64,000 bases of DNA from Liolophura sinensis (Eukaryota; Mollusca; Polyplacophora; Chitonida; Chitonidae): positions 33,821,979-33,885,978 of the forward strand of contig NC_088302.1 in the NCBI RefSeq assembly GCF_032854445.1, in the 5' to 3' direction. A model generated the notes under the pieces. That model was given only the letters and a program-made list of their open reading frames with translations. It made no database searches and was not told the DNA's origin. Below are positions 1 to 64,000 of this stretch, in pieces (position 1 is the first letter of the stretch; each line of letters begins with the position of its first letter). The position numbers and the translations under genes were made by a program.

Positions 1-276
1 TCTTGTCCAAGATAACAGGAAACGTTTACCGTTAACTGGCAACATGCCAGAATATCAGCGCTAGATTAATAAAATTGTCTCACAATTTTACTTAATTATT
101 TTGTTTATTTGATTGTTTTTTCACACTTTATTCTGAAATTTTTCACCTATACAACTTATGGCGTTCAGTTGAATGAAGGAAGAAAAACGTGTAGCGTCTG
201 GGGGGAAAACGTTCTTTGACAAGATTAGGTCTGTGTACATGGTTTAAACAATAATAGTATCAAAATTATTGATAAA

Positions 277-505
277 ACCGCTTCGGTGGCTCAATGGTTA
301 GAGCGTCCGCCTCAAAGTCGGGAGACTCGGAATCAAACCCGGGTCGGGTCATACCAAAGTTTTTACAAATTGTACTCGCTGCTGTCTCGCTTGGCGTTCA
401 GCACTGAGAGGTTAGAGCAAGAAAACAGGAGTTACTGGCCGGCTGTCAGCATAATGTGACTGGGTGGGGTGTCATGCCCGGTGTCTTCGGTTCCTGGTGT
501 ATCCT
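277..505 (+). mobile_element. tRNA-derived SINE, family A, truncated copy
   Basis: The head resembles a tRNA, with an A-box-like stretch (GGCTCAATGGTTAGAGCG) and a B-box-like stretch (AATCAAACCC). The body phrases 'cttggcgttcagcactgagag' and 'gtgactgggtggggtgtc' recur at 13686-13955, 29315-29585 and, reversed, at 37180-37535. The copy seems to end soon after 'ggtgtcttcggttcctgg' without the usual tail. It is a SINE head rather than a working tRNA gene, because the cloverleaf cannot be closed. Confidence 0.8.
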
Positions 506-976
506 GTTTATTATTTAGTAGTTGTTTGAGGCTGATTTCGGAAATAGTGCAATAATATTTGTACCTGTGTGATACACCAGTCTTCAAGCGCAGCCCTTCA
601 TCCTGGGCAAAGAAGCAAGATTAACACTGTTAATGTAACGGGAGCCCTGGCCCATTTCAGCCTTAACTGAGACAGAAACAATCGATACCCAAATATCTTC
701 CCGGATATCTTATTACTTAATTTTACAAAGCGAGCCAGAATATATCGTTGTTAGATTCGTTGATTGCCATAAAGAATTTTCGCCAGAGCCTCACTGAACT
801 CGGGTCTCTCATCCACTGGGCAGACACTCTAACGATAATGTTGTTTTTCGATCATCAGTCTAGAATTAAATGTCCACGATTAAAGGATCAGTGTCCAGAT
901 TTAGCTACTGGTCCTAATTATAAAGATTTTAACATGTTTACACAGTATGTTATCGGGAGGTAATGATATATACACA

Positions 977-1216
977 CAAAAAACGATTTGTTAATTGTGA
1001 GAGAAAGCCTGTTGTTTAAGTGATGCTAGAATGTATTCTGTTACTATAACATAATACAGTATCATATTCAACATAAATATCCTGTTCGTCTAATACAGTT
1101 TTTATGTTGATTTCATTGAATATGAGTGCCGTATTTAAAAGAATAACTATGGTAAGAACAACAGGATACCTTCTAGCATCACTCAAACAGACTTAAATTT
1201 AACATATCGGTTTTTG
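977..1216. mobile_element. MITE copy 1 (non-autonomous DNA transposon)
   Basis: The left end (CAAAAAACGATTTGTTAA) and the reverse complement of the right end (CAAAAACCGATATGTTAA) match. The match continues inward through 'tgatgctagaa' and 'tctgtta', giving a terminal inverted repeat of roughly 65 bp in a 240-bp element with no coding capacity. Related copies lie at 1424-1670 and 41687-41934. A short target duplication is possible but not clear. Confidence 0.7.
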
Positions 1217-1423
1217 ACAGTATTTCTTCTCCATTCCACACGTCTGGTATAAGAAACATGTCTGGTGTAAGTATTGTTTGCACAGAAATGTTGAATTTAC
1301 TAATCTTTAACCGGGAACCGGGAAATGTGCATGGTATAAGGATTGAATGAGTATGGCATGACGTCACGGCAGTATTGCAGCCGTATCGTAACAGGACCAG
1401 GAAACTGTACCAGGGTTTACTCT

Positions 1424-1670
1424 CAAAAAATAATCTGTTTAATTTAACAGAAAATTTGCTGTCTGAGTCATGCTAGAATGTATTCTGTTACTGCATCGGA
1501 TTATTGTCTTAAACACAGCACATTTGATCTATTACTTTAACATAATGATTGTGTTAGACTAACAGGGTATTGTTTTGAATATGACACACTACTATATCAG
1601 AATAACAGAACACATTCTACAGCACCACTCAAACAACAGACTTTCTGATAAGAATAACAGATAATTTTTA
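1424..1670. mobile_element. MITE copy 2
   Basis: Same family as 977-1216. The left arm begins CAAAAAATAATCTGTTTAAT and contains 'gtctgagtcatgctagaatg'. The right arm, reversed, reads AAAAATTATCTGTTATTC and then 'gtttgagtggtgctgtagaatg'. The interior is AT-rich and non-coding. Two copies only about 200 bp apart suggest local hopping or insertion preference. Confidence 0.7.
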
Positions 1671-2855
1671 AGCGTATAGAAGTCGCACGCACTCTACATG
1701 TTAAATTACGTTTATTAAGAGAAACGTAAACGCCTTGAAATATGAAACGCCAAAAATGCCAATTTGTAGGTAAACCTTTTTATTCATTGGTTTACATGAA
1801 GATGTCAAATGTTGTGTAACTATATTTGCCTATATAACTACAAGCTATTTAGGTTCTAGTCGGTTCAACTGTATAAATGCTTACTGAGAGCAAGATACTT
1901 CGGGACCTAGTTAAGGCTATACAGACATAAGGATTTGTTTGTTTGAAAAATATATCAATTAAATCCATCGATGTAGGTTATATCAATGATATGATCAAGC
2001 AATATGTAAATTAAAATAATTTATGGGGAAAAAAACATTCCACAAAATATAACTTGAAGTTGTTTTTCGCAAAAAACTGTAAGCTTAAAAATGTCTAATA
2101 GCATTAATAACAAACTTCAACTGGATGACAAAATCAAGGGAACATAATTCTTCGTCCCCTTTTTTTTGGGGGGGGGACAAGGAGTTTATGCAGAAAACTG
2201 GCATGAGGTGACAGAGCACTTTCCGCGACTTGCACGTATAGTATAAGCACGTCTTGATGGCTAATTTTCACTAAAATTTTAATTTTGAAAACAGTGCACG
2301 CATATTTGGTTAGTGAATGAATAACTCAGTGGCTCTACACCAATATATGCATATATATAAAATTTCGAAAATCAACGTTTATCAACGATTTTCCCATAAA
2401 AATAATATGAATATACAATTTACCCAAACACCAAGACGACATCCACAGTGCATCACACAAAATATCCGCAAGGCCGTGTTTAAGAGGGCAAGACAATAAT
2501 ATTGGTCAGACCGATTGGTTGCTGTCCTGAGAAGTCGACTGGAAGTATGGCAGTGGTCGACTGAGTCTCGTAGTATAATCACGTGATACAAGTCTTATCA
2601 AATAAGATCATTTCACGCCCTTTTGCCTTCACGTGCGTGCGCAAATCTTTGCTTACTCTTGAACAGTGCATTCAAGCATGAACCTCTGGACATCACTTCT
2701 TTACCACGAAACCTTGTGCGGGATCCAGTTCTCAACGGAAATCAAACGACGAGATGGTCTCTCGGGATTTATATCAATACTCCTACACCACATAACCAAA
2801 ATTCACAAACACACTTCTTGGGTGGAATTAGCTTTCAGCCCTGCACCGCTGTTTG

Positions 2856-5800
2856 TCAGTTTTCTTCAGGCCCGAAGTCTTTATAAAACAAAAGGTCCAT
2901 TCCGCGGGCGTTGTCGTGTCGGCGAGACCCTCCCAGACGGAAATTGTCCTGGTCTATTTTTAAGATACAGATAGACACGGGGTCACTTTCGCCCATCTCA
3001 CCGGCTTCAGTCAGGACTACCGTCTCCGGGGGTTTGTCGCGTAACGACAGGGAGTACCGGTGAATCTTCGGCTCGTCTTCGGAGCCATTGGCCACGAACA
3101 GGAGGTCATTTAGAGCTGCCACGCTGATTGGACAAAAGTTATCCGTCTTCTTCATGGCTTGCCTGCCGATTAAGAAAGAATCATTTTTATGCATTACTGT
3201 ATTGCACTGAGAGAGAAAAAATGCAATATGAGATAAAACTACACAAACTTTCCACGCAAATAACCCACATACCTAAGAAACTATGCAAACAAAATATTTG
3301 AATTAGCATGGTATAATTTATAAAATACCATTTTCGAAACCACAAAATCCCGCCATGGCCACCTAATGCACACTCTAGCAGTTACCATCGTAATAACGCT
3401 TTATTGCGTGTGAAATTTCAAACATGTGACCCCTCTAGGGCTGATTAGAAGACTCGCTCCTTTCCATAAACCAGATCAACATGTAGAAACAACTTCATAC
3501 TGGGCTCCGTTGTTAGGGGTAGGATTACTACAACTGCCCACAGAATGGGTTCTGTCATCAGATTCCCAGATTAAAAGACCTAAGCTACACTAAAATGCAG
3601 CTCATAAATGAAGACTAAAAATCGATGCAGTCCACAGTATGCATGCAGAAGGTTCTCAAGGAGCATCTGCAAAAACACGTTAGGGAGATTAGAACGCGTG
3701 AATTGGCACTATAAAACGTCCTGAAAATGTACACTGCCAGTTAGGTGTGTAAATTGGGTTTTCTAAAATTAGCCCAGCTCGGGTGAGATGTTCGCGTTAT
3801 AAGTACAGACGGGTCGATCGGAGACGGACTGTAGGGAGTAGAACCAAAAGATTTCCAGGATTACGCACACACGCCAGAGCTAATTCACCATGCTTCGATG
3901 AAATATTGATTTGTGTCCTTATAAAGGTCCATGCGATCAGGTGTTGTAAATTTCAGATACAGTCAGATAGATTCTTAGCTTGGTCTTATCACATCTAGCC
4001 GCACAACAGCTGCCGTGACGGTACACCATGCATATTCCAAAACCGTGGCAACGGTTGTCACAGATGCAGCGAACCAAACAACTTCGCGCACTTATGCTTC
4101 GCCGCCAAAATGAAGCCATCAGGCGGGATTGCTATACCTGTGAATCATCATATTGATCATGCCTACTGAACTGAAGCGTTTCTGTCTGTGGAACTTCTGC
4201 CTTGTAGACCATTGGGTCAAGGACTTTCCACAGCGCACGCATCAAGGACTCCTACGTGATTTACGCCGATCAGTGCACGAGCCAATAAATATCAGTGCCG
4301 TGTTTCCACACCTGACTTAATGTGCTTAGAGCACTGGCCAGGTAATTAATCACGGAATTATATACACATATGCATGCACGTGGAGAGTTTTACATCCTTT
4401 TCATTTCGAAGGTGCTTGAACACTTAAAAGCCCTCAGGAAGCATGACTTGGACGAAGATTCGATTAATGTTGAAAACACTGGATGAATATAAATATACCT
4501 AAACTGTGATGCATACAGTGCTGAGCAGGGGTAAAAACTACGTCAACTCTAAAATTCAATCCGCAGATTATTTTTCTTTGAAACAAGATTCGTTTCAAAG
4601 GATTCGTTTAATATGTATTTGACTGTCATTTAACGTCAAAATTCAGGAATTTTCACTGATAGCATGGCGGTTACATTTCATGGGTGGATGAAAGCGGAGT
4701 GCAGGCGTAAACCACCGACCTTTGGCAAGATACTGAAAAACGCACAGAAAACCCATCTGGTGTGTTCTCGCGACTGATAGACAAGCACCGCAACCACTTG
4801 GCAACAGTCCCCCCTTGTGCATTATATCATGTTCTTAAGTACCATACTATCATACAAAAGCACAGAAGAGCCTTGCTGGCTCATTCGTCCAATGCGTTCT
4901 ACTATTGATACATTACCCGTTGATAACTTGCTTATTAATGACTATAAAACACGCAAATACTTCTATTTCAATTACATGTTTCATTTACATTTTGCTTAAC
5001 TGTGCCCGTATTACCCTGGAAATGAATTTTACTCAGGGCGTGAAGAACGATTATAAAGAAAGAAACTCTAAAGCAACACATATCGCCTGTTTGCAATGAT
5101 CAGTGCCAAATAACGAATTTGTATTATCACCGTGAAGGGAAAAGAAAAGAGTACCATAAAACGGGAAGTAATCTTGATATGTGGAAATTGTAAGATGATA
5201 CTCATCCTCCGGCGACATTGCAGCCAGTTAGCCGCATTCCTTTTGTAAGGGAGGCAGAATAAAAATCGATATACATCCTTACCACAAGTATACATCTCCA
5301 GTGTTACGGATATGCTGAGTATCAAAGACAAAAGTGGGGCCATATAGGGCGTCTTCAGCCGTGGAGGAGCAGGATTTGAATTTAATGAGTGTAGATGCAT
5401 GAGAGCGTTTCTCAACGGAATGTATAGAAAGAACGAATAAATGATTATGGCTTAATGCCACATCGGCAATATTTCAGCCATACGGTGCCGAGAATATGTT
5501 TTAAACTCGAAGCAGTGAATGGTTTTCGACAGGAAAGTATTAAAAAAATATGCCCATACGGTCATCGTAGAATTTGATTTTACTTTGTTCATGCAAATCA
5601 GCATCCTATAAATTTGGACTCAGGGACAGAATTATTTATTTATTTGATTGATGTTTACGCCCTACTCAAGAATATTTCACTTATACGACGGCGGCCGACA
5701 GTCAGATAAAAGAAGCACTGCAAGGGTCGTGCTCATAACACCACATTTAAAAAACAATTGCCGTGTATAGGAAGGTCTTCCAGCAAACCTTCGGATGGTC

Positions 5801-8800
5801 GTGTGTTTCCTTCGGGCTCTGCCCGGTTTCCCCCCACAATAATGCTGGCCGCCGTCGTGTAAGTGAAATATTCTTGAGTGCGGAGTAAAACAGCAGGCAA
5901 ATAAATAAATAATTAAATTAAAAAACAAATGTGAAAAATCGACTTTTCTAAGAACATTTCTTAGAACATAAAATGTACCATGTATTTCATTCACCTGGTC
6001 CCTTTGTTTTTCAAAGAAAGAACTGTCGTCTTTCACTTTTCTTCAAGTTGCAACACTTTTGTAGTATTCGGACTGCTGTATGTAATTAAATATTCAGTCG
6101 AATTAAGATTCGTACACAATGTATTACGTAATGCTGGGTGGTGCATACATTTAGATATACACCGTACACCTCTTTAACATTACATGCGAACTCATCGACC
6201 TAGGTTAATAATAGGAAATGAACCGCCAGAGCAATACAGGTGTAATTACATGCCATTTTCTTCATTGATTTTATACCATATTACCGCCGGAACTGTAACG
6301 TGAACAGGCCTGTAATAATAAAAGCATCAAGCAAACCTTTCCGCGTAGTCTACATTGAAATTCCTTCATCTATACAAAAAGTCTTTATCCAGGAAGGATG
6401 AATTTTGTGACGTAGTGTTTACACCGTGTGATGTTATTCCACTTGACAACGACATATGTATTAAGGGCTGCTTTCGGCAATCAGTGCATACTGTCTGTAC
6501 AACGGAGGTATGGTTCTGTTATATCTGCTACCGTCTTTGCCCAACAAAGCTATATTGCAAATCATTTGTCTTAACGACAAAAGCTTACATAATTTACGTT
6601 TTGAGGTTTGAATTCGTCTTGCTACATTGATGAAAACGTAACTTAGCTAAGTGTAACAAATAAAAAACTAACTTCCCCTGGTCGGTCAAACAAATTCCAT
6701 CCATATTCGTTTTAAAAAGAGCTGGAAGTATCCCTCAGTGAGTTAGGTGTACAACTCCTCACCATGTGCCACACCTTGGAAGTGCGAGTTCAATACCAGC
6801 CTTGGATATGGAATTTGTAGGTTTATACTTTGGAGGAATTATAAACGGCTACTTGTCACACGTTCGTTGAATACCACTTGCCTTCCATCAATATGGCGTC
6901 AAAGCCGGTAGAAATCCTGGAGAAGTTTGTCAAAGGACGATGGTTTTACCCGTGGAACACGTGGTGTTCACTGCCTACAAAACTACCATAGTGAAAATCT
7001 CTCTGGAGTGCATCTTTTATTAGCATCACGCGATCGATATATCAGTCAAACTTTTAAATTAAAGCTTCATGTTGGCCCGGCTGTGGTTTAAAGAAATTTC
7101 TAAGACAACGTGCAAGCTATGGTAGTTTTCTCTGGCCGATTTCTTCATTCCCTCCTTTGAAGTGTGTACCTGAAAGCTGTCGCACAAGTGAAATATTTTT
7201 GAGTAAGATGTAACACAATCAAGTAAACACATAAAATGAAACCATATTATAAGCTATATAAATTCATAAATAAACTGAGCTTATCCAGATAAACGTCTTT
7301 CACCCTCACGCAAAATACTCATATGCTAAAAACATCCTGCTGGTATGATTTATACTTCCTGACTTATCCGGAATGTATGTCGTTAACTCCTCTGTTTATA
7401 AAACAAAGTGCGTGATTAAATACAGATTCAAGAGAAGTCAGTTATGTATTCTGAAATGAGCGCCGACAATGTCACGAAAGGTTATCCGCCTTAATGTTTG
7501 TTCTCTGTCAGTATGTCACGTTGTAACGAAACCCTTCTGTTTAGGTTCATTTTGAGCAGGGAAACTATATCGTTGTGCATTAGCTGTGCCTGGGATATAT
7601 TACATGTATATACACCTGAGATGGTATAGAATAACAACCACACATTCATATACTTTAAATAACATGTTCATGTCATTTAGTCCTGACTGTTGGTGGAGTT
7701 AAGCAGTAAATGGGCTATATAGGTTAACCCAAATGGTCTATCCTGACCGGAAAACAAACACATGTCACATTAATATCCAGATGAGCTTTCGCTGAAACTG
7801 ATCCCAAAATAATAACCAGGGTCTGATTCATACACATCATTGGGAAAAAAATTTGGAAGCGGGCTCTATATCCTCCACCCGTTAAACTGAACGCTTTTGT
7901 ATGTGTAGTATACATACTGTGGGTGAAGCAATCTCAATAATGACGTTAAAAAAATCACTTGAATAATTTTATTACAGATAGAAACATTAATAGATGTTTG
8001 TGTGCTTCGTTGCTTAGGGTGTAACGGCTCCACCATTATATCGAACGGTAATAACAGTAACAGAAACTCATGTTAGCACGTTGGTTTCAACGGCGACATG
8101 TTTTAAATGCTGCCTCACTAAATTACCATTCTGTAGCACAATCAGACAGACCTCACCCAGCCACACTATAGATCATTGCCAAAGTTAGCCTATATCTTAT
8201 TATATGCTGTGCGCCAATTGTTAGAAAAAGTACCAAAAATGCCAATTTTCAAAAGAGTCGAAGGAACAACCCCACTATGAACTGAAACCCAGTGCATTTG
8301 GACTGGGGTGGTTATCTTCTCGCCTTAGCAATACTGGCATTTATTTTCAGCAACGTGACATGAAGAGGTAATTATAACGACATGGTGGACACTGCCGTCC
8401 GAGACATTTCACTTCTGTAGTAGGTGTACTGAACACACGAGCGGATATAACGCAGACCTGACTTAGGTGGACGCAGCCAGCCGAGATATTTCACATCGTA
8501 CGTCGGCGTGTTAGAGAACGTAGCGGATATGCCACAGACCTGCCACTGTCACTATCAGTGGCTTCCATTATTACGGTGAAAAATGGGTCACCTTGTTATC
8601 TCAGCTAAGCATTTCTTCACTCTGTCAAATGTCATAAATCTCTCTGTAACCATACACATCAAGGCGATCTTGTTTACATATAAGCTACTGGATATACCAA
8701 TTTGAGTGTCAGTTGTACAGTAGCTGTCTCATCCTAATACCAAGCTCATGACATATTCGTGGTTACTGCTTTTTCGTTCCAATTCTGAATAAGGGAGCAG

Positions 8801-11800
8801 TCTACCAGTCATTTGACTTCGCTACTATAGAATGTATTATTATCTCAGATTATTACTGTACTGATCCAGTGTAAAGGTTAATATAAATATATACGATCCT
8901 GTGTACAGGCCACCATCAATACGATCCTGTGTACAGGTCACCAATACGATCCTGTGTACAGACCATCATGAATACGAGCCCGTGTACAGGTCACCATTAC
9001 AATCTTATGTACAGGTCACCAATACGAGCCGGTATACAGGTCACCATCAACACGATCCTGTGTACAGGCCACAACCGATATGATCCTGTGTACAGGTCAT
9101 CACCAGTACGATCATGTGTACAGGTTACCATCAATACAATCATGTGTACAGGTTACCATCGATACGATCATATGTACAGGTCGACATCAATACGATCATG
9201 TGCACAAGTCGACATCAATACGATCTGTGTACAGGTCACCATCAATACCACGGGTGCAGGTCACCATCATTACGATCCTGTGCACAAGCCGCCATCGATA
9301 CAATCATGGGTGCAGGTCATCATCGATACGAGCCTGTGTACAGGTCATCATCGATGCGATCCTGTTTACAGGCCACCATAGATACGATCCTGTGTACAGG
9401 TCATCATCAATACGATCTTGTGTACAGGTCATCATCGATGCGATCCTGTTTACAGGCCACCATTGATACGATCCTGTGTACAGGTCATCATCAATACGAT
9501 CTTGTGTACAGGTCGACATCAATACGATCATATGCACAAGTCAACATCGATACGATATGTGTACAGGCCACCATCGATACGATCTTGTGTACAGTCCACC
9601 ATCAATACAATCATGGGTGCAGGTCGTCATCAATACGAGCCTGTGTACAGGTCATCATCGATACGATCCGGTTTACAGGTCAACATCAATACATGTTGAC
9701 CGGCCCGGATAGCACAGTTGGTAGAGCGTCCGCTTCGGGACCGGTAGATCCAGGATCAATCCTTGATCAAGTCACACCTAAGACTTTAAAAGAGGAAGTT
9801 GTAACTTCCTCGCTTGGCGTTCAGCATGAAGGGGATAGTGCAACGACTGGTTGACCCGTATCAGTATAATGGCTCGGGCGGGGCGGCTTACTTGCCTTCG
9901 GTAAGGCGTCTCAGTGAAGCAGCACTAAATAAAAGAGCGGTGGAAATCCGTCCTGCTACAAGGAGGCACATTACACGTACATGCACCCTAAAGATTCGTT
10001 CGTCGTCATATGACTGAAACATTGTTGTACGACATTAAACCCCAAGCACTCACTCACTCAATACATGTCACCATCCATGCGATCCTGTGTACAGGTCTCC
10101 GTCAATACGATCCTGTGTACAGGTTACCATCATTACAATCCTGTGTGCAGGTCATCATAAATACAAGCCTGTGTATAGGTCACCATCTGCGCGACCCTGT
10201 GTACTGGTCACCATCAATACGATCTTATGTACAGGTCACCGCCAATACCATCCTGTTTATTGGTCTCCGTCAATACGCCCCTACATGCATGTACAGGTCA
10301 CTGTCAATGCCATCCTTTGATCACTCGGCCACCGTAAATAGGATACTGCGCATTAGGCATGTAAACGTCACGAACATGTTCCTAATCGACAACATATACG
10401 CCTGCTTGACCTAGTAGTTAAATCCTGTCCTTCCCCAGGCAAACAGCTCGTGTGACAATTCGTATTTGGCATCTGTCAGCATGGTGTTGCGTGCAGCCAT
10501 TAGGCTACATGACCATTCATATGCACGGCGATGAATCAGCATGGGTGTATAAAAGGGCGGCATTGGAAAAAAATAACCCATTCTGTTAAAGAGAAACTTC
10601 AAAGGCTGTCTAAGAAAAAGAAAGTCTAGTATATCGGAAAACAAGGCCATCTGTTCAAAGCAACATTGTATTTAATATGCTTTGAATAAACAGCAGAGAA
10701 TATATTCTCCATACATACACATGTATATACATCATTCCAGGTGGGCGCATGAATATTCACATTATCTGACGCGAAATCTGAATATGTCATCACCGACGCG
10801 ATGTCGACTTATAGCATTTTGCATTTCCTGCTCCCCGAAATTATCCACACTAGTCGCATAATTTTGTTTTCTGATTTCACTGTTTGACAAATCTCATCGC
10901 CGCTATTGTTATGATAATTCGGTATGCCCAGATACGCGCGCTACTATCATTGTATGCGCAGGTCGATATCTGCTTTATGCAATTCCGGTCTGACTTATAT
11001 AGTCACATACACGCTGCACAGCTGGGCTCAATCCTTGGACGAGGGATGTATAATATAGCATGCCATATGCGTTTAACTTATGAACTACGATATGGCCAGG
11101 GGTGAGCTCAGTCCTATAAGTCATGTTTGTGTATGTTTAAATGAGCAGGAAGACTGCATACATGTATAGAGTTCGTCACGCATATGTAACACTACAAACA
11201 TGTAAGTACAACGACTGCAAGATTTGTATCTGCAAAACACGTCGTTCAGTCTGCTCAGCGTTTTGTACACACGTGACATATGCGCAGTGTCAATGACACT
11301 GCCAATTCCTGAAACTCTACTCTGGCAAGGCCAATATATATCCCATGTCATGCAAGTACCACGACAGCTTTGAACACTTCGGTATGTAATACATAGCATG
11401 CATTTATTTCGTCTTTTCGCACACACCTGAAAAGTGCGCACCATGGTTATTTTGTAACTAATCAATGTACATAAATAACAGCTGTATCTGAACACACATA
11501 TGTCCCCAGTCTTCGCAATACGTACATCCATACTTGGCTAAGTGCCATTCCGGTACGTGTGCATAACCTGTGCGCGCTGTACCTTCAATTTATTTATTTA
11601 TTTAGTGTTTTACTCCGTACTCACGCATATTTCACGTACACGACGGCGGTCATCATTATGGTGGGAGGAAACCGGGCAGAGCCCTAAGAAAATCCACGAC
11701 CATCCGTAGGTTGGTGCAAGACCTTCCCACGTACTTGTACCTCTAGCGGTAGTTTGACTATTTTTTTTACAAAAGGATATAGATACCCAGCTCTCACTGT

Positions 11801-14800
11801 CCCGTAGGGACCTAAGTGACAAGCAGTAGAGACGGTGATTGTACAGTCTTGTTTGGGAACCTAACGCTCACTGAAGACCCACATACGGTATGCAAACCTG
11901 TACAGCATGCACACGTGGGAAAGTTCGTGAGTAGTTTGCCGAAAGTCAGGGGTTTACGCCGTACACCGGGCTTCCTCCACTAATGCAACCGACCGCCAGT
12001 GTATAGGTCAAATATTGTATCGAGTATGGCGGTAACAATCGAAGCAATAAATAAATATACAGGTATGACGTATCTTCCCCATACATTTATGAGAATATGA
12101 AAACATTCCACTAGAGGTATAGCCTTGACTATTTTTTTCCGTTAAAGGGAATAATGCTTTTTCAAAAAACAGCTTGCCCCTTCTAACCATCCGCCCTTTT
12201 TAAGTTGGTGCAACATGATATACGCCTCCAGACAATTAGATAATCATCCGTGGGTGTAGAGTTACTTCTGGTCTTGATGTCAGGCAAAAATATGGTACGT
12301 TAGTTCAGCTACATAATACCATAATGCGATTTGGTCTCGTGTCCAGGGACGATAAGCCGCTGACTGAATACAAGCCTGACCAAGTCGAACTCATAGCACG
12401 GGTCGATGGTGACCGGATCGGATCATATACGCTGTGTGCAACAGCTAATTAGTTTACCACTAGTGGGATTTGGAAGAACCAAAAGTATAGTGCGGGGGCA
12501 CTACATACAGACAGGCTTGCACAACTAATACACACAGCGCAGAGGACTAAATTCACTATTCTCTACTTCATCTTAAGGATAGATCTGGGTTAACGATTCC
12601 GCTCTTCTGCAGTCAGCAAGGATATCATTAGTTTGCGGTATATCATTCGTGAGTGAGTGAGTGCTTGGGGTTTAACGTCGTACTCAACAATTTTTCAGTC
12701 ATATGACGACGATATATCATTCGTGATCGTACATATACCTCTGATGTATTGGTCGATATTGAAGACAGCCTTAGAACCATCCTGTTTATAAGACGTTGCC
12801 TGATTATAAATCTATTAATCAGAGGGGTAAATCTGTGACTTCTTATTGGTAAACGTTCATATCTCTCTCCTATATCTCCCAACAGCTACCCTGGAGGGAA
12901 AAGCACAGATCATTATCTATCCCAGACCATTAGGCCCAATGACTAGATAAATAAGACGCCGGTTGTCCACAGCCTGAGCTTCTTCCAGTTAATCAAGTTA
13001 AGCTGGTATTACTTCACGAGTGGACGGTTAAGGAAATCATAATAAACAGTCATATAATACCACACGGAAACATTCAGTATCGACTCTTCTGACGAGTCTC
13101 TCCGCTTGGAGCGCTTCCGGAAAATTATCGTAACCTATTGGCCCATGAACTAAGTTAAAAAGGCCAAGAAAGTGTGGCAACTTCACACTTATGGTTCGAT
13201 ATAAATTCTGCATATGGCATGTTCACTTAGAAACAAACCAGTGACTGATTTGCATTCGATTAGCAGCTGTCACTATATAAATCATGCATTAACGTCAAAC
13301 GCATATGTACGATGATAAAAACTGGAATCGAAATGATCGTTATCACCATTGATTCACACTTGACGCGCCACTTCTTAGAAACATTTGTCAAGCAAAGGTA
13401 TATGTCTAGTCAGCCTAATTAACGGTATCGAACTCATAGATCATGATCCCCCTAACTGTCGTTATCAAATCGTAACTATAGCTGGATGATAATAGAGGGA
13501 ATTAGTCTGACCTGATTTGAACACAAATAGGCAAATAACCGACGTGGTCATCCAGTTGGCCACCCTTGTTTCCAAAATCAGTCAACACATTAGTAATAAA
13601 ATCCAGCGTTTTTTCTCACCATGGGTCAAAACCAAACTGCTCCTCATATCGGAAGTGTCGAATTAGCTTTCATTAATACTCGTAACCGCTCCGGTGGCCT
13701 AATGGTTAGAGCGTCCGCCTCGAAGTCGGGAGGCCCAGGATCAAACCCAGGTCGGCTCACACCAAAGACAAGTGGTACTAGTCGCTGCCTCGCTTGACGC
13801 TCAGCACTGAGATGTTAGTGCCAGTATAATGTGACTGGGTGGGGTATCAAATATGGTGTCTTCGGGATGATACTACTTTGGCGACAAAGACTCGCCCTGC
13901 CACAAGAAGGCACACTATGTATGTATACACTCGCCGTCATGTGACTGAAAAATTAAATAGGAGGTAAAAATACATACATACTACTACTCTTTAACAGCAT
14001 GATCCAGCAATTAGAAAAGCTATGTCTATGTAAAGATCTCTAAGAAAACAACTTCAATTCTGATCCTGAAGTTGAACTTTAACAACTGCATGATTTCAGT
14101 TGAAGTTTTCAACATCAGCTAGTATGTTGGTATGTTGTATGTTGATTTTGGAAGTTTCAACATCAGCTATACGATTTCACTTGTAGTTTTCATCATCAAC
14201 TACATGATGTTAGTTGTGGTTTAGAACACCAGCTATACGATTTCAGTTATACGATAATGGGATTTCAATTCTGGATTTGCACCTCAGGCATACGACTTCA
14301 GTTGCAGTTTTCTGCATCAGCCATACGATTTCAGTTGCAGTTTTCATTATCAGTCGTGCTATTTCAGTTGCAGTTTTCAATATCAGCCATACGATTTCAG
14401 TTGCAGTTTTCAGTATCAGTCATGCGATTCCAGTTGCAGTTTTCAATATCAGCCATAAGATTTCAGTTGCAGTTTTCAATATCAGCCATACGATTTCAGT
14501 TGCAGTTTTCAATATCAGCCATAAAATTTCAGTTGCAGTTTTCAATATCAGCCATACGATTTCAGTTGCAGCTGAAAATGGTTTAACGGCAACACTGAAG
14601 CAATACTGTGGCGATATAAGCACATTATTAATATAGCGTGGAAGCTAATGACTATGAAATGACTAATGACATCAACAATTAAATAACCCTTCGTTCACCT
14701 TTCACCCTATAACATAGCTCACAAAGAACACAACGGATTAACTTTGTCTGTCTTGTATCTTAGAAGACAAAGTGACATTGTGCTCTTAGCGTTAGCAGTT

Positions 14801-15995
14801 GATACGTCTTAACGCTTAAGTACAACCATTGCTATAATATAAATTAACAAACATAAGTTGGTAATAATAGACCAGTAATAAGAGGCACTTCGTTTTGTAT
14901 TCATTCTAATTAGAAATATCCAAAACATACCACATAGTTGATGTTGCACTCGAACTTCCTTCATGAGGTAAGCGTACTTCCCTATATATACATTTTTCAG
15001 TAATTAAGTTTATAAAATTACAAAAATTAAGTTTTAAACGCATAATGAAACCACTGCATTTCTGTTAAAATAATCTATTTCAAAATAGTTTTTCACAGTT
15101 TAATCACGTGTACTTGCTAGAGGTACACAAAGTCGATCTCATTTCGTTTCTATTAACTTGGTGTAGGCCTACATATTTAATACACATGTGAAAAGCCTAT
15201 ACTGTTGTGTACAGGTGTATGTTCACATATGAAGGAAAGTAACGCATATCTTGTGTTACGAATGAAATAGGGCGGAACAGAGCTATGCGTTAACATTGTC
15301 CTAGGCGATATCAAACGGATTATCGTACACGTTCCCAATTATAAGTTGTTTATATCTTTATCATGCGGCTGAATTAATCATCTGTGAGAAAATAAAACCT
15401 GAATGAGTCACTTACCTAGGCGTGAGAATAAGTGTTTTAGTTTTATCAATGTCCACTGTCATCACATACAGGCCCGTGTCTGAGGCGACGGTCACCACCT
15501 CCCTCTCCCCGAGGGTGGACAGCGCCACAGAGGCTGGGCCCATCAACTCTGGTCCCGGGTTAAGTATGTCCGGCAGGTCGAAGCGCTTCATCGGCACGCC
15601 GTAGATGTTGATCACGTCTATCGAGGCGGTCTCAGAGTTGACGACTAGCAGCGACTGGGTGTGGGGCACGGCGGTGATAGCCGTGCACCTCCCGTATGAA
15701 TACACCGTACGTCTCACGTCGAGGAAGGGACAGGAGATGAAGCGAATGTTCCGCGTGTCTAACGTGATCACAACACCGTCGAAATCGAATCCGGTTTTCA
15801 CGGACATGTACGTGATGGCGAGTGGTTTCCCTCGGAATGTCTTAGTAGACGATAACCGGTAGCCGTCTTCTTTCCTGTCAAATACATGGCGCTCTAAAAC
15901 ACGATTAGCATTGTCAATGGCGTACAGGTCCGTATTGGGGGCGAACACTGTCCCCCTAAACACCGGCGCGGGCATTATGTACGTCCGGCTGTTCG
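2856..15995 (-). CDS. Beta-propeller-like protein, two coding exons on the minus strand
   Basis: Coding exons, in transcript order, are 15995-15416 and 3162-2856. The first follows a good acceptor (caatttcag) and ends AG|gtaagtg in phase 2; the second follows cttaatcggcag and completes the split Arg codon. From the first in-frame Met at 15975 the protein is 288 aa; the frame is open back to the acceptor, so an upstream coding exon is possible. The sequence is a series of short hydrophobic strands with turns (for example GVVITLDTRNIRFIS, SLLVVNSETASIDVI, EVVTVASDTGLYVMTVD, DLLFVANGSEDEPKIHRYSL), as in NHL or TRIM-type six-bladed propellers. No signal peptide, membrane helix or catalytic motif is visible. 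The exons are much more GC-rich than the surrounding intron. Function is unknown, and family membership is inferred from strand pattern only. Confidence 0.72.
5632..5918. mobile_element. Head-to-head pair of family C SINE 3' ends (inverted repeat)
   Basis: At 5632-5697 a SINE tail lies in minus orientation (tatttgattgatgtttac ... cttatacgacggcggcc). At about 5770-5918 another copy lies in plus orientation and ends ggccgccgtcgtgtaagtg ... caaataaataaataa. The arms of about 65 bp are mutually complementary and are separated by about 140 bp, so the transcript could fold into a long hairpin. Confidence 0.75.
6720..6880 (+). mobile_element. Possible tRNA-headed SINE, family D head
   Basis: The stretch has an A-box-like CCTCAGTGAGTTAGGTG and a B-box-like GCGAGTTCAATACC, then 'ttggatatggaatttgta'. 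The same pairing of a 'ttcaa' box with 'aacatggaatttgtac' appears at about 55490-55790. The copy is diverged, so the assignment is tentative. Confidence 0.45.
7120..7235 (+). mobile_element. Degenerate family C SINE fragment
   Basis: The stretch from 'tctggccgatttcttc' to 'acaagtgaaatatttttgag' and 'acacaatcaagtaaac' matches the 3' part of the family C SINE with many substitutions. Confidence 0.5.
8390..8547. repeat. Diverged tandem dimer of about 80 bp
   Basis: Two neighbouring blocks share the order 'ccgagacatttcac', 'gtaggtgt', 'gagcggatat', 'cgcagacctg' and 'ccgagatatttcac', 'gtcggcgt', 'gtagcggatat', 'cacagacctg'. This is an old local duplication with no coding signal. Confidence 0.5.
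8893..10315. repeat. 28-bp minisatellite, split by a SINE
   Basis: Around 38 units of about 28 bp, with the core GATCCTGTGTACAGGTCACC followed by atcaatac. About 29 units lie in 8893-9696 and about 9 more diverged units in 10058-10315. A family B SINE sits between them. Most units lack stop codons in several frames, so open frames up to 246 codons arise, but their peptides are simple translations of the repeat (for example VYRSPSIRSC). Confidence 0.9.
9697..10057 (+). mobile_element. Full-length family B tRNA-SINE inside the 28-bp array
   Basis: The head is tRNA-like (A box TAGCACAGTTGGTAGAGCG, B box GGATCAATCC). The body runs through 'ggttgacccgtatca', 'ggcggggcggctta' and 'aaataaaagagcggtgg'. 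The tail 'catatgactgaaac ... ttaaaccccaagc' ends in an (ACTC)n microsatellite. An 11-bp target-site duplication, TCAATACATGT, flanks it at 9686-9696 and 10058-10068. It is nearly identical to the copy at 26710-27070, so the family was recently active. Confidence 0.92.
11590..11742 (-). mobile_element. Family C SINE, 3' part, minus orientation
   Basis: It begins with the reversed tail (tatttatttatttag) and continues 'tactccgtactcacgcatat', 'cacgacggcggtc', 'gtgggaggaaaccgggcag' and 'cgaccatccgtaggttg', the standard family C order read backwards. The tRNA-like head is missing. Confidence 0.75.
12651..12717 (-). mobile_element. Family B SINE tail fragment
   Basis: The stretch 'gagtgagtgagtgcttgggg' then 'ttaacgtcgtactcaacaat' and 'cagtcatatgacgacg' is the reverse complement of the last 65 bp of the family B SINE, including its (ACTC)n tail. 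Confidence 0.75.
13686..13955 (+). mobile_element. Family A tRNA-SINE, near full length
   Basis: The head reads GGCCTAATGGTTAGAGCG, then GGATCAAACCC as a B box. The body includes 'tcgcttgacgctcagcact', 'gtgactgggtggggtatc' and 'ctcgccgtcatgtgactg', ending at 'aaaaatta'. It is the best-preserved family A copy in the window. Confidence 0.8.
14088..14575. repeat. 33-bp minisatellite
   Basis: The clean part (about 14284-14575) has nine units with the core ACGATTTCAGTTGCAGTTTT then caatatcagccat. Older, diverged units extend left to about 14088. The unit length is a multiple of three, so a plus-strand frame reads a repeated 11-residue peptide (AIRFQLQFSIS). I see no splice or start context that makes this a gene. 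Confidence 0.88.
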
Positions 15996-17526
15996 CTGAA
16001 ATTGGTTAAGGTAAAAAGATCGAGAGGCTGTATAAATTATACACGTATGTACTTAGATCTGTATACACCGGCCTGCGATTCTTTGCCAAGCCGAGCTTCG
16101 CCAAAGCAGTGTGACAGACTGGCTGAACGCTGTGTCTAGCTACTGCTGTCAATGCCTACGTACATCTGCTTGGCCATCAATATGTGAGCTAGGGTGCCCT
16201 TGTATATCGGTCAGCGTCAGGTACACGCTATAGGTGAGCCATCCACAAACACACTACTCGTTTGACAGCTACTCACGTCACGTGATATCCGCCGAGAAAT
16301 AAAAATAATACTTGCCACTGACGACAGGCGTGTATGTTGCAATGCGTGACGTCTTTGTGGCTGAATCGACGATTCTCTTGCAAACTATATCACAGCTTAA
16401 CACCTTGCTGCTTAGACACCTCGACTCACGTGCCGAAAACCTGTTCGCTCCCCCTTTATGCAGTCACCGCCCGCGTGCAATCACTTGAGCTGACACTATG
16501 TTCCCCGACTGCCAGGCTGGAGCGAATTCCACACAGTCTCTCAGCCATACACAATACATGCAGCCAAGTTCATGAATAGCACAAATGTAAATACTTCTCA
16601 TGTTTAATACAGCCTGCCCACCCCTGTTATTTAAAATGGCTCATTCGGTCTATGTACAACCTTCTTTAATATTAATTGTTTTTGGGACTCGAGGCGCTCA
16701 TAAACGAAACAAAACGTCTTGAATTTGTAAAGGATGTAGCCAAAAAATGCACTTGATCCATAAATATACAATATTTAAAAGCAAAAAATGATGATATTTT
16801 TGTTCGCTCAAACTACTGTATGGCAAATGTCTATGTTTGCTGTATTGATTGTTTCTACTCGCGGAGGCATATTATCGGTTCGTGGGCTCTCTCGTTATAT
16901 GCCGGTTTCTGACGCCTGATTTGAGCTTTGAGCATTCAAGACGTATTGATTTCAAATCCAGATATGTTCAAATTGAATTTGTCTGTCGTAGCAAGATAAA
17001 GTAGAATGCAATGCTGTTTAGGGTGAGCGGAAATCAATTCATTACGGTGTCGAGTTACACATCAAATTGGATTATCTTGTAGATAAATGCTACCATTCAA
17101 ACGCACAAAGAAATGATCTGCATGGTCAATACTAAAGATGGCTTTTGTCGGAGATCAACCGTTAGATTAACAGTACGTTGATGAGAACACTATGTTTGTT
17201 TATTCCTGCCTGTGTCGAATACGCAAATACACAAGCATTTCAGATCATTTTCTGGGCAATTTGTCAATGTTTAGAAACCGAAGCTGCATCCCACAAAGGC
17301 TGAAACAATTTCATCGATTTTACTTCACACAAAATGCAAATTTTTTCTTGCACCTCATCCAGGAATTCTCCACAAACATCATCGATCATTGTAAACAGCT
17401 CTTGTACAGTAAACATAAGGGTATTATATACATTGCTTTCGGTTCGAAAATTTATGGATTTTGCAACATATAGTATACCACTTTCATTGACGCAAGGTGT
17501 TTTGTGAATTTGTCTCCGACTGCATA

Positions 17527-17800
17527 TAGGGGCCTACATGGCCGAGGGAGTTAGCACGCCAGCACAGAGCAATGAACCGAGAGATTCCCATCAATGCGGT
17601 TGCTGTGAGATCAAGTCCAGCTCATGCATCATTCTGGCTTTCTCTCCGGCTGTACGTGGGAAGGCCTTCTAACAACATGTGGATGGTCGAGGGTTTCACC
17701 CGGAGCTCTGGCCGATTTCCTCAAACCGTAAGGCTAGCCGCCATCGTATGAGTGAAATATTCTTGAGTACGGTGTAAAACACCAATCAAATAAATAAATC
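17527..17800 (+). mobile_element. Family C tRNA-SINE, full length but diverged
   Basis: The head has 'gagggagttagcacgcc' and 'gtgagatcaagtccagc' (A and B box positions). The body has 'acgtgggaaggccttc', 'ggatggtcgagggtttc' and 'cgccatcgtatgagtgaaat', with the tail 'accaatcaaataaataaat'. Confidence 0.8.
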
Positions 17801-18014
17801 TGATTGCATGAACTAAACACCTACCTCCTATAAATTAAAAATTGACAACATAAGATATATATGCCATTACAGACGGCACAAGGAGATCATTTCAAAATAT
17901 AACTGCATTGTGCACGGATGAAGGACATGTACATTGCATTCGACAGGCACGGGGATGTCCGTTCATTTCTTGGTGGATAGCCAAACCGAAAATGGCATCT
18001 GAAGATTTGATTTT

Positions 18015-18110
18015 TTTTTATTTCCTTTATTTATTTGACTGTTGCTTGACCCCACACTCAAGACGTTTTCACATACACGGTGGTGGTCAGTTTTATGATG
18101 TATAAAGGAA
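18015..18110 (-). mobile_element. Family C SINE tail fragment
   Basis: The reversed tail 'tttatttatttgactgttgc' is followed by 'ccccacactcaagacg' and 'acacggtggtggtcag', a diverged 3' end. Confidence 0.6.
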
Positions 18111-18439
18111 ACATAAGTGTACAGCATAAACGACCGACCCTTGACAAGTTACGGACGAACTTTCCCACATGTGACGGATACAAATACGCACACCCTATTG
18201 TTGAGAGATAAATGTGTCTTCACAAAGAGGAGGGGGGGGGGATGAAAATTTGATGTCGTTGGAGATATCTACACAAGAATCAATGTACGTACGCTCACTG
18301 AGTTAATAAACATCGCGTACCATCCTTGATTTGGAAGCCGGCTAAGGCAACTATCGTACCATCGCACAATCGCAACGTGGTATCATTCGAAGATGACGCG
18401 AAGCTATGTCGCGAAGTGATTGAACAATAGTATGAAACG

Positions 18440-18610
18440 ATGACGTATATACCATCGTACATACCATCGTTTCGTTCCATCGCTTCGTACCATCATGTTA
18501 TCGCTCTTTGCCATCGTGTCAACGCCTCTGTCTACCGTAATATCGCTTCACGGCATGATTTCATCGCTTCGTACCACCGAGCCATCACTACGTGCCATTG
18601 TTTCATCTGT
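18440..18610. repeat. Degenerate short repeat rich in 'ccatcg'
   Basis: Variants of 'ccatcgcttcgta' recur about ten times with variable spacing. The left edge forms a small inverted repeat (gaaacgatg ... catcgtttc). No coding or regulatory role is apparent. Confidence 0.5.
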
Positions 18611-19417
18611 CTCTGGACAATTCACACCTTACTGGTGAATCACTTTAGTAATCTCTGGTGGAGACCCTTAGTAAGTTGTACCTTCAAAGTAGAACTCGTT
18701 TACCTATTCTAGTTTAAAGTTACAAGTTACAAGTTCAACTTCTAACTTCTGTCTAAAACTCTCTAATATTTCAAGTTCCGCTTCTTGAAGGTGTGTGTCA
18801 CTGTGTCACTCGACAAAGCACAAAAATACCGAAAAAGAAAAGATTTGTCTTCTTTGTGACCTAGTTTATAGCTGTTGATTTCATGTTTAACTGCAGCCAT
18901 GTGTTTTCTGGAATAGGACATGCGCGAGATGAGATTTCACATGCAATTATTTTCTGTTTGTAGTTATATTCACATCTGGTTCCATTGTTTATAACGTATA
19001 ATTATGTATACGCAATACTCTTTTCTAAAGCTTCGTTAATGTCCTTTTAGTTGTTAAGTTTTCAAGTCATAATGTCATCAACATGCACCTAGATACATAA
19101 CGAGTTCTTTTGTTTCCAAATTACGTATAATATGCGCCAATGCATATAAACACTCTTTGGACACCTTCCAAGTGTGAAAAACTGTATTGTATCGAGTTAA
19201 TTTACCTGTAACATTTCTACTTAATCTTAATTTTTATTCACGGCGTGATGTATTCCGTTTCCACTCAATTAAATGCATAACAAGTGTCCTTTTATGTCAA
19301 TGTTGCGTATATAGGTCTCCTGTGATACAAATTAAAGCTGGAAAGCCCCACGTAATTATGGATGTAATTTGCTTGACATCTAACTTTATTAATACATTTT
19401 AAACCGGATTTTCAAAA

Positions 19418-19632
19418 GATTTATTTATTTATTTCATTGTATACTCAACACTGTTTGACTGTTACGTCGGTGGCATGCATACCCCTGGGATAACCCATGA
19501 CCATCCGTAGGTTGCTCAGGGGCAAACTTTCTCGCCATGAGCTGGAATGAACCCCACAGGAACCACATTGGTGAGAGGCTCCTGTGTCATTGTGCTGCAC
19601 TAGAACGCCTATTACTACGCCGCAGAGGCTCC
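19418..19632 (-). mobile_element. Family C SINE, nearly full length, minus orientation
   Basis: Read reversed, it holds the tail (tttatttatttatttc), 'cgaccatccgtaggttgc'-like text, 'gagctggaatgaacccc', 'cattggtgagaggctcctg' and the tRNA-like head ending 'gccgcagaggctccc'. The middle has lost some sequence. Confidence 0.7.
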
Positions 19633-22600
19633 CTTTCCGAAAGACTTGCCGAATGGTACTGTTTGCATGTATGTATTGGCGCGAACGCAATACATTTTCC
19701 CGCGAAATGGAGAATCTGACCCAAGCTGAATTGACGAATCATGCGTTACTAGTTTGCTCACGAAACGTCATGGCATGCAAAGGCGGGAATAAAATATAAA
19801 GACTGTACACAGCTTAATTTCGAATTCCGTCATAGGTTTGTTAGGCTTGTGGTTGACCATATATGCATTATACCAAATAGTCGGGCTCTGCGTGTTGGGT
19901 AGGGACAGATGTCAGTTATCACATTTTCTTCGCTCGACATGTGATTTATTATAGGAAAAGAAAACACTACCATGAAGTATATGTCAGATGAAAGCCAATT
20001 TAAAACTTTCCACAAAATTAGTTGGATTTATTTTTTAAGAATGTTTTCAACCCAGAAACATGCAGTTGAAACTTTGGATTCTATGGACACCTTATCTGAC
20101 CATAAAGGGACAAGTGACGTCACATCAGGTTTTTGCCACTTACCACAAATCCACCGCTTGATTCCATCGCTTTAATGCGTATACATGTAGATCTATAGAT
20201 GCACTCACCGAATGGACCTTGAAACACAGTATATCAAAGGGAAAAGGCGGATGTGATGTTACTGATACTCTCCGTGTCACTACAGGTCACATTTGATTCT
20301 GATGTTTTAAAACCTTTTTACTCTTTTTAAAAATTCGAAAAAAATAATTCGGACTATTTTCATAGACAGTGTTTAATGGTCTTTCACCTGACATACGCTT
20401 CACTTTAGTGTTTTCTTTGCCTTTCAAATGTGGAAAGCTGCTCGATACCGATTAGTCAATACATTCTGTGTACAGCTGTGGATGTGATGCATGCCTAAAG
20501 ACAAAAGGCAGTATATGTACCAACTATGTACGCGCGACATAATGCAAAATTGCATGATAAAAGAAACTGAATTTGAATTTAAAGTATTTTACTTCTTCCA
20601 TCACCCTAAGAGCATGAGGGTGTGTATGTGATGATCGACCTTAACGATAGCGTGAAATTTATACTTCATTGTGATCTGTTCGGTTAACTGATAACGTTTG
20701 GTTGGTTCAGTAACCCGCTGTATAGTTAAGCTTTAACTTCTCGCTGGCAGAAAATGACTGTGCAAAGAAGGGTTACCAAATGCTGAAATTTGGCGAAGCC
20801 ATGCATGCAGATAGATGACTGACAGCCGCCATCTTGAATCACGTGAAAATGTGTTCTTACAATTAAGCGTATCTCTTACACGCATGATCGAGGTTGAAAC
20901 CTAGACACCTAGATTAGTTTTCCGGATACCACATGGGTTCACTAAATGGGTAATTCTTTAATGATAGTAAATATGCCAGACAGGGAGTTCAGGGTACAGC
21001 TATATAGGAAACTCGATCCAAAACCAGATTCACCATTAAGAAGGAACCACCCAAGTTATATATATGATACAAAAGACTACAGAGTGTGGGGAGTAAAACC
21101 AGATCAGCGATGACCGAGTGACATACCTCTTTCGAAAACAGCCACAATAACAAACCGGTAAAATCTGGCCCCTTGTCAATTTGCCTGAGTTCTGGTTTTA
21201 TTCTAACTGTTCATGTATACATGTCAAAGTAGTCATAACTTATGCAATCATCAAACCACCACGGACTGAGAAGTAGGTTTTTTTTTTTTTTTTAAAATGT
21301 TGTGATATTAATTGCAATCTGTTACACTTTACACTTTACAGGTGTAGAATCGCCAAATTCAATAAACAGTATGAAGGAAGCATATAAATATAGGGCTTGG
21401 GGATGCTTAGCTAGCCAGTAGAATCCCGGCTTATGCAGGCCAACGATATACAAAATACCACTGAAAATGCTTGAACAGTAGCAACTATACACTGAAACCA
21501 TCAGTATATAAGTATATGTTTTCACGATATTGCAGCAAGATGGAGAACTGTATAACCACTAGGCTGTTGGGATTATATTTAGCTATCTATAAAACCAGTA
21601 ATATTCGCTACCAAAATTGCCTTTCTTCAGTGACAGGTGAGAATACAAACTCCACACATTGATATGTTGTACGTCTCTATTATTGCAAGGAAAATACAGT
21701 ATAATACCTTTTCTCATTCAAAATGCTCAACTCCATAAGCCTTGTTTCGACACCAAGAAGTCATGGCATGGACATCTCCTATAACACATGACACAGGACT
21801 GGCCAGATTTGTAGCTACATGACTCTTTGATATGCTTATGTATGATCTGAAGAAAACGCGTTCACGGAAAATCTTTCGAAAGGAAGCCAGCATGATTTGG
21901 ACTTGAACTCAGAGCAACCACAATTATTGAGAGCCCCCCTGCGCCATTACGCCATTTTAGTCATCTGAAGGCCAGAGGGGCCCCTGTGCATATATAAGCA
22001 CCGTACAAAATACATATGTGTGGTCGAAAATGTACATACGTTCCTGATCACAACTCATGCATATCATAATGATTATGCGTATATATATACCTGCATCCTC
22101 AAGAACAAGCCGAATTAGGAAGACAAATGTATTAGTATTCCCACTTCATGGATGGTTTATCGACCAAGTCGACACAGTCTACTTCGTGCAGACCTCTGGG
22201 CGACCTATACTACACATTAACACCATGAAAGGCAAGAACCAACAGCAACGGGGATCATTTAGACCGTGCATAACTCGGCTTAATTAAGTTGCAAACAGCC
22301 ACGGTCACATCCGGTATATAAATCAAAGTTTCAGTTCAGGCGGTTAGAATGGGTCTCTTGTTCATTGAGATTTAAGCCATTTTGCTTAATTCCTTTCCAT
22401 TAGAGCATTTTATGCTTCCGCTTTGCTTGGAACCATAAACAAAGGGTCTTGGTTTCTAATGCGACTTAGACCCGTCGTACGGCTGGTTTATATTCGCTCC
22501 ATCTATATAACCACAGGGGCATATATAGCTCTACCTGGATCGTCCAGATGACGAATGTTCGTCAACTATATAAATACATCCTCAACATGATATATGACAT

Positions 22601-23019
22601 ATATGTTCCATGTACACAGAAAGGACACAGTAGCTTTTTTATAGGTTGTGTATATATTGGGCATATTGGCAGATGTAGATATATATTGCACGTATGCATG
22701 TGGACAGCTATGAGTATAGGGCTTAATTTACGCCACGTTGTTGATATTATTATGTCGGCCACTGCATTTAAATCTACATGACATTGGTCTTCTTTTGGAT
22801 ATCCCCCCCTCCCATGTATGCACATTTCCCCCTTTGGCATTACACCATGTTAGTCTACGCATAGTAAGTTGACCTGCCAAACTAGCGACCATGAATTTTA
22901 CGCTGGGCGTGCATGGTATAAGGATAAACTGCAATAATAAAGCTACATCAAATTAAAATACAAAATGTGTATTTGAACAAAACATTTGCTGGTTATATAT
23001 ATATATTAGGGGAAAATGT

Positions 23020-23105
23020 CCAGAGGAAGAAATGTCGTCTATAAGGAGAATTTTCCAGCGGGAAATGTCCATCTATATGCCTAAAGGGAAATGTCCGTGT
23101 ACCGA
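23020..23105. repeat. Short 'gggaaatgtcc' repeat
   Basis: Four spaced copies of (g)ggaaatgtc(c) occur with a 17-30 bp period. A comparable cluster of 'gacaaatgtctcgt' lies at 41078-41130, so both may be remnants of the same repeat. Confidence 0.4.
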
Positions 23106-23573
23106 AATAAACAGACAAAGGTAGGGCCTACCCTTTCTCAGAAAAGGGTGACAAATTTAGTATAATGGAATGAGAAGCTCTCTGAAACCTTAGGCGAAGC
23201 CTCCTGGGAAGTGGTAGTAATCTATAGCACATAAATATATTCCTGACCTACAGTTAACATACATGTATGTGACTAAATATTTAAAGTTAGATATCAGTGT
23301 TCAAAAAAATTTTTGTTTTGTTTTTTTTTCCCTGGTTTTTGTGAGTTGGTGATCATGCCATCACGCTTACAGTGAATATGTGTCCAATCAAATCAAATTT
23401 AATTTATATATGAGCTGAACGCGTGTTGGACATTTTGAGATCTCAACAAACATGCAATATGTGTTTTCACTTTACGACAAACACTACTAAGCGGACCACT
23501 TTACGGCACAGCTGGATTCAGTGATGAATGCAAGCCGATGAGTTAAATGGTGGTGGTAAGAGAAGTGAGAAAC

Positions 23574-26500
23574 ATGTTTTGGGGTAAGATTTAGGTCCCG
23601 CATTCACCTGACGTAGCAGCCAGCATCAGTTTGGTATAGTTTTTGAAATGTGCCGTATACATTTTAGTGCCTGTGGTTAAATGCAGACGCTATTTTTAAG
23701 TAAGTGCTCGGAGTCGTCTTGCAACAACAACACACGTGGGGTGCCCACCACGTTGTCTGGTTTGTAGGTGTCACCGGAATGTGAATGATCGAGTTATGCA
23801 TCCTGGCAATTTGATGGTCAAGTTTGGGAATTTTAAATTTAAGATTGCTGTCACGTGGTAGATGGACGCCAATTCATTAAAGAACAAGCTTTTCACAATG
23901 AACATCGGAGAAGGGGCTCATTCATTGTCTGACATAAAAATCCACCTAGTCTTTACAACTGCCCCAGCCACATTAAGGTGCACTGTTTGCTTTCTCGGCC
24001 AAACAGACCACGTGATTCGCAAATTCCTGTTTACAGCAATGCTCCAATATTACAAATATCACGTGATAATGTGTGAAAAGCAGATAGTGCACATACATGT
24101 TGATCCAAGGCTACTGATAATATAGTTTAATTGAATTAAATGTTGAGGTCTATTTTCAACAATTTCTGTTATTTACTAGCCTTAACTTTTAATCATTGAA
24201 CTGAAAAGTCAAGTCGGTTGATAAGCATGCAACAGAATAAAGTTGGCCTTAAATGCACTCTAAAACTAGCCTTGGATGAGTATTCTGCGCTTCTGTATAT
24301 TTGTACTGACCAAGCGACAGTACAAATATGAAAGAGCAGAAAATAGTTATCCAGGGCTATCTAAAATGGCAGGACACGCCAATTTCTGGTGTGGATTGAA
24401 GAAAATAGAACCTTTATTGCCACCCCTGCAAACATAAATCCATGCCTGGACCACAAAGCAATTCTGAAATGACAAGTTTAGCAACAGTGGTTCACTCAGT
24501 GTGGCGGTACAGTAGTATGGAAAGATCTGTCAGCAACCTATTGATGGTCCTCAGTTCCCACGGACCCTGCCCAGTTTCCATCCATAATACTGAGCACATT
24601 TGTTTGTTATGAAAATGAATTATTTTTGAGTACAGTGTTAAAACATCAGGTAAATAACATAACTAATAGGAAGCACAACTTGTCCAGTCAGCCAAGCATA
24701 ATGGCCAAACTTCACTGACATGCGGTTTGCTCCAATCTTGCGGTCTTACTTATGATTTAGTTGTGGTCATATTTGTGACATTATGTTGGAATAAATCACA
24801 TACTGCCATGTTCAGACTTGGCTAAATAAAGCCTTCGCTTAAGCGGTGCAATTTTTAAAAAAAGTATTAATTTCAGGAGATTTTGTACACTTGGATCAAC
24901 AAAAATGTTTTTATGAGAAGGCCAGAATTTGAAGGCGAGACAATTTAATTTTCATTTATGGGTGAATCTGTAAGCAAAGTTCTTGAAGACTTGAAGTTGA
25001 CCCATTGTTGTGCATGTTCGTTGATAAGATCACCATTTACAAGGGTTGTACCGCTCCGTTCCAGGTGTGACAATAGATGGGGGAAAGCGGTACAGCCAGA
25101 CAGTGGAGAGGTCCTTCCATATCTCCATGGCTGCCTTGGAACCGAGTTCAGCTAAAGGTAAGATCGAGTCTGTTCATTGTAGTATGTCAGGCACATAGTA
25201 GGTCCTGACATTATAGCAGGGTTGAAATGTCGCCTGTCTGCCTAGCACCGACTTGTAAATCTTACAAGAGGGAAGTACAAACATTTTAATAGTAGTAGTA
25301 TCTACAATGTCGACAAGTCACTACAAGAGCAGTTGCAAATGTTAGCAGTTGGCTGTGAAGTTACCTCCCTTGATCGCACGTGCAGCGGTGAAGTGTAAGC
25401 TAGGTGACGTATACTGTCAGACCTGAAGAGGTTGTCGTAACCAATGTAAATTACAGGTAGCAAAACATGGGGCAGATTTTTAAAACTAACAGCCTTTCTG
25501 AACTTAATGCACTACATTTGATCAAGAATATAGCATGGTGGCAGAGTTTGTACGAGTCAGGAAGGCTAGTTGACATTCGTGTTCTGTTGTAGGATGTGTG
25601 TCCCTTATGATACAGCATGAAAAAGCCGAGTTTCTGTTGTGTACGCTTGACACCAAAAACATTTACCAACAGCCTCTGGATCTGAACTTTACTGAGGGAG
25701 AGGAAGTGACCTTTTTCTTGACAGGATCAGGTTTGAACACCATATTAAATAAGTGAACAATTTTTAATCAAAGCAATAAGCTCCAGTCAATCTATCAGTC
25801 CATGGATCAATTTTTGAAATTCAGTTATTCAGTTCAGCAGTTTTGGTGCATCATTGTACATCAGATTGAAAATTACATATTATAATATTCTTCAACCTAG
25901 CAGAGAGTTGATGGAAAGTGTTCTACAAATTTAATTTAAATAGTCCTCTAGGTTTTCACTGAGACTAAGAATTGGCTATTTACTAATATATGGAACTCTT
26001 CATTCATCATGCAAATTTGCTGTCTTCTTGGTTTTCAGGAATCATTCATTTAACAGGCTTTTTGGTGGAGGATGAAGAGGAAGGCATGGAGTATTCTCAT
26101 GACATGGACTCCTCAGATTATGACTCCTCTGATGAAGGTGTGAAGCCACATGTGTAATGAATGATTGAAGCCACATGTGTAATGAATGATTGAAGCCACA
26201 TGTGTAATGAATGATTGAAGCCACATGTGTAATGAATGATTGAAGCCACATGTGTAATGAATGATTGCAGAGATGTTTTAAGGTGTGATCAATCAGCTTT
26301 CAAGGGGCCCCCGTGGCTCATCTGGTTAGCGCACTAGCACAGCGTAATGACCCAGGAGTCTCTCACCAATGCGGTCGCTGTGAGTTCAAGTCTAGCTTAT
26401 GCTGGCTTCCTCTCGGGCCGTATCTGGCAGTAACCTGCGGATGGTCCTGGCTTTCCCCCAGGCTCTGACCAGTTTCCACCCACCATAATGCTGGCCACCG

Positions 26501-29500
26501 TCGTGTAAGTGAAATATTCTTGAGTACGGCATAAAACACCAATCAAATAAATAAATAAATAAATAAGTAAATAAATCAATCAGCTACATGTAGAAAAGCC
26601 AGACATTCTCTGTGTTGGTTCGTCAAGATCAAGGCTTTTTTTTGTTACATCCTATCTTCCAACTTGGGCTTCCTATCTATTACCATGGACCTGCTATCTT
26701 TAAACATGGACCGGCCCGGATAGCACAGTTGGTAGAGCGTCAGCTTCGGGACCGGTAGATCCAGGATCAATCCTTTATCGAGTCACACCTAAGACTTTAA
26801 AAGAGGAAGTTGTAACTTCCTCGCTTGACGTTCAGCATGAAGGGGATAGTGCAACAACTGGTTGACCCGTATCAATATAATGGCTCGGGCGGGGCGGCTT
26901 ACTTGCCTTCGGTAAGTCGTCTCAGTGAAGCCGCACTAAATAAAAGAGCGGTGGAAATCCGTCCTGCAACAAGGAGGCACATTACATGTACATGCACCCT
27001 AATGATTCCTTCGTCGTCATATGACTGAAAGATTGTTGAGTGCGACGTTAAACCCCAAGCACTCACTCACTCTTTAAACATGGGACCTCCTTGCACTCCT
27101 ATCTTTTAACAAGGGTCATTCCCTTAATGAGGGCCCTGTGTGCAAGATGACACCAAAGCCAAGATAGGGCATTTCACTGACTTAACAGCTATTGCCAATT
27201 TGTGTATGTTTACATGTAACTAGACAACAAAACTCTTACACTTTACTGTATAAATACACACTTTCACTGTTTAAAAAACAGAAAGAAGCTTCATAAAAAC
27301 TATTGTTTAATTTTGAGGCATTTGCTGCTCCGCTGGATCTTGACAATGGAAGCTGTAAGGTTTGAACCCAGGTTCTACTACATCTTAGAAGTTAGGATGA
27401 TTGCCACCTACCAGATGAAGGGAGCAGTGGGTTTTATCAATTTGAAGACAATCTGCTTGTTCAAATAAGAACTGTTCGTAGTAGTATTGAATATAATTAG
27501 TGTAGTTGGGAAATGTAGATCGGATTTGCTTGAAATTAATGAGTTACATGTACATTAACACAGATTTATTGACTTTTTCAGAAGCCCCAGAATTGGTAAC
27601 ACCTCCATCTTCTGCAAAAGTCAAAGCATCAGGTATGGTTAGGAATTGTTCATTGAGTCTTTTAGAACTGTGAATATGAAGCATTTACCACTGTTTGAGA
27701 ACAATGGGCTGCAGGCCTCCCAAGTTCTCAACAGTGCGGCCACTCATTCTCAAACAGTGGACAACTCTCATCTGCTGTGCATTATCTCGGTGATTTGAAC
27801 ATGGCAAACTACATTTTTTTCCATTCTAACATATCGTTATGAAATAATGGAGCCAGGAAAGGAAAAAATAACACCGAAAACTACTGATCTTTACTCTTTG
27901 TTAACATGTCACGGTCTAGCTTGTGCTGATATGATTTTGGGCAAGTCCATGCCAGTGGAATGTGTGAGAAATAAATCATCCAATCAGAGCAAGGCACAAG
28001 AGAATTATTGATCATTAAATTGACCCCACCCATACCTCTCCATGTCAGTTTGAGCTCTGAATTCGAACATAACAGTTTTGCATCGGCAGAGGAATGATGA
28101 TTTTAAGTCAGGCTTATAAAAAAAAAACTGTCAGAAGTGAACGATTTATTTTGTGGAGAAACTTGTAGATTGGGTTGAAGCTTAAATGGAAGGTGCTTCC
28201 TGAGATGGTAGCATTGCTGAGAATTTGATGACCATGTGGAGCTGATTTCGGCAGACTCACAACTTCTTCATCTTGGGTCATGCTCTGTCTAGGTAACGGT
28301 AGGTATGGAGCAGGTGTGTTGACACAAGTCACAGAGGTATCTGACAACTGGGAGGAAACTGCTCAGTCAGCCATATAGCTCTGTGACTCCTCAGGCTGGA
28401 CTTCCGATGGCCAGTTACGGACACTATCCCCTGTATTACAGCACCAGTGTGGCTCAGAACAGTGGCTGCAGTGGTGCAGAGACAGCAGTTTGTGTACCGC
28501 CGACTGAGTCTTGCATCACGGGAGATGTCTGCCATCATCGAGCACAAACTGCCCACTCCCATCACTTGCTTGTAATACCAGCAATCCGCTGTTTTGGAGG
28601 GGTTACTAGTAAGAGGACGTTGAAAAACCCCATCGTTTGCCATGTTGTGCTCATGCAGATATAGTACCTAGATGCTTGTTGTTTGATGCGACCTCTTTAT
28701 ATCTCATATACAAGAAAAGTTCCTTTTGGCCACATGATGTTGGTAATGGTAAATATTTCACATTCAAAGTTAACTGCCTGACCAATTATATGTAAATTCA
28801 TTTTGCCTTTGTCCTCGCAAATGTGAGCTGTGAAATTTTGAAGAAAACAGACGTTTTGACAATACAACCCAGCCCCCTATTTTACTAGCAAAATGGAACC
28901 ATTCCAGCATCCATGACGAGGATGGCAACTGTGTATAGATTATTAATTCTAGCAGACTTCGCTCACCATTGTGTTTAGTGATAAAGTTTTTGGAGGTATG
29001 TTAGAATGTGAATTCAGTCTGGCTCACGCTGGCTTCCTCTCCAGTTGTACATGAGAGCTTCTGTGAGCAATCTGTGTATGGTTGTGGGTTTCCCTGGCCT
29101 CTGTCAGGTTTCCTCTTGCCGTAATGCTGACTGCCATTGTATAAGTGAAATAGTCCTGAGTACGGCATAAATGACCAGTCAAATAAATAAATAAATAAAT
29201 AAAACTGTGAATATCTGTAAAAGTCTACAGTAAATAATAATTAAGAACCTGTTCATCCTAGCTTGATCTGAATAAGAGTGACATGTAACTTGTTGACACT
29301 CTTGGACAGAAAATGGTCAAAGCCAGGATCACACCCCAACTGGGTCATACTAAAGTCTTTAAAAATGGTATGTGTTGCTGCCTTGCTTGGCGCTCAGCAC
29401 TGAGATGTTAGAGCAAGGAAACAGGACTGGTTGGCTTGGTGTCAGTATAATTAAATGTGACTTGGTGAGATGTCCGATCTGGTGTCTTTGGCATGATGCT

Positions 29501-32500
29501 TCGGTGGCGACAGCACTTTGGCAGCATGGACTGCTCATCGTCATATGGCTGAAAAATTGTCAAGTATGACAAATAAACCCCAAGAATTCATTCATTCGCA
29601 AAATTGAACTTCTGTATGTGGCCGAATAAAGATTTTCAGTGTGTTACTGATAATCGAAAGAATCATTATGGAATTTTATTATATTTCATCTTACCATAAA
29701 CCTGACCTAAATTATGTAAGTGATAAGATAAAAAAGTCAATAAATATCTCTTTTCTGTTTGCTTTTGATAGTTATTGAGAATAGTACAGTTAAAATGATA
29801 TTTTTTAAGTATTTTTTGTAAGACCGCTCCAATTTAAATTGATGTTTTAAAGGCAGATCATATCTTTTTACAATGTCGTCAGACAAGTCTAGACAACAGA
29901 GATCGGGACATTTGCCATTTCACTGACGTCAACACTCTTATTCGCTCACACACAGCGGTGAAATCATTGTTGACGTAACATGGTACATGTAGTTCATACA
30001 AAACTCTTCTTCATAGCCTCATAAGTCCAAATTCAGGTTTTGTTGACATTATAATTCACAATTTGTATACGCTGTGCACACAGTAGTGTTGTGTTATATA
30101 CTTTAATTTCTGATTATCAGCCATGTTCATTTCCCGTACTTTTCCATGTTAGCTTTCACCTCGTCATGTGCTTGAGGCTGCCTTGTACGAGTGATGTGCT
30201 TAGATATCTGCAGTCTCCAGTCATAGCCAGTCAAACTTTGACCAGTGAGGTCAAGGCTGGAACCCAGTTTTGGACCAAGCATTATTTTATCTAGCCAGCG
30301 AGGGACAGTGGCCTACTTCACATAGTGATGACCGCCATCTTATATGTGAAATACCAGATTAACCACAGCCAGGTGCATTGTAAATAAATAAAACTTCCCA
30401 GAATTATGTTGTAATTGATGTTGTATGTTTTCCACAGATATAAAGCGTAAGCTGACCAACACTTATGATGCTGTGCCTGCGAAAAAGACGAAGAATCAGC
30501 AGTTTTTAGATGACAGTGACGATGACAGCTCAGACCCAGATGTGAGGCCAAATTAAAAACTTGAGCAGCAAAAATAATCAGATCATGCTCTTTCTAGCAT
30601 ATTGATTTCCAGAAAAAAAAAAGTGCTTTTGTCACTTTCCATTACCCCTTTTGGAGCATAGATTAATATGAATTTGGTGTTAATCACTTTAGTATTCATA
30701 TTCATTTTAATAATATGATAAATCTCATGGTAAGAGTGACAACTTGATCAGTCCGACTAGTCAAACTAGTGTTACACATATGACTTTCCTCTTTGGTTTC
30801 AGTATATGGATGAGAAAGAATCCGATGAAGATTCAGAAAGTGATGAGGAGGATGAAGGTACAATTTGATTAGTCTTCTAGTCCTGTAGTTTTCACTATCC
30901 CTTCTGATTTCCTGGAAATGTGTGTAATCTGTGTGGTGTGAAGTTTGTGGGTAAGACAGAGATAGTGTTAAACACTAGCGGAGAATATGCTTATATGCTA
31001 CATTTCATTTTATACTTGTGATGACGATGTGTACGTTTCGTGTCTGTAAAATTGCCAGTATATATGTTGGAAGGTATGCATAATGCATTTCCATGCTTTG
31101 TGGGAAGATAGTTAAGTTGTGTGAATTAACTAAGACTGGTGGAAAGAAACATGTAGATATACTATATGGGAATATAGACAAGACTTGTGTATTTCTGAGA
31201 CTGATGGGAAGATATTAAGCGATGTGCATTTCCAACACTGGTGGAAAGATACATGTTGACATTCCATGGGCATTTGTAAGACTGGAGGGAAGATATATAA
31301 GCCATGTGCATTTCCAACACTCGTGGAAAGATACATGTTGACATACCATGGGCATTTGTAAGACTGGAGGGAAGACATATAAGCCATGTGCATTTTCAAG
31401 ACTGGTGGAAAGATACATGTTGACATACCATGGGCATTTGTAAGACTGGAGGGAAGATAGATATGCCATGTGCGTTTTCAAGACTGGAGGGAAGATAGAT
31501 ATGCCATGTGCATTTCTAAGACTGGAGGGAAGATATATAAGCCATCTGTATTTTCAAGACTGGTGGAAAGATACATGTTGACATACCATGGGCATTTCTA
31601 AGACTGGAGGGAAGATATATAAGCCACGTGCATATCCAAGACTGGTGGGAAGATAGATAAGCCATGTGCATTTCTAAGACTGGAGGGAAGATATATAAGC
31701 CATGTGCATTTTCAAGACTGGTGGAAAGATACATGTTGACATACTATGGGCATTTCTAAGACTGGAGGGAAGATATATAAGCCATGTGCATATCCAAGAC
31801 TGGTGGGAAGATAGATATGCCATGTGTATATCCAAGACTGGTGGGAAGATAGATATGCCATGTGCATTTCTAAGACTGGAGGGAAGATATATAAGCCATC
31901 TGTATTTTCAAGACTGGTGGAAAGATACATGTTGACATACCATGGGCATTTCTAAGACTGGAGGGAAGATATATAAGCCACGTGCATATCCAAGACTGGT
32001 GAGAAGATAGATATGCCATGTGCATTTCTAAGACTGGAGGGAAGATATATAAGCCATGTGCATTTTCAAGACTGGTGGAAAGATACATGTTGACATACTA
32101 TGGGCATTTCTAAGACTGGAGGGAAGATATATAAGCCATGTGCATATCCAAGACTGGTGGGAAGATAGATATGCCATGTGCATTTCTAAGACTGGAGGGA
32201 AGATATACTAGCCGTGTGCATTTTCAAGACTGGTGGGAAGATAGATATGCTATGTGCATTTCTAAGACTGGAGGGAAGATATATAAGCCATGTGCATATC
32301 CAAGACTGGTGGGAAGATAGATATGCCATGTGCATTTCTAAGACTGGAGGGAAGATATATAAGCCATGTGCATATCCAAGACTGGTGGGAAGATATATAA
32401 GCCATGTGCATTTCTAAGACTGGAGGGAAGATATATAAGCCATGTGCATTTTCAAGACTGGTGGGAAGATATATAAGCCATGTGCATTTCCAAGACTGGT

Positions 32501-35500
32501 GAGAAGATAGATATGCCATGTGCATTTCCAAGGCTGATGGGAAGATAGATATGCCATGTGCATTTCCAAGACTGGAGGGAAGATAGATATGCCATGTGCA
32601 TTTCCAAGGCTGATGGGAAGATAGATATGCCATGTGCGTTTCCAAGACTGGTGGGAAGATAGATAAGCCATGTGCATTTCCAAGACTGGTGGGAAGATAT
32701 ATAAGCCATGTGCATTTTCAAGACTGGTGGGAAGATAGATATGCCAAGTGCATTTCCAAGACTGGTGGGAAGATATATTAGCCATGTGCATTTTCAAGAC
32801 TGGTGGGAAGATAGATATGCTATGTGCATTTCCAAGACTGGAGGGAAGATATATAAGCCATGTGCATTTCCAAGGCTGATGGGAAGATAGATATGCCATG
32901 TGCATTTCCAAGACTGGTGAGAAGATAGATATGCCATGTGCATTTCCAAGGCTGATGGGAAGATAGATATGCCATGTGCATTTCCAAGACTGATGAGAAG
33001 ATAGATATGCCATGTGCATTTCCAAGACTGGAGGGAAGATAGATAAGCCATGTGCATTTCCAAGGCTGATGGGAAGATAGATATGCCATGTGCGTTTCCA
33101 AGACTGGTGGGAAGATAGATAAGCCATGTGCATTTCCAAGACTGGTGGGAAGATATATAAGCCATGTGCATTTTCAAGACTGGTGGGAAGATAGATATGC
33201 CAAGTGCATTTCCAAGACTGGTGGGAAGATATATTAGCCATGTGCATTTTCAAGACTGGTGGGAAGATAGATATGCTATGTGCATTTCCAAGACTGGTGG
33301 GAAGATATATAAGCCATGTGCATTTCCAAGGCTGATGGGAAGATAGATATGCCATGTGCATTTCCAAGACTGGTGAGAAGATAGATATGTCATGTGCATT
33401 TCCAAGGCTGATGGAAAGATAGATATGCCATGTGCATTTCCAAGACTGATGAGAAGATAGATATGCCATGTGCATTTCCAAGACTGGTGGGAAGATAGAT
33501 ATGCCATGTGCATTTCCAAGGCTGATGGGAAGATAGATATGCTATGTGCATTTCCAAGACTGGTGAGAAGATAGATATGCCATGTGCATTTCCAAGACTG
33601 GAGGAAAGATAGATAAGCCATGTGCATTTCTAAGACTGGTGGGAAGATATATAAGCCATGTGCATTTTCAAGACTGGTGGGAAGATAGATATGCCATGTG
33701 CATTTCCAAGGCTGATGGGAAGATAGATATGCTATGTGCATTTCCAAGACTGGAGGGAAGATAGATATGCCATGTGCATTTCCAAGGCTGATGGGAAGAT
33801 AGATATGCTATGTGCATTTCCAAGACTGGTGAGAAGATAGATATGCCATGTGCATTTCCAAGACTGGAGGGAAGATAGATAAGCCATGTGCATTTCTAAG
33901 ACTGGTGGGAAGATATATAAGCCATGTGCATTTTCAAGACTGGTGGGAAGATAGATATGCCATGTGCATTTCCAAGACTGGTGAGAAGATAGATATGCCA
34001 TGTGCATTTCCAAGACTGGAGGGAAGATATATAAGCCATGTACATTTTCAAGACTGGTGGGAAGATAGATATGCCATGTGCATTTCCAAAACTGATGGGA
34101 AGATAGATATGCTATGTGCGTTTCCAAGACTGGTGGGAAGATATATAAGCCATGTGCATTTTCAAGACTGGTGGGAAGATAGATATGCCATGTGCATTTC
34201 CAAGACGGGAGGGAAGATAGATAAGCCATGTGCATTTCCAAGACTGGTGAGAAGATAGATATGCCATGTGCATTTCCAAGACTGATGGGAAGATAGATAT
34301 GCTATGTGCGTTTCCAAGACTGGTGGGAAGATATATAAGCCATGTGCATTTTCAAGACTGGTGGGAAGATAGATATGCCATGTGCATTTCCAAGACGGGA
34401 GGGAAGATAGATAAGCCATGTGCATTTCCAAGACTGGTGAGAAGATAGATATGCCATGTGCATTTCCAAGGCTGATGGGAAGATAGATATGCCATGTGCA
34501 TTTCCAAGACTGGAGGGAAGATAGATAAGCCATGTGCATTTCCAAGGCTAATGGGAAGATAGATATGCCATGTGCATTTTCAAGACTGGTGAGAAGATAG
34601 AAATGCCATGTGCATTTCCAAGGCTAATGGGAAGATAGATATGCCATGTGCATTTCCAAGACTGGAGGGAAGATATATAAGCCATGTGCATTTCCAAGAC
34701 TGGAGGGAAGATAGATATGCCATGTGCATTTCCAACACTGGTGGGAAGATCAGCAATGTGCGTTTCCAAGAAAGGTGAGAATATGGACAAGGCATGTGCA
34801 TTTCTAGGATAAGTAGGAAGATAATATGCCATGTACATTTCCAACTCTGGTGGGAAGAAAGGCAAGGCATGTGCATTTCCATGAGTGGTAGGATGATAGA
34901 CAAGGCTTGTGCATTTCCAAGACTGGTGGGAAGAAAGGCAAGGCATGTGCATTTCCAAGAGTGGTAGGATGATAGACAAGGCTTGTGCATTTCCAAGAAT
35001 GGTGGGAAGATAGACCAGACATGTGCATTTAACACATTAGCAGAAAAATATGCCCTGCACTTGACCCTGTGGCTAGATATGTATATACATAAATTTTCAC
35101 TCATATGTAGGACTAGTTCATGTGACCTGTTCTATATTTAACAGATGACATCCCAGCTGGGTGGGAGGAAGAGGATGACGATGATGATGACGATGAAGAT
35201 GATGATGACGATGAAGAAGAAGAAGAAAGAAAAACTCCAACCTCCGCAAAACAAAAGTCCAATAAGGTCACAAAACATGACAAACAGAAACAAACACCCA
35301 AAAACATGTCCAAAGTCAGCACTCCAAAATCGGCAGCATCAGCCTCAAAGGTTTGTTCTAAACAATGAGACTGATTTCTTTTAACAATTCAGTTTGGTAA
35401 TTGGTTTTTGTGCTATAACTACTTCGAATGTTATCCGATTTTCATAAAATTTTGTCTGCTGATTCAATTTGTGCCTCTTCACATGTGGACACCTTGCTTT

Positions 35501-38500
35501 CTTGAATGTACATGTATTCCTAGGGGGGGCAATTCTCACTACTTCGCCCTAAAGTATGTTTGTTCAGACGCGCATGTAATAAACTGTATAATGAAGGCTA
35601 CAGTCTCAGATTCCAGGCCACAGCCTCAGATTCTAGGCTACAGCCTCAGATTCCAGGCTACAGTCTCAGACTCCAGGCTACAGCCTCAGATTCCAGGCTA
35701 CAGCCTCAGATTCCAGGCTACAGCCTCAGATTCCAGGCCACAGCCTCAGATTCCAGGCTACAGTCTCAGATTCCAGGCTACAGTCTCAAATTTGTTGCAT
35801 GTTTCAGTCTCCTATGCCCAAAACACCTGTAACAGACAGCATGCCTGAAGCGGGTGACACGACGGAGGGGAAGAAAAAAAAGAAGAAGAAGAAGAAAAAG
35901 AAGAAGACTGATGGAGAAGGACAGTCTGCTGTAAGGAATTGAATATTGATAAAAAGAGTGGTAAAAACTGAATGTTACAGGCTTGTTACTTGATGGTTTG
36001 TGTGTACACATGAAGCTGTTGATTGCACAGCCTAATGTTTCAGTTTGCACAGTCTGCTGTTTCAGTTTGTACAGTCTACTGTTTCAGTTTGAACAGTCTA
36101 CTGTAACATGCATGACGTGCATATCGGTACATACATGTAACATGAGAGAAAGTTTGTTTCTACATGTTATTAAAATATTGAAAGGTTAATGATTGTTATT
36201 AATTCCATGGTATTGTCTAACACTTGAATCCAGAAGTAATACAGGGAAAGATGCTGGAAACTGAAAAGTATAAAAATGTTCTATATTATTAGTAAATACC
36301 AGCACTTTCAAAAGGTGAACTTCCTCTCCTGTGGTACATGAGAAGTTGTGCCAGCAACCTGTGGATGGTCAGGAGTTTCCCTGGTTTCCTTCTGTCATAA
36401 TACTGGCTGCCATTTTAAATAAAGTTTAATATTCTTAAGTATAACCTAAAAGACCATTGAAATAAATAAATCAAACAATCAGAAGGTAAATAAAAGATTG
36501 TATTGCCTCCAATAAAGTAAATGAATCTGTAAAAAGAAAGATGAAATAGTCTAGGTTCATGGACACATCCCATGATTTTGCTGGAGACAACAAATACACA
36601 ATCAAAAGCTTAGTTCCCGTTTTCTGTGGCTTGGTTTCACCTTCACACCAGTAATGTTTTTATCCAGCTAAAATGTGAATATTTAGGCTTCTCTGTGCTC
36701 TAATAACAGTGAAACATGATCACCATGTGAAATAGTCAGTCAAAAACACCAGTCACCAATCAAGCTATGAAAAAATATATGTAACTGAGCATCGTGCAGA
36801 AAACATAGAAAACATCTTAAGAAAAAAAAGGCTTTGTAAATGTGCATTTTTCGCTATTTGAAATATTTATTAACAAATACTAACCATACTATGCCCACTA
36901 TATTTCTACAGAATGGACCAGAAGAGGGTGGGAGTAAAGTTAAAGCCCAGGACAAAGCATCTCCACAAAAGAAGGTAGTGGCTGGGGGCACGGTGGTGGA
37001 GGAGGTGAGGGTGGGGCATGGACCAGAGGCTAAGCCTGGGAAAATGGTGAGTCTCTTTAAGATGTGGCTCTTAGTTACTAGAGAATAAAGGTACAATAAA
37101 TCCACTTCCCAATGTTAAACTAATGTATTGTTTTGTGTGGGGGAGGGGATATCCTGACAAAGCCATCGGCCAAATATTTGTATGCTTGGGGTTTTACGTC
37201 ATACTTAACAGTTCATTCAGTCATGTGACAAAGAGGAAACATTAGATGTGTGGACATTTAATGTGTCTTGTGGCAGGGTGAGTCTATGCCACTGCCGCGA
37301 CTGAAGTATCATGCCAAAGACACCAGACGTGACACCCCACCTAATCACATTATACTGATACCCGACCAACCTGTGTGTTCTGTTTCCTTGCTCTAACCTC
37401 TCAGTGCTGAGCACCAAACGAGGCAACAACAAGTACCATTTCCAAGTCTATGCTATGATCCAACCTGGGTTTGATCCCTGTGTCTCCTGACTTTGAGGTT
37501 AACGTTCTAACCAGTAGGCCACCAATGCGGTCCGTAGTTTTGTGTTTTGCTTGATAAATGACGTGTACATTTAGGTTAAAGGACTAATACTAACAGGATA
37601 TTTCCGTTTTAGTATTGCTCGTTTGTGATTTTCTTTGCTTGGCATTAAATGTCAGTTATTTCAGTATTATTGACCAGTTATACTTCCCTCATGCTGTGCA
37701 TCAAGCAAGAATGTTTTCATGTTTTCCATGGAACGACCTGACCCCAGGCATGGGAATTTTCCTCCAGTTGGCTAATTTCAAACTCTTGGTAATGTAATTT
37801 TGAGATAGGGTGAAGTATTTTCAGACTTTCTTTAGAGTTTTCAGAATTTTTTTCTGACCATCAATTCCAACGATCAATCCATGCCTGTGACCCAGGTTTG
37901 AACAAATCTCAGTAAAGGTAGATAACTCTAATCTATCAGCCATCACCTCACAATAACAGGGCTCATAAATTTGTGAACGTTAAGAAAGCTATCCTGCTTT
38001 TGTTTATAGGTCCATGTGTATTACTCCGGAAAATTGACATCTGGGAAGCAGTTTGATTCATGTACATCCGGCAAACCATTCCGCTTCAAGCTGGGCAAAC
38101 AGGAAGTGATCAAGGGCTGGGACAATGGGGTCTCTGGTAAGTCACCTGGTGGTAACTTTAAATATGTGAAGTGGTCTCATTGGCTCTGATAGTTAAAATG
38201 CTGGCTTGCTGCTACTATCAGGCCACCTCGCATTGTTTTGGCTGTTGCTTTAAGTTGAAAGGTTTGTTTTGTATCTGACAGATGTTAGTGGAATGTTCTG
38301 AGCACCTGGGTTCCCTCCACCCACAATCAGGACTGCCATCATATACATGTACTGTAGGTGAAAAACTTTTAAAAATGGCATTCACTTCTAATCAAATAAA
38401 TATAGCATTATGATTTAAAAATAACAGTGATGAAAGTATTCCACTAAAAACATATCAGTTGTTGTACAAAGAAGCATTTTTGGTACAGCTAGAAATTTTC

Positions 38501-39413
38501 AACCATAGTGAAGTGATACGACAAATTTTAAAATTGCTGCGGGTAATATAGTGCTTGTCACTTGCGATGGATAACCTGTTCAAGATGGAGTTTATAAAGA
38601 GTGTAGGCTAAAGAATTTATTGACCTTTACGAAATGAGCATAATATGTGTATGATGTACGTTTGATGCTTTTTTCTTTTTTGTGGTAAATTTAAGAGAAG
38701 AGTTTGGGATGAAGACATATGAAGATTACAATACGAGTGTACAACTAACCTTATTCCTTACCTTTTTATTTTGTGATCTTAATGGATGATATGCCCAGCG
38801 TCATCACTGCTTCCTTCATGAAATATTATCACCGTTGTCATATAAATGAAATATTCTTGGGTAAGGTGTTAAATTCTAGTTTTCCCTGAAGAAAGATGGT
38901 GCCTTATTGTCTCTTTGTTTGTCCTGCAGGAATGAAGGTTGGAGGGAAGAGACGACTGACAGTGCCAGCTAATCAGGGGTAGGGCTTTATTATCACCTTA
39001 CACATTTGTCTTGTGAAGATTACACTCTAGCCACACCATGATTTCCATTCCAGTGGCTCTATACTGATTTATTATACAGTCATATACGTCTCCTTAAGAG
39101 AATACTTCAGTCCCGTTTCCGCTTTCATCTTTGTTCCAGAAATCATAATTTGTAGTTTTCTTTGCATTTGGGGAATGCCTTCTTTCAAACAGTACATATG
39201 TGCATGTATATAGATTTATATTCAAAATTATTCAAAGCAAATTGGAGCCCTACACTAAAGGGTAAAACACTTGCACATTAGCTTCTTTCGATATTAACTC
39301 TATCTGTACTAAATAGATCTGTTTTCTCTTGCAGCTATGGCAACCAACGACAGGGACCCATTCCTGCAAACAGCACGCTGATTTTTGATGTTGAACTTAA
39401 GGCTGTTAGCTAA
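23574..39413 (+). CDS. FKBP46-like nuclear peptidyl-prolyl isomerase, 13 exons, complete
   Basis: Exons: 23574-23583, 25065-25157, 25593-25730, 26039-26137, 27582-27632, 30438-30541, 30803-30857, 35145-35350, 35808-35930, 36912-37046, 38010-38136, 38930-38978, 39335-39413. All junctions are GT-AG with matching phases; the product is 422 aa, close to insect FKBP46. Residues 1 to about 90 match the nucleoplasmin-like head (MFWGVT start, then [19 protein letters not shown] and [10 protein letters not shown]). The middle has Asp/Ser stretches, an acidic run at about 194-212 and 12 Lys at 274-285. The tail is a typical FKBP domain: [20 protein letters not shown] and STLIFDVEL keep the family's Phe, Asp, Val-Ile, Trp and Phe pocket residues, and Tyr is kept in QGYGN. 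The 80s loop is short and lacks the FKBP12 His. Expected role: prolyl isomerase and histone-chaperone-like factor in the nucleus or nucleolus, from family knowledge. Confidence 0.95.
24495..24660 (+). mobile_element. Degenerate family C SINE in FKBP intron 1
   Basis: Phrases such as 'gtcagcaacctattgatggt', 'gaccctgcccagtttcc' and 'tatttttgagtacagtg', with a 'caggtaaataa' tail, follow the family C order. It is old and has lost its head. Confidence 0.55.
26138..26268. repeat. 25-bp tandem repeat directly after the FKBP exon 4 donor
   Basis: Five near-perfect units of TGAAGCCACATGTGTAATGA followed by atgat begin about 3 bp inside intron 4. The exon end GATGAAG resembles the unit joint (gattgaag), so the array may have grown from the splice junction. 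Confidence 0.9.
26300..26575 (+). mobile_element. Family C tRNA-SINE, full length, FKBP intron 4
   Basis: The head has CGTGGCTCATCTGGTTAGCG and the B-box-like GTGAGTTCAAGTC. The body runs through 'ctgcggatggtcctgg', 'gctggccaccgtcgtg' and 'aaatattcttgagtacgg', with an (AATA)n tail. A flanking duplication, ATCAATCAGCT, is present on both sides. Confidence 0.88.
26710..27070 (+). mobile_element. Full-length family B tRNA-SINE, FKBP intron 4
   Basis: This 361-bp copy differs from the one at 9697-10057 at only a handful of sites. A 13-bp target-site duplication, TCTTTAAACATGG, lies at 26697-26709 and 27071-27083. The tail is (ACTC)n. Identity and intact duplications point to recent insertion. 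Confidence 0.92.
27688..27760. repeat. Inverted repeat in FKBP intron 5
   Basis: CCACTGTTTGAGAA at 27688-27701 and TTCTCAAACAGTGG at 27747-27760 are perfect complements. A competing inner pair, TTGAGAAC and GTTCTCAA (27695-27702 and 27724-27731), is also perfect. It may be a hairpin-forming remnant of a small transposon. Confidence 0.65.
28114..28664. other. Coding-like block of unknown origin in FKBP intron 5
   Basis: The block has higher GC content than the intron around it and open frames on both strands, including a plus-strand stretch reading [20 protein letters not shown] recognise no family, and it has no place in the FKBP reading frame. It may be a remnant of a captured or mobile sequence. 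Treat it as unassigned. Confidence 0.3.
29030..29200 (+). mobile_element. Family C SINE, 3' two-thirds, FKBP intron 5
   Basis: It starts in the B-box region ('gaattcagtctggctcacgc'). It continues 'tggcttcctctccagttg', 'gtgtatggttgtgggtttcc' and 'taagtgaaatagtcctgag', with the tail 'cagtcaaataaataaataaa'. Confidence 0.75.
29315..29585 (+). mobile_element. Family A SINE lacking its A box, FKBP intron 5
   Basis: The B-box-like 'ggatcacacccc' is followed by 'cttggcgctcagcactgag', 'tcagtataattaaatgtgac', 'tggtgtctttggcatgatg' and the tail 'tcgtcatatggctgaaa ... aaataaacccc'. Confidence 0.75.
31131..35030. repeat. 38-bp minisatellite of about 100 units, FKBP intron 7
   Basis: The unit core is AAGACTGGAGGGAAGATATA followed by taagccatgtgcatttct; common variants are 'ggtgggaagatagatatgcc' and 'aaggctgatggg'. 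Long blocks repeat exactly at offsets that are multiples of 38 (456 bp between 32708 and 33164; 266 bp between 33582 and 33848), which shows higher-order duplication. The unit has no stop in any minus-strand frame, so open frames up to 355 codons appear, each reading the same peptide period. The array fills most of a 4.3-kb intron and ends about 110 bp before exon 8. Confidence 0.95.
35596..35790. repeat. 20-bp minisatellite upstream of the FKBP exon 9 acceptor
   Basis: Nine full units plus a partial one of GGCTACAGCCTCAGATTCCA. The last unit merges into the splice acceptor: its 'cagtctcaaattt' is followed within about 20 bp by 'gcatgtttcag' and the exon. Every unit contains two CAG trinucleotides that look like 3' splice sites. 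Confidence 0.92.
36325..36470 (+). mobile_element. Degenerate family C SINE, FKBP intron 9
   Basis: The order 'cttcctctcctgtggtacat', 'cagcaacctgtggatggtc', 'gtcataatactggctgcc', 'attcttaagtataacc', 'attgaaataaataaatc' is that of family C without its head. Confidence 0.65.
37180..37535 (-). mobile_element. Family A tRNA-SINE, minus orientation, FKBP intron 10
   Basis: Read reversed, it has the head (taaccagtaggccacc is the complement of the A-box region), 'tcagtgctgagcaccaaac', 'gtgacaccccacctaatcac' and the tail 'tgcttggggttttacgtc'. It is close to full length. Confidence 0.75.
38270..38400 (+). mobile_element. Very degenerate family C SINE tail, FKBP intron 11
   Basis: Weak but ordered matches: 'gggttccctccacccacaat', 'ggactgccatcatata', 'taggtgaaaaac' and the tail 'taatcaaataaata'. 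Confidence 0.4.
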
Positions 39414-40614
39414 TCATGTGAAAAACCAGTAAAATTTTACATTACAGTATTGATGTATTTGATTTCATTCATTTTCTGCTGGCTGTTATAAAATAATGCC
39501 ATGATGAAATCTGTACACATGTAATACACCATGTATTTTTACCCTATTTCTTCTAAAAATTTGGAAACCCCATGCACTCACTAACTCACTCTAAAATTCA
39601 GGACACCTGGTCTGCTCATTTTAGCCAATATATGTGTAACTCTAGCAGTAATATTGAGTTTCCTGGTTAAACCATCTAATGAACAACATACTCATATCTT
39701 TACTTTTCCAAAAGGCTGGTAAAGAAATGTAATATTCTACTTTTAACACTACTAATATCTGGCCCAAATTTTAGAAGAATTATGGTATGTGGATTATGTT
39801 GGTGTTCTGTCTATATACTGTAATACATTTTGGCATGTTGCAAGGTGTTTATTCAAGCATATTCTGAAGGCATTATTATTTATAGTCTGATAAAATAATA
39901 CTTTCTTGGTGAAACTCTGAAATTGGCCAATCCAACCAGTGTACTTTTTGTCTCCAAAATGAAATTAAAAATGTGTATAAATTGCACTGAAAGTTGCTCT
40001 TTCACATGCAAAAGGGTTGAGGAATTAGTAGTGATCAGTAGAAAATTTACCACGATTCCCACTGGTTAATTAAATCCTTGAAATTTCTTGAATCTTATTA
40101 AAGGTTTTCAAGACCTAGGAAGACCTGGTATAATTCATTGAGAGTAATTGATTTTTAATGCCAAGTTTAATATAGCATTATGTTCGAAATGGAATAATCT
40201 TCCTATCATGATGTGTTCTTAAACCAAATATTCCTTGAAAATACTGGAAAACATGGGATTTCAAGTTTTTAAAAAGTGTTTAATTTTTTTGGCGTGAAGC
40301 CTAACAAATGATGCAAGATAAGGAAGACTGAATATTTCGGTTTTATGTAAGCTGTTTTCGAGGATAATCTTACCTTGCGAGTGCTTTGTCATGGACCATA
40401 TAAAAAAATATTATTACAGAAGTAATACAGAAGAAGAAGAATAAAAATGCATTTTTACATAAGGAAGTTTGCAGAGTCAAATTTTACACGTATTTGTTCA
40501 CTTTAAATGATCTAATAGAATGGTGTTACAAGGTACCTGACTATGGGGGTTTTTAATAGCATTTCTTAATGGCAGCTGTGACTGTGTTATTTCTGAAAAT
40601 TAAGCTACGAGTAA

Positions 40615-40703
40615 TCTGTCTGCCACCATAATGCTGACGGCCGTCGTATTATTGAAATATTCTCGATTATGGCGTAAAACACCAATCAAATAAATCAAAT
40701 AAA
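40615..40703 (+). mobile_element. Family C SINE tail
   Basis: 'ctgccaccataatgctgacg', 'gccgtcgtattattgaaat' and 'acaccaatcaaataaatc' match the last 90 bp of the family. Confidence 0.75.
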
Positions 40704-41477
40704 AACCAGTAATTTGATTTTAGTAAGTTTCATGGAAATGTTTTCTGACCTTTACTAGATCCGAATTTAGGCTTTGTGAAAGTAACTGCTGTAGATGCGT
40801 TTTTCAGATCCAGTTTATACTTGGGTACGCACTAAAGAGCGCTGGTTTTCTCTGACAAACTTCATGTCAGCCGAATATTGTAGCATAAATAAAAACACTT
40901 GACTTTCCCACAGCATCAGGCTTGTCAGTGTTCGAGGCGACATTGTTTTAATGAAATGAAACCGAGAAATGATATACTATCAACAGCGTGTATAAATATC
41001 TTGATAATGTGGACAGAAGAATCTGACCCTTCTTGGCTTTAAGGGTTTATTTGGGCAAGTCTTTTGTTATTGACAGATGTCTCGTTATGGACAAATGTCT
41101 CGTCATGGAGAAATGTCTCGTTACTGGAAAATTTTCCTCCATAGTCTTACATCAGGTCATTCCCCGCACCGGGAGCTAATAAACACGTTGTAAATGAAGA
41201 GAATATAGCATTTTTGGGTTCTAGCGGAGCCGTGTTCTTTGGATCAGCATTATTTACAAAACAACCAGATAATTACATTATGATCACAAGATAACGTATA
41301 GGCGACTGGAATATTACAAACACTTAAGTGTGTCGACTAAACTATTTTTGCACTAAGCCATACACGACATAAGCCTAATATGTACATATGGGATGTACGT
41401 TTCTCGCTTTTTTTTTCTTTATTTGTAGTTAATTTAAGAAAAGAATTTTTGCGCTAAGATATACAATTATTTTTCAT

Positions 41478-41670
41478 ATATAGATTCGCTTTATAGCTAA
41501 TAAATTTTTGGACTATATTTGGTCGACGGTACATTGGCTTTTACAGGGTTGGGTTTAATGTCTGTGGTGATAAGGTTCCTTTGCAGTACGGTTAGAAATT
41601 CTTGTGAACAAGATTCTCCAATCATGTAGATGAGGTCTTTCGGATGGTTCCTCACTTTGAAGTCACCACT
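41478..41670 (-). pseudogene. Diverged partial duplicate of the 44-kb locus
   Basis: On the minus strand this block aligns with 44165-43995 and shares 'ttaaacccaa', 'cacagacatt', 'gaaccttat', 'cctcatc' and the flanking 'agcgaatctatata'. One frame reads HPKDLIYMIGES and later NLITTDIKPNP, against NLINTDIKPKP in the other copy. It carries no clear splice sites, and a MITE lies about 17 bp beyond its 5' side. I take it as a broken paralogous fragment of an unrecognised gene. Confidence 0.45.
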
Positions 41671-41686
41671 CGATCAGCAGCACTCA

Positions 41687-41934
41687 TAAAAAATAATCTG
41701 TTAAATATAACCAAGTCTTTTGTCAGTGATTCTTCAATGCATTCTGTTATTATAACTTAATTCTGTGTCATATTTAACATAATGTCCCATAAGGCTAATG
41801 TAATCTGTTATGTTGAATTGATAAAATAGTTGTGCTATATATGTAACAAAAATAATCTGCTGCAATAACGGGTTACATTCGAACATCATTATTTCAGACA
41901 TAATACTTTTTTATTACATTTAACATTATTTTTG
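41687..41934. mobile_element. MITE copy 3
   Basis: Left end TAAAAAATAATCTGTTAAAT and reversed right end CAAAAATAATGTTAAATG form the inverted termini. The interior has the family phrase 'attcttcaatgcattctgtt'. It sits beside the duplicated fragment at 41478-41670. Confidence 0.7.
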
Positions 41935-42539
41935 GAAGAAGCCTGTCAAAATATAAAATAGCTAATGGGTAGACTATACGGCGAGAGATGTCCTTTAGAA
42001 AGTGAGTTTTAAGTATTATTGTTTGTAGGGTTTAGACTTTCTGGATATTAAAGTCCACTTTCATAAAAGTCTTCTGATGCAATCAGCTATAGGGTTCTAT
42101 TTTTTGTGGAAGGACTGTTAACTGAGTGGTCTACACGGTTGACACATTACTGCCGATGAACTGGAGCATTACTGGGGTTGCCGTATACGCGAAACGTTGA
42201 AATACAAAACACTTGAATTTTTCTAGAGGTCTAGCTGGTTCACCTGAAGGTGGACTCTCAGAAGTAGGATACATATCGACGCTTGACCGATAGTGTCGCG
42301 TTCTGGAGTATAGCTCCCGATAGTTTGGGAAATACCTCGGAGTACCGTATTCAACCAGAGCCCTCGGACAGTGAATTTGTAGATTTCCTCGTTTTCACTA
42401 TTTTTATAGTGTTGGTGACAATAAACGATCAAAGGCACACGTGGGGCCGTTTCCACAGTGTATTGTGTCTTCCACCCATAAGATATGCACATGTGTGCAT
42501 AAGATTAGAAATAAAAAGAGTGCCTCAGTAATTGGGAGG

Positions 42540-42890
42540 TTGACCCCGGGCTTTCGGGTTTCCTCAATCCATAAAGGGGGGCCTCCGTGGCTCAGTCGGT
42601 TAGCGCGCTAGCGCAGCGTAATGACCCAGGAGCCTCTCACCAATGCGGTGGCTGTGAGTTCAAGACCAGCTTATGCTGGCTTCCTCTCCCGCCGTAAGTG
42701 GGAAGGTCTGCAGTAACCTGCGGATGGTCGTGGGTTTCCCCACACCACAATGCTGGCCGCCGTCGTATAAGTGAAATATTCTTGAGTACGGCGTAAAACA
42801 CCAATCAAGTAAATAAATCAATCCATAAAGCTGACAGCTATCGTAAAAATGAAAAATTCTTTAGTATGGCATTAAACAACAGTTAAACAA
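42540..42890 (+). mobile_element. Older family D SINE split by a family C SINE
   Basis: The outer element ends 'gctttcgggtttcctcaatc' on the left and resumes 'aaagctgacagctatcgt ... ggcattaaacaacagttaaac' on the right. The inner element (42576-42817) is a complete family C SINE: head CCGTGGCTCAGTCGGTTAGC, B box GTGAGTTCAAGACC, tail 'caatcaagtaaataaa'. A duplication, TCAATCCATAAA, flanks the inner copy (42564-42575 and 42818-42829). Confidence 0.88.
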
Positions 42891-43425
42891 ATATACGCCG
42901 TGAAATAAGTAGCATCGCAGTAATCGCAATAACAGGATTGTACTAAGACTGAGTTTTTGCTTGGATATTTATCAATAATCATTGAGATAGAAATGGAAGA
43001 AACCAACTCTGGGATTTTGTTGATCGGTGAATATGGTATGTTTCCTTTTAGCACTACATAGCCATCTTAATGCTTTTACTAAATAAGTAGTTTGTTGTGA
43101 TAAGTGAAATTAAAAGCAAAAAATGAAGAAAAAAAAACAATTTTTTAGAATTTTTTATTTTAACAAAGTGAGATAACACAATGATAACAGTTTGTATGAA
43201 TACTCTGTCTTGTGAACTGAGTTGTTAATTGGGGGAATGTGTCTCCCGACGTCCACATACCCTAATAGTTAAAAGTTTTATGCTAGATCCTTGATGACAC
43301 GAGGAGCGAAGGAACACGGTGTAAATAGGCCTACAGACCGGAAGCTTCGTCCACAGGCTCGGAGGGAAGCTCCTACACGGTGGAAACCGGTCGGTGTCTT
43401 TTCATTGTTCCCAGCATTGTCCACA

Positions 43426-43914
43426 TCACGACGCGCTTTCCATAACCTTGATGACTTTGGGCGTGCACTTTTCACTCTTCCCCTTTTGACATTTTTGATT
43501 TTGAAATGGGTTGGCTTCATTGCTACATTTCCTGTACCGAGTCTCCATGCCACCCGTGTTGATGGGCTCTTCTCGCATGTCGTTCATTTGGTATTCCTTC
43601 TTCAGCGGCTCTTCCAACGTGTCCTTTTTCAACAGCTCTTCCCGCATTTCCGTCTTCAGCTGCTCTTCCTCGGTGAAAACTGCCCCCTTGGACAGCTGTG
43701 TGGAGATGACCTCCGGGAAATAAGGCATTTGGGGCGCTTTCTGGTGGTGCAGGAAGCGGGGGGCAGTGGTGTAGGATGTAGTACCTGAGTAATCTCCCAG
43801 GTGAAAGAACTTTGATCTCTTAACATGGTCGGCGTTACCCGGAAAATAATCATTAATTGTCATAAACATATATAATAGCGTTCGGTCATGACGATGGATG
43901 AATTGTTTATACAC
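43426..43914 (-). CDS. Unrecognised minus-strand gene, likely last exon
   Basis: A minus-strand frame ends at 43426 with TGA. Its exon probably starts at an acceptor between 43914 and about 43790 (gattactcag or ccatgttaag on the minus strand). The reading frame is rich in charged residues, with an internally repetitive stretch (EMREELLKKDTLEEPLKK and NDMREEPINTGG) and a basic tail ending KVIKVMESAS. It is preceded by SYTTAPRFLHHQKAPQMPYF. A poly(A) signal on the minus strand at 43159-43154 fits a 3' UTR of about 270 nt. No family is recognised. The overlapping open frame at 43278-43553 is taken as a shadow. The link to the block at 44131-44425 is possible but not proven. Confidence 0.42.
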   Translation of the reverse strand: MYKQFIHRHDRTLLYMFMTINDYFPGNADHVKRSKFFHLGDYSGTTSYTTAPRFLHHQKAPQMPYFPEVISTQLSKGAVFTEEEQLKTEMREELLKKDTLEEPLKKEYQMNDMREEPINTGGMETRYRKCSNEANPFQNQKCQKGKSEKCTPKVIKVMESAS

Positions 43915-43994
43915 TCAAAGTAGCAACTGAAACCAGGCTGCATTATAACACATAACAAAGCCCTATCTTTAGAATTAAGTTTTTCTGCTTTTAT

Positions 43995-44425
43995 ATAGAT
44001 TCGCTTACCTGAATTATTTAGCCTATCATTGTCTGACAGGATCAGGGAATTGTAGGTTTGGGTTTAATGTCTGTGTTAATAAGGTTCTTCTCGGGCACTC
44101 TACGTGTGGTGTATGAAGAAGATACTCCGGTCAGTGTCCGATGAGGTGGACGGGTCTTCTCCGTGACAGTGGTGGTTCCCGGCCTTTTTTTATGTTCATA
44201 GCTGGATATCGGAAGGCAGACTGTTCTCGGGGAGTCTGGCAGCGCACTGGAAATGGTTCCGGGGCCTTTTTGAAAAAGGTTTCCTGTGTTTGTCTCTCTT
44301 CAGGCCATATGAGGCTATCTATCTCTTCCCAGAGGTTTCTGGATCCAGTGGCCATGTGGTAGTACCCTCCGGCCAAGCTACATTCAGAGGCCAGGAGTAT
44401 GTCACAGGCGAGGAATGAGCTGAAC
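43995..44425 (-). CDS. Unrecognised minus-strand exon or decayed gene
   Basis: A strong acceptor (tctttacattatgttcag) opens a frame of about 94 codons: SFLACDILLASECSLAGG, then HMATGSRNLWEEIDSLIW and, near the end, SRRRPVHLI. It stops at 44131. A second frame two bases over stays open past that stop and reads SSSYTTRRVPEKNLINTDIK. The related block at 41478-41670 carries both halves in one frame. Either this copy has shifted frame, or the stop is the true end. A strong donor, CAG|gtaagc, lies near 44008. Function unknown. Confidence 0.4.
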
Positions 44426-44484
44426 ATAATGTAAAGAATAAGTAAGCTATCAAACAGGTAACATATAGATGGTAAGAGGCACAC

Positions 44485-46154
44485 TATATATAGCCTTTAT
44501 AATTATATACTCGACCTATTGGCATGTTATAATACAACATATGGTTTTGTCGTCTCTGACTCATTATTATTAAACATGTTGCGCGACAATGTCATAGTGC
44601 ATATAGGAATATGTGTGCACGTGGTAAATTTCAGAAAATAATGATGAGCCGTGATGTCTAAATAAATGAGCTGCGTCATTTCAGTGTATTTTATCAGTGG
44701 TTATCACTTTCACCAAGAACTTTAATACGTATATTTGCCAAATCTGCCTGTTTGTCTGTCAGCAACTTTCAGGAAAAAGCTATACATGTGTGCATTTGGA
44801 TGACATTTTGTGCTGAGTTTGGTCCTGGGTTAAAGATCAGTTCATTGTATTTTGGTTTTGATCTGAACCTGAAATTCTTCACCATTGCAAGATGGGAATA
44901 AATGTAGAGTATTGTCCTTTTGTCTGTGGTGTGGGGATTTGTATATTTAGCCGTTTTAATAGGTGATGCGAAGAGACTGGAAAATGTCTTATTCTCTAAC
45001 ATATTTCAATGGACAGGCCCTGATTTCGACACCGATTCCTGCAACTTCACCGTGATACGGTGGATGAGGAGTTTAGTTCTTTAAGATCTGCTTCGAATAT
45101 AAAACTTGAATGAAAAGTCTATATAAAGATAAAGCTTTCTCCTGAGGTATGGTGTATAATAAGACTGTATTATACACCATACCCCATAACTCTATGTGGT
45201 TTACATACCTATGTCCGTTCCCCATGCGTTACATGAATATTCATCAATGTTCATGTTCTAGCGGAAGCGACTTAAAGTGTAAAACAGTTACTGTATAAAA
45301 TGTCTGACATTCCGATACTTTTTATTACAACTAAGTACATCTACCCTCATACGATTTCATAAAGAAGATGAAACAAGACTAAAGATTAACTTTAATGATA
45401 AATACATGCACGTTGTAGTCAGTGAGATGTTTTGTACAAAAACCCTACCTCCAGTCATCAGTGATTTCTAAACGACTTTGTGTGCTGACACAAATATTGA
45501 TACCACTGCACTGAATTTGTTTGTTACGTTATAACCACCATCACATGTGATTACATAATGTGTTGACATTATAATAATTGACACGTCCCAGTTGTTCGCC
45601 TGCTGAAAATATTCTCATTGTTACGGAAGTTGAACTATCCTAATAAAGCATACATAAACCCTTGCCTCGTGCCTGAAATAAGAGTGTCTCAGATTAGTGC
45701 TGTTCAGATATGAGATTTTGTTCAACAATTTTGAGGAGAAGTAATGTTGGTCGTTTCTTCATTTTACTTTTTTACTTTCTGAAACAATGCATAGACCTGC
45801 GATTCCATCTCGTCATCAAGACACGTACGTCATACAATATATGTTAGATTTAAAAGCTTTTGACATAAAATCTTACCTCTGCTTCTGCTTTTGGTAAACT
45901 TTTGATTCGTCTTATTTCCATTCGAAACAAAAGAAAACATCAAACAGATGAAGACGTCACAAAAGTCATGCGTCATGAAACGTCACCAAGTATTTGTTCA
46001 AATAAAGCTTGCGGATTCATGTCGACAAATTTGTCAGGTATTTTTAGCAGCTGTGATGATTACATGCAGTAATAAATGTCAAGCATTTACAAAACTGTAC
46101 TGTCCAACGGGTGATATTCGTAGCAGGATTTTCACGAGTGTGACATATCATGTG
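44485..46154. other. Intergenic region
   Basis: AT-rich sequence without recognisable genes, SINEs or tandem arrays. The small open frames are not supported by splice or protein patterns. Confidence 0.5.
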
Positions 46155-46450
46155 CTCTTTGGCGTTAAAAATTCTTGTTCACAACATTTGTAATCAATAT
46201 ATATGCATGACCTTCACCCCAATAAAGAACTCATTTTGTTCTAGAGAAGGTTCAACTTTTCCAATCTGAGCAACAGGTCACGTAGCTTTGACGAATTGGT
46301 CTGTAGCCCAGACCGTAAATCAACGGATTCAGGTCAGAATTTAGGAATGCTAAAAAGCTAAACACCTTTTCGTCGTTAAAACGTCGTTAACATGATGCTG
46401 AAGGGTAGATAAAAAATAGTGAAGACATCCGCCGTTCGCGCTATCGTCCA
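46155..46450 (-). pseudogene. Truncated tandem copy of the neighbouring GPCR gene
   Basis: This block aligns with 46510-46815 (the 3' end and 3' UTR of the GPCR). On the minus strand it still reads ADVFTIFYLPFSI for helix 6, FSFLAFLNSDLNPLIYGLG for helix 7 and RPIRQSYVTCCSDWK for the tail. The extracellular loop between helices 6 and 7 is largely lost, and stop codons occur there and just after the tail (WKS then stop). Helices 1-5 are absent. It is a dead fragment from a partial duplication. Confidence 0.85.
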
Positions 46451-46571
46451 TAAACACTTGTTATATTCTTGGAAGGTTTTTTACGAATATAGCCCATAAT
46501 GTTCGGATTCTTTGGCGTTCGAAATTCTTGATCACGACGTTGATGAACAATAGATATCCATCACCTAAATG

Positions 46572-47498
46572 CTAAACTCTCCTTGTTCTGGAGAAAGTTC
46601 GTCGTTTCCAATCTGAGCAACAGGTAACAAAGCCTTGTCGAATGGGTCTGTTGCCCAGACCGTAGATCAACGGATTGAGACCAGAATTCAGAAAGGCCAA
46701 GAAGCTAAACACCTTGAAGATTTTGTAATCTCGCAGTTCACCAGTATCGGTGCACAGCGTTGATAGGCTGATACTCAGGGGTAGATAAGAGATGGTGAAG
46801 ACACCTGCCGTCATGAACATCAGAAACGCCACCTTAACCTGACTCCGTATTATCTTAGCCCGATGACCATTTTCGGACGTTGTCGTCATCGTCTGGCTTG
46901 CCACACGCCGCACCTGTTTTATGGCAACACGGAAAATCCTCACGTATAAGACGACGGCTAAGCCGTAAAACACGACCACGCCGGCTGATAGGAAATACAG
47001 AACAGAACAAGGCGTAACGAGATCCAAAGAACAGACAAAATTGGTAGAGTTCTCCGTGTTTCTCTCGATTTTGTGCCAAACTGTTCCTGCAATGCTAAAT
47101 CCCAGAAGAGGTGATACCCAACAAAGGACGACCGCAAGTACGAGATTGCGGCGGGAGAGAATAACGAAGTGCCGAAGAGGGTACATGATGGTTACATATC
47201 TTTCCAAGGCTACGACTGTCATGTGCAGAACGGAGACACAAGGAAATGCCAGAAGAACAACGACGATGAAAGTGCATTCATTGATTTTCCCGGGATCTAG
47301 CTTTTTGGGATTCAAAAGGCCGGCCATAAACGTGGACGAAAAACATCCGACACACATGTCACTGAGTGAGAGAGAGACGAGAAGCCAGTTCGTTGCAGTC
47401 CGGAGAGACCTGTTGGCCAGGATGACGGCGATGAAGCAGGAATTAGTCCAAGATGTTAACACACCGAGCAGAAGGAAAAAAACAGATTGAAGATGCAT
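46572..47498 (-). CDS. Rhodopsin-family (class A) G-protein-coupled receptor, intronless
   Basis: A single exon encodes 308 aa from the first ATG at 47498; an in-frame stop lies just upstream at 47531-47529. Seven hydrophobic helices are visible. Helix 1 has the conserved Asn (SWTNSCFIAVI), helix 2 LSLSD, helix 3 a Cys and the ERY form of the DRY motif, helix 4 the Trp (VLCWVSPLLG), loop 2 a Cys (STNFVCSLD) and helix 7 NPLIYGLGN. Helix 6 reads FTISYLP, so Tyr replaces the usual Trp of the CWxP switch, and helix 5 lacks its Pro. The missing helix 5 Pro recalls melanocortin, EDG and cannabinoid receptors, but the ligand cannot be named. The C-tail is short with CC at its start, a likely palmitoylation site. 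A truncated duplicate lies directly downstream. Confidence 0.9.
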   Translation of the reverse strand: MHLQSVFFLLLGVLTSWTNSCFIAVILANRSLRTATNWLLVSLSLSDMCVGCFSSTFMAGLLNPKKLDPGKINECTFIVVVLLAFPCVSVLHMTVVALERYVTIMYPLRHFVILSRRNLVLAVVLCWVSPLLGFSIAGTVWHKIERNTENSTNFVCSLDLVTPCSVLYFLSAGVVVFYGLAVVLYVRIFRVAIKQVRRVASQTMTTTSENGHRAKIIRSQVKVAFLMFMTAGVFTISYLPLSISLSTLCTDTGELRDYKIFKVFSFLAFLNSGLNPLIYGLGNRPIRQGFVTCCSDWKRRTFSRTRRV

Positions 47499-48554
47499 CC
47501 TCGCGAAAGGCTCAGATTTCTCAGTCAATTATAATGTTTTACAAGACTTATTAGCAGCCGCATGTATTCTCAGTTCAGTGTCAGTTTCACTGGAAGCATA
47601 ATTGGGATTTCGACCCATTGATCAATCGTAATGGCTATCCACATGGATTGTGTACTCAGTGATAAGCTTCCTTGGTTGCTACAGTGAATGTACAAAAAAC
47701 CTCCTCCATTAGCTGGACAAGATAAGGCCACATAATCGTGGACCAAGACAGGATGGTATGGTTGTAGGGGGACTCGTGTATTTACCAGAATCTGCAGTCT
47801 TCAGCTGCTGAGGCCACTTATCTCTTGCCGAAATACCGAAATTTTGATATATATATCATTGTTCGTGAAGTTCTAAAGACTGCGAAAGTATCCAGCTGCA
47901 TCATAAGGAGTTAATCGAGACTAGAATAGGTTCCTTTGTGGTAAAAAATCCTACATAGGCCTATACAGTAGTTCCACAAGCATGCTTTGTCAAGATGCTT
48001 TCAACAAGAGTGCTGATTTGCAAGCATGGTTAAACGCTCTGAAAATAGTTTTATGTATAGGATAACGTTGTCTAATTGTTGAAAACTAATTTTGAAATTG
48101 GCCATGAGTAAAAACCTGTATTCCTAAAGAGCATCCGCAGCAATGTTGCCGTGAATTAACGTCTGGTTCACTCATGTATCTAAATTCACTTTACCAAGTC
48201 AGATCTGGTAGCTGCTCCCACAATAGTGACACATCCCCAGCTGTATACAGATTCCCAATCCAGTCTCTTGCGATGACCAGTGGCGACTTATCCTTAATCC
48301 ATGTACATGTACAATCACAATCGTCCTTATAGATACATAAATAAAAGAGCCCATTTCACGTCCCAAAATAAGGAAGCAAGAGTTTGACTGACGGTACAGA
48401 CAGAGAGTAAGTGTTGTATAAATTTTAGCTGACAAAAAATCAGGCTTCTAGAGCCGACTTCTATGAGATTGGTTCACACCCTCCATTTCCTTATCATTCA
48501 ACTTCGCCAAGCATTCTCGGTGATATTCTCATTTGGAATTGATCACAAGTAGAT

Positions 48555-48735
48555 CTATATTTATTTATTTGGTGTTTTACGCTGTACTCAAGGATATTTC
48601 ACTTATAGGGTGGGAGGAAATCGATCATAGCCCAGCGGAAACCCACAACCATCTACAGGGTGCTGGTAGACCTTCCCGCTTACCGCCTGAGAGGAAAGCC
48701 AGCATGAACTGGACTTGAACTCATAGCAACCGCAG
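48555..48735 (-). mobile_element. Family C SINE, minus orientation
   Basis: From 'ttatttatttggtgttttac' through 'actcaaggatatttcactta', 'gtgggaggaaatcg', 'ccacaaccatctacagggtg' and 'agccagcatgaactggact'. The part around the dinucleotide-rich core is deleted. Confidence 0.75.
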
Positions 48736-49639
48736 AAACAAAAAGTTAACAAATATCGTTACTGATGCATATTTTATATCTCTTAATAGCCCTCTTTTTA
48801 TTTATACTTTTCCGTCAATGGTCGGGAATATTCTGAAATGGACGTCATCGATGAACATACTGGGAACGCGGGGCCAGTTTAGTGATCCCACTTCGGGCTC
48901 TCACCCGAACAAAGTTGTTTTGACAAGTATCACCGTTGACTTCACCACAGCCGGTTATTTAATTTCTAGACTGACCGCTGGTGCCTTAATTTATAGGACA
49001 ACAGTAGACCTAGCTTAAAACCACTTTTACGAACTACGTAGAAAGCTGTCAAGCTTTTCTGTACTTGTATATATACTAGAACACATCCTAAACTGTACAT
49101 AAAGTAAAAACCAAATGTTTCAACTAAGGTATGCCTTAACCTTCTTGAAATGAATGTTGTGTTAACCTCTGAAGTTCTCAGCGATTTGAACACCATGCAC
49201 TTAATTCTGGAAAGAACAACGTGTGTTTCTAAACAACAACTGTGTCAAATTTGAAGTGAAGGTGCAGTCTGCTAACTTCTTGACTGTTCTTGAATTCCAA
49301 AGTCCTATGAAATTTGGGCACAACTTTTGTGTTGCCAAAGTCCAGATTACATGCATTAAATCACCGATAAAAGGTTTCCTTTTGATCTTCTCATGAACCA
49401 CAGTATATTAGTGTATATATATATAACAAACTCGAAAAAAAGTTTTTGGTTTTGCTGCACTGTGACCTAAATATAAAGCTTATATATGTGTGTTATAATT
49501 AAAAGACCATCAAGAAACAAATTGTTGTTTCTGAAGGATAAAAATTTGGAGCATATAGAGTGCAAAGATACGTTTTTGCAATATGTCTTGACCATGCAAA
49601 GCTTACACAGATCTACATAGGGGTTACCATTCTACAGAA

Positions 49640-49830
49640 TGGTTAACACACAGAACACCAATCAAATAAATGAATAAATAAAGAAGTACTAACTTCTAAT
49701 GAAATACTGATTTAGTATGATTTACGGACCATTGCGCGGAATGCAGCATTATGGTGACAGGAAACCGGGCAGAGCCCGGGGAAACCCAGGACCATTCACA
49801 GGTTGTTGGCAGACTTCCCACATCCAAGGG
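49640..49830. mobile_element. Two family C SINE pieces in opposite orientation
   Basis: A plus-strand tail (accaatcaaataaatgaata) at 49640-49682 is followed at 49730-49830 by a minus-strand body ('cagcattatggtgacagg', 'accgggcagagcccgggg', 'accattcacaggttgttgg'). Confidence 0.65.
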
Positions 49831-50699
49831 CCGCCTAGGCCCCAGAAGCTGCGCGACTTTATTGCGGCATAAGAGATCTCGGCCATTTTGGGGCATCGTT
49901 AGATGGAGGTCTGACTGAATGTAAACGTGACATTCAGACAATGAAAATTTTAACATGTTACCCCAGCACGTTAGGTGAGGGTCCATGGGCCGCGACCATA
50001 AATTGCCATAGATTTAGGCTACTACTTGAGCAGACATTCAAAGTTGGGGCACCAACATGGGGGAAGAGTAGAGAATCGTAAAAGTCACATGGTCAAAATT
50101 TTTTATGAGCCTAAAACTTAGGCCCGGATGGGAGATGGCAGCTTAAAAACCTATCCAAGCACATTAGGCGAGGACGTAGATTCTGTCTAGGCTCCGGAAG
50201 CTCCTCTACCCTAGAGTGTCGTAGAGACGAGCGTTCAGTCATTCATTGTTAATGGGTGACCCGAGAAGCACATGTATAGGGTCTAAAAGAGTACGGAGCC
50301 GAAAAGCAGAGCACCGAGATTAGATGTCGTGGTTCCTAGGGTAACTATGGGGATCCGACTTTTATGACAGCCTCAGATAGGCTTCTGGCGAACATTTTTT
50401 GAATAATTAAAAAGTCTTCGTAGAAGAGCCCGATTTGATGGACAGAAAATAAAGAATTGCAAAATTCTGTACATGTACTTCACGTTTTTCTGTGAAAACC
50501 CAAGAGCCTCTTGCTCTCTAAATTGTACTTATAGTAGACAAAATTGTGTATATATTTAACCAGACGCAGTGACAGATAGATAAGAATCAATCTTGTGTGC
50601 AATTAATCCGTTTGATTATCAAATTAATAATGACCTATCTAGTCCTTACTGTTCGTTTTAGCACAATAAATCTGGAGGATCTGAAATTTGATTGATTTA

Positions 50700-50850
50700 T
50701 TTTATTCGTTGCTGTGAGTTCTAGTCGAGCTCATACTGACTTCCTCTCCGGCCTTACTTGGGCTCTGCCCGGTTTCTTCCCATCATAATGCCGGCCGCCC
50801 TTGCATCAGTGAAATGTTCTTGAGTTAGGCGTGAAATACCAATAAAAAAA
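50700..50850 (+). mobile_element. Family C SINE, partial
   Basis: 'gttgctgtgagttctagtcg', 'tgacttcctctccggcc', 'ttgggctctgcccggtttc', 'catcagtgaaatgttcttg' and 'aaataccaataaaa' follow the family order, with an internal deletion. Confidence 0.7.
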
Positions 50851-51916
50851 ATTCATTCATGAAAGTCCGTGTTCGTTTTTATATAACGCACGTACTCACG
50901 CTCACTTGTATCTCCCCGTCATACGTTCACCTAACATCAACAAGACACCATGTGCCGATGAATAGTGTAATGTCGGTTGATGCCAGTTAAATATCTTTTG
51001 ATAACAACGATTTCCAAAGGTGTGAAGAGAAGCAAAGCAAGCGTATACTGCAGGCGGGAAGGGTAATATAGCTGTTGCTATGTGCTTAGTAAAACTTTTT
51101 TTCCATGTAGGGTACCGGTACAGTAAAGTGTTTGGTACAACAACAACATGCCATCACTATGAGTTGCACGATCAGCCTTGTCACAGCATGACAAGCATGT
51201 CCTCTACTTGAAGCTGCTGTTTTTGTGTAGTTGAAGTAGGCGAGGATGTCGTATCTAACTCGTGTGACAGCACAGACTGTGTAACACGTCCATACAACTT
51301 ATAAGCGTTGATTTAACGTTGCATGTAAACCTAATATTGTGAAAAGTAGGCCCACAATAAAACAGAAGTAAAGTCTCTTTTTTTCAGATGTTGTATAATG
51401 CGTTTTAAAGCTTGTCATTGAGGAAACCAACCTGTATTAGAAAAAAATGGAGAGAAATAAAACCTACATCATGGATGGCCCCATAGGGACAATAAGCTGT
51501 TGTGGGTGCTTTGCCATCTTCATGAAGTCTTACATGAATTTTGCTGCTGTCCACCAGTATGACATGTTATTACTCCACAAACATTTCCTGGTGTAATGCA
51601 GTGAAGTGGATTGCTTATGTAATATATATGTAAAGATGCAACTCAAAATGATGCTTTCTGAGAGCTTTTAACCGATATGGCCCATAACAGATTACAATAC
51701 TGAAGATTATTCTTGCAATGTTTTTCACCACAAACTGACTCCAATCAGGTTGCTGGCTCTGATCCAGCCCTCGCAGGTTCGGCTTTGTCAGGAGGCTGGT
51801 CTTTTACTCTGGGATTCAGTCATATTGGTGGAGAATTCATCAGTATAGAATGAAACAAATAAAATGATAAATAGCCAGCTAAGGTTTCTGTTCTATCTCA
51901 GTCAAGCGTGACAAAG

Positions 51917-54900
51917 ATGGAGGACCTAACAGCGGCTCTTGCCACAAGCTTTCACGTGACTTACGAACCAAACACCACAGCAGCCCAACATCCAAGATTT
52001 GCAGAATACAAGAAGAAAAGTGATAAGCACAGCCAGGATGAAAGACGAAGGAGATACCTTGATCTTCAAAAAAAGTGAGTTCATTGCTTCATGGCATGTA
52101 GTTTCATCTGATTCGATGAAGAAACAAGCTACATCTGTTGCTCATCAAATTTTCTGCTTGGCGTGTAGACTGTGTTCTGAGAGGATGTACTAGTATGATG
52201 TGTAGCCTGTTTTAAGTTAATATTTATATGAGTGAAAGAATGAAAACCCATTTTGCTCATATTTCTTAGTTTGATTATCTTGTTGTGATGAATTTCCTGG
52301 AAAAATTCTACAGTATACATGTAGGCTGTGCTTGTGTTTCTATCCAATACTTTTCCTTGTATATGTACGTTTTATAATTATAAAGACAGTATAATTTGTC
52401 ATTAGAAGGATTAATATTGCTTTATGTGATGTGAATGTGTCACCGGTGGTTAAAATTTCAGGAGAAGATTTGATTGCAATGCATTGGTTAGAAATCTGTC
52501 AGTTGGATCATGGGATAGTCAGCATCACAAGATTTCAGACAGAGATGAGGAGGACATGGAGTATGATGTGGTGTTGCGAAAACCAGGAAGATATTATAAA
52601 AATCAGGTAATACATCACATGAGAGAAACAGGAAACCTGTCGCATCAATCAAACCCTATGCTTGTCAGAATATATGTCAAAAAGGCCGTACGTGGGAAGG
52701 TCTTTCAGCAACCTGCGGATGGTTGTGGGTTTCCATGGGGCTCTGCCCGGTTTTCTCTCACCATAATGTTGGAAACTGTCGTATAAGTGAAATATTCTTG
52801 AGTACGGCGAAAACACCAATCAAATAAATAAATAAATAAATATGGCGAAAAGGCAATAGAGAATTCCTGTAACATTAGAGTGGAGCAGGTACGTTCTTTG
52901 GTAATAGAAATAACTCACTTCTGATTGATCTAAACTTATATCATGGTGGAGGTTTTGATTTTTTTGATGAACACATGTCTGCTTACTTTGAACTGTGATA
53001 TCTTCGTTATGTAACATCACAATAAATGTGTACCAAGTAGACAGATAGAAATCAAAAGGGGTGAACTGGGCTAGTCTCAGACAGCTTCCTTAAGAAAAAA
53101 GAAAAAAAAAAAATAGGTTACATATTTTGGAGCAGGGCGCAGCTCCTGTCTGAAAAAAGCCTAGCTAGGTGTATGGTTGTTGTTCCTACAGATGATTCAC
53201 AATCATCACTCTTTTGTTCAGAAGTCTGGAGAAATTAATTTGGCTAATTGCTGTTGTGAAATTAGTCAATTATACAAAGTTGCAAGTTGAAGCATTGTAG
53301 CAAACTACATTCCATTTCAGACATGCATCACATTTTTTTCGTCGCAAAGTTTAATTAAACTGTTGCGAGATCTCATAGTATACAGGGTCTGGGTGCTAGT
53401 TTTCATTTGAGGGCCCATAACTTAGCATGCTTACTTTACATTGCAAATCTTGTTCCTGTCCACATGAACTTAAACAATCGAGAAATTGAAAGTTCCATGA
53501 TTAAACTGATACTTTTAAATCTTTGTCATTTTACTAGCCGTTGAAAATGTCAAACTTTAAAAGCTGATTGGTGCTGATTGACCACAGCTGCTCTGTCATG
53601 TCAAGTTGTGGCGAATGCAATAGCGTTTTAATGATGTGAAATGCGAATGTGGTTTATTACATTAAGGACAATACTGTGTTTGCCTCCACAGCTGATGTTT
53701 TCAGAGTGGCTAGTCGAGGTGCCAGATGACTTTGAGAAGGAATGGACAATGGTCATCTGTCCTACAGGGAAGCGGTCTCTCATCGTTGCGTCACAGGTAG
53801 TACCTATGCAATACATTATTATGTTACAGATTCTTACAGCAGTACATGTTTTTTTTTTTTTTTGGTTTTTTTTTTACCTTAAAGCTTACTCTTTGATGAC
53901 GTCTTGATGCCTTGTTTTACCTTAAAAGCTTACTCCTTGATGATGTCTTGATGCCTTGTTTTACCTTAAAAGCTTACTCCTTGATGATGTCTTGATACCT
54001 TGTTTTACCTTAAAAGTTTACTCCTTGATGATGTCTTGATGCCTTGTTTTACCTTAAAAGTTTACTCCTTGATGATGTATTGACACATTTTATGGGCTTA
54101 TCCTACATTTAAACATTTTTCTGCAATACTTGTAAACTTTTAAGAGTTAACATAGAATCACCAAGTTTGTGTATATAATGTAATTAGTAAGGTGTAACAA
54201 AATGTAATATAAATACCCTGGAGTGTAATTATTGGAGTTGTATCTTGTTCCAAATAGTATATGAGCATAGGCTGATCAATGAGTTTTTGCAGGTTCAAAA
54301 GGTATAGATTTTAAGGGATAAAGGATGAACACTGATTGGATGACAGTGAAGATACTGTGTTAATGTATCGCACTCAGGCTCCACTTGAGTGGACACAGAA
54401 TAAATCCACAGCATGTAAGATTCTGTTTAGCTTAGGTTTGCCTCCTTTTATAAAGAGCAGCCAATCATTGGCTAATTTGTATCCCTTTTAATTTTGTGTC
54501 TGTTGGCTAATTTGTATCCCTTTTAATTGTGTGTCTGTTGGCTAATTTGTATCCCTTTAATTGTGTTCCATCATTTGTCATTCTACATTTGTCATCTTGC
54601 AGAACTCCACATCAGCCTATGCCAAGAATGGTTTTAAGATGAACACATTCCAGTCCCTTCTACCAGGAGGCAATAGAAATTACAGAAGTAAAATGGGTGG
54701 TGAGTTTAATAGTGTTAACTTTGTTAAAGCTGCTATGGTATTCTGAGTGTGAAATTCTCTGTCTTGAGATAAGAGAAGCTTATTACAGCTAAACTCAATG
54801 CTATTCTGTGATATGTTAGCCTGAATAGTCCTTTGTTGATCATAACCTCATCCTGTGAGGAAAAATAGGGTACATCAGGAGGAATTTATTATTTATTATT

Positions 54901-57900
54901 AGTTATTATTTCAACTAATAAAAGAGATATGGATGTTAAAAAAAAAAAAGAACAGTGAGCAAAACAAAAGAGTATCCTCTTCTTTGAATGTCAGTCAGGT
55001 TGAAACATGTACTTCTGTGCTAGGCACTTGGATCTGGTTGCAGTAAACTGTGATGGGAAGGACACCATATGTGTGACACCATAACCACATCAGAATGGCA
55101 TTCCAGTGAGGCAGCACTACAGATACGTTTTAAAGTGATGTTAAAATCCAAGCAGTTAAACAAACATTCAAATCATATTCCTTTTAATCCTTATTAATCA
55201 AAATCAACCGACATGTGTATTGTTTAGAATGAGCAGTCTTGTGAATTGTTTCTTCCCTTTTTTCATGATCTTATTGTTTTATCTCATTTGTTGAAATTCA
55301 AAATTCCTTAAAGTACATGCAGATGTGATCATGCTTCTTAAGAAAAAGACTATCGTCTGTCATTGATACCATATACATGTATGTCATCTGCTACATTACA
55401 TTGGAAATTGAGTGCTCTAACATAAATCAGTCATGACGAAGCATTCTTCAATACATGTAACCACAAACCATCACTAGTATACACGTGAGGTGGGGGTTCA
55501 AACCTGGCCTTAAACATGGAATTTGTACTGTTCATAGGGCTTTGGTGACAGAATTAACAGGTCAGTAATGCTTATGTGGCTGTGTTCATTTAAAGATAAA
55601 TTGTCTTCCAACAGTGTCTACATATGGTGTGCATATTTGTATATCATTTTGTGGGAGAGTTCACCAGTAACTCTCTAAAGGTAGCTGGTTTTCCTCAGGC
55701 TCTCCAGTTTCCTATAAAACTCAATGCCATTGTATCAGTGAAAAACTCATGAGTATGGCATTTAAACAACAGTTAAATTAAGTAAACAAACAAATAACCA
55801 GGCCAGAAGTAGCTAGCTCTGAAATGATGTCACTGGCTTCTGCTTGTCTACTGTGACATATATATGTAACCAGAAGTCCATTACCCAGAAGTATGCAACT
55901 TCCCTATAGCTAGTCTGCATTTGGAACCTACCATGCATCATCCGTTTCTCAAACATTTGATGCGCAATAGAGAGAAAAAAAAATACATGGCTGCGCATAT
56001 ACGTCACGTAATGTGTTATAGATTGAAGAAAAGTGTAAAGTGCCGTGGAGACTAGCTATACTCATGCTACCGTATCACAGTGACTCACCAGTGCGATTGC
56101 TGTGGGTCCAGCCCATGCTGGCTTCCTCTTCGGTTGTATGTGGGAAGGTGTGTCACCAACCTGTGAGTGGATATGCCCACTTTCATCCCACCATAATATT
56201 AGGTGAAACAGTCTTGAGTATGGCATTAAATACTGGTCAGATAAATAGATACATGTAACACTCATCTGTATGTAGTTGATGGAATTTCATTGTAGAACAT
56301 GCAGACTGAACAATTCCGATGACTGCACTATCATGTTGTAGACTGCACTATTATGTTGTAGGCTGCACTGTCATGTTGTAGACTGCACTGCCATATTGTA
56401 GACCACACTATCATGTTGTAGTCTGCACTATCATGTTGTAGACTGCACGGTCATGTTGTAGACTGCCCTGTCATGTTGTAGACTGCACTATCATGTTGTA
56501 GTCTGCACTGTAATGTTGTAGACTGCACTGTCATGTTGTAGTCTGCACTATCATGTTGTAGACAGCACTGTCATGTTGCAGACTGCACTATCATGTTGTA
56601 GACTGCACTATCATGTTGTAGTCTGGACTATCATGTTGTGGACTGGACTATCATGTTGTAGACTGCACGGTCATGTTGTAGACTGCACGGTCATGTTGTA
56701 GACTGTACTGCCATGTTGTAGACTGCACTGTCATGTTGTAGTCTGCACGGTCATGTTGTGGACTGCACTGTCATGTTGTGGACTGCACTGTCATGTTGTA
56801 GTCTGCAGGGTCATGTTGTAGACTGTACTGCCATGTTGTAGACTGCTTTGTCATGTTGTAGACTGCCCTGTCATGTTGTAAACTGCACTGTCATGTTGTA
56901 GTCTGCACTGTCATGTTGTAGACTGCACGGTCATGTTGTAGACTGTGCTGCCATGTTGTAGACTGCTTTGTGATGTTGTAGACTGCCCTGTCATGTTGTA
57001 GACTGCACTGTCATGTTGTAGACTGCTTTGTGATGTTGTAGACTGCCCTGTCATGTTGTAGACTGCACTGTCATGCTGTAGACTGCACTGTCATGTTGTA
57101 GACTGCCCTGCCATGTTGTTGTCTGCACTGTCATGTTGTGGACTGCACTGTCATGTTGTAGACTGCACTGTCATGTTGTAGGCTGCACTGTCATATTGTA
57201 GACTGCACTGTCGTGTTGTAGACTGCACTGTCGTGTTGTAGACTGCACTGTCGTGTTGTAGAGTGCACTATCATGTTGTAGACTGGACTATCATGTTGTA
57301 GACTGCACTATCATGTTGTAGGCTGCACTATCATGTTGTAGACTGCCCTGTCATGTTGCAGACTGCACTATCATGGACTGTATCCTGGATGAAGCTAACA
57401 AGACCTACTTTGTCCTGGACCTGATGTACTGGAAGCAGCACCCCCTGTATGAGAGTGAGGTACATGTAGATACAGCACATTAAAACCTGTAACACTGTAT
57501 GAAAGTGGGGTAAATACAGCACATTGAAACCTGTCACACTGTACGAGAGTGAGGTAGATACAGCACATTAAAACCTGTCACACTGTATGAGAATGAGGTA
57601 AATACAGCACATTAAAACCTGTAACACTGTATGAAAGTGGGGTAAATACAGCACATTAAAACCTGTCACACTGTTTGAGAGTGAGGTAAATACAGCACAT
57701 TGAAACCTGTCACACTGTTTGAGAGTGAGGTGGGTACAGCACATTGAAACCTGTCACACTGTATGAGAGTGAGGTGGATACAGCACATTGAAAAACATCC
57801 ACTCTGAAAGAAAGTGAGGAGAGTAAAGCACATTAAAATCATGCACACTATGAAAATAAGGTAGATACAGCACATTAAAACCATTCACACTGTATGAAAG

Positions 57901-60846
57901 TAAGGTAGATATAGCACATTAAAACCATTTACACTGTATGAAAGTGAGGAGAGTAAAGCACATTAAAATCATGCACACTGTATTAAAATGAGGTAGACAC
58001 AGCACATTAAAACCATTCACACTATGAAAATAAGGTAGATACAGCACATTAAAACCATTCACACTGTACGAGAGTGAGGTAGATACAGCACATTAAAACC
58101 TGTCACACTGTATGAGAATGAGGTAAATACAGCACATTAAAACCTGTAACACTGTATGAAAGTGGGGTAAATACAGCACATTAAAACCTGTCACACTGTT
58201 TGAGAGTGAGGTAAATACAGCACATTGAAACCTGTCACACTGTTTGAGAGTGAGGTGGGTACAGCACATTGAAACCTGTCACACTGTATGAGAGTGAGGT
58301 GGATACAGCACATTGAAAAACATCCACTCTGAAAGAAAGTGAGGAGAGTAAAGCACATTAAAATCATGCACACTATGAAAATAAGGTAGATACAGCACAT
58401 TAAAACCATTCACACTGTATGAAAGTAAGGTAGATATAGCACATTAAAACCATTTACACTGTATGAAAGTGAGGAGAGTAAAGCACATTAAAATCATGCA
58501 CACTGTATTAAAATGAGGTAGACACAGCACATTAAAACCATTCACACTATGAAAATAAGGTAGATACAGCACATTAAAACCATTCACACTGTATGAAAGT
58601 AAGGTAGATATAGCAAATTAAAACCATTTACACTGTATGAAAGTGAGGAGAGTAAAGCACATTAAAACCATTCATACTGTATGAAAATAAGGTAGCTACA
58701 GCACATTAAAACCATTCATACTGTATGAAAATAAGGTACATACAGCACATTAAAACCATTCACACTGTATGAAAGTGAGGTAGATACAGCACATTAAAAC
58801 CATTCACACTGTATGAAAGTAAGGTAGCTACAGCACATTAAAACCATTCATACTGTATGAAAATAAGGTAGCCGCCATCGTATAGGTGAAATATCCTTGA
58901 GTACGGCATACAACACAAATTAAATAAATAAATAAATTTACCTTTGTGATGTCTGCATTAACAATCCAAACTCAAATTGAAAAGTACAAGTGTTTACTGG
59001 TAATGTCAGAATTTCAAGGTTTGGACTAAATTAAAGATCAGAAGAATAGTATCAAAAGCTGATCGTGTGAAAGTTTTTTTTATCTATGAAGTCATTTTTC
59101 ATGGCTCTTTCATGTACACTTTACATGTACAGAAGTTTCAGGTGGCTTGATTGTCTGTTACCTTGGTGAGGGACTGTGTTGTTGCTGTTTGCCAAACTTG
59201 GTGAATTTTGCTGTTTGTAGCGTTTGTAGTGATTACTGTTGTTACGGTGATTAATTACTTTTCTTTGCAGACAGAATTCCGCTTCTACTGGTTGAGTACA
59301 AAATTCTCAGAGCATCCAGAGATTGGATGCTTTTCTAAATTAAATCCGGTTTGTATTTTTTTCACATTTATTTAACAAACATGAATAAGATAAATATAAA
59401 ATGTTTTAATACTTCTGCCAGCTTAATTGCGATGATATTGCCGAAATTCATTCATTCTTTAAGTTGGGTGAGCAAGTGTGACACACTCCAGCTTGTTTCA
59501 ATGGTGTCTGGATGGTGCTTTAGGTCAGAAAATTTGTATATTTGCAGTGTATTGGTTTCCTTCACTTGTATTAAAGCCAGACTGCCATCCTGTAAATGAA
59601 ATACTCTTCAAAATGCCATTTATTTATTACCATTTAAACAAAATCACAAAATCTGTCAACTGGGCCCAAGTCGACAAAGTCAACCTATGTGTAACACTTA
59701 TTTCATTGCCGTAAGACACATCATGTGTGATACATTGAGCACGTATTTATAAAGATTTTGTCTCTTTAACAGCACAAGATGGAATAAGAAATTTTTGCCG
59801 GCTTGTTCCTCCTTCAATATTTATTTTGGAAACAATGGTGCATTGTTACCTGCTACAGTTAGTGATTATTTTTCTCTTGCTCTTATTTCACCACCACAGT
59901 ACAAGTTCTTACCCCTGCCCTCTTTTCCCTGTAACAAGGAAGTTATTCCTTCAGCTCTGTCAGCAGCTCAGTTTCCGGTGAGTTCTCCCCTTCAACTGTC
60001 CAAATCCTGTTCTTTTTCAGTGTGTCTTATTTGTTTGATTCTACCAGTTGTCATGTTTATACTGCTTTAGTATTGTATCTGGCTCTACATAAATGTTTTT
60101 GGATGACATAATATCTAAATATCCATACTGCAGTTGCAGAGTTTTATTTGTCTCACTCTATCAGTTGCCATGTTTTATATTATATTATTTATTATCATAA
60201 TTATTATAATATCATTAACAAAGGTCTTGTGATTTCTGTATTATGTTTGCTATAAATATTATGTGTACACACATTTGTATGGTTTCAGATTGATGGATTA
60301 CTGTTTTACCACAAGAGAACACACTACACATTCGGTGCAACTCCGCTGGTAGTCTGGCTCAAACCGTACATGCTACCCGAGATACTGAACATTCACGAGC
60401 CAGCTCATCTTCTGAGCCAGGCACCAGCCGGATATTCTAACTACGCTAAACACATGGAGAAGGAAAAAGAGAAAGAGCCGTATGGCCCGTACTACGGGAG
60501 AAAGCGCAAAGGGAAGCGCAAGGGAAAACAAGAAGGCATGGAGGTGGGTCAAAGCGATTCCGCAGACATGTCACTGAGCACGGTCTCGGGAGACTCTCCC
60601 AACACGTCGATAAACATGGATCATGGAGCTGCTGGGGACTTAGCCATGGAGCAGGAGAGTTCAAAACTGGAACAAGACTGTTCAAAACCGGAACAAGACT
60701 TTTGTACACTGGAACAAGAGAATTCCAATCAAGAACAAAATAGTTCCAAACCTGACAATGTAAACTCAGAAGGTTTGGAGCAGAATTCTGAACAGACTGA
60801 AGAAGAGAGCATGATGTCCACAAAAATCACAAGGGATGTTTCTTAA
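51917..60846 (+). CDS. SNUPN: Snurportin-1 (m3G-cap-specific snRNP import adaptor), 8 exons, complete
   Basis: Exons: 51917-52074, 52462-52606, 53692-53796, 54603-54699, 57362-57459, 59271-59348, 59900-59977, 60289-60846. Phases agree throughout; the product is 438 aa. The start ([12 protein letters not shown]) lies in a good context, AAAGATGG. Residues 1 to about 65 form the importin-beta-binding segment with a basic patch ([12 protein letters not shown]). The cap-binding domain follows: SEWLVEVP carries Trp107, and [11 protein letters not shown] carries Trp276, the same numbers as the two cap-stacking Trp residues of human snurportin-1. STSAYAKNG and SLLPGGNR are also conserved. The protein binds trimethylguanosine-capped snRNAs in the cytoplasm and brings them to importin-beta. 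The tail (about 305-438) is longer than in vertebrates, with a Lys/Arg-Gly patch and Glu-Gln-Ser repeats. A poly(A) signal lies at 61113-61118. Confidence 0.97.
52680..52842 (+). mobile_element. Family C SINE, 3' part, snurportin intron 2
   Basis: Begins 'ggccgtacgtgggaaggtc', then 'caacctgcggatggttgtgg', 'ggctctgcccggttttc', 'gtcgtataagtgaaatattc' and 'caatcaaataaataaataaa'. It lies about 75 bp after exon 2. Confidence 0.8.
53876..54090. repeat. 44-bp tandem repeat, snurportin intron 3
   Basis: About five units with core TACCTTAAAAGCTTACTCCT then tgatgatgtcttgatgccttg. It begins about 80 bp after the exon 3 donor, right after a T-rich run. Confidence 0.9.
54470..54566. repeat. 35-bp tandem repeat, three units, snurportin intron 3
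   Basis: Units of GGCTAATTTGTATCCCTTTT then aattgtgtgtctgtt. The array ends about 36 bp before the exon 4 acceptor and supplies a pyrimidine-rich stretch near it. Confidence 0.88.
55490..55790 (+). mobile_element. Family D SINE, snurportin intron 4
   Basis: B-box-like 'gggttcaaacctggcc', then 'aacatggaatttgtact', 'ggagagttcaccagtaac', 'gtagctggttttcctcagg' and the tail 'atggcatttaaacaacagtt'. The tail matches the element split at 42540-42890. Confidence 0.6.
56050..56255 (+). mobile_element. Family C SINE, diverged, snurportin intron 4
   Basis: 'cagtgactcaccagtgcgat', 'gctgtgggtccagcccatgc', 'gtatgtgggaaggtgtgtc' and 'cagtcttgagtatggcatta' follow family order, with the tail 'ggtcagataaatagata'. 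It ends about 65 bp before the 20-bp minisatellite. Confidence 0.7.
56321..57360. repeat. 20-bp minisatellite, 52 units, abutting the snurportin exon 5 acceptor
   Basis: Consensus GACTGCACTATCATGTTGTA. All 52 units keep exactly 20 bp with no insertion or deletion over 1040 bp. The 53rd, partial unit (57361 onward, GACTGCACTATCATG) is the last base of the intron plus the first 14 coding bases of exon 5. Most units carry TTGTAG at the position matching the real TTGCAG acceptor; only units 13 and 52 have CAG. Confidence 0.97.
57445..58870. repeat. About 44-bp minisatellite, about 32 units, starting at the snurportin exon 5 donor
   Basis: Unit core: ACTGTATGAGAGTGAGGTAG then atacagcacattaaaacc. 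The first 15 bases after the leading A match the last 15 coding bases of exon 5 followed by its GT donor. Units vary between 40 and 46 bp. A 525-bp block is duplicated almost exactly (about 57541 onward and 58066 onward). The array ends directly in a SINE fragment. Confidence 0.95.
58870..58938 (+). mobile_element. Family C SINE tail at the end of the 44-bp array
   Basis: 'gtagccgccatcgtataggt', 'gaaatatccttgagtacgg' and 'ttaaataaataaataaa' form the last 69 bp of the family. It joins the array with no gap. Confidence 0.8.
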
Positions 60847-61112
60847 AATAGAGGCAATGTTACAGAACAGGGCATTGTCTGATAAGTTATGCTGGATATA
60901 ATGGAAGGGGTATCATTTTAGATTTCTGCAAGGTGTGCAGATGTCACTGCTGTTTTCTTTTTAGCTGAAAGTGCGGGTATTAGAGAGCGGTGCAGCATAT
61001 TAATTTGGACACCGGACGCGGGAATGGTTTTCAATTTCTTGTGCGCTGGATTTGATTACAACTTAAATACTGAACCCGTATGCCTAAAACCCAGGTGTGG
61101 TATTACTAGCTG

Positions 61113-61118
61113 AATAAA
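61113..61118 (+). promoter_or_regulatory. Poly(A) signal of the snurportin gene
   Basis: AATAAA, followed within about 20 bp by T/G-rich sequence (tgaattttgtttc), at 267 nt past the stop codon. Confidence 0.7.
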
Positions 61119-61849
61119 CACTGTACATTTTGAATTTTGTTTCATTTTAAGAAACTTTGGCGGTCACCAAAATGGGATGAAATATTTGTTGGGTGTTTTC
61201 AGAGTGAAATATTTACTGCACCTTGAATGTTTTTGTTCTCTGTTGGTACTACATTGTGTGAATTTTTCCACTGCATCTTGTTTGTACATGTTCTTCTAAC
61301 TACAAGGGTAAGTTTTATTTGTCATTTTTAATGGATGATTTTAATAACCAAGGACAGGTCTTTTAGCTTGTAACTTTCATGTATTAAAGAAAGACAAATG
61401 ACTGTTAAACCATTCAGTCTGTTAAATTTGACTTGTGTAATCCCATGTGAAAACGAAATGTTACTGCTATGTACACCAAGTTCAAAACTATGTGATCTTT
61501 GCAGAACTCATCCACCTGTTTTTGGCCTGGTGCGTTAAGATAATCTCAGTTGTTTTCTTAAATTATCCAGTTATCTTCATATTGATTCTCTTGAAGTGCT
61601 TCTTGGTTTTAACTCATTTCTTAACAGCTCTCCAGCCATATGTAGGGTCTGACAGTAACCTGCAGATGATGGTATGTTTTCCGCATCTACATTTAATTTG
61701 TGGAACCCGCAATGTTCTCAGATTTTTTCACATACAACATGGCAATTTGGCTTGGGAGATTACATTTCTCTTTATATGTTGTCTCAGTTTGTTTTCTTTT
61801 TTTTTCAATTGAACATTACAATGAAACATAATTGATTTCAATAACATCT

Positions 61850-61859
61850 TTTATTTATT
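61850..61859 (-). promoter_or_regulatory. Poly(A) signal of the right-edge minus-strand gene
   Basis: Two overlapping AATAAA motifs on the minus strand (ttttatttattt on plus), about 720 nt past the stop at 62578. The snurportin and WD-like transcripts would then end about 700 bp apart, tail to tail. Confidence 0.5.
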
Positions 61860-62577
61860 TATGTGCAAGGTATGTGTACACTGGTATGGACATACCAGAA
61901 GAATTAAGCTATGATCACAAACAAAATACAGCATTATTCCAGCATCAACAGTGTTTTCTGTTATTTACAGTTCAGTCTTAAAGGTAAAGACCTCTAAAAA
62001 TCAAGCAGGCATTAGTAAATAGACTACTTTGAACTATGCATAAATATACTTTCATTTATTTTTTGAAGAGGTTTTGTGAAAAGAGTTAAAAGCGTTCAAA
62101 TCTTTGAATTCTATGGTGGGCTAATATGGACCATACTATCAGAATTTAAGAACTATGACGTAACATCAACTGTTTCCAACTCTAATCATGACACTGAATA
62201 TTGGAATAACTCTTTTTTTTTTACGTATGAGTAAAGGATTTCTGAAATGATGCTCTCAAAAATTCCTTTCTTCTAGTGAACATCAGAAAAAAAGGTGATG
62301 TGACACCAGAGTTCCTGGATACCGTCAGTATGGCTCATAAAGCCCTCCATAGTATTCAAATATTTGAATGCCTTTCAACACTCTTAAAAAATCTAAAAAA
62401 ATAAATGAAAGTATTTTTACGCATAGTTTTCAGTTGTCTACATGATGTACTGTACTTCATATTGTAGCTTTCTTTTACTTTAATGTATACATCTTCTGGA
62501 ATGAAACCTCTTAATGAGGTGAAGAGTATATATGTACAACAATGACTAGATCTGTCTGTGGTCCACTGGTATCCACA

Positions 62578-63951
62578 CTAGACAATTCCTGCTGCTCCCA
62601 TCAGCATTTCTCGCAGAAGGTCGGTTCTGTTCAAGCTCTGAATTTCTGCATTCTGAAAGCAGAGAGAAATCGCAACATAATCATATGTGATATGACACAG
62701 GACATGCTTCTACCTGATTAGCAATAGTCACTACTGAACCATGCTATTTAAAGGCAAAGAAAAACATGACTACCCTGAGTCTTCCATTTTTTGGGACAGA
62801 TATTAGTAGTGTTAAAAGCAGAATATTACATTTCTTTACAAGCCTTTTGGAAAAGTACAGATATGAGTATGTTGTTCATTAAATGGTCTAACCATGTGAG
62901 AAAAATGAGCAGACCAGGTGTCCCAAAAATTAGAAGAAATAAGGTACTGATGTTGTAAAAAGGTCCAGGAAAATAGCTTGATTTATTTTTATTGAAACCA
63001 TGTAAAATTCATGCGAGACAATGGACCAGACATCACACCAATTTTGAGCAATTTAAAACACAGAAGAACACTAGATTTCTACCTTCAAAGAGCATACCTG
63101 CATACATTTATTTATTTATTTGATTGGTGTTTTACGCCGTACTCAAGAGTGTTTCACTTATACGACGGCGGCCAGCAATATGGTGGGAGGAAACCGGGCA
63201 GAGGAAACCCACGACCATCCACAGGTTGCTGACAGACCTTCCCACTCAACCTGCATAAAGAGCTACAAGTACATGTGTAAGTGCATTTGCCAAATGGACC
63301 ATGCAATTATTGCAAACAAGAAATGCATGTGACATCACTAACACCCATTTGATCCCAACATACCACTGCAAACTTTGACGTTTTAGTAGCATTTCACTCT
63401 GTTGGAAAAATGTTAAACTTTTCATTTTTCCTGTGCAGAGTATTGTCTCATTATTAGAGTATTATTAGAGCATTAGCTGCGAGTTGAACGCACACACCTA
63501 CACCTAACGCACACACACACACACACACCTAACACACACACACCTAACACACACGCGCACGCACACACACACACCTAACACACACACACACACACACACA
63601 CCTAATACACACAAACACACACCTAATACACACACACACGCACACACCTAACACACACACACCTACCTAACGCACACACACACACACACACGTGCGCACA
63701 CACACCTAATGCACGCACGCACACACACACACACACACCTAACACACATGCACACAAACACACACACACCTAACACACACGCACACACACACACACACCT
63801 AACACACACACACACACACACACACGCCTCTACCTAACACGCACACTGTGGAATGACCCACACAGTAATATGTCAGTCTTACCTTCCAGGCAATAATCAA
63901 ACTGTCCACGCCGCAGGAGACCACTCCATGAGTGCCATAATCCAAAAACAT
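62578..63951 (-). CDS. C-terminal end of a WD-repeat-like protein (partial, runs off the right edge)
   Basis: Two minus-strand exons: 63951-63883 (acceptor tttcctctgttgaag, donor AAG|gtaagac) and 62652-62578 (acceptor tctctgctttcag, stop TAG). Both are in phase 0. They encode MFLDYGTHGVVSCGVDSL, IIAWK, then NAEIQSLNRTDLLREMLM and GAAGIV. The form 'VVSCGVDSLIIAWK' is the usual D-strand plus Trp-Lys end of a WD40 repeat, and the last exon is a short helical tail. Upstream exons lie outside the window, so the protein cannot be named. The intron holds a SINE and a long CA repeat. Confidence 0.72.
63105..63250 (-). mobile_element. Family C SINE, 3' part, in the WD-like gene intron
   Basis: Clean text: 'tatttatttgattggtgttt', 'tacgccgtactcaagagtg', 'cttatacgacggcggccag', 'ggtgggaggaaaccgggcag', 'cgaccatccacaggttgctg' and 'acagaccttcccac'. 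It is one of the better-kept copies of this half, close to consensus. Confidence 0.85.
63490..63840. repeat. Interrupted (CA)n microsatellite
   Basis: About 350 bp of CA repeats broken at intervals by 'cctaa', giving a (AC)n-CTAA higher pattern. It ends about 40 bp from the splice donor of the minus-strand exon at 63883. Confidence 0.95.
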
Positions 63952-64000
63952 CTTCAACAGAGGAAAAATGACAGAAATCTATCATTTCCAGCCCAATGAA

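Follow-up and report, generated by a model that had tools for sequence, protein, structure and literature searches.

Splice-junction minisatellites on both sides of exon 5 of the snurportin-1 gene in the chiton Liolophura sinensis

The snurportin-1 gene (SNUPN) of the marine mollusc Liolophura sinensis, a chiton, bears a minisatellite on either side of its exon 5, and the two form a real pair of well-formed junction minisatellites, of a kind that is frequent in the sample of exons examined here. We regard it as probable, at roughly four chances in five, that the 44-bp array downstream of the exon consists of copies of the exon 5 donor junction that likely arose by slippage or unequal exchange and are likely tolerated since only the junction adjacent to the exon must work.

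Exon 5 of SNUPN and the origin of its two arrays

The analysed DNA, referred to as the window throughout, is a stretch of 64,000 bp (C8:33821979-33885978) from an assembly of 609,464,459 bp in 632 contigs; a comparison of the window with Rfam gave no match. The gene bearing both arrays was identified as SNUPN, as its protein matches snurportin-1 chains of the PDB (E 1e-98) and Pfam recognises the m3G-cap-binding domain. Over its full length, the conceptual protein shows 100% identity to the deposited 'snurportin-1-like [Liolophura sinensis]', and the exon 5 junctions (Table 1) thus agree with the deposited model. Exon 5 is entered in phase 1 and left in phase 0, and its sequence occurs at a single location in the assembly. 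The protein aligns with its orthologues through exon 5, with a length difference of 1-2 residues just before this exon. When 14 animal snurportins are aligned, T171, encoded by a codon of the left seed, is nearly invariant and Y198, encoded by a codon of the right seed, is invariant, and D174, C175, P196 and T202 close by show no or almost no variation. Since the seed bases encode residues that are conserved in distant animals, the array was copied from the exon and not the other way round.

Two further features of the protein family were noted in passing. Exon 8 holds a 21-bp coding repeat (60659-60719) in a Glu/Gln-rich tail that aligns poorly with the orthologues. Six snurportin relatives of 620-764 aa (P0002 from Sinanodonta woodiana, and P0003-P0007; those named are from bivalves) carry an extra PF01331 annotation, and P0002 contains the cap-binding domain twice in tandem, the second time in diverged form.

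Table 1 Features of SNUPN and its arrays (positions in the window) and junction arrays found in the survey (contig and position).
Feature	Position	Strand	Remarks
SNUPN coding region	51917-60846	+	8 exons, 438-aa conceptual protein
SNUPN exons 1-4	51917-52074, 52462-52606, 53692-53796, 54603-54699	+	
SNUPN exons 5-8	57362-57459, 59271-59348, 59900-59977, 60289-60846	+	
SNUPN exon 5	57362-57459	+	98 nt; array on either side; edge residues conserved in orthologues
Acceptor-junction array	56322-57361	+	52 full 20-bp units of 14 exon bases plus TTGTAG
First 14 bases of exon 5, ACTGCACTATCATG	57362-57375	+	Continue the left array in register
Last 15 bases of exon 5, CTGTATGAGAGTGAG	57445-57459	+	Exonic part of the 44-bp units derives from these bases
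Start of intron 5, GTACAT	57460-57465	+	Authentic donor; these six bases only in the exon-proximal copy
Donor-junction array	57466-58871	+	32 full units, then a 4-nt remnant after 58867
535-bp block, first copy	57534-58068	+	Inside the donor-junction array
535-bp block, second copy	58059-58593	+	No mismatch to the first copy; offset 525 bp, equal to 12 units
Donor junction arrays, survey	C12:686729, C12:684214, C11:2675303, C8:10565028, C11:27412983		Read by eye
Acceptor junction arrays, survey	C2:5378501, C8:682171, C9:4628084, C1:95580461		Read by eye

On the donor side, TRF delimited an array with a period of 44 bp, 32.1 copies and 86% matches. Unit-by-unit alignment resolved it into units of 42, 44 or 45 bp with a consensus of 44, in which 29 intron columns are followed by 15 exon-derived columns. 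A previous sequence-only reading of the region had let the array begin directly after the exon and had placed the GT donor in its repeats. The first six intron bases lie between exon and array, however, and a GT follows 27 of the 32 units, not all of them; the other five are followed by GA. Upstream of base -15 the agreement with the exon becomes patchy, as most units match it at only five of the next 14 positions (-17, -19, -24, -26 and -27). The perfect repetition of the 535-bp block points to recent growth of this array in one step of 12 units. A separate motif, CTTGAGTAYGGC, has 12 matches in the window at up to one mismatch where 0.34 are expected, some of them followed by AAAT runs, and has the look of a fragment of a dispersed, SINE-like repeat; its copies lie at 58896-58907 (25 bp past the right array), at 56213-56224 (approximately 97 bp upstream of the left array) and in 10 more places.

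The array on the acceptor side was reported by TRF at 56321-57375, with a period of 20 bp and 52.8 copies. An AG ends 46 of its 52 units, the last of which provides the authentic acceptor (57361), and a CAG ends two units, the authentic acceptor included.

In order to assess the exonic origin of the units, we compared them with the edges of exon 5 after leaving out the first and the last unit of each array. In the junction register, the mean identity was 0.862 to the end of exon 5 for the right array (units 2-31) and 0.870 to its start for the left array. Control k-mers taken from the coding sequence of SNUPN averaged 0.26 and 0.24, respectively, in the same register, with maxima of 0.62 and 0.65. 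When any register was allowed, the maxima rose to 0.80 and 0.81, and these stem from k-mers shifted by 1-2 bases from exon 5's own edges. None of 1,204 (right, 15-mers) or 1,212 (left) other SNUPN coding k-mers reached the observed identity in any register. The condition by which the sequence-only reading could have been refuted, units no more similar to the exon than to random coding sequence once the first and last units are left out, is thus not borne out, and the exon homology of the interior units rules out an array of intron sequence alone that happens to lie next to exon 5. Unit alignment and k-mer controls therefore agree with the derivation of the 44-bp array from the 5' splice junction of exon 5 that the sequence-only reading had proposed, and the alignment of the 52 full left units to the exon start likewise bears out its acceptor copies.

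The same reading had taken the two kinds of unit to be unrelated and of separate origin. This was confirmed: the left and right consensus units align with a local score of 6, which is matched by 26% of shuffles (the score against the reverse complement is 7). As they are no more alike than shuffles, a shared origin of the units is ruled out, and the two arrays arose separately. We saw no gradual decay of the units with distance from the exon, as their similarity to it does not fall significantly in either array (right array, Spearman -0.25 with P = 0.17; left array, -0.06 with P = 0.67). Exon-derived and intron-derived columns of the right array are about equally variable (0.34 versus 0.33 bits), and those of the left array differ in that the exon-derived ones are more variable (0.46 versus 0.17 bits).

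Could the arrays, or the 535-bp block, be products of the assembler? A repeat without a single mismatch could be a mis-joined one, and the genome, which was published as that of L. japonica (PMC11068029) and later renamed L. sinensis (PMC12441733), was assembled from PacBio HiFi reads at a coverage of only 14x. The mean read length was 8,347 bp, however, which exceeds the approximately 2.55 kb of exon 5 and both arrays. The units also differ by many sequence variants and arrays of this anatomy are present at further loci, so we consider an artefact extremely improbable.

For SNUPN, we infer slippage, tolerance and splice choice along the following lines. Exon edges would repeatedly undergo slippage or unequal exchange that leaves head-to-tail copies of a junction, selection would keep the exon-proximal junction, and the intronic copies would drift while the array expands in the direction away from the exon. 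Of the many sites, the spliceosome would use those next to the exon, and the two arrays of exon 5 would represent two independent events of one common process. The lack of a distance effect and the distribution of variability among the unit columns speak against this reading.

Frequency of junction arrays and their position relative to exon edges

We surveyed exons of motor-protein genes, for which Pfam gave at least 81 matches to the myosin head, at least 132 to the kinesin motor and at least 86 to dynein DHC_N2; a fourth family (90 matches) is outside the survey count. Of these 299 matches, 158 entered the survey, 90 with loci and 68 placed in those loci by position, and yielded 153 exons with 304 edges within 245,021 bp of genomic DNA. 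The edges were predicted from splice-site frequencies instead of being taken from annotation. The loci are biased to high-scoring exons, the first 60 of them were scanned before the exon table was drawn up, and some of the Pfam matches hold stops, the profile having been aligned through an intron. An edge was scored as positive if the 18-mer spanning it (10 exon and 8 intron bases) had at least three copies with up to four mismatches within a flank of at most 1,500 bp.

Ten of the 304 predicted edges were positive, as compared to none of 304 windows in exon interiors and none of 1,520 shuffled edges. One positive (L061) was false, its edge having been mis-set inside an intronic array, and the remaining nine were all read by eye as junction arrays (Table 1). 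The exonic part is short, approximately 8-10 bases, in the arrays at C11:2675303, C2:5378501 and C9:4628084, and the two arrays on C12 lie about 2.3 kb apart in what is apparently one myosin gene. A kinesin donor array (L050, C11:27413087-27414650) has 73-bp units with approximately 54 exon bases each and at least 21.6 copies. Other arrays near exons were judged by eye to be no junction arrays, namely those at L011, L025 (both sides), L033, L048, L061, L088, C1:4562919 and C1:95581759.

With junction arrays at nine of 304 predicted edges, two of them on one exon need no special cause, and the view of the sequence-only reading that such a pair is hard to ascribe to chance is not upheld. Under independence, this rate corresponds to about 0.0009 two-sided exons per exon. 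No such exon was present among the 153 surveyed, where 0.13 were expected, which is compatible with the rate and cannot confirm it. Two-sided exons would hence be rare for any one gene and recurrent genome-wide, and exon edges in the L. sinensis genome likely often seed such arrays.

Ordinary intronic minisatellites are plentiful as well, with 49 TRF arrays in the 245 kb surveyed. Intron 3 of SNUPN has two arrays, at 53872-54083 (44 bp, 4.8 copies) and 54468-54566 (35 bp, 2.9 copies), both by eye without exon bases, which brings the SNUPN introns to four arrays in all, counting the pair at exon 5. The longest TRF array of the window (31167-35030) has a 38-bp unit in approximately 100 copies, and no exon was recognised beside it when ten reading frames in its vicinity were scanned with Pfam. 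A 25-bp array at 26141-26267, with 5.1 copies and 100% matches, is probably a very recent expansion. As none of 20 reading frames, mostly drawn from the 112 listed, reached the Pfam family cut-off in a scan for exons of neighbouring genes near the other arrays of the window, these arrays had no exons for comparison. The window further contains an uninterrupted reading frame for a rhodopsin-like GPCR (318 aa, 46572-47528, minus strand; 7tm_1, E 1.2e-32).

We also asked whether exon edges are preferred seeds. Eight of the 49 TRF arrays straddle an edge by eye, as compared to 2.9 expected under uniform seeding (P = 0.007; seven periods above 120 bp were set to 120, and the ninth junction array, C8:10565028, is not among the 49). 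The density of array ends, in what is a small sample whose edges are predicted, is 0.52 per kb between -45 and +50 bp of an edge (15 ends), 0.26 per kb at 50-150 bp (8 ends) and 0.17 per kb beyond 150 bp (38 ends). This approximately threefold excess takes in arrays that lie just inside introns and therefore marks the surroundings of exons, not the junction base itself. We hold it possible, though rather doubtful, that exon edges are true mutational hotspots for the birth of minisatellites, coupled to transcription or splicing, with decoy arrays at about 3% of junctions and independently so in chitons and amphioxus. Still less likely, in our estimate, is a local hotspot as the shared cause of both arrays of exon 5, such as breakage at exon edges that is coupled to transcription or splicing. 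The density of array ends and the surplus of straddling arrays both speak for such a hotspot, but the excess includes positions inside introns besides true overlaps, the sample is small with predicted edges, and none of the 153 surveyed exons was two-sided. Two separate events of junction copying thus remain our preferred reading for exon 5.

Predicted consequences of the junction copies for splicing

Use of any of the 27 array GTs with exon 5 is predicted to lead to a stop at codon 209, and use of any of the 45 array AGs alone to a stop within codons 175-215. The last exon junction of SNUPN is at codon 253, and a transcript with a premature stop before its last junction is a predicted target of nonsense-mediated decay. 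Since any single switch to a copy would thus produce a premature stop, the exon-proximal sites are presumably the ones in use.

Pairing with the 5' end of U1 gave -5.7 kcal/mol for the authentic donor of exon 5. All but one of the 27 GT copies pair more strongly, up to -11.4 kcal/mol for two of them, and the strong copies stand at the ends of units 6 and 18. This stronger pairing of the copies does not easily fit silent, decayed relics. Among the five donor arrays of the survey, four have no found copy that is stronger than the authentic donor and one has 4 of 15 found copies that are stronger, which makes SNUPN an exception. Exon-proximal position and exon context would therefore appear to outweigh site strength in SNUPN.

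It is conceivable that the arrays act as functional decoys, whose sites would compete with the authentic ones, create premature stops and so reduce the expression of SNUPN, perhaps as a response to snRNP levels, as snurportin imports spliceosomal snRNPs. The U1 pairing of the copies, better than that of the authentic donor in 26 of 27 and far better in two, the early stop predicted from every single alternative site and the retention of AG and GT in most units would suit such a role. On the other hand, there is no clear signal of selection keeping or losing the splice dinucleotides, whose columns (conserved at 0.84-1.0) behave about like the other columns (means of 0.90 and 0.92), and the motor-protein genes carry similar arrays with no evident tie to snRNPs. 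Altogether, we consider decoys very unlikely, and a regulatory role of the arrays is unsupported. Exon 5 of SNUPN is a sharp test case for the question, which can be tested, of how the spliceosome picks one among dozens of near-identical sites, because most donor copies are predicted to out-pair the authentic donor with U1.

Comparison with known systems

Tandem duplicates of exon-intron boundaries in amphioxus have been named 'mirages'. They are described (PMC3087553, PMC3902484) for Adh3, the globins BflGb6 and BflGb9, and PGBD5, the last of which was added by PMC3902484, where troponin C is also cited. Their units measure 10-72 bp in Adh3 and 150-160 bp in the globins (PMC3087553). AG or GT is kept in many units but not in all, and either the 5' or the 3' boundary may be duplicated (PMC3087553, PMC3902484). 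For amphioxus, regular splicing of the mRNA is reported to be undisturbed, and the arrays are reported to show length and somatic instability. The SNUPN arrays share all four of the anatomical features that we tested: their units span exon bases, splice position and intron; unit lengths of 44 and 20 bp fall inside the published range; the dinucleotides are retained in many units but not in all; and boundaries are duplicated, in SNUPN both the 5' and the 3' one on a single exon. The deposited SNUPN protein model uses the exon-proximal sites, and in the one assembled haplotype the perfect 535-bp block suggests recent growth. The systems differ in the host, a cephalochordate versus a mollusc, in the presence of arrays with unrelated units at both boundaries of SNUPN exon 5, and in the number of units, which is 32 and 52 in SNUPN versus 6 and 3 in the two BflGb6 haplotypes.

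Human genes in segmental duplications hold minisatellite-type repeats of about 30 bp, some of them at an exon-intron boundary, that may create novel introns (PMC2812944). There, the repeats average 4 copies and 160 bp and elongate exons or introns in recent paralogues, whereas SNUPN has a long junction array beside an exon that is used once. The model of Rogers, as summarised in PMC3087553, explains the gain of introns by tandem duplication of AG/GT proto-splice sites, and duplicated splice junctions such as those of SNUPN would be raw material for new introns in this sense; no new intron was found inside former exon sequence of SNUPN, whose model keeps 8 exons and uses exon 5 once. Ordinary intronic minisatellites of the same genome differ in that their units, by eye, lack exon bases. 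The portion of an amphioxus huntingtin study open to us (PMC2206037) mentions tandem repeats and no junction arrays. We recognised no mollusc mirage in the literature searched, which is weak evidence of absence as subscription papers were mostly outside the search.

In the sources available, mirages have so far been reported from a handful of amphioxus genes, and a rate of about 3% of sampled edges in a mollusc would make them countable genome-wide; it thereby becomes testable whether tandem duplication starts preferentially at splice junctions. By their anatomy, the SNUPN arrays belong to the mirage kind, and what they add to it is a mollusc host, an exon that carries two arrays, and a frequency, nine of 304 predicted edges.
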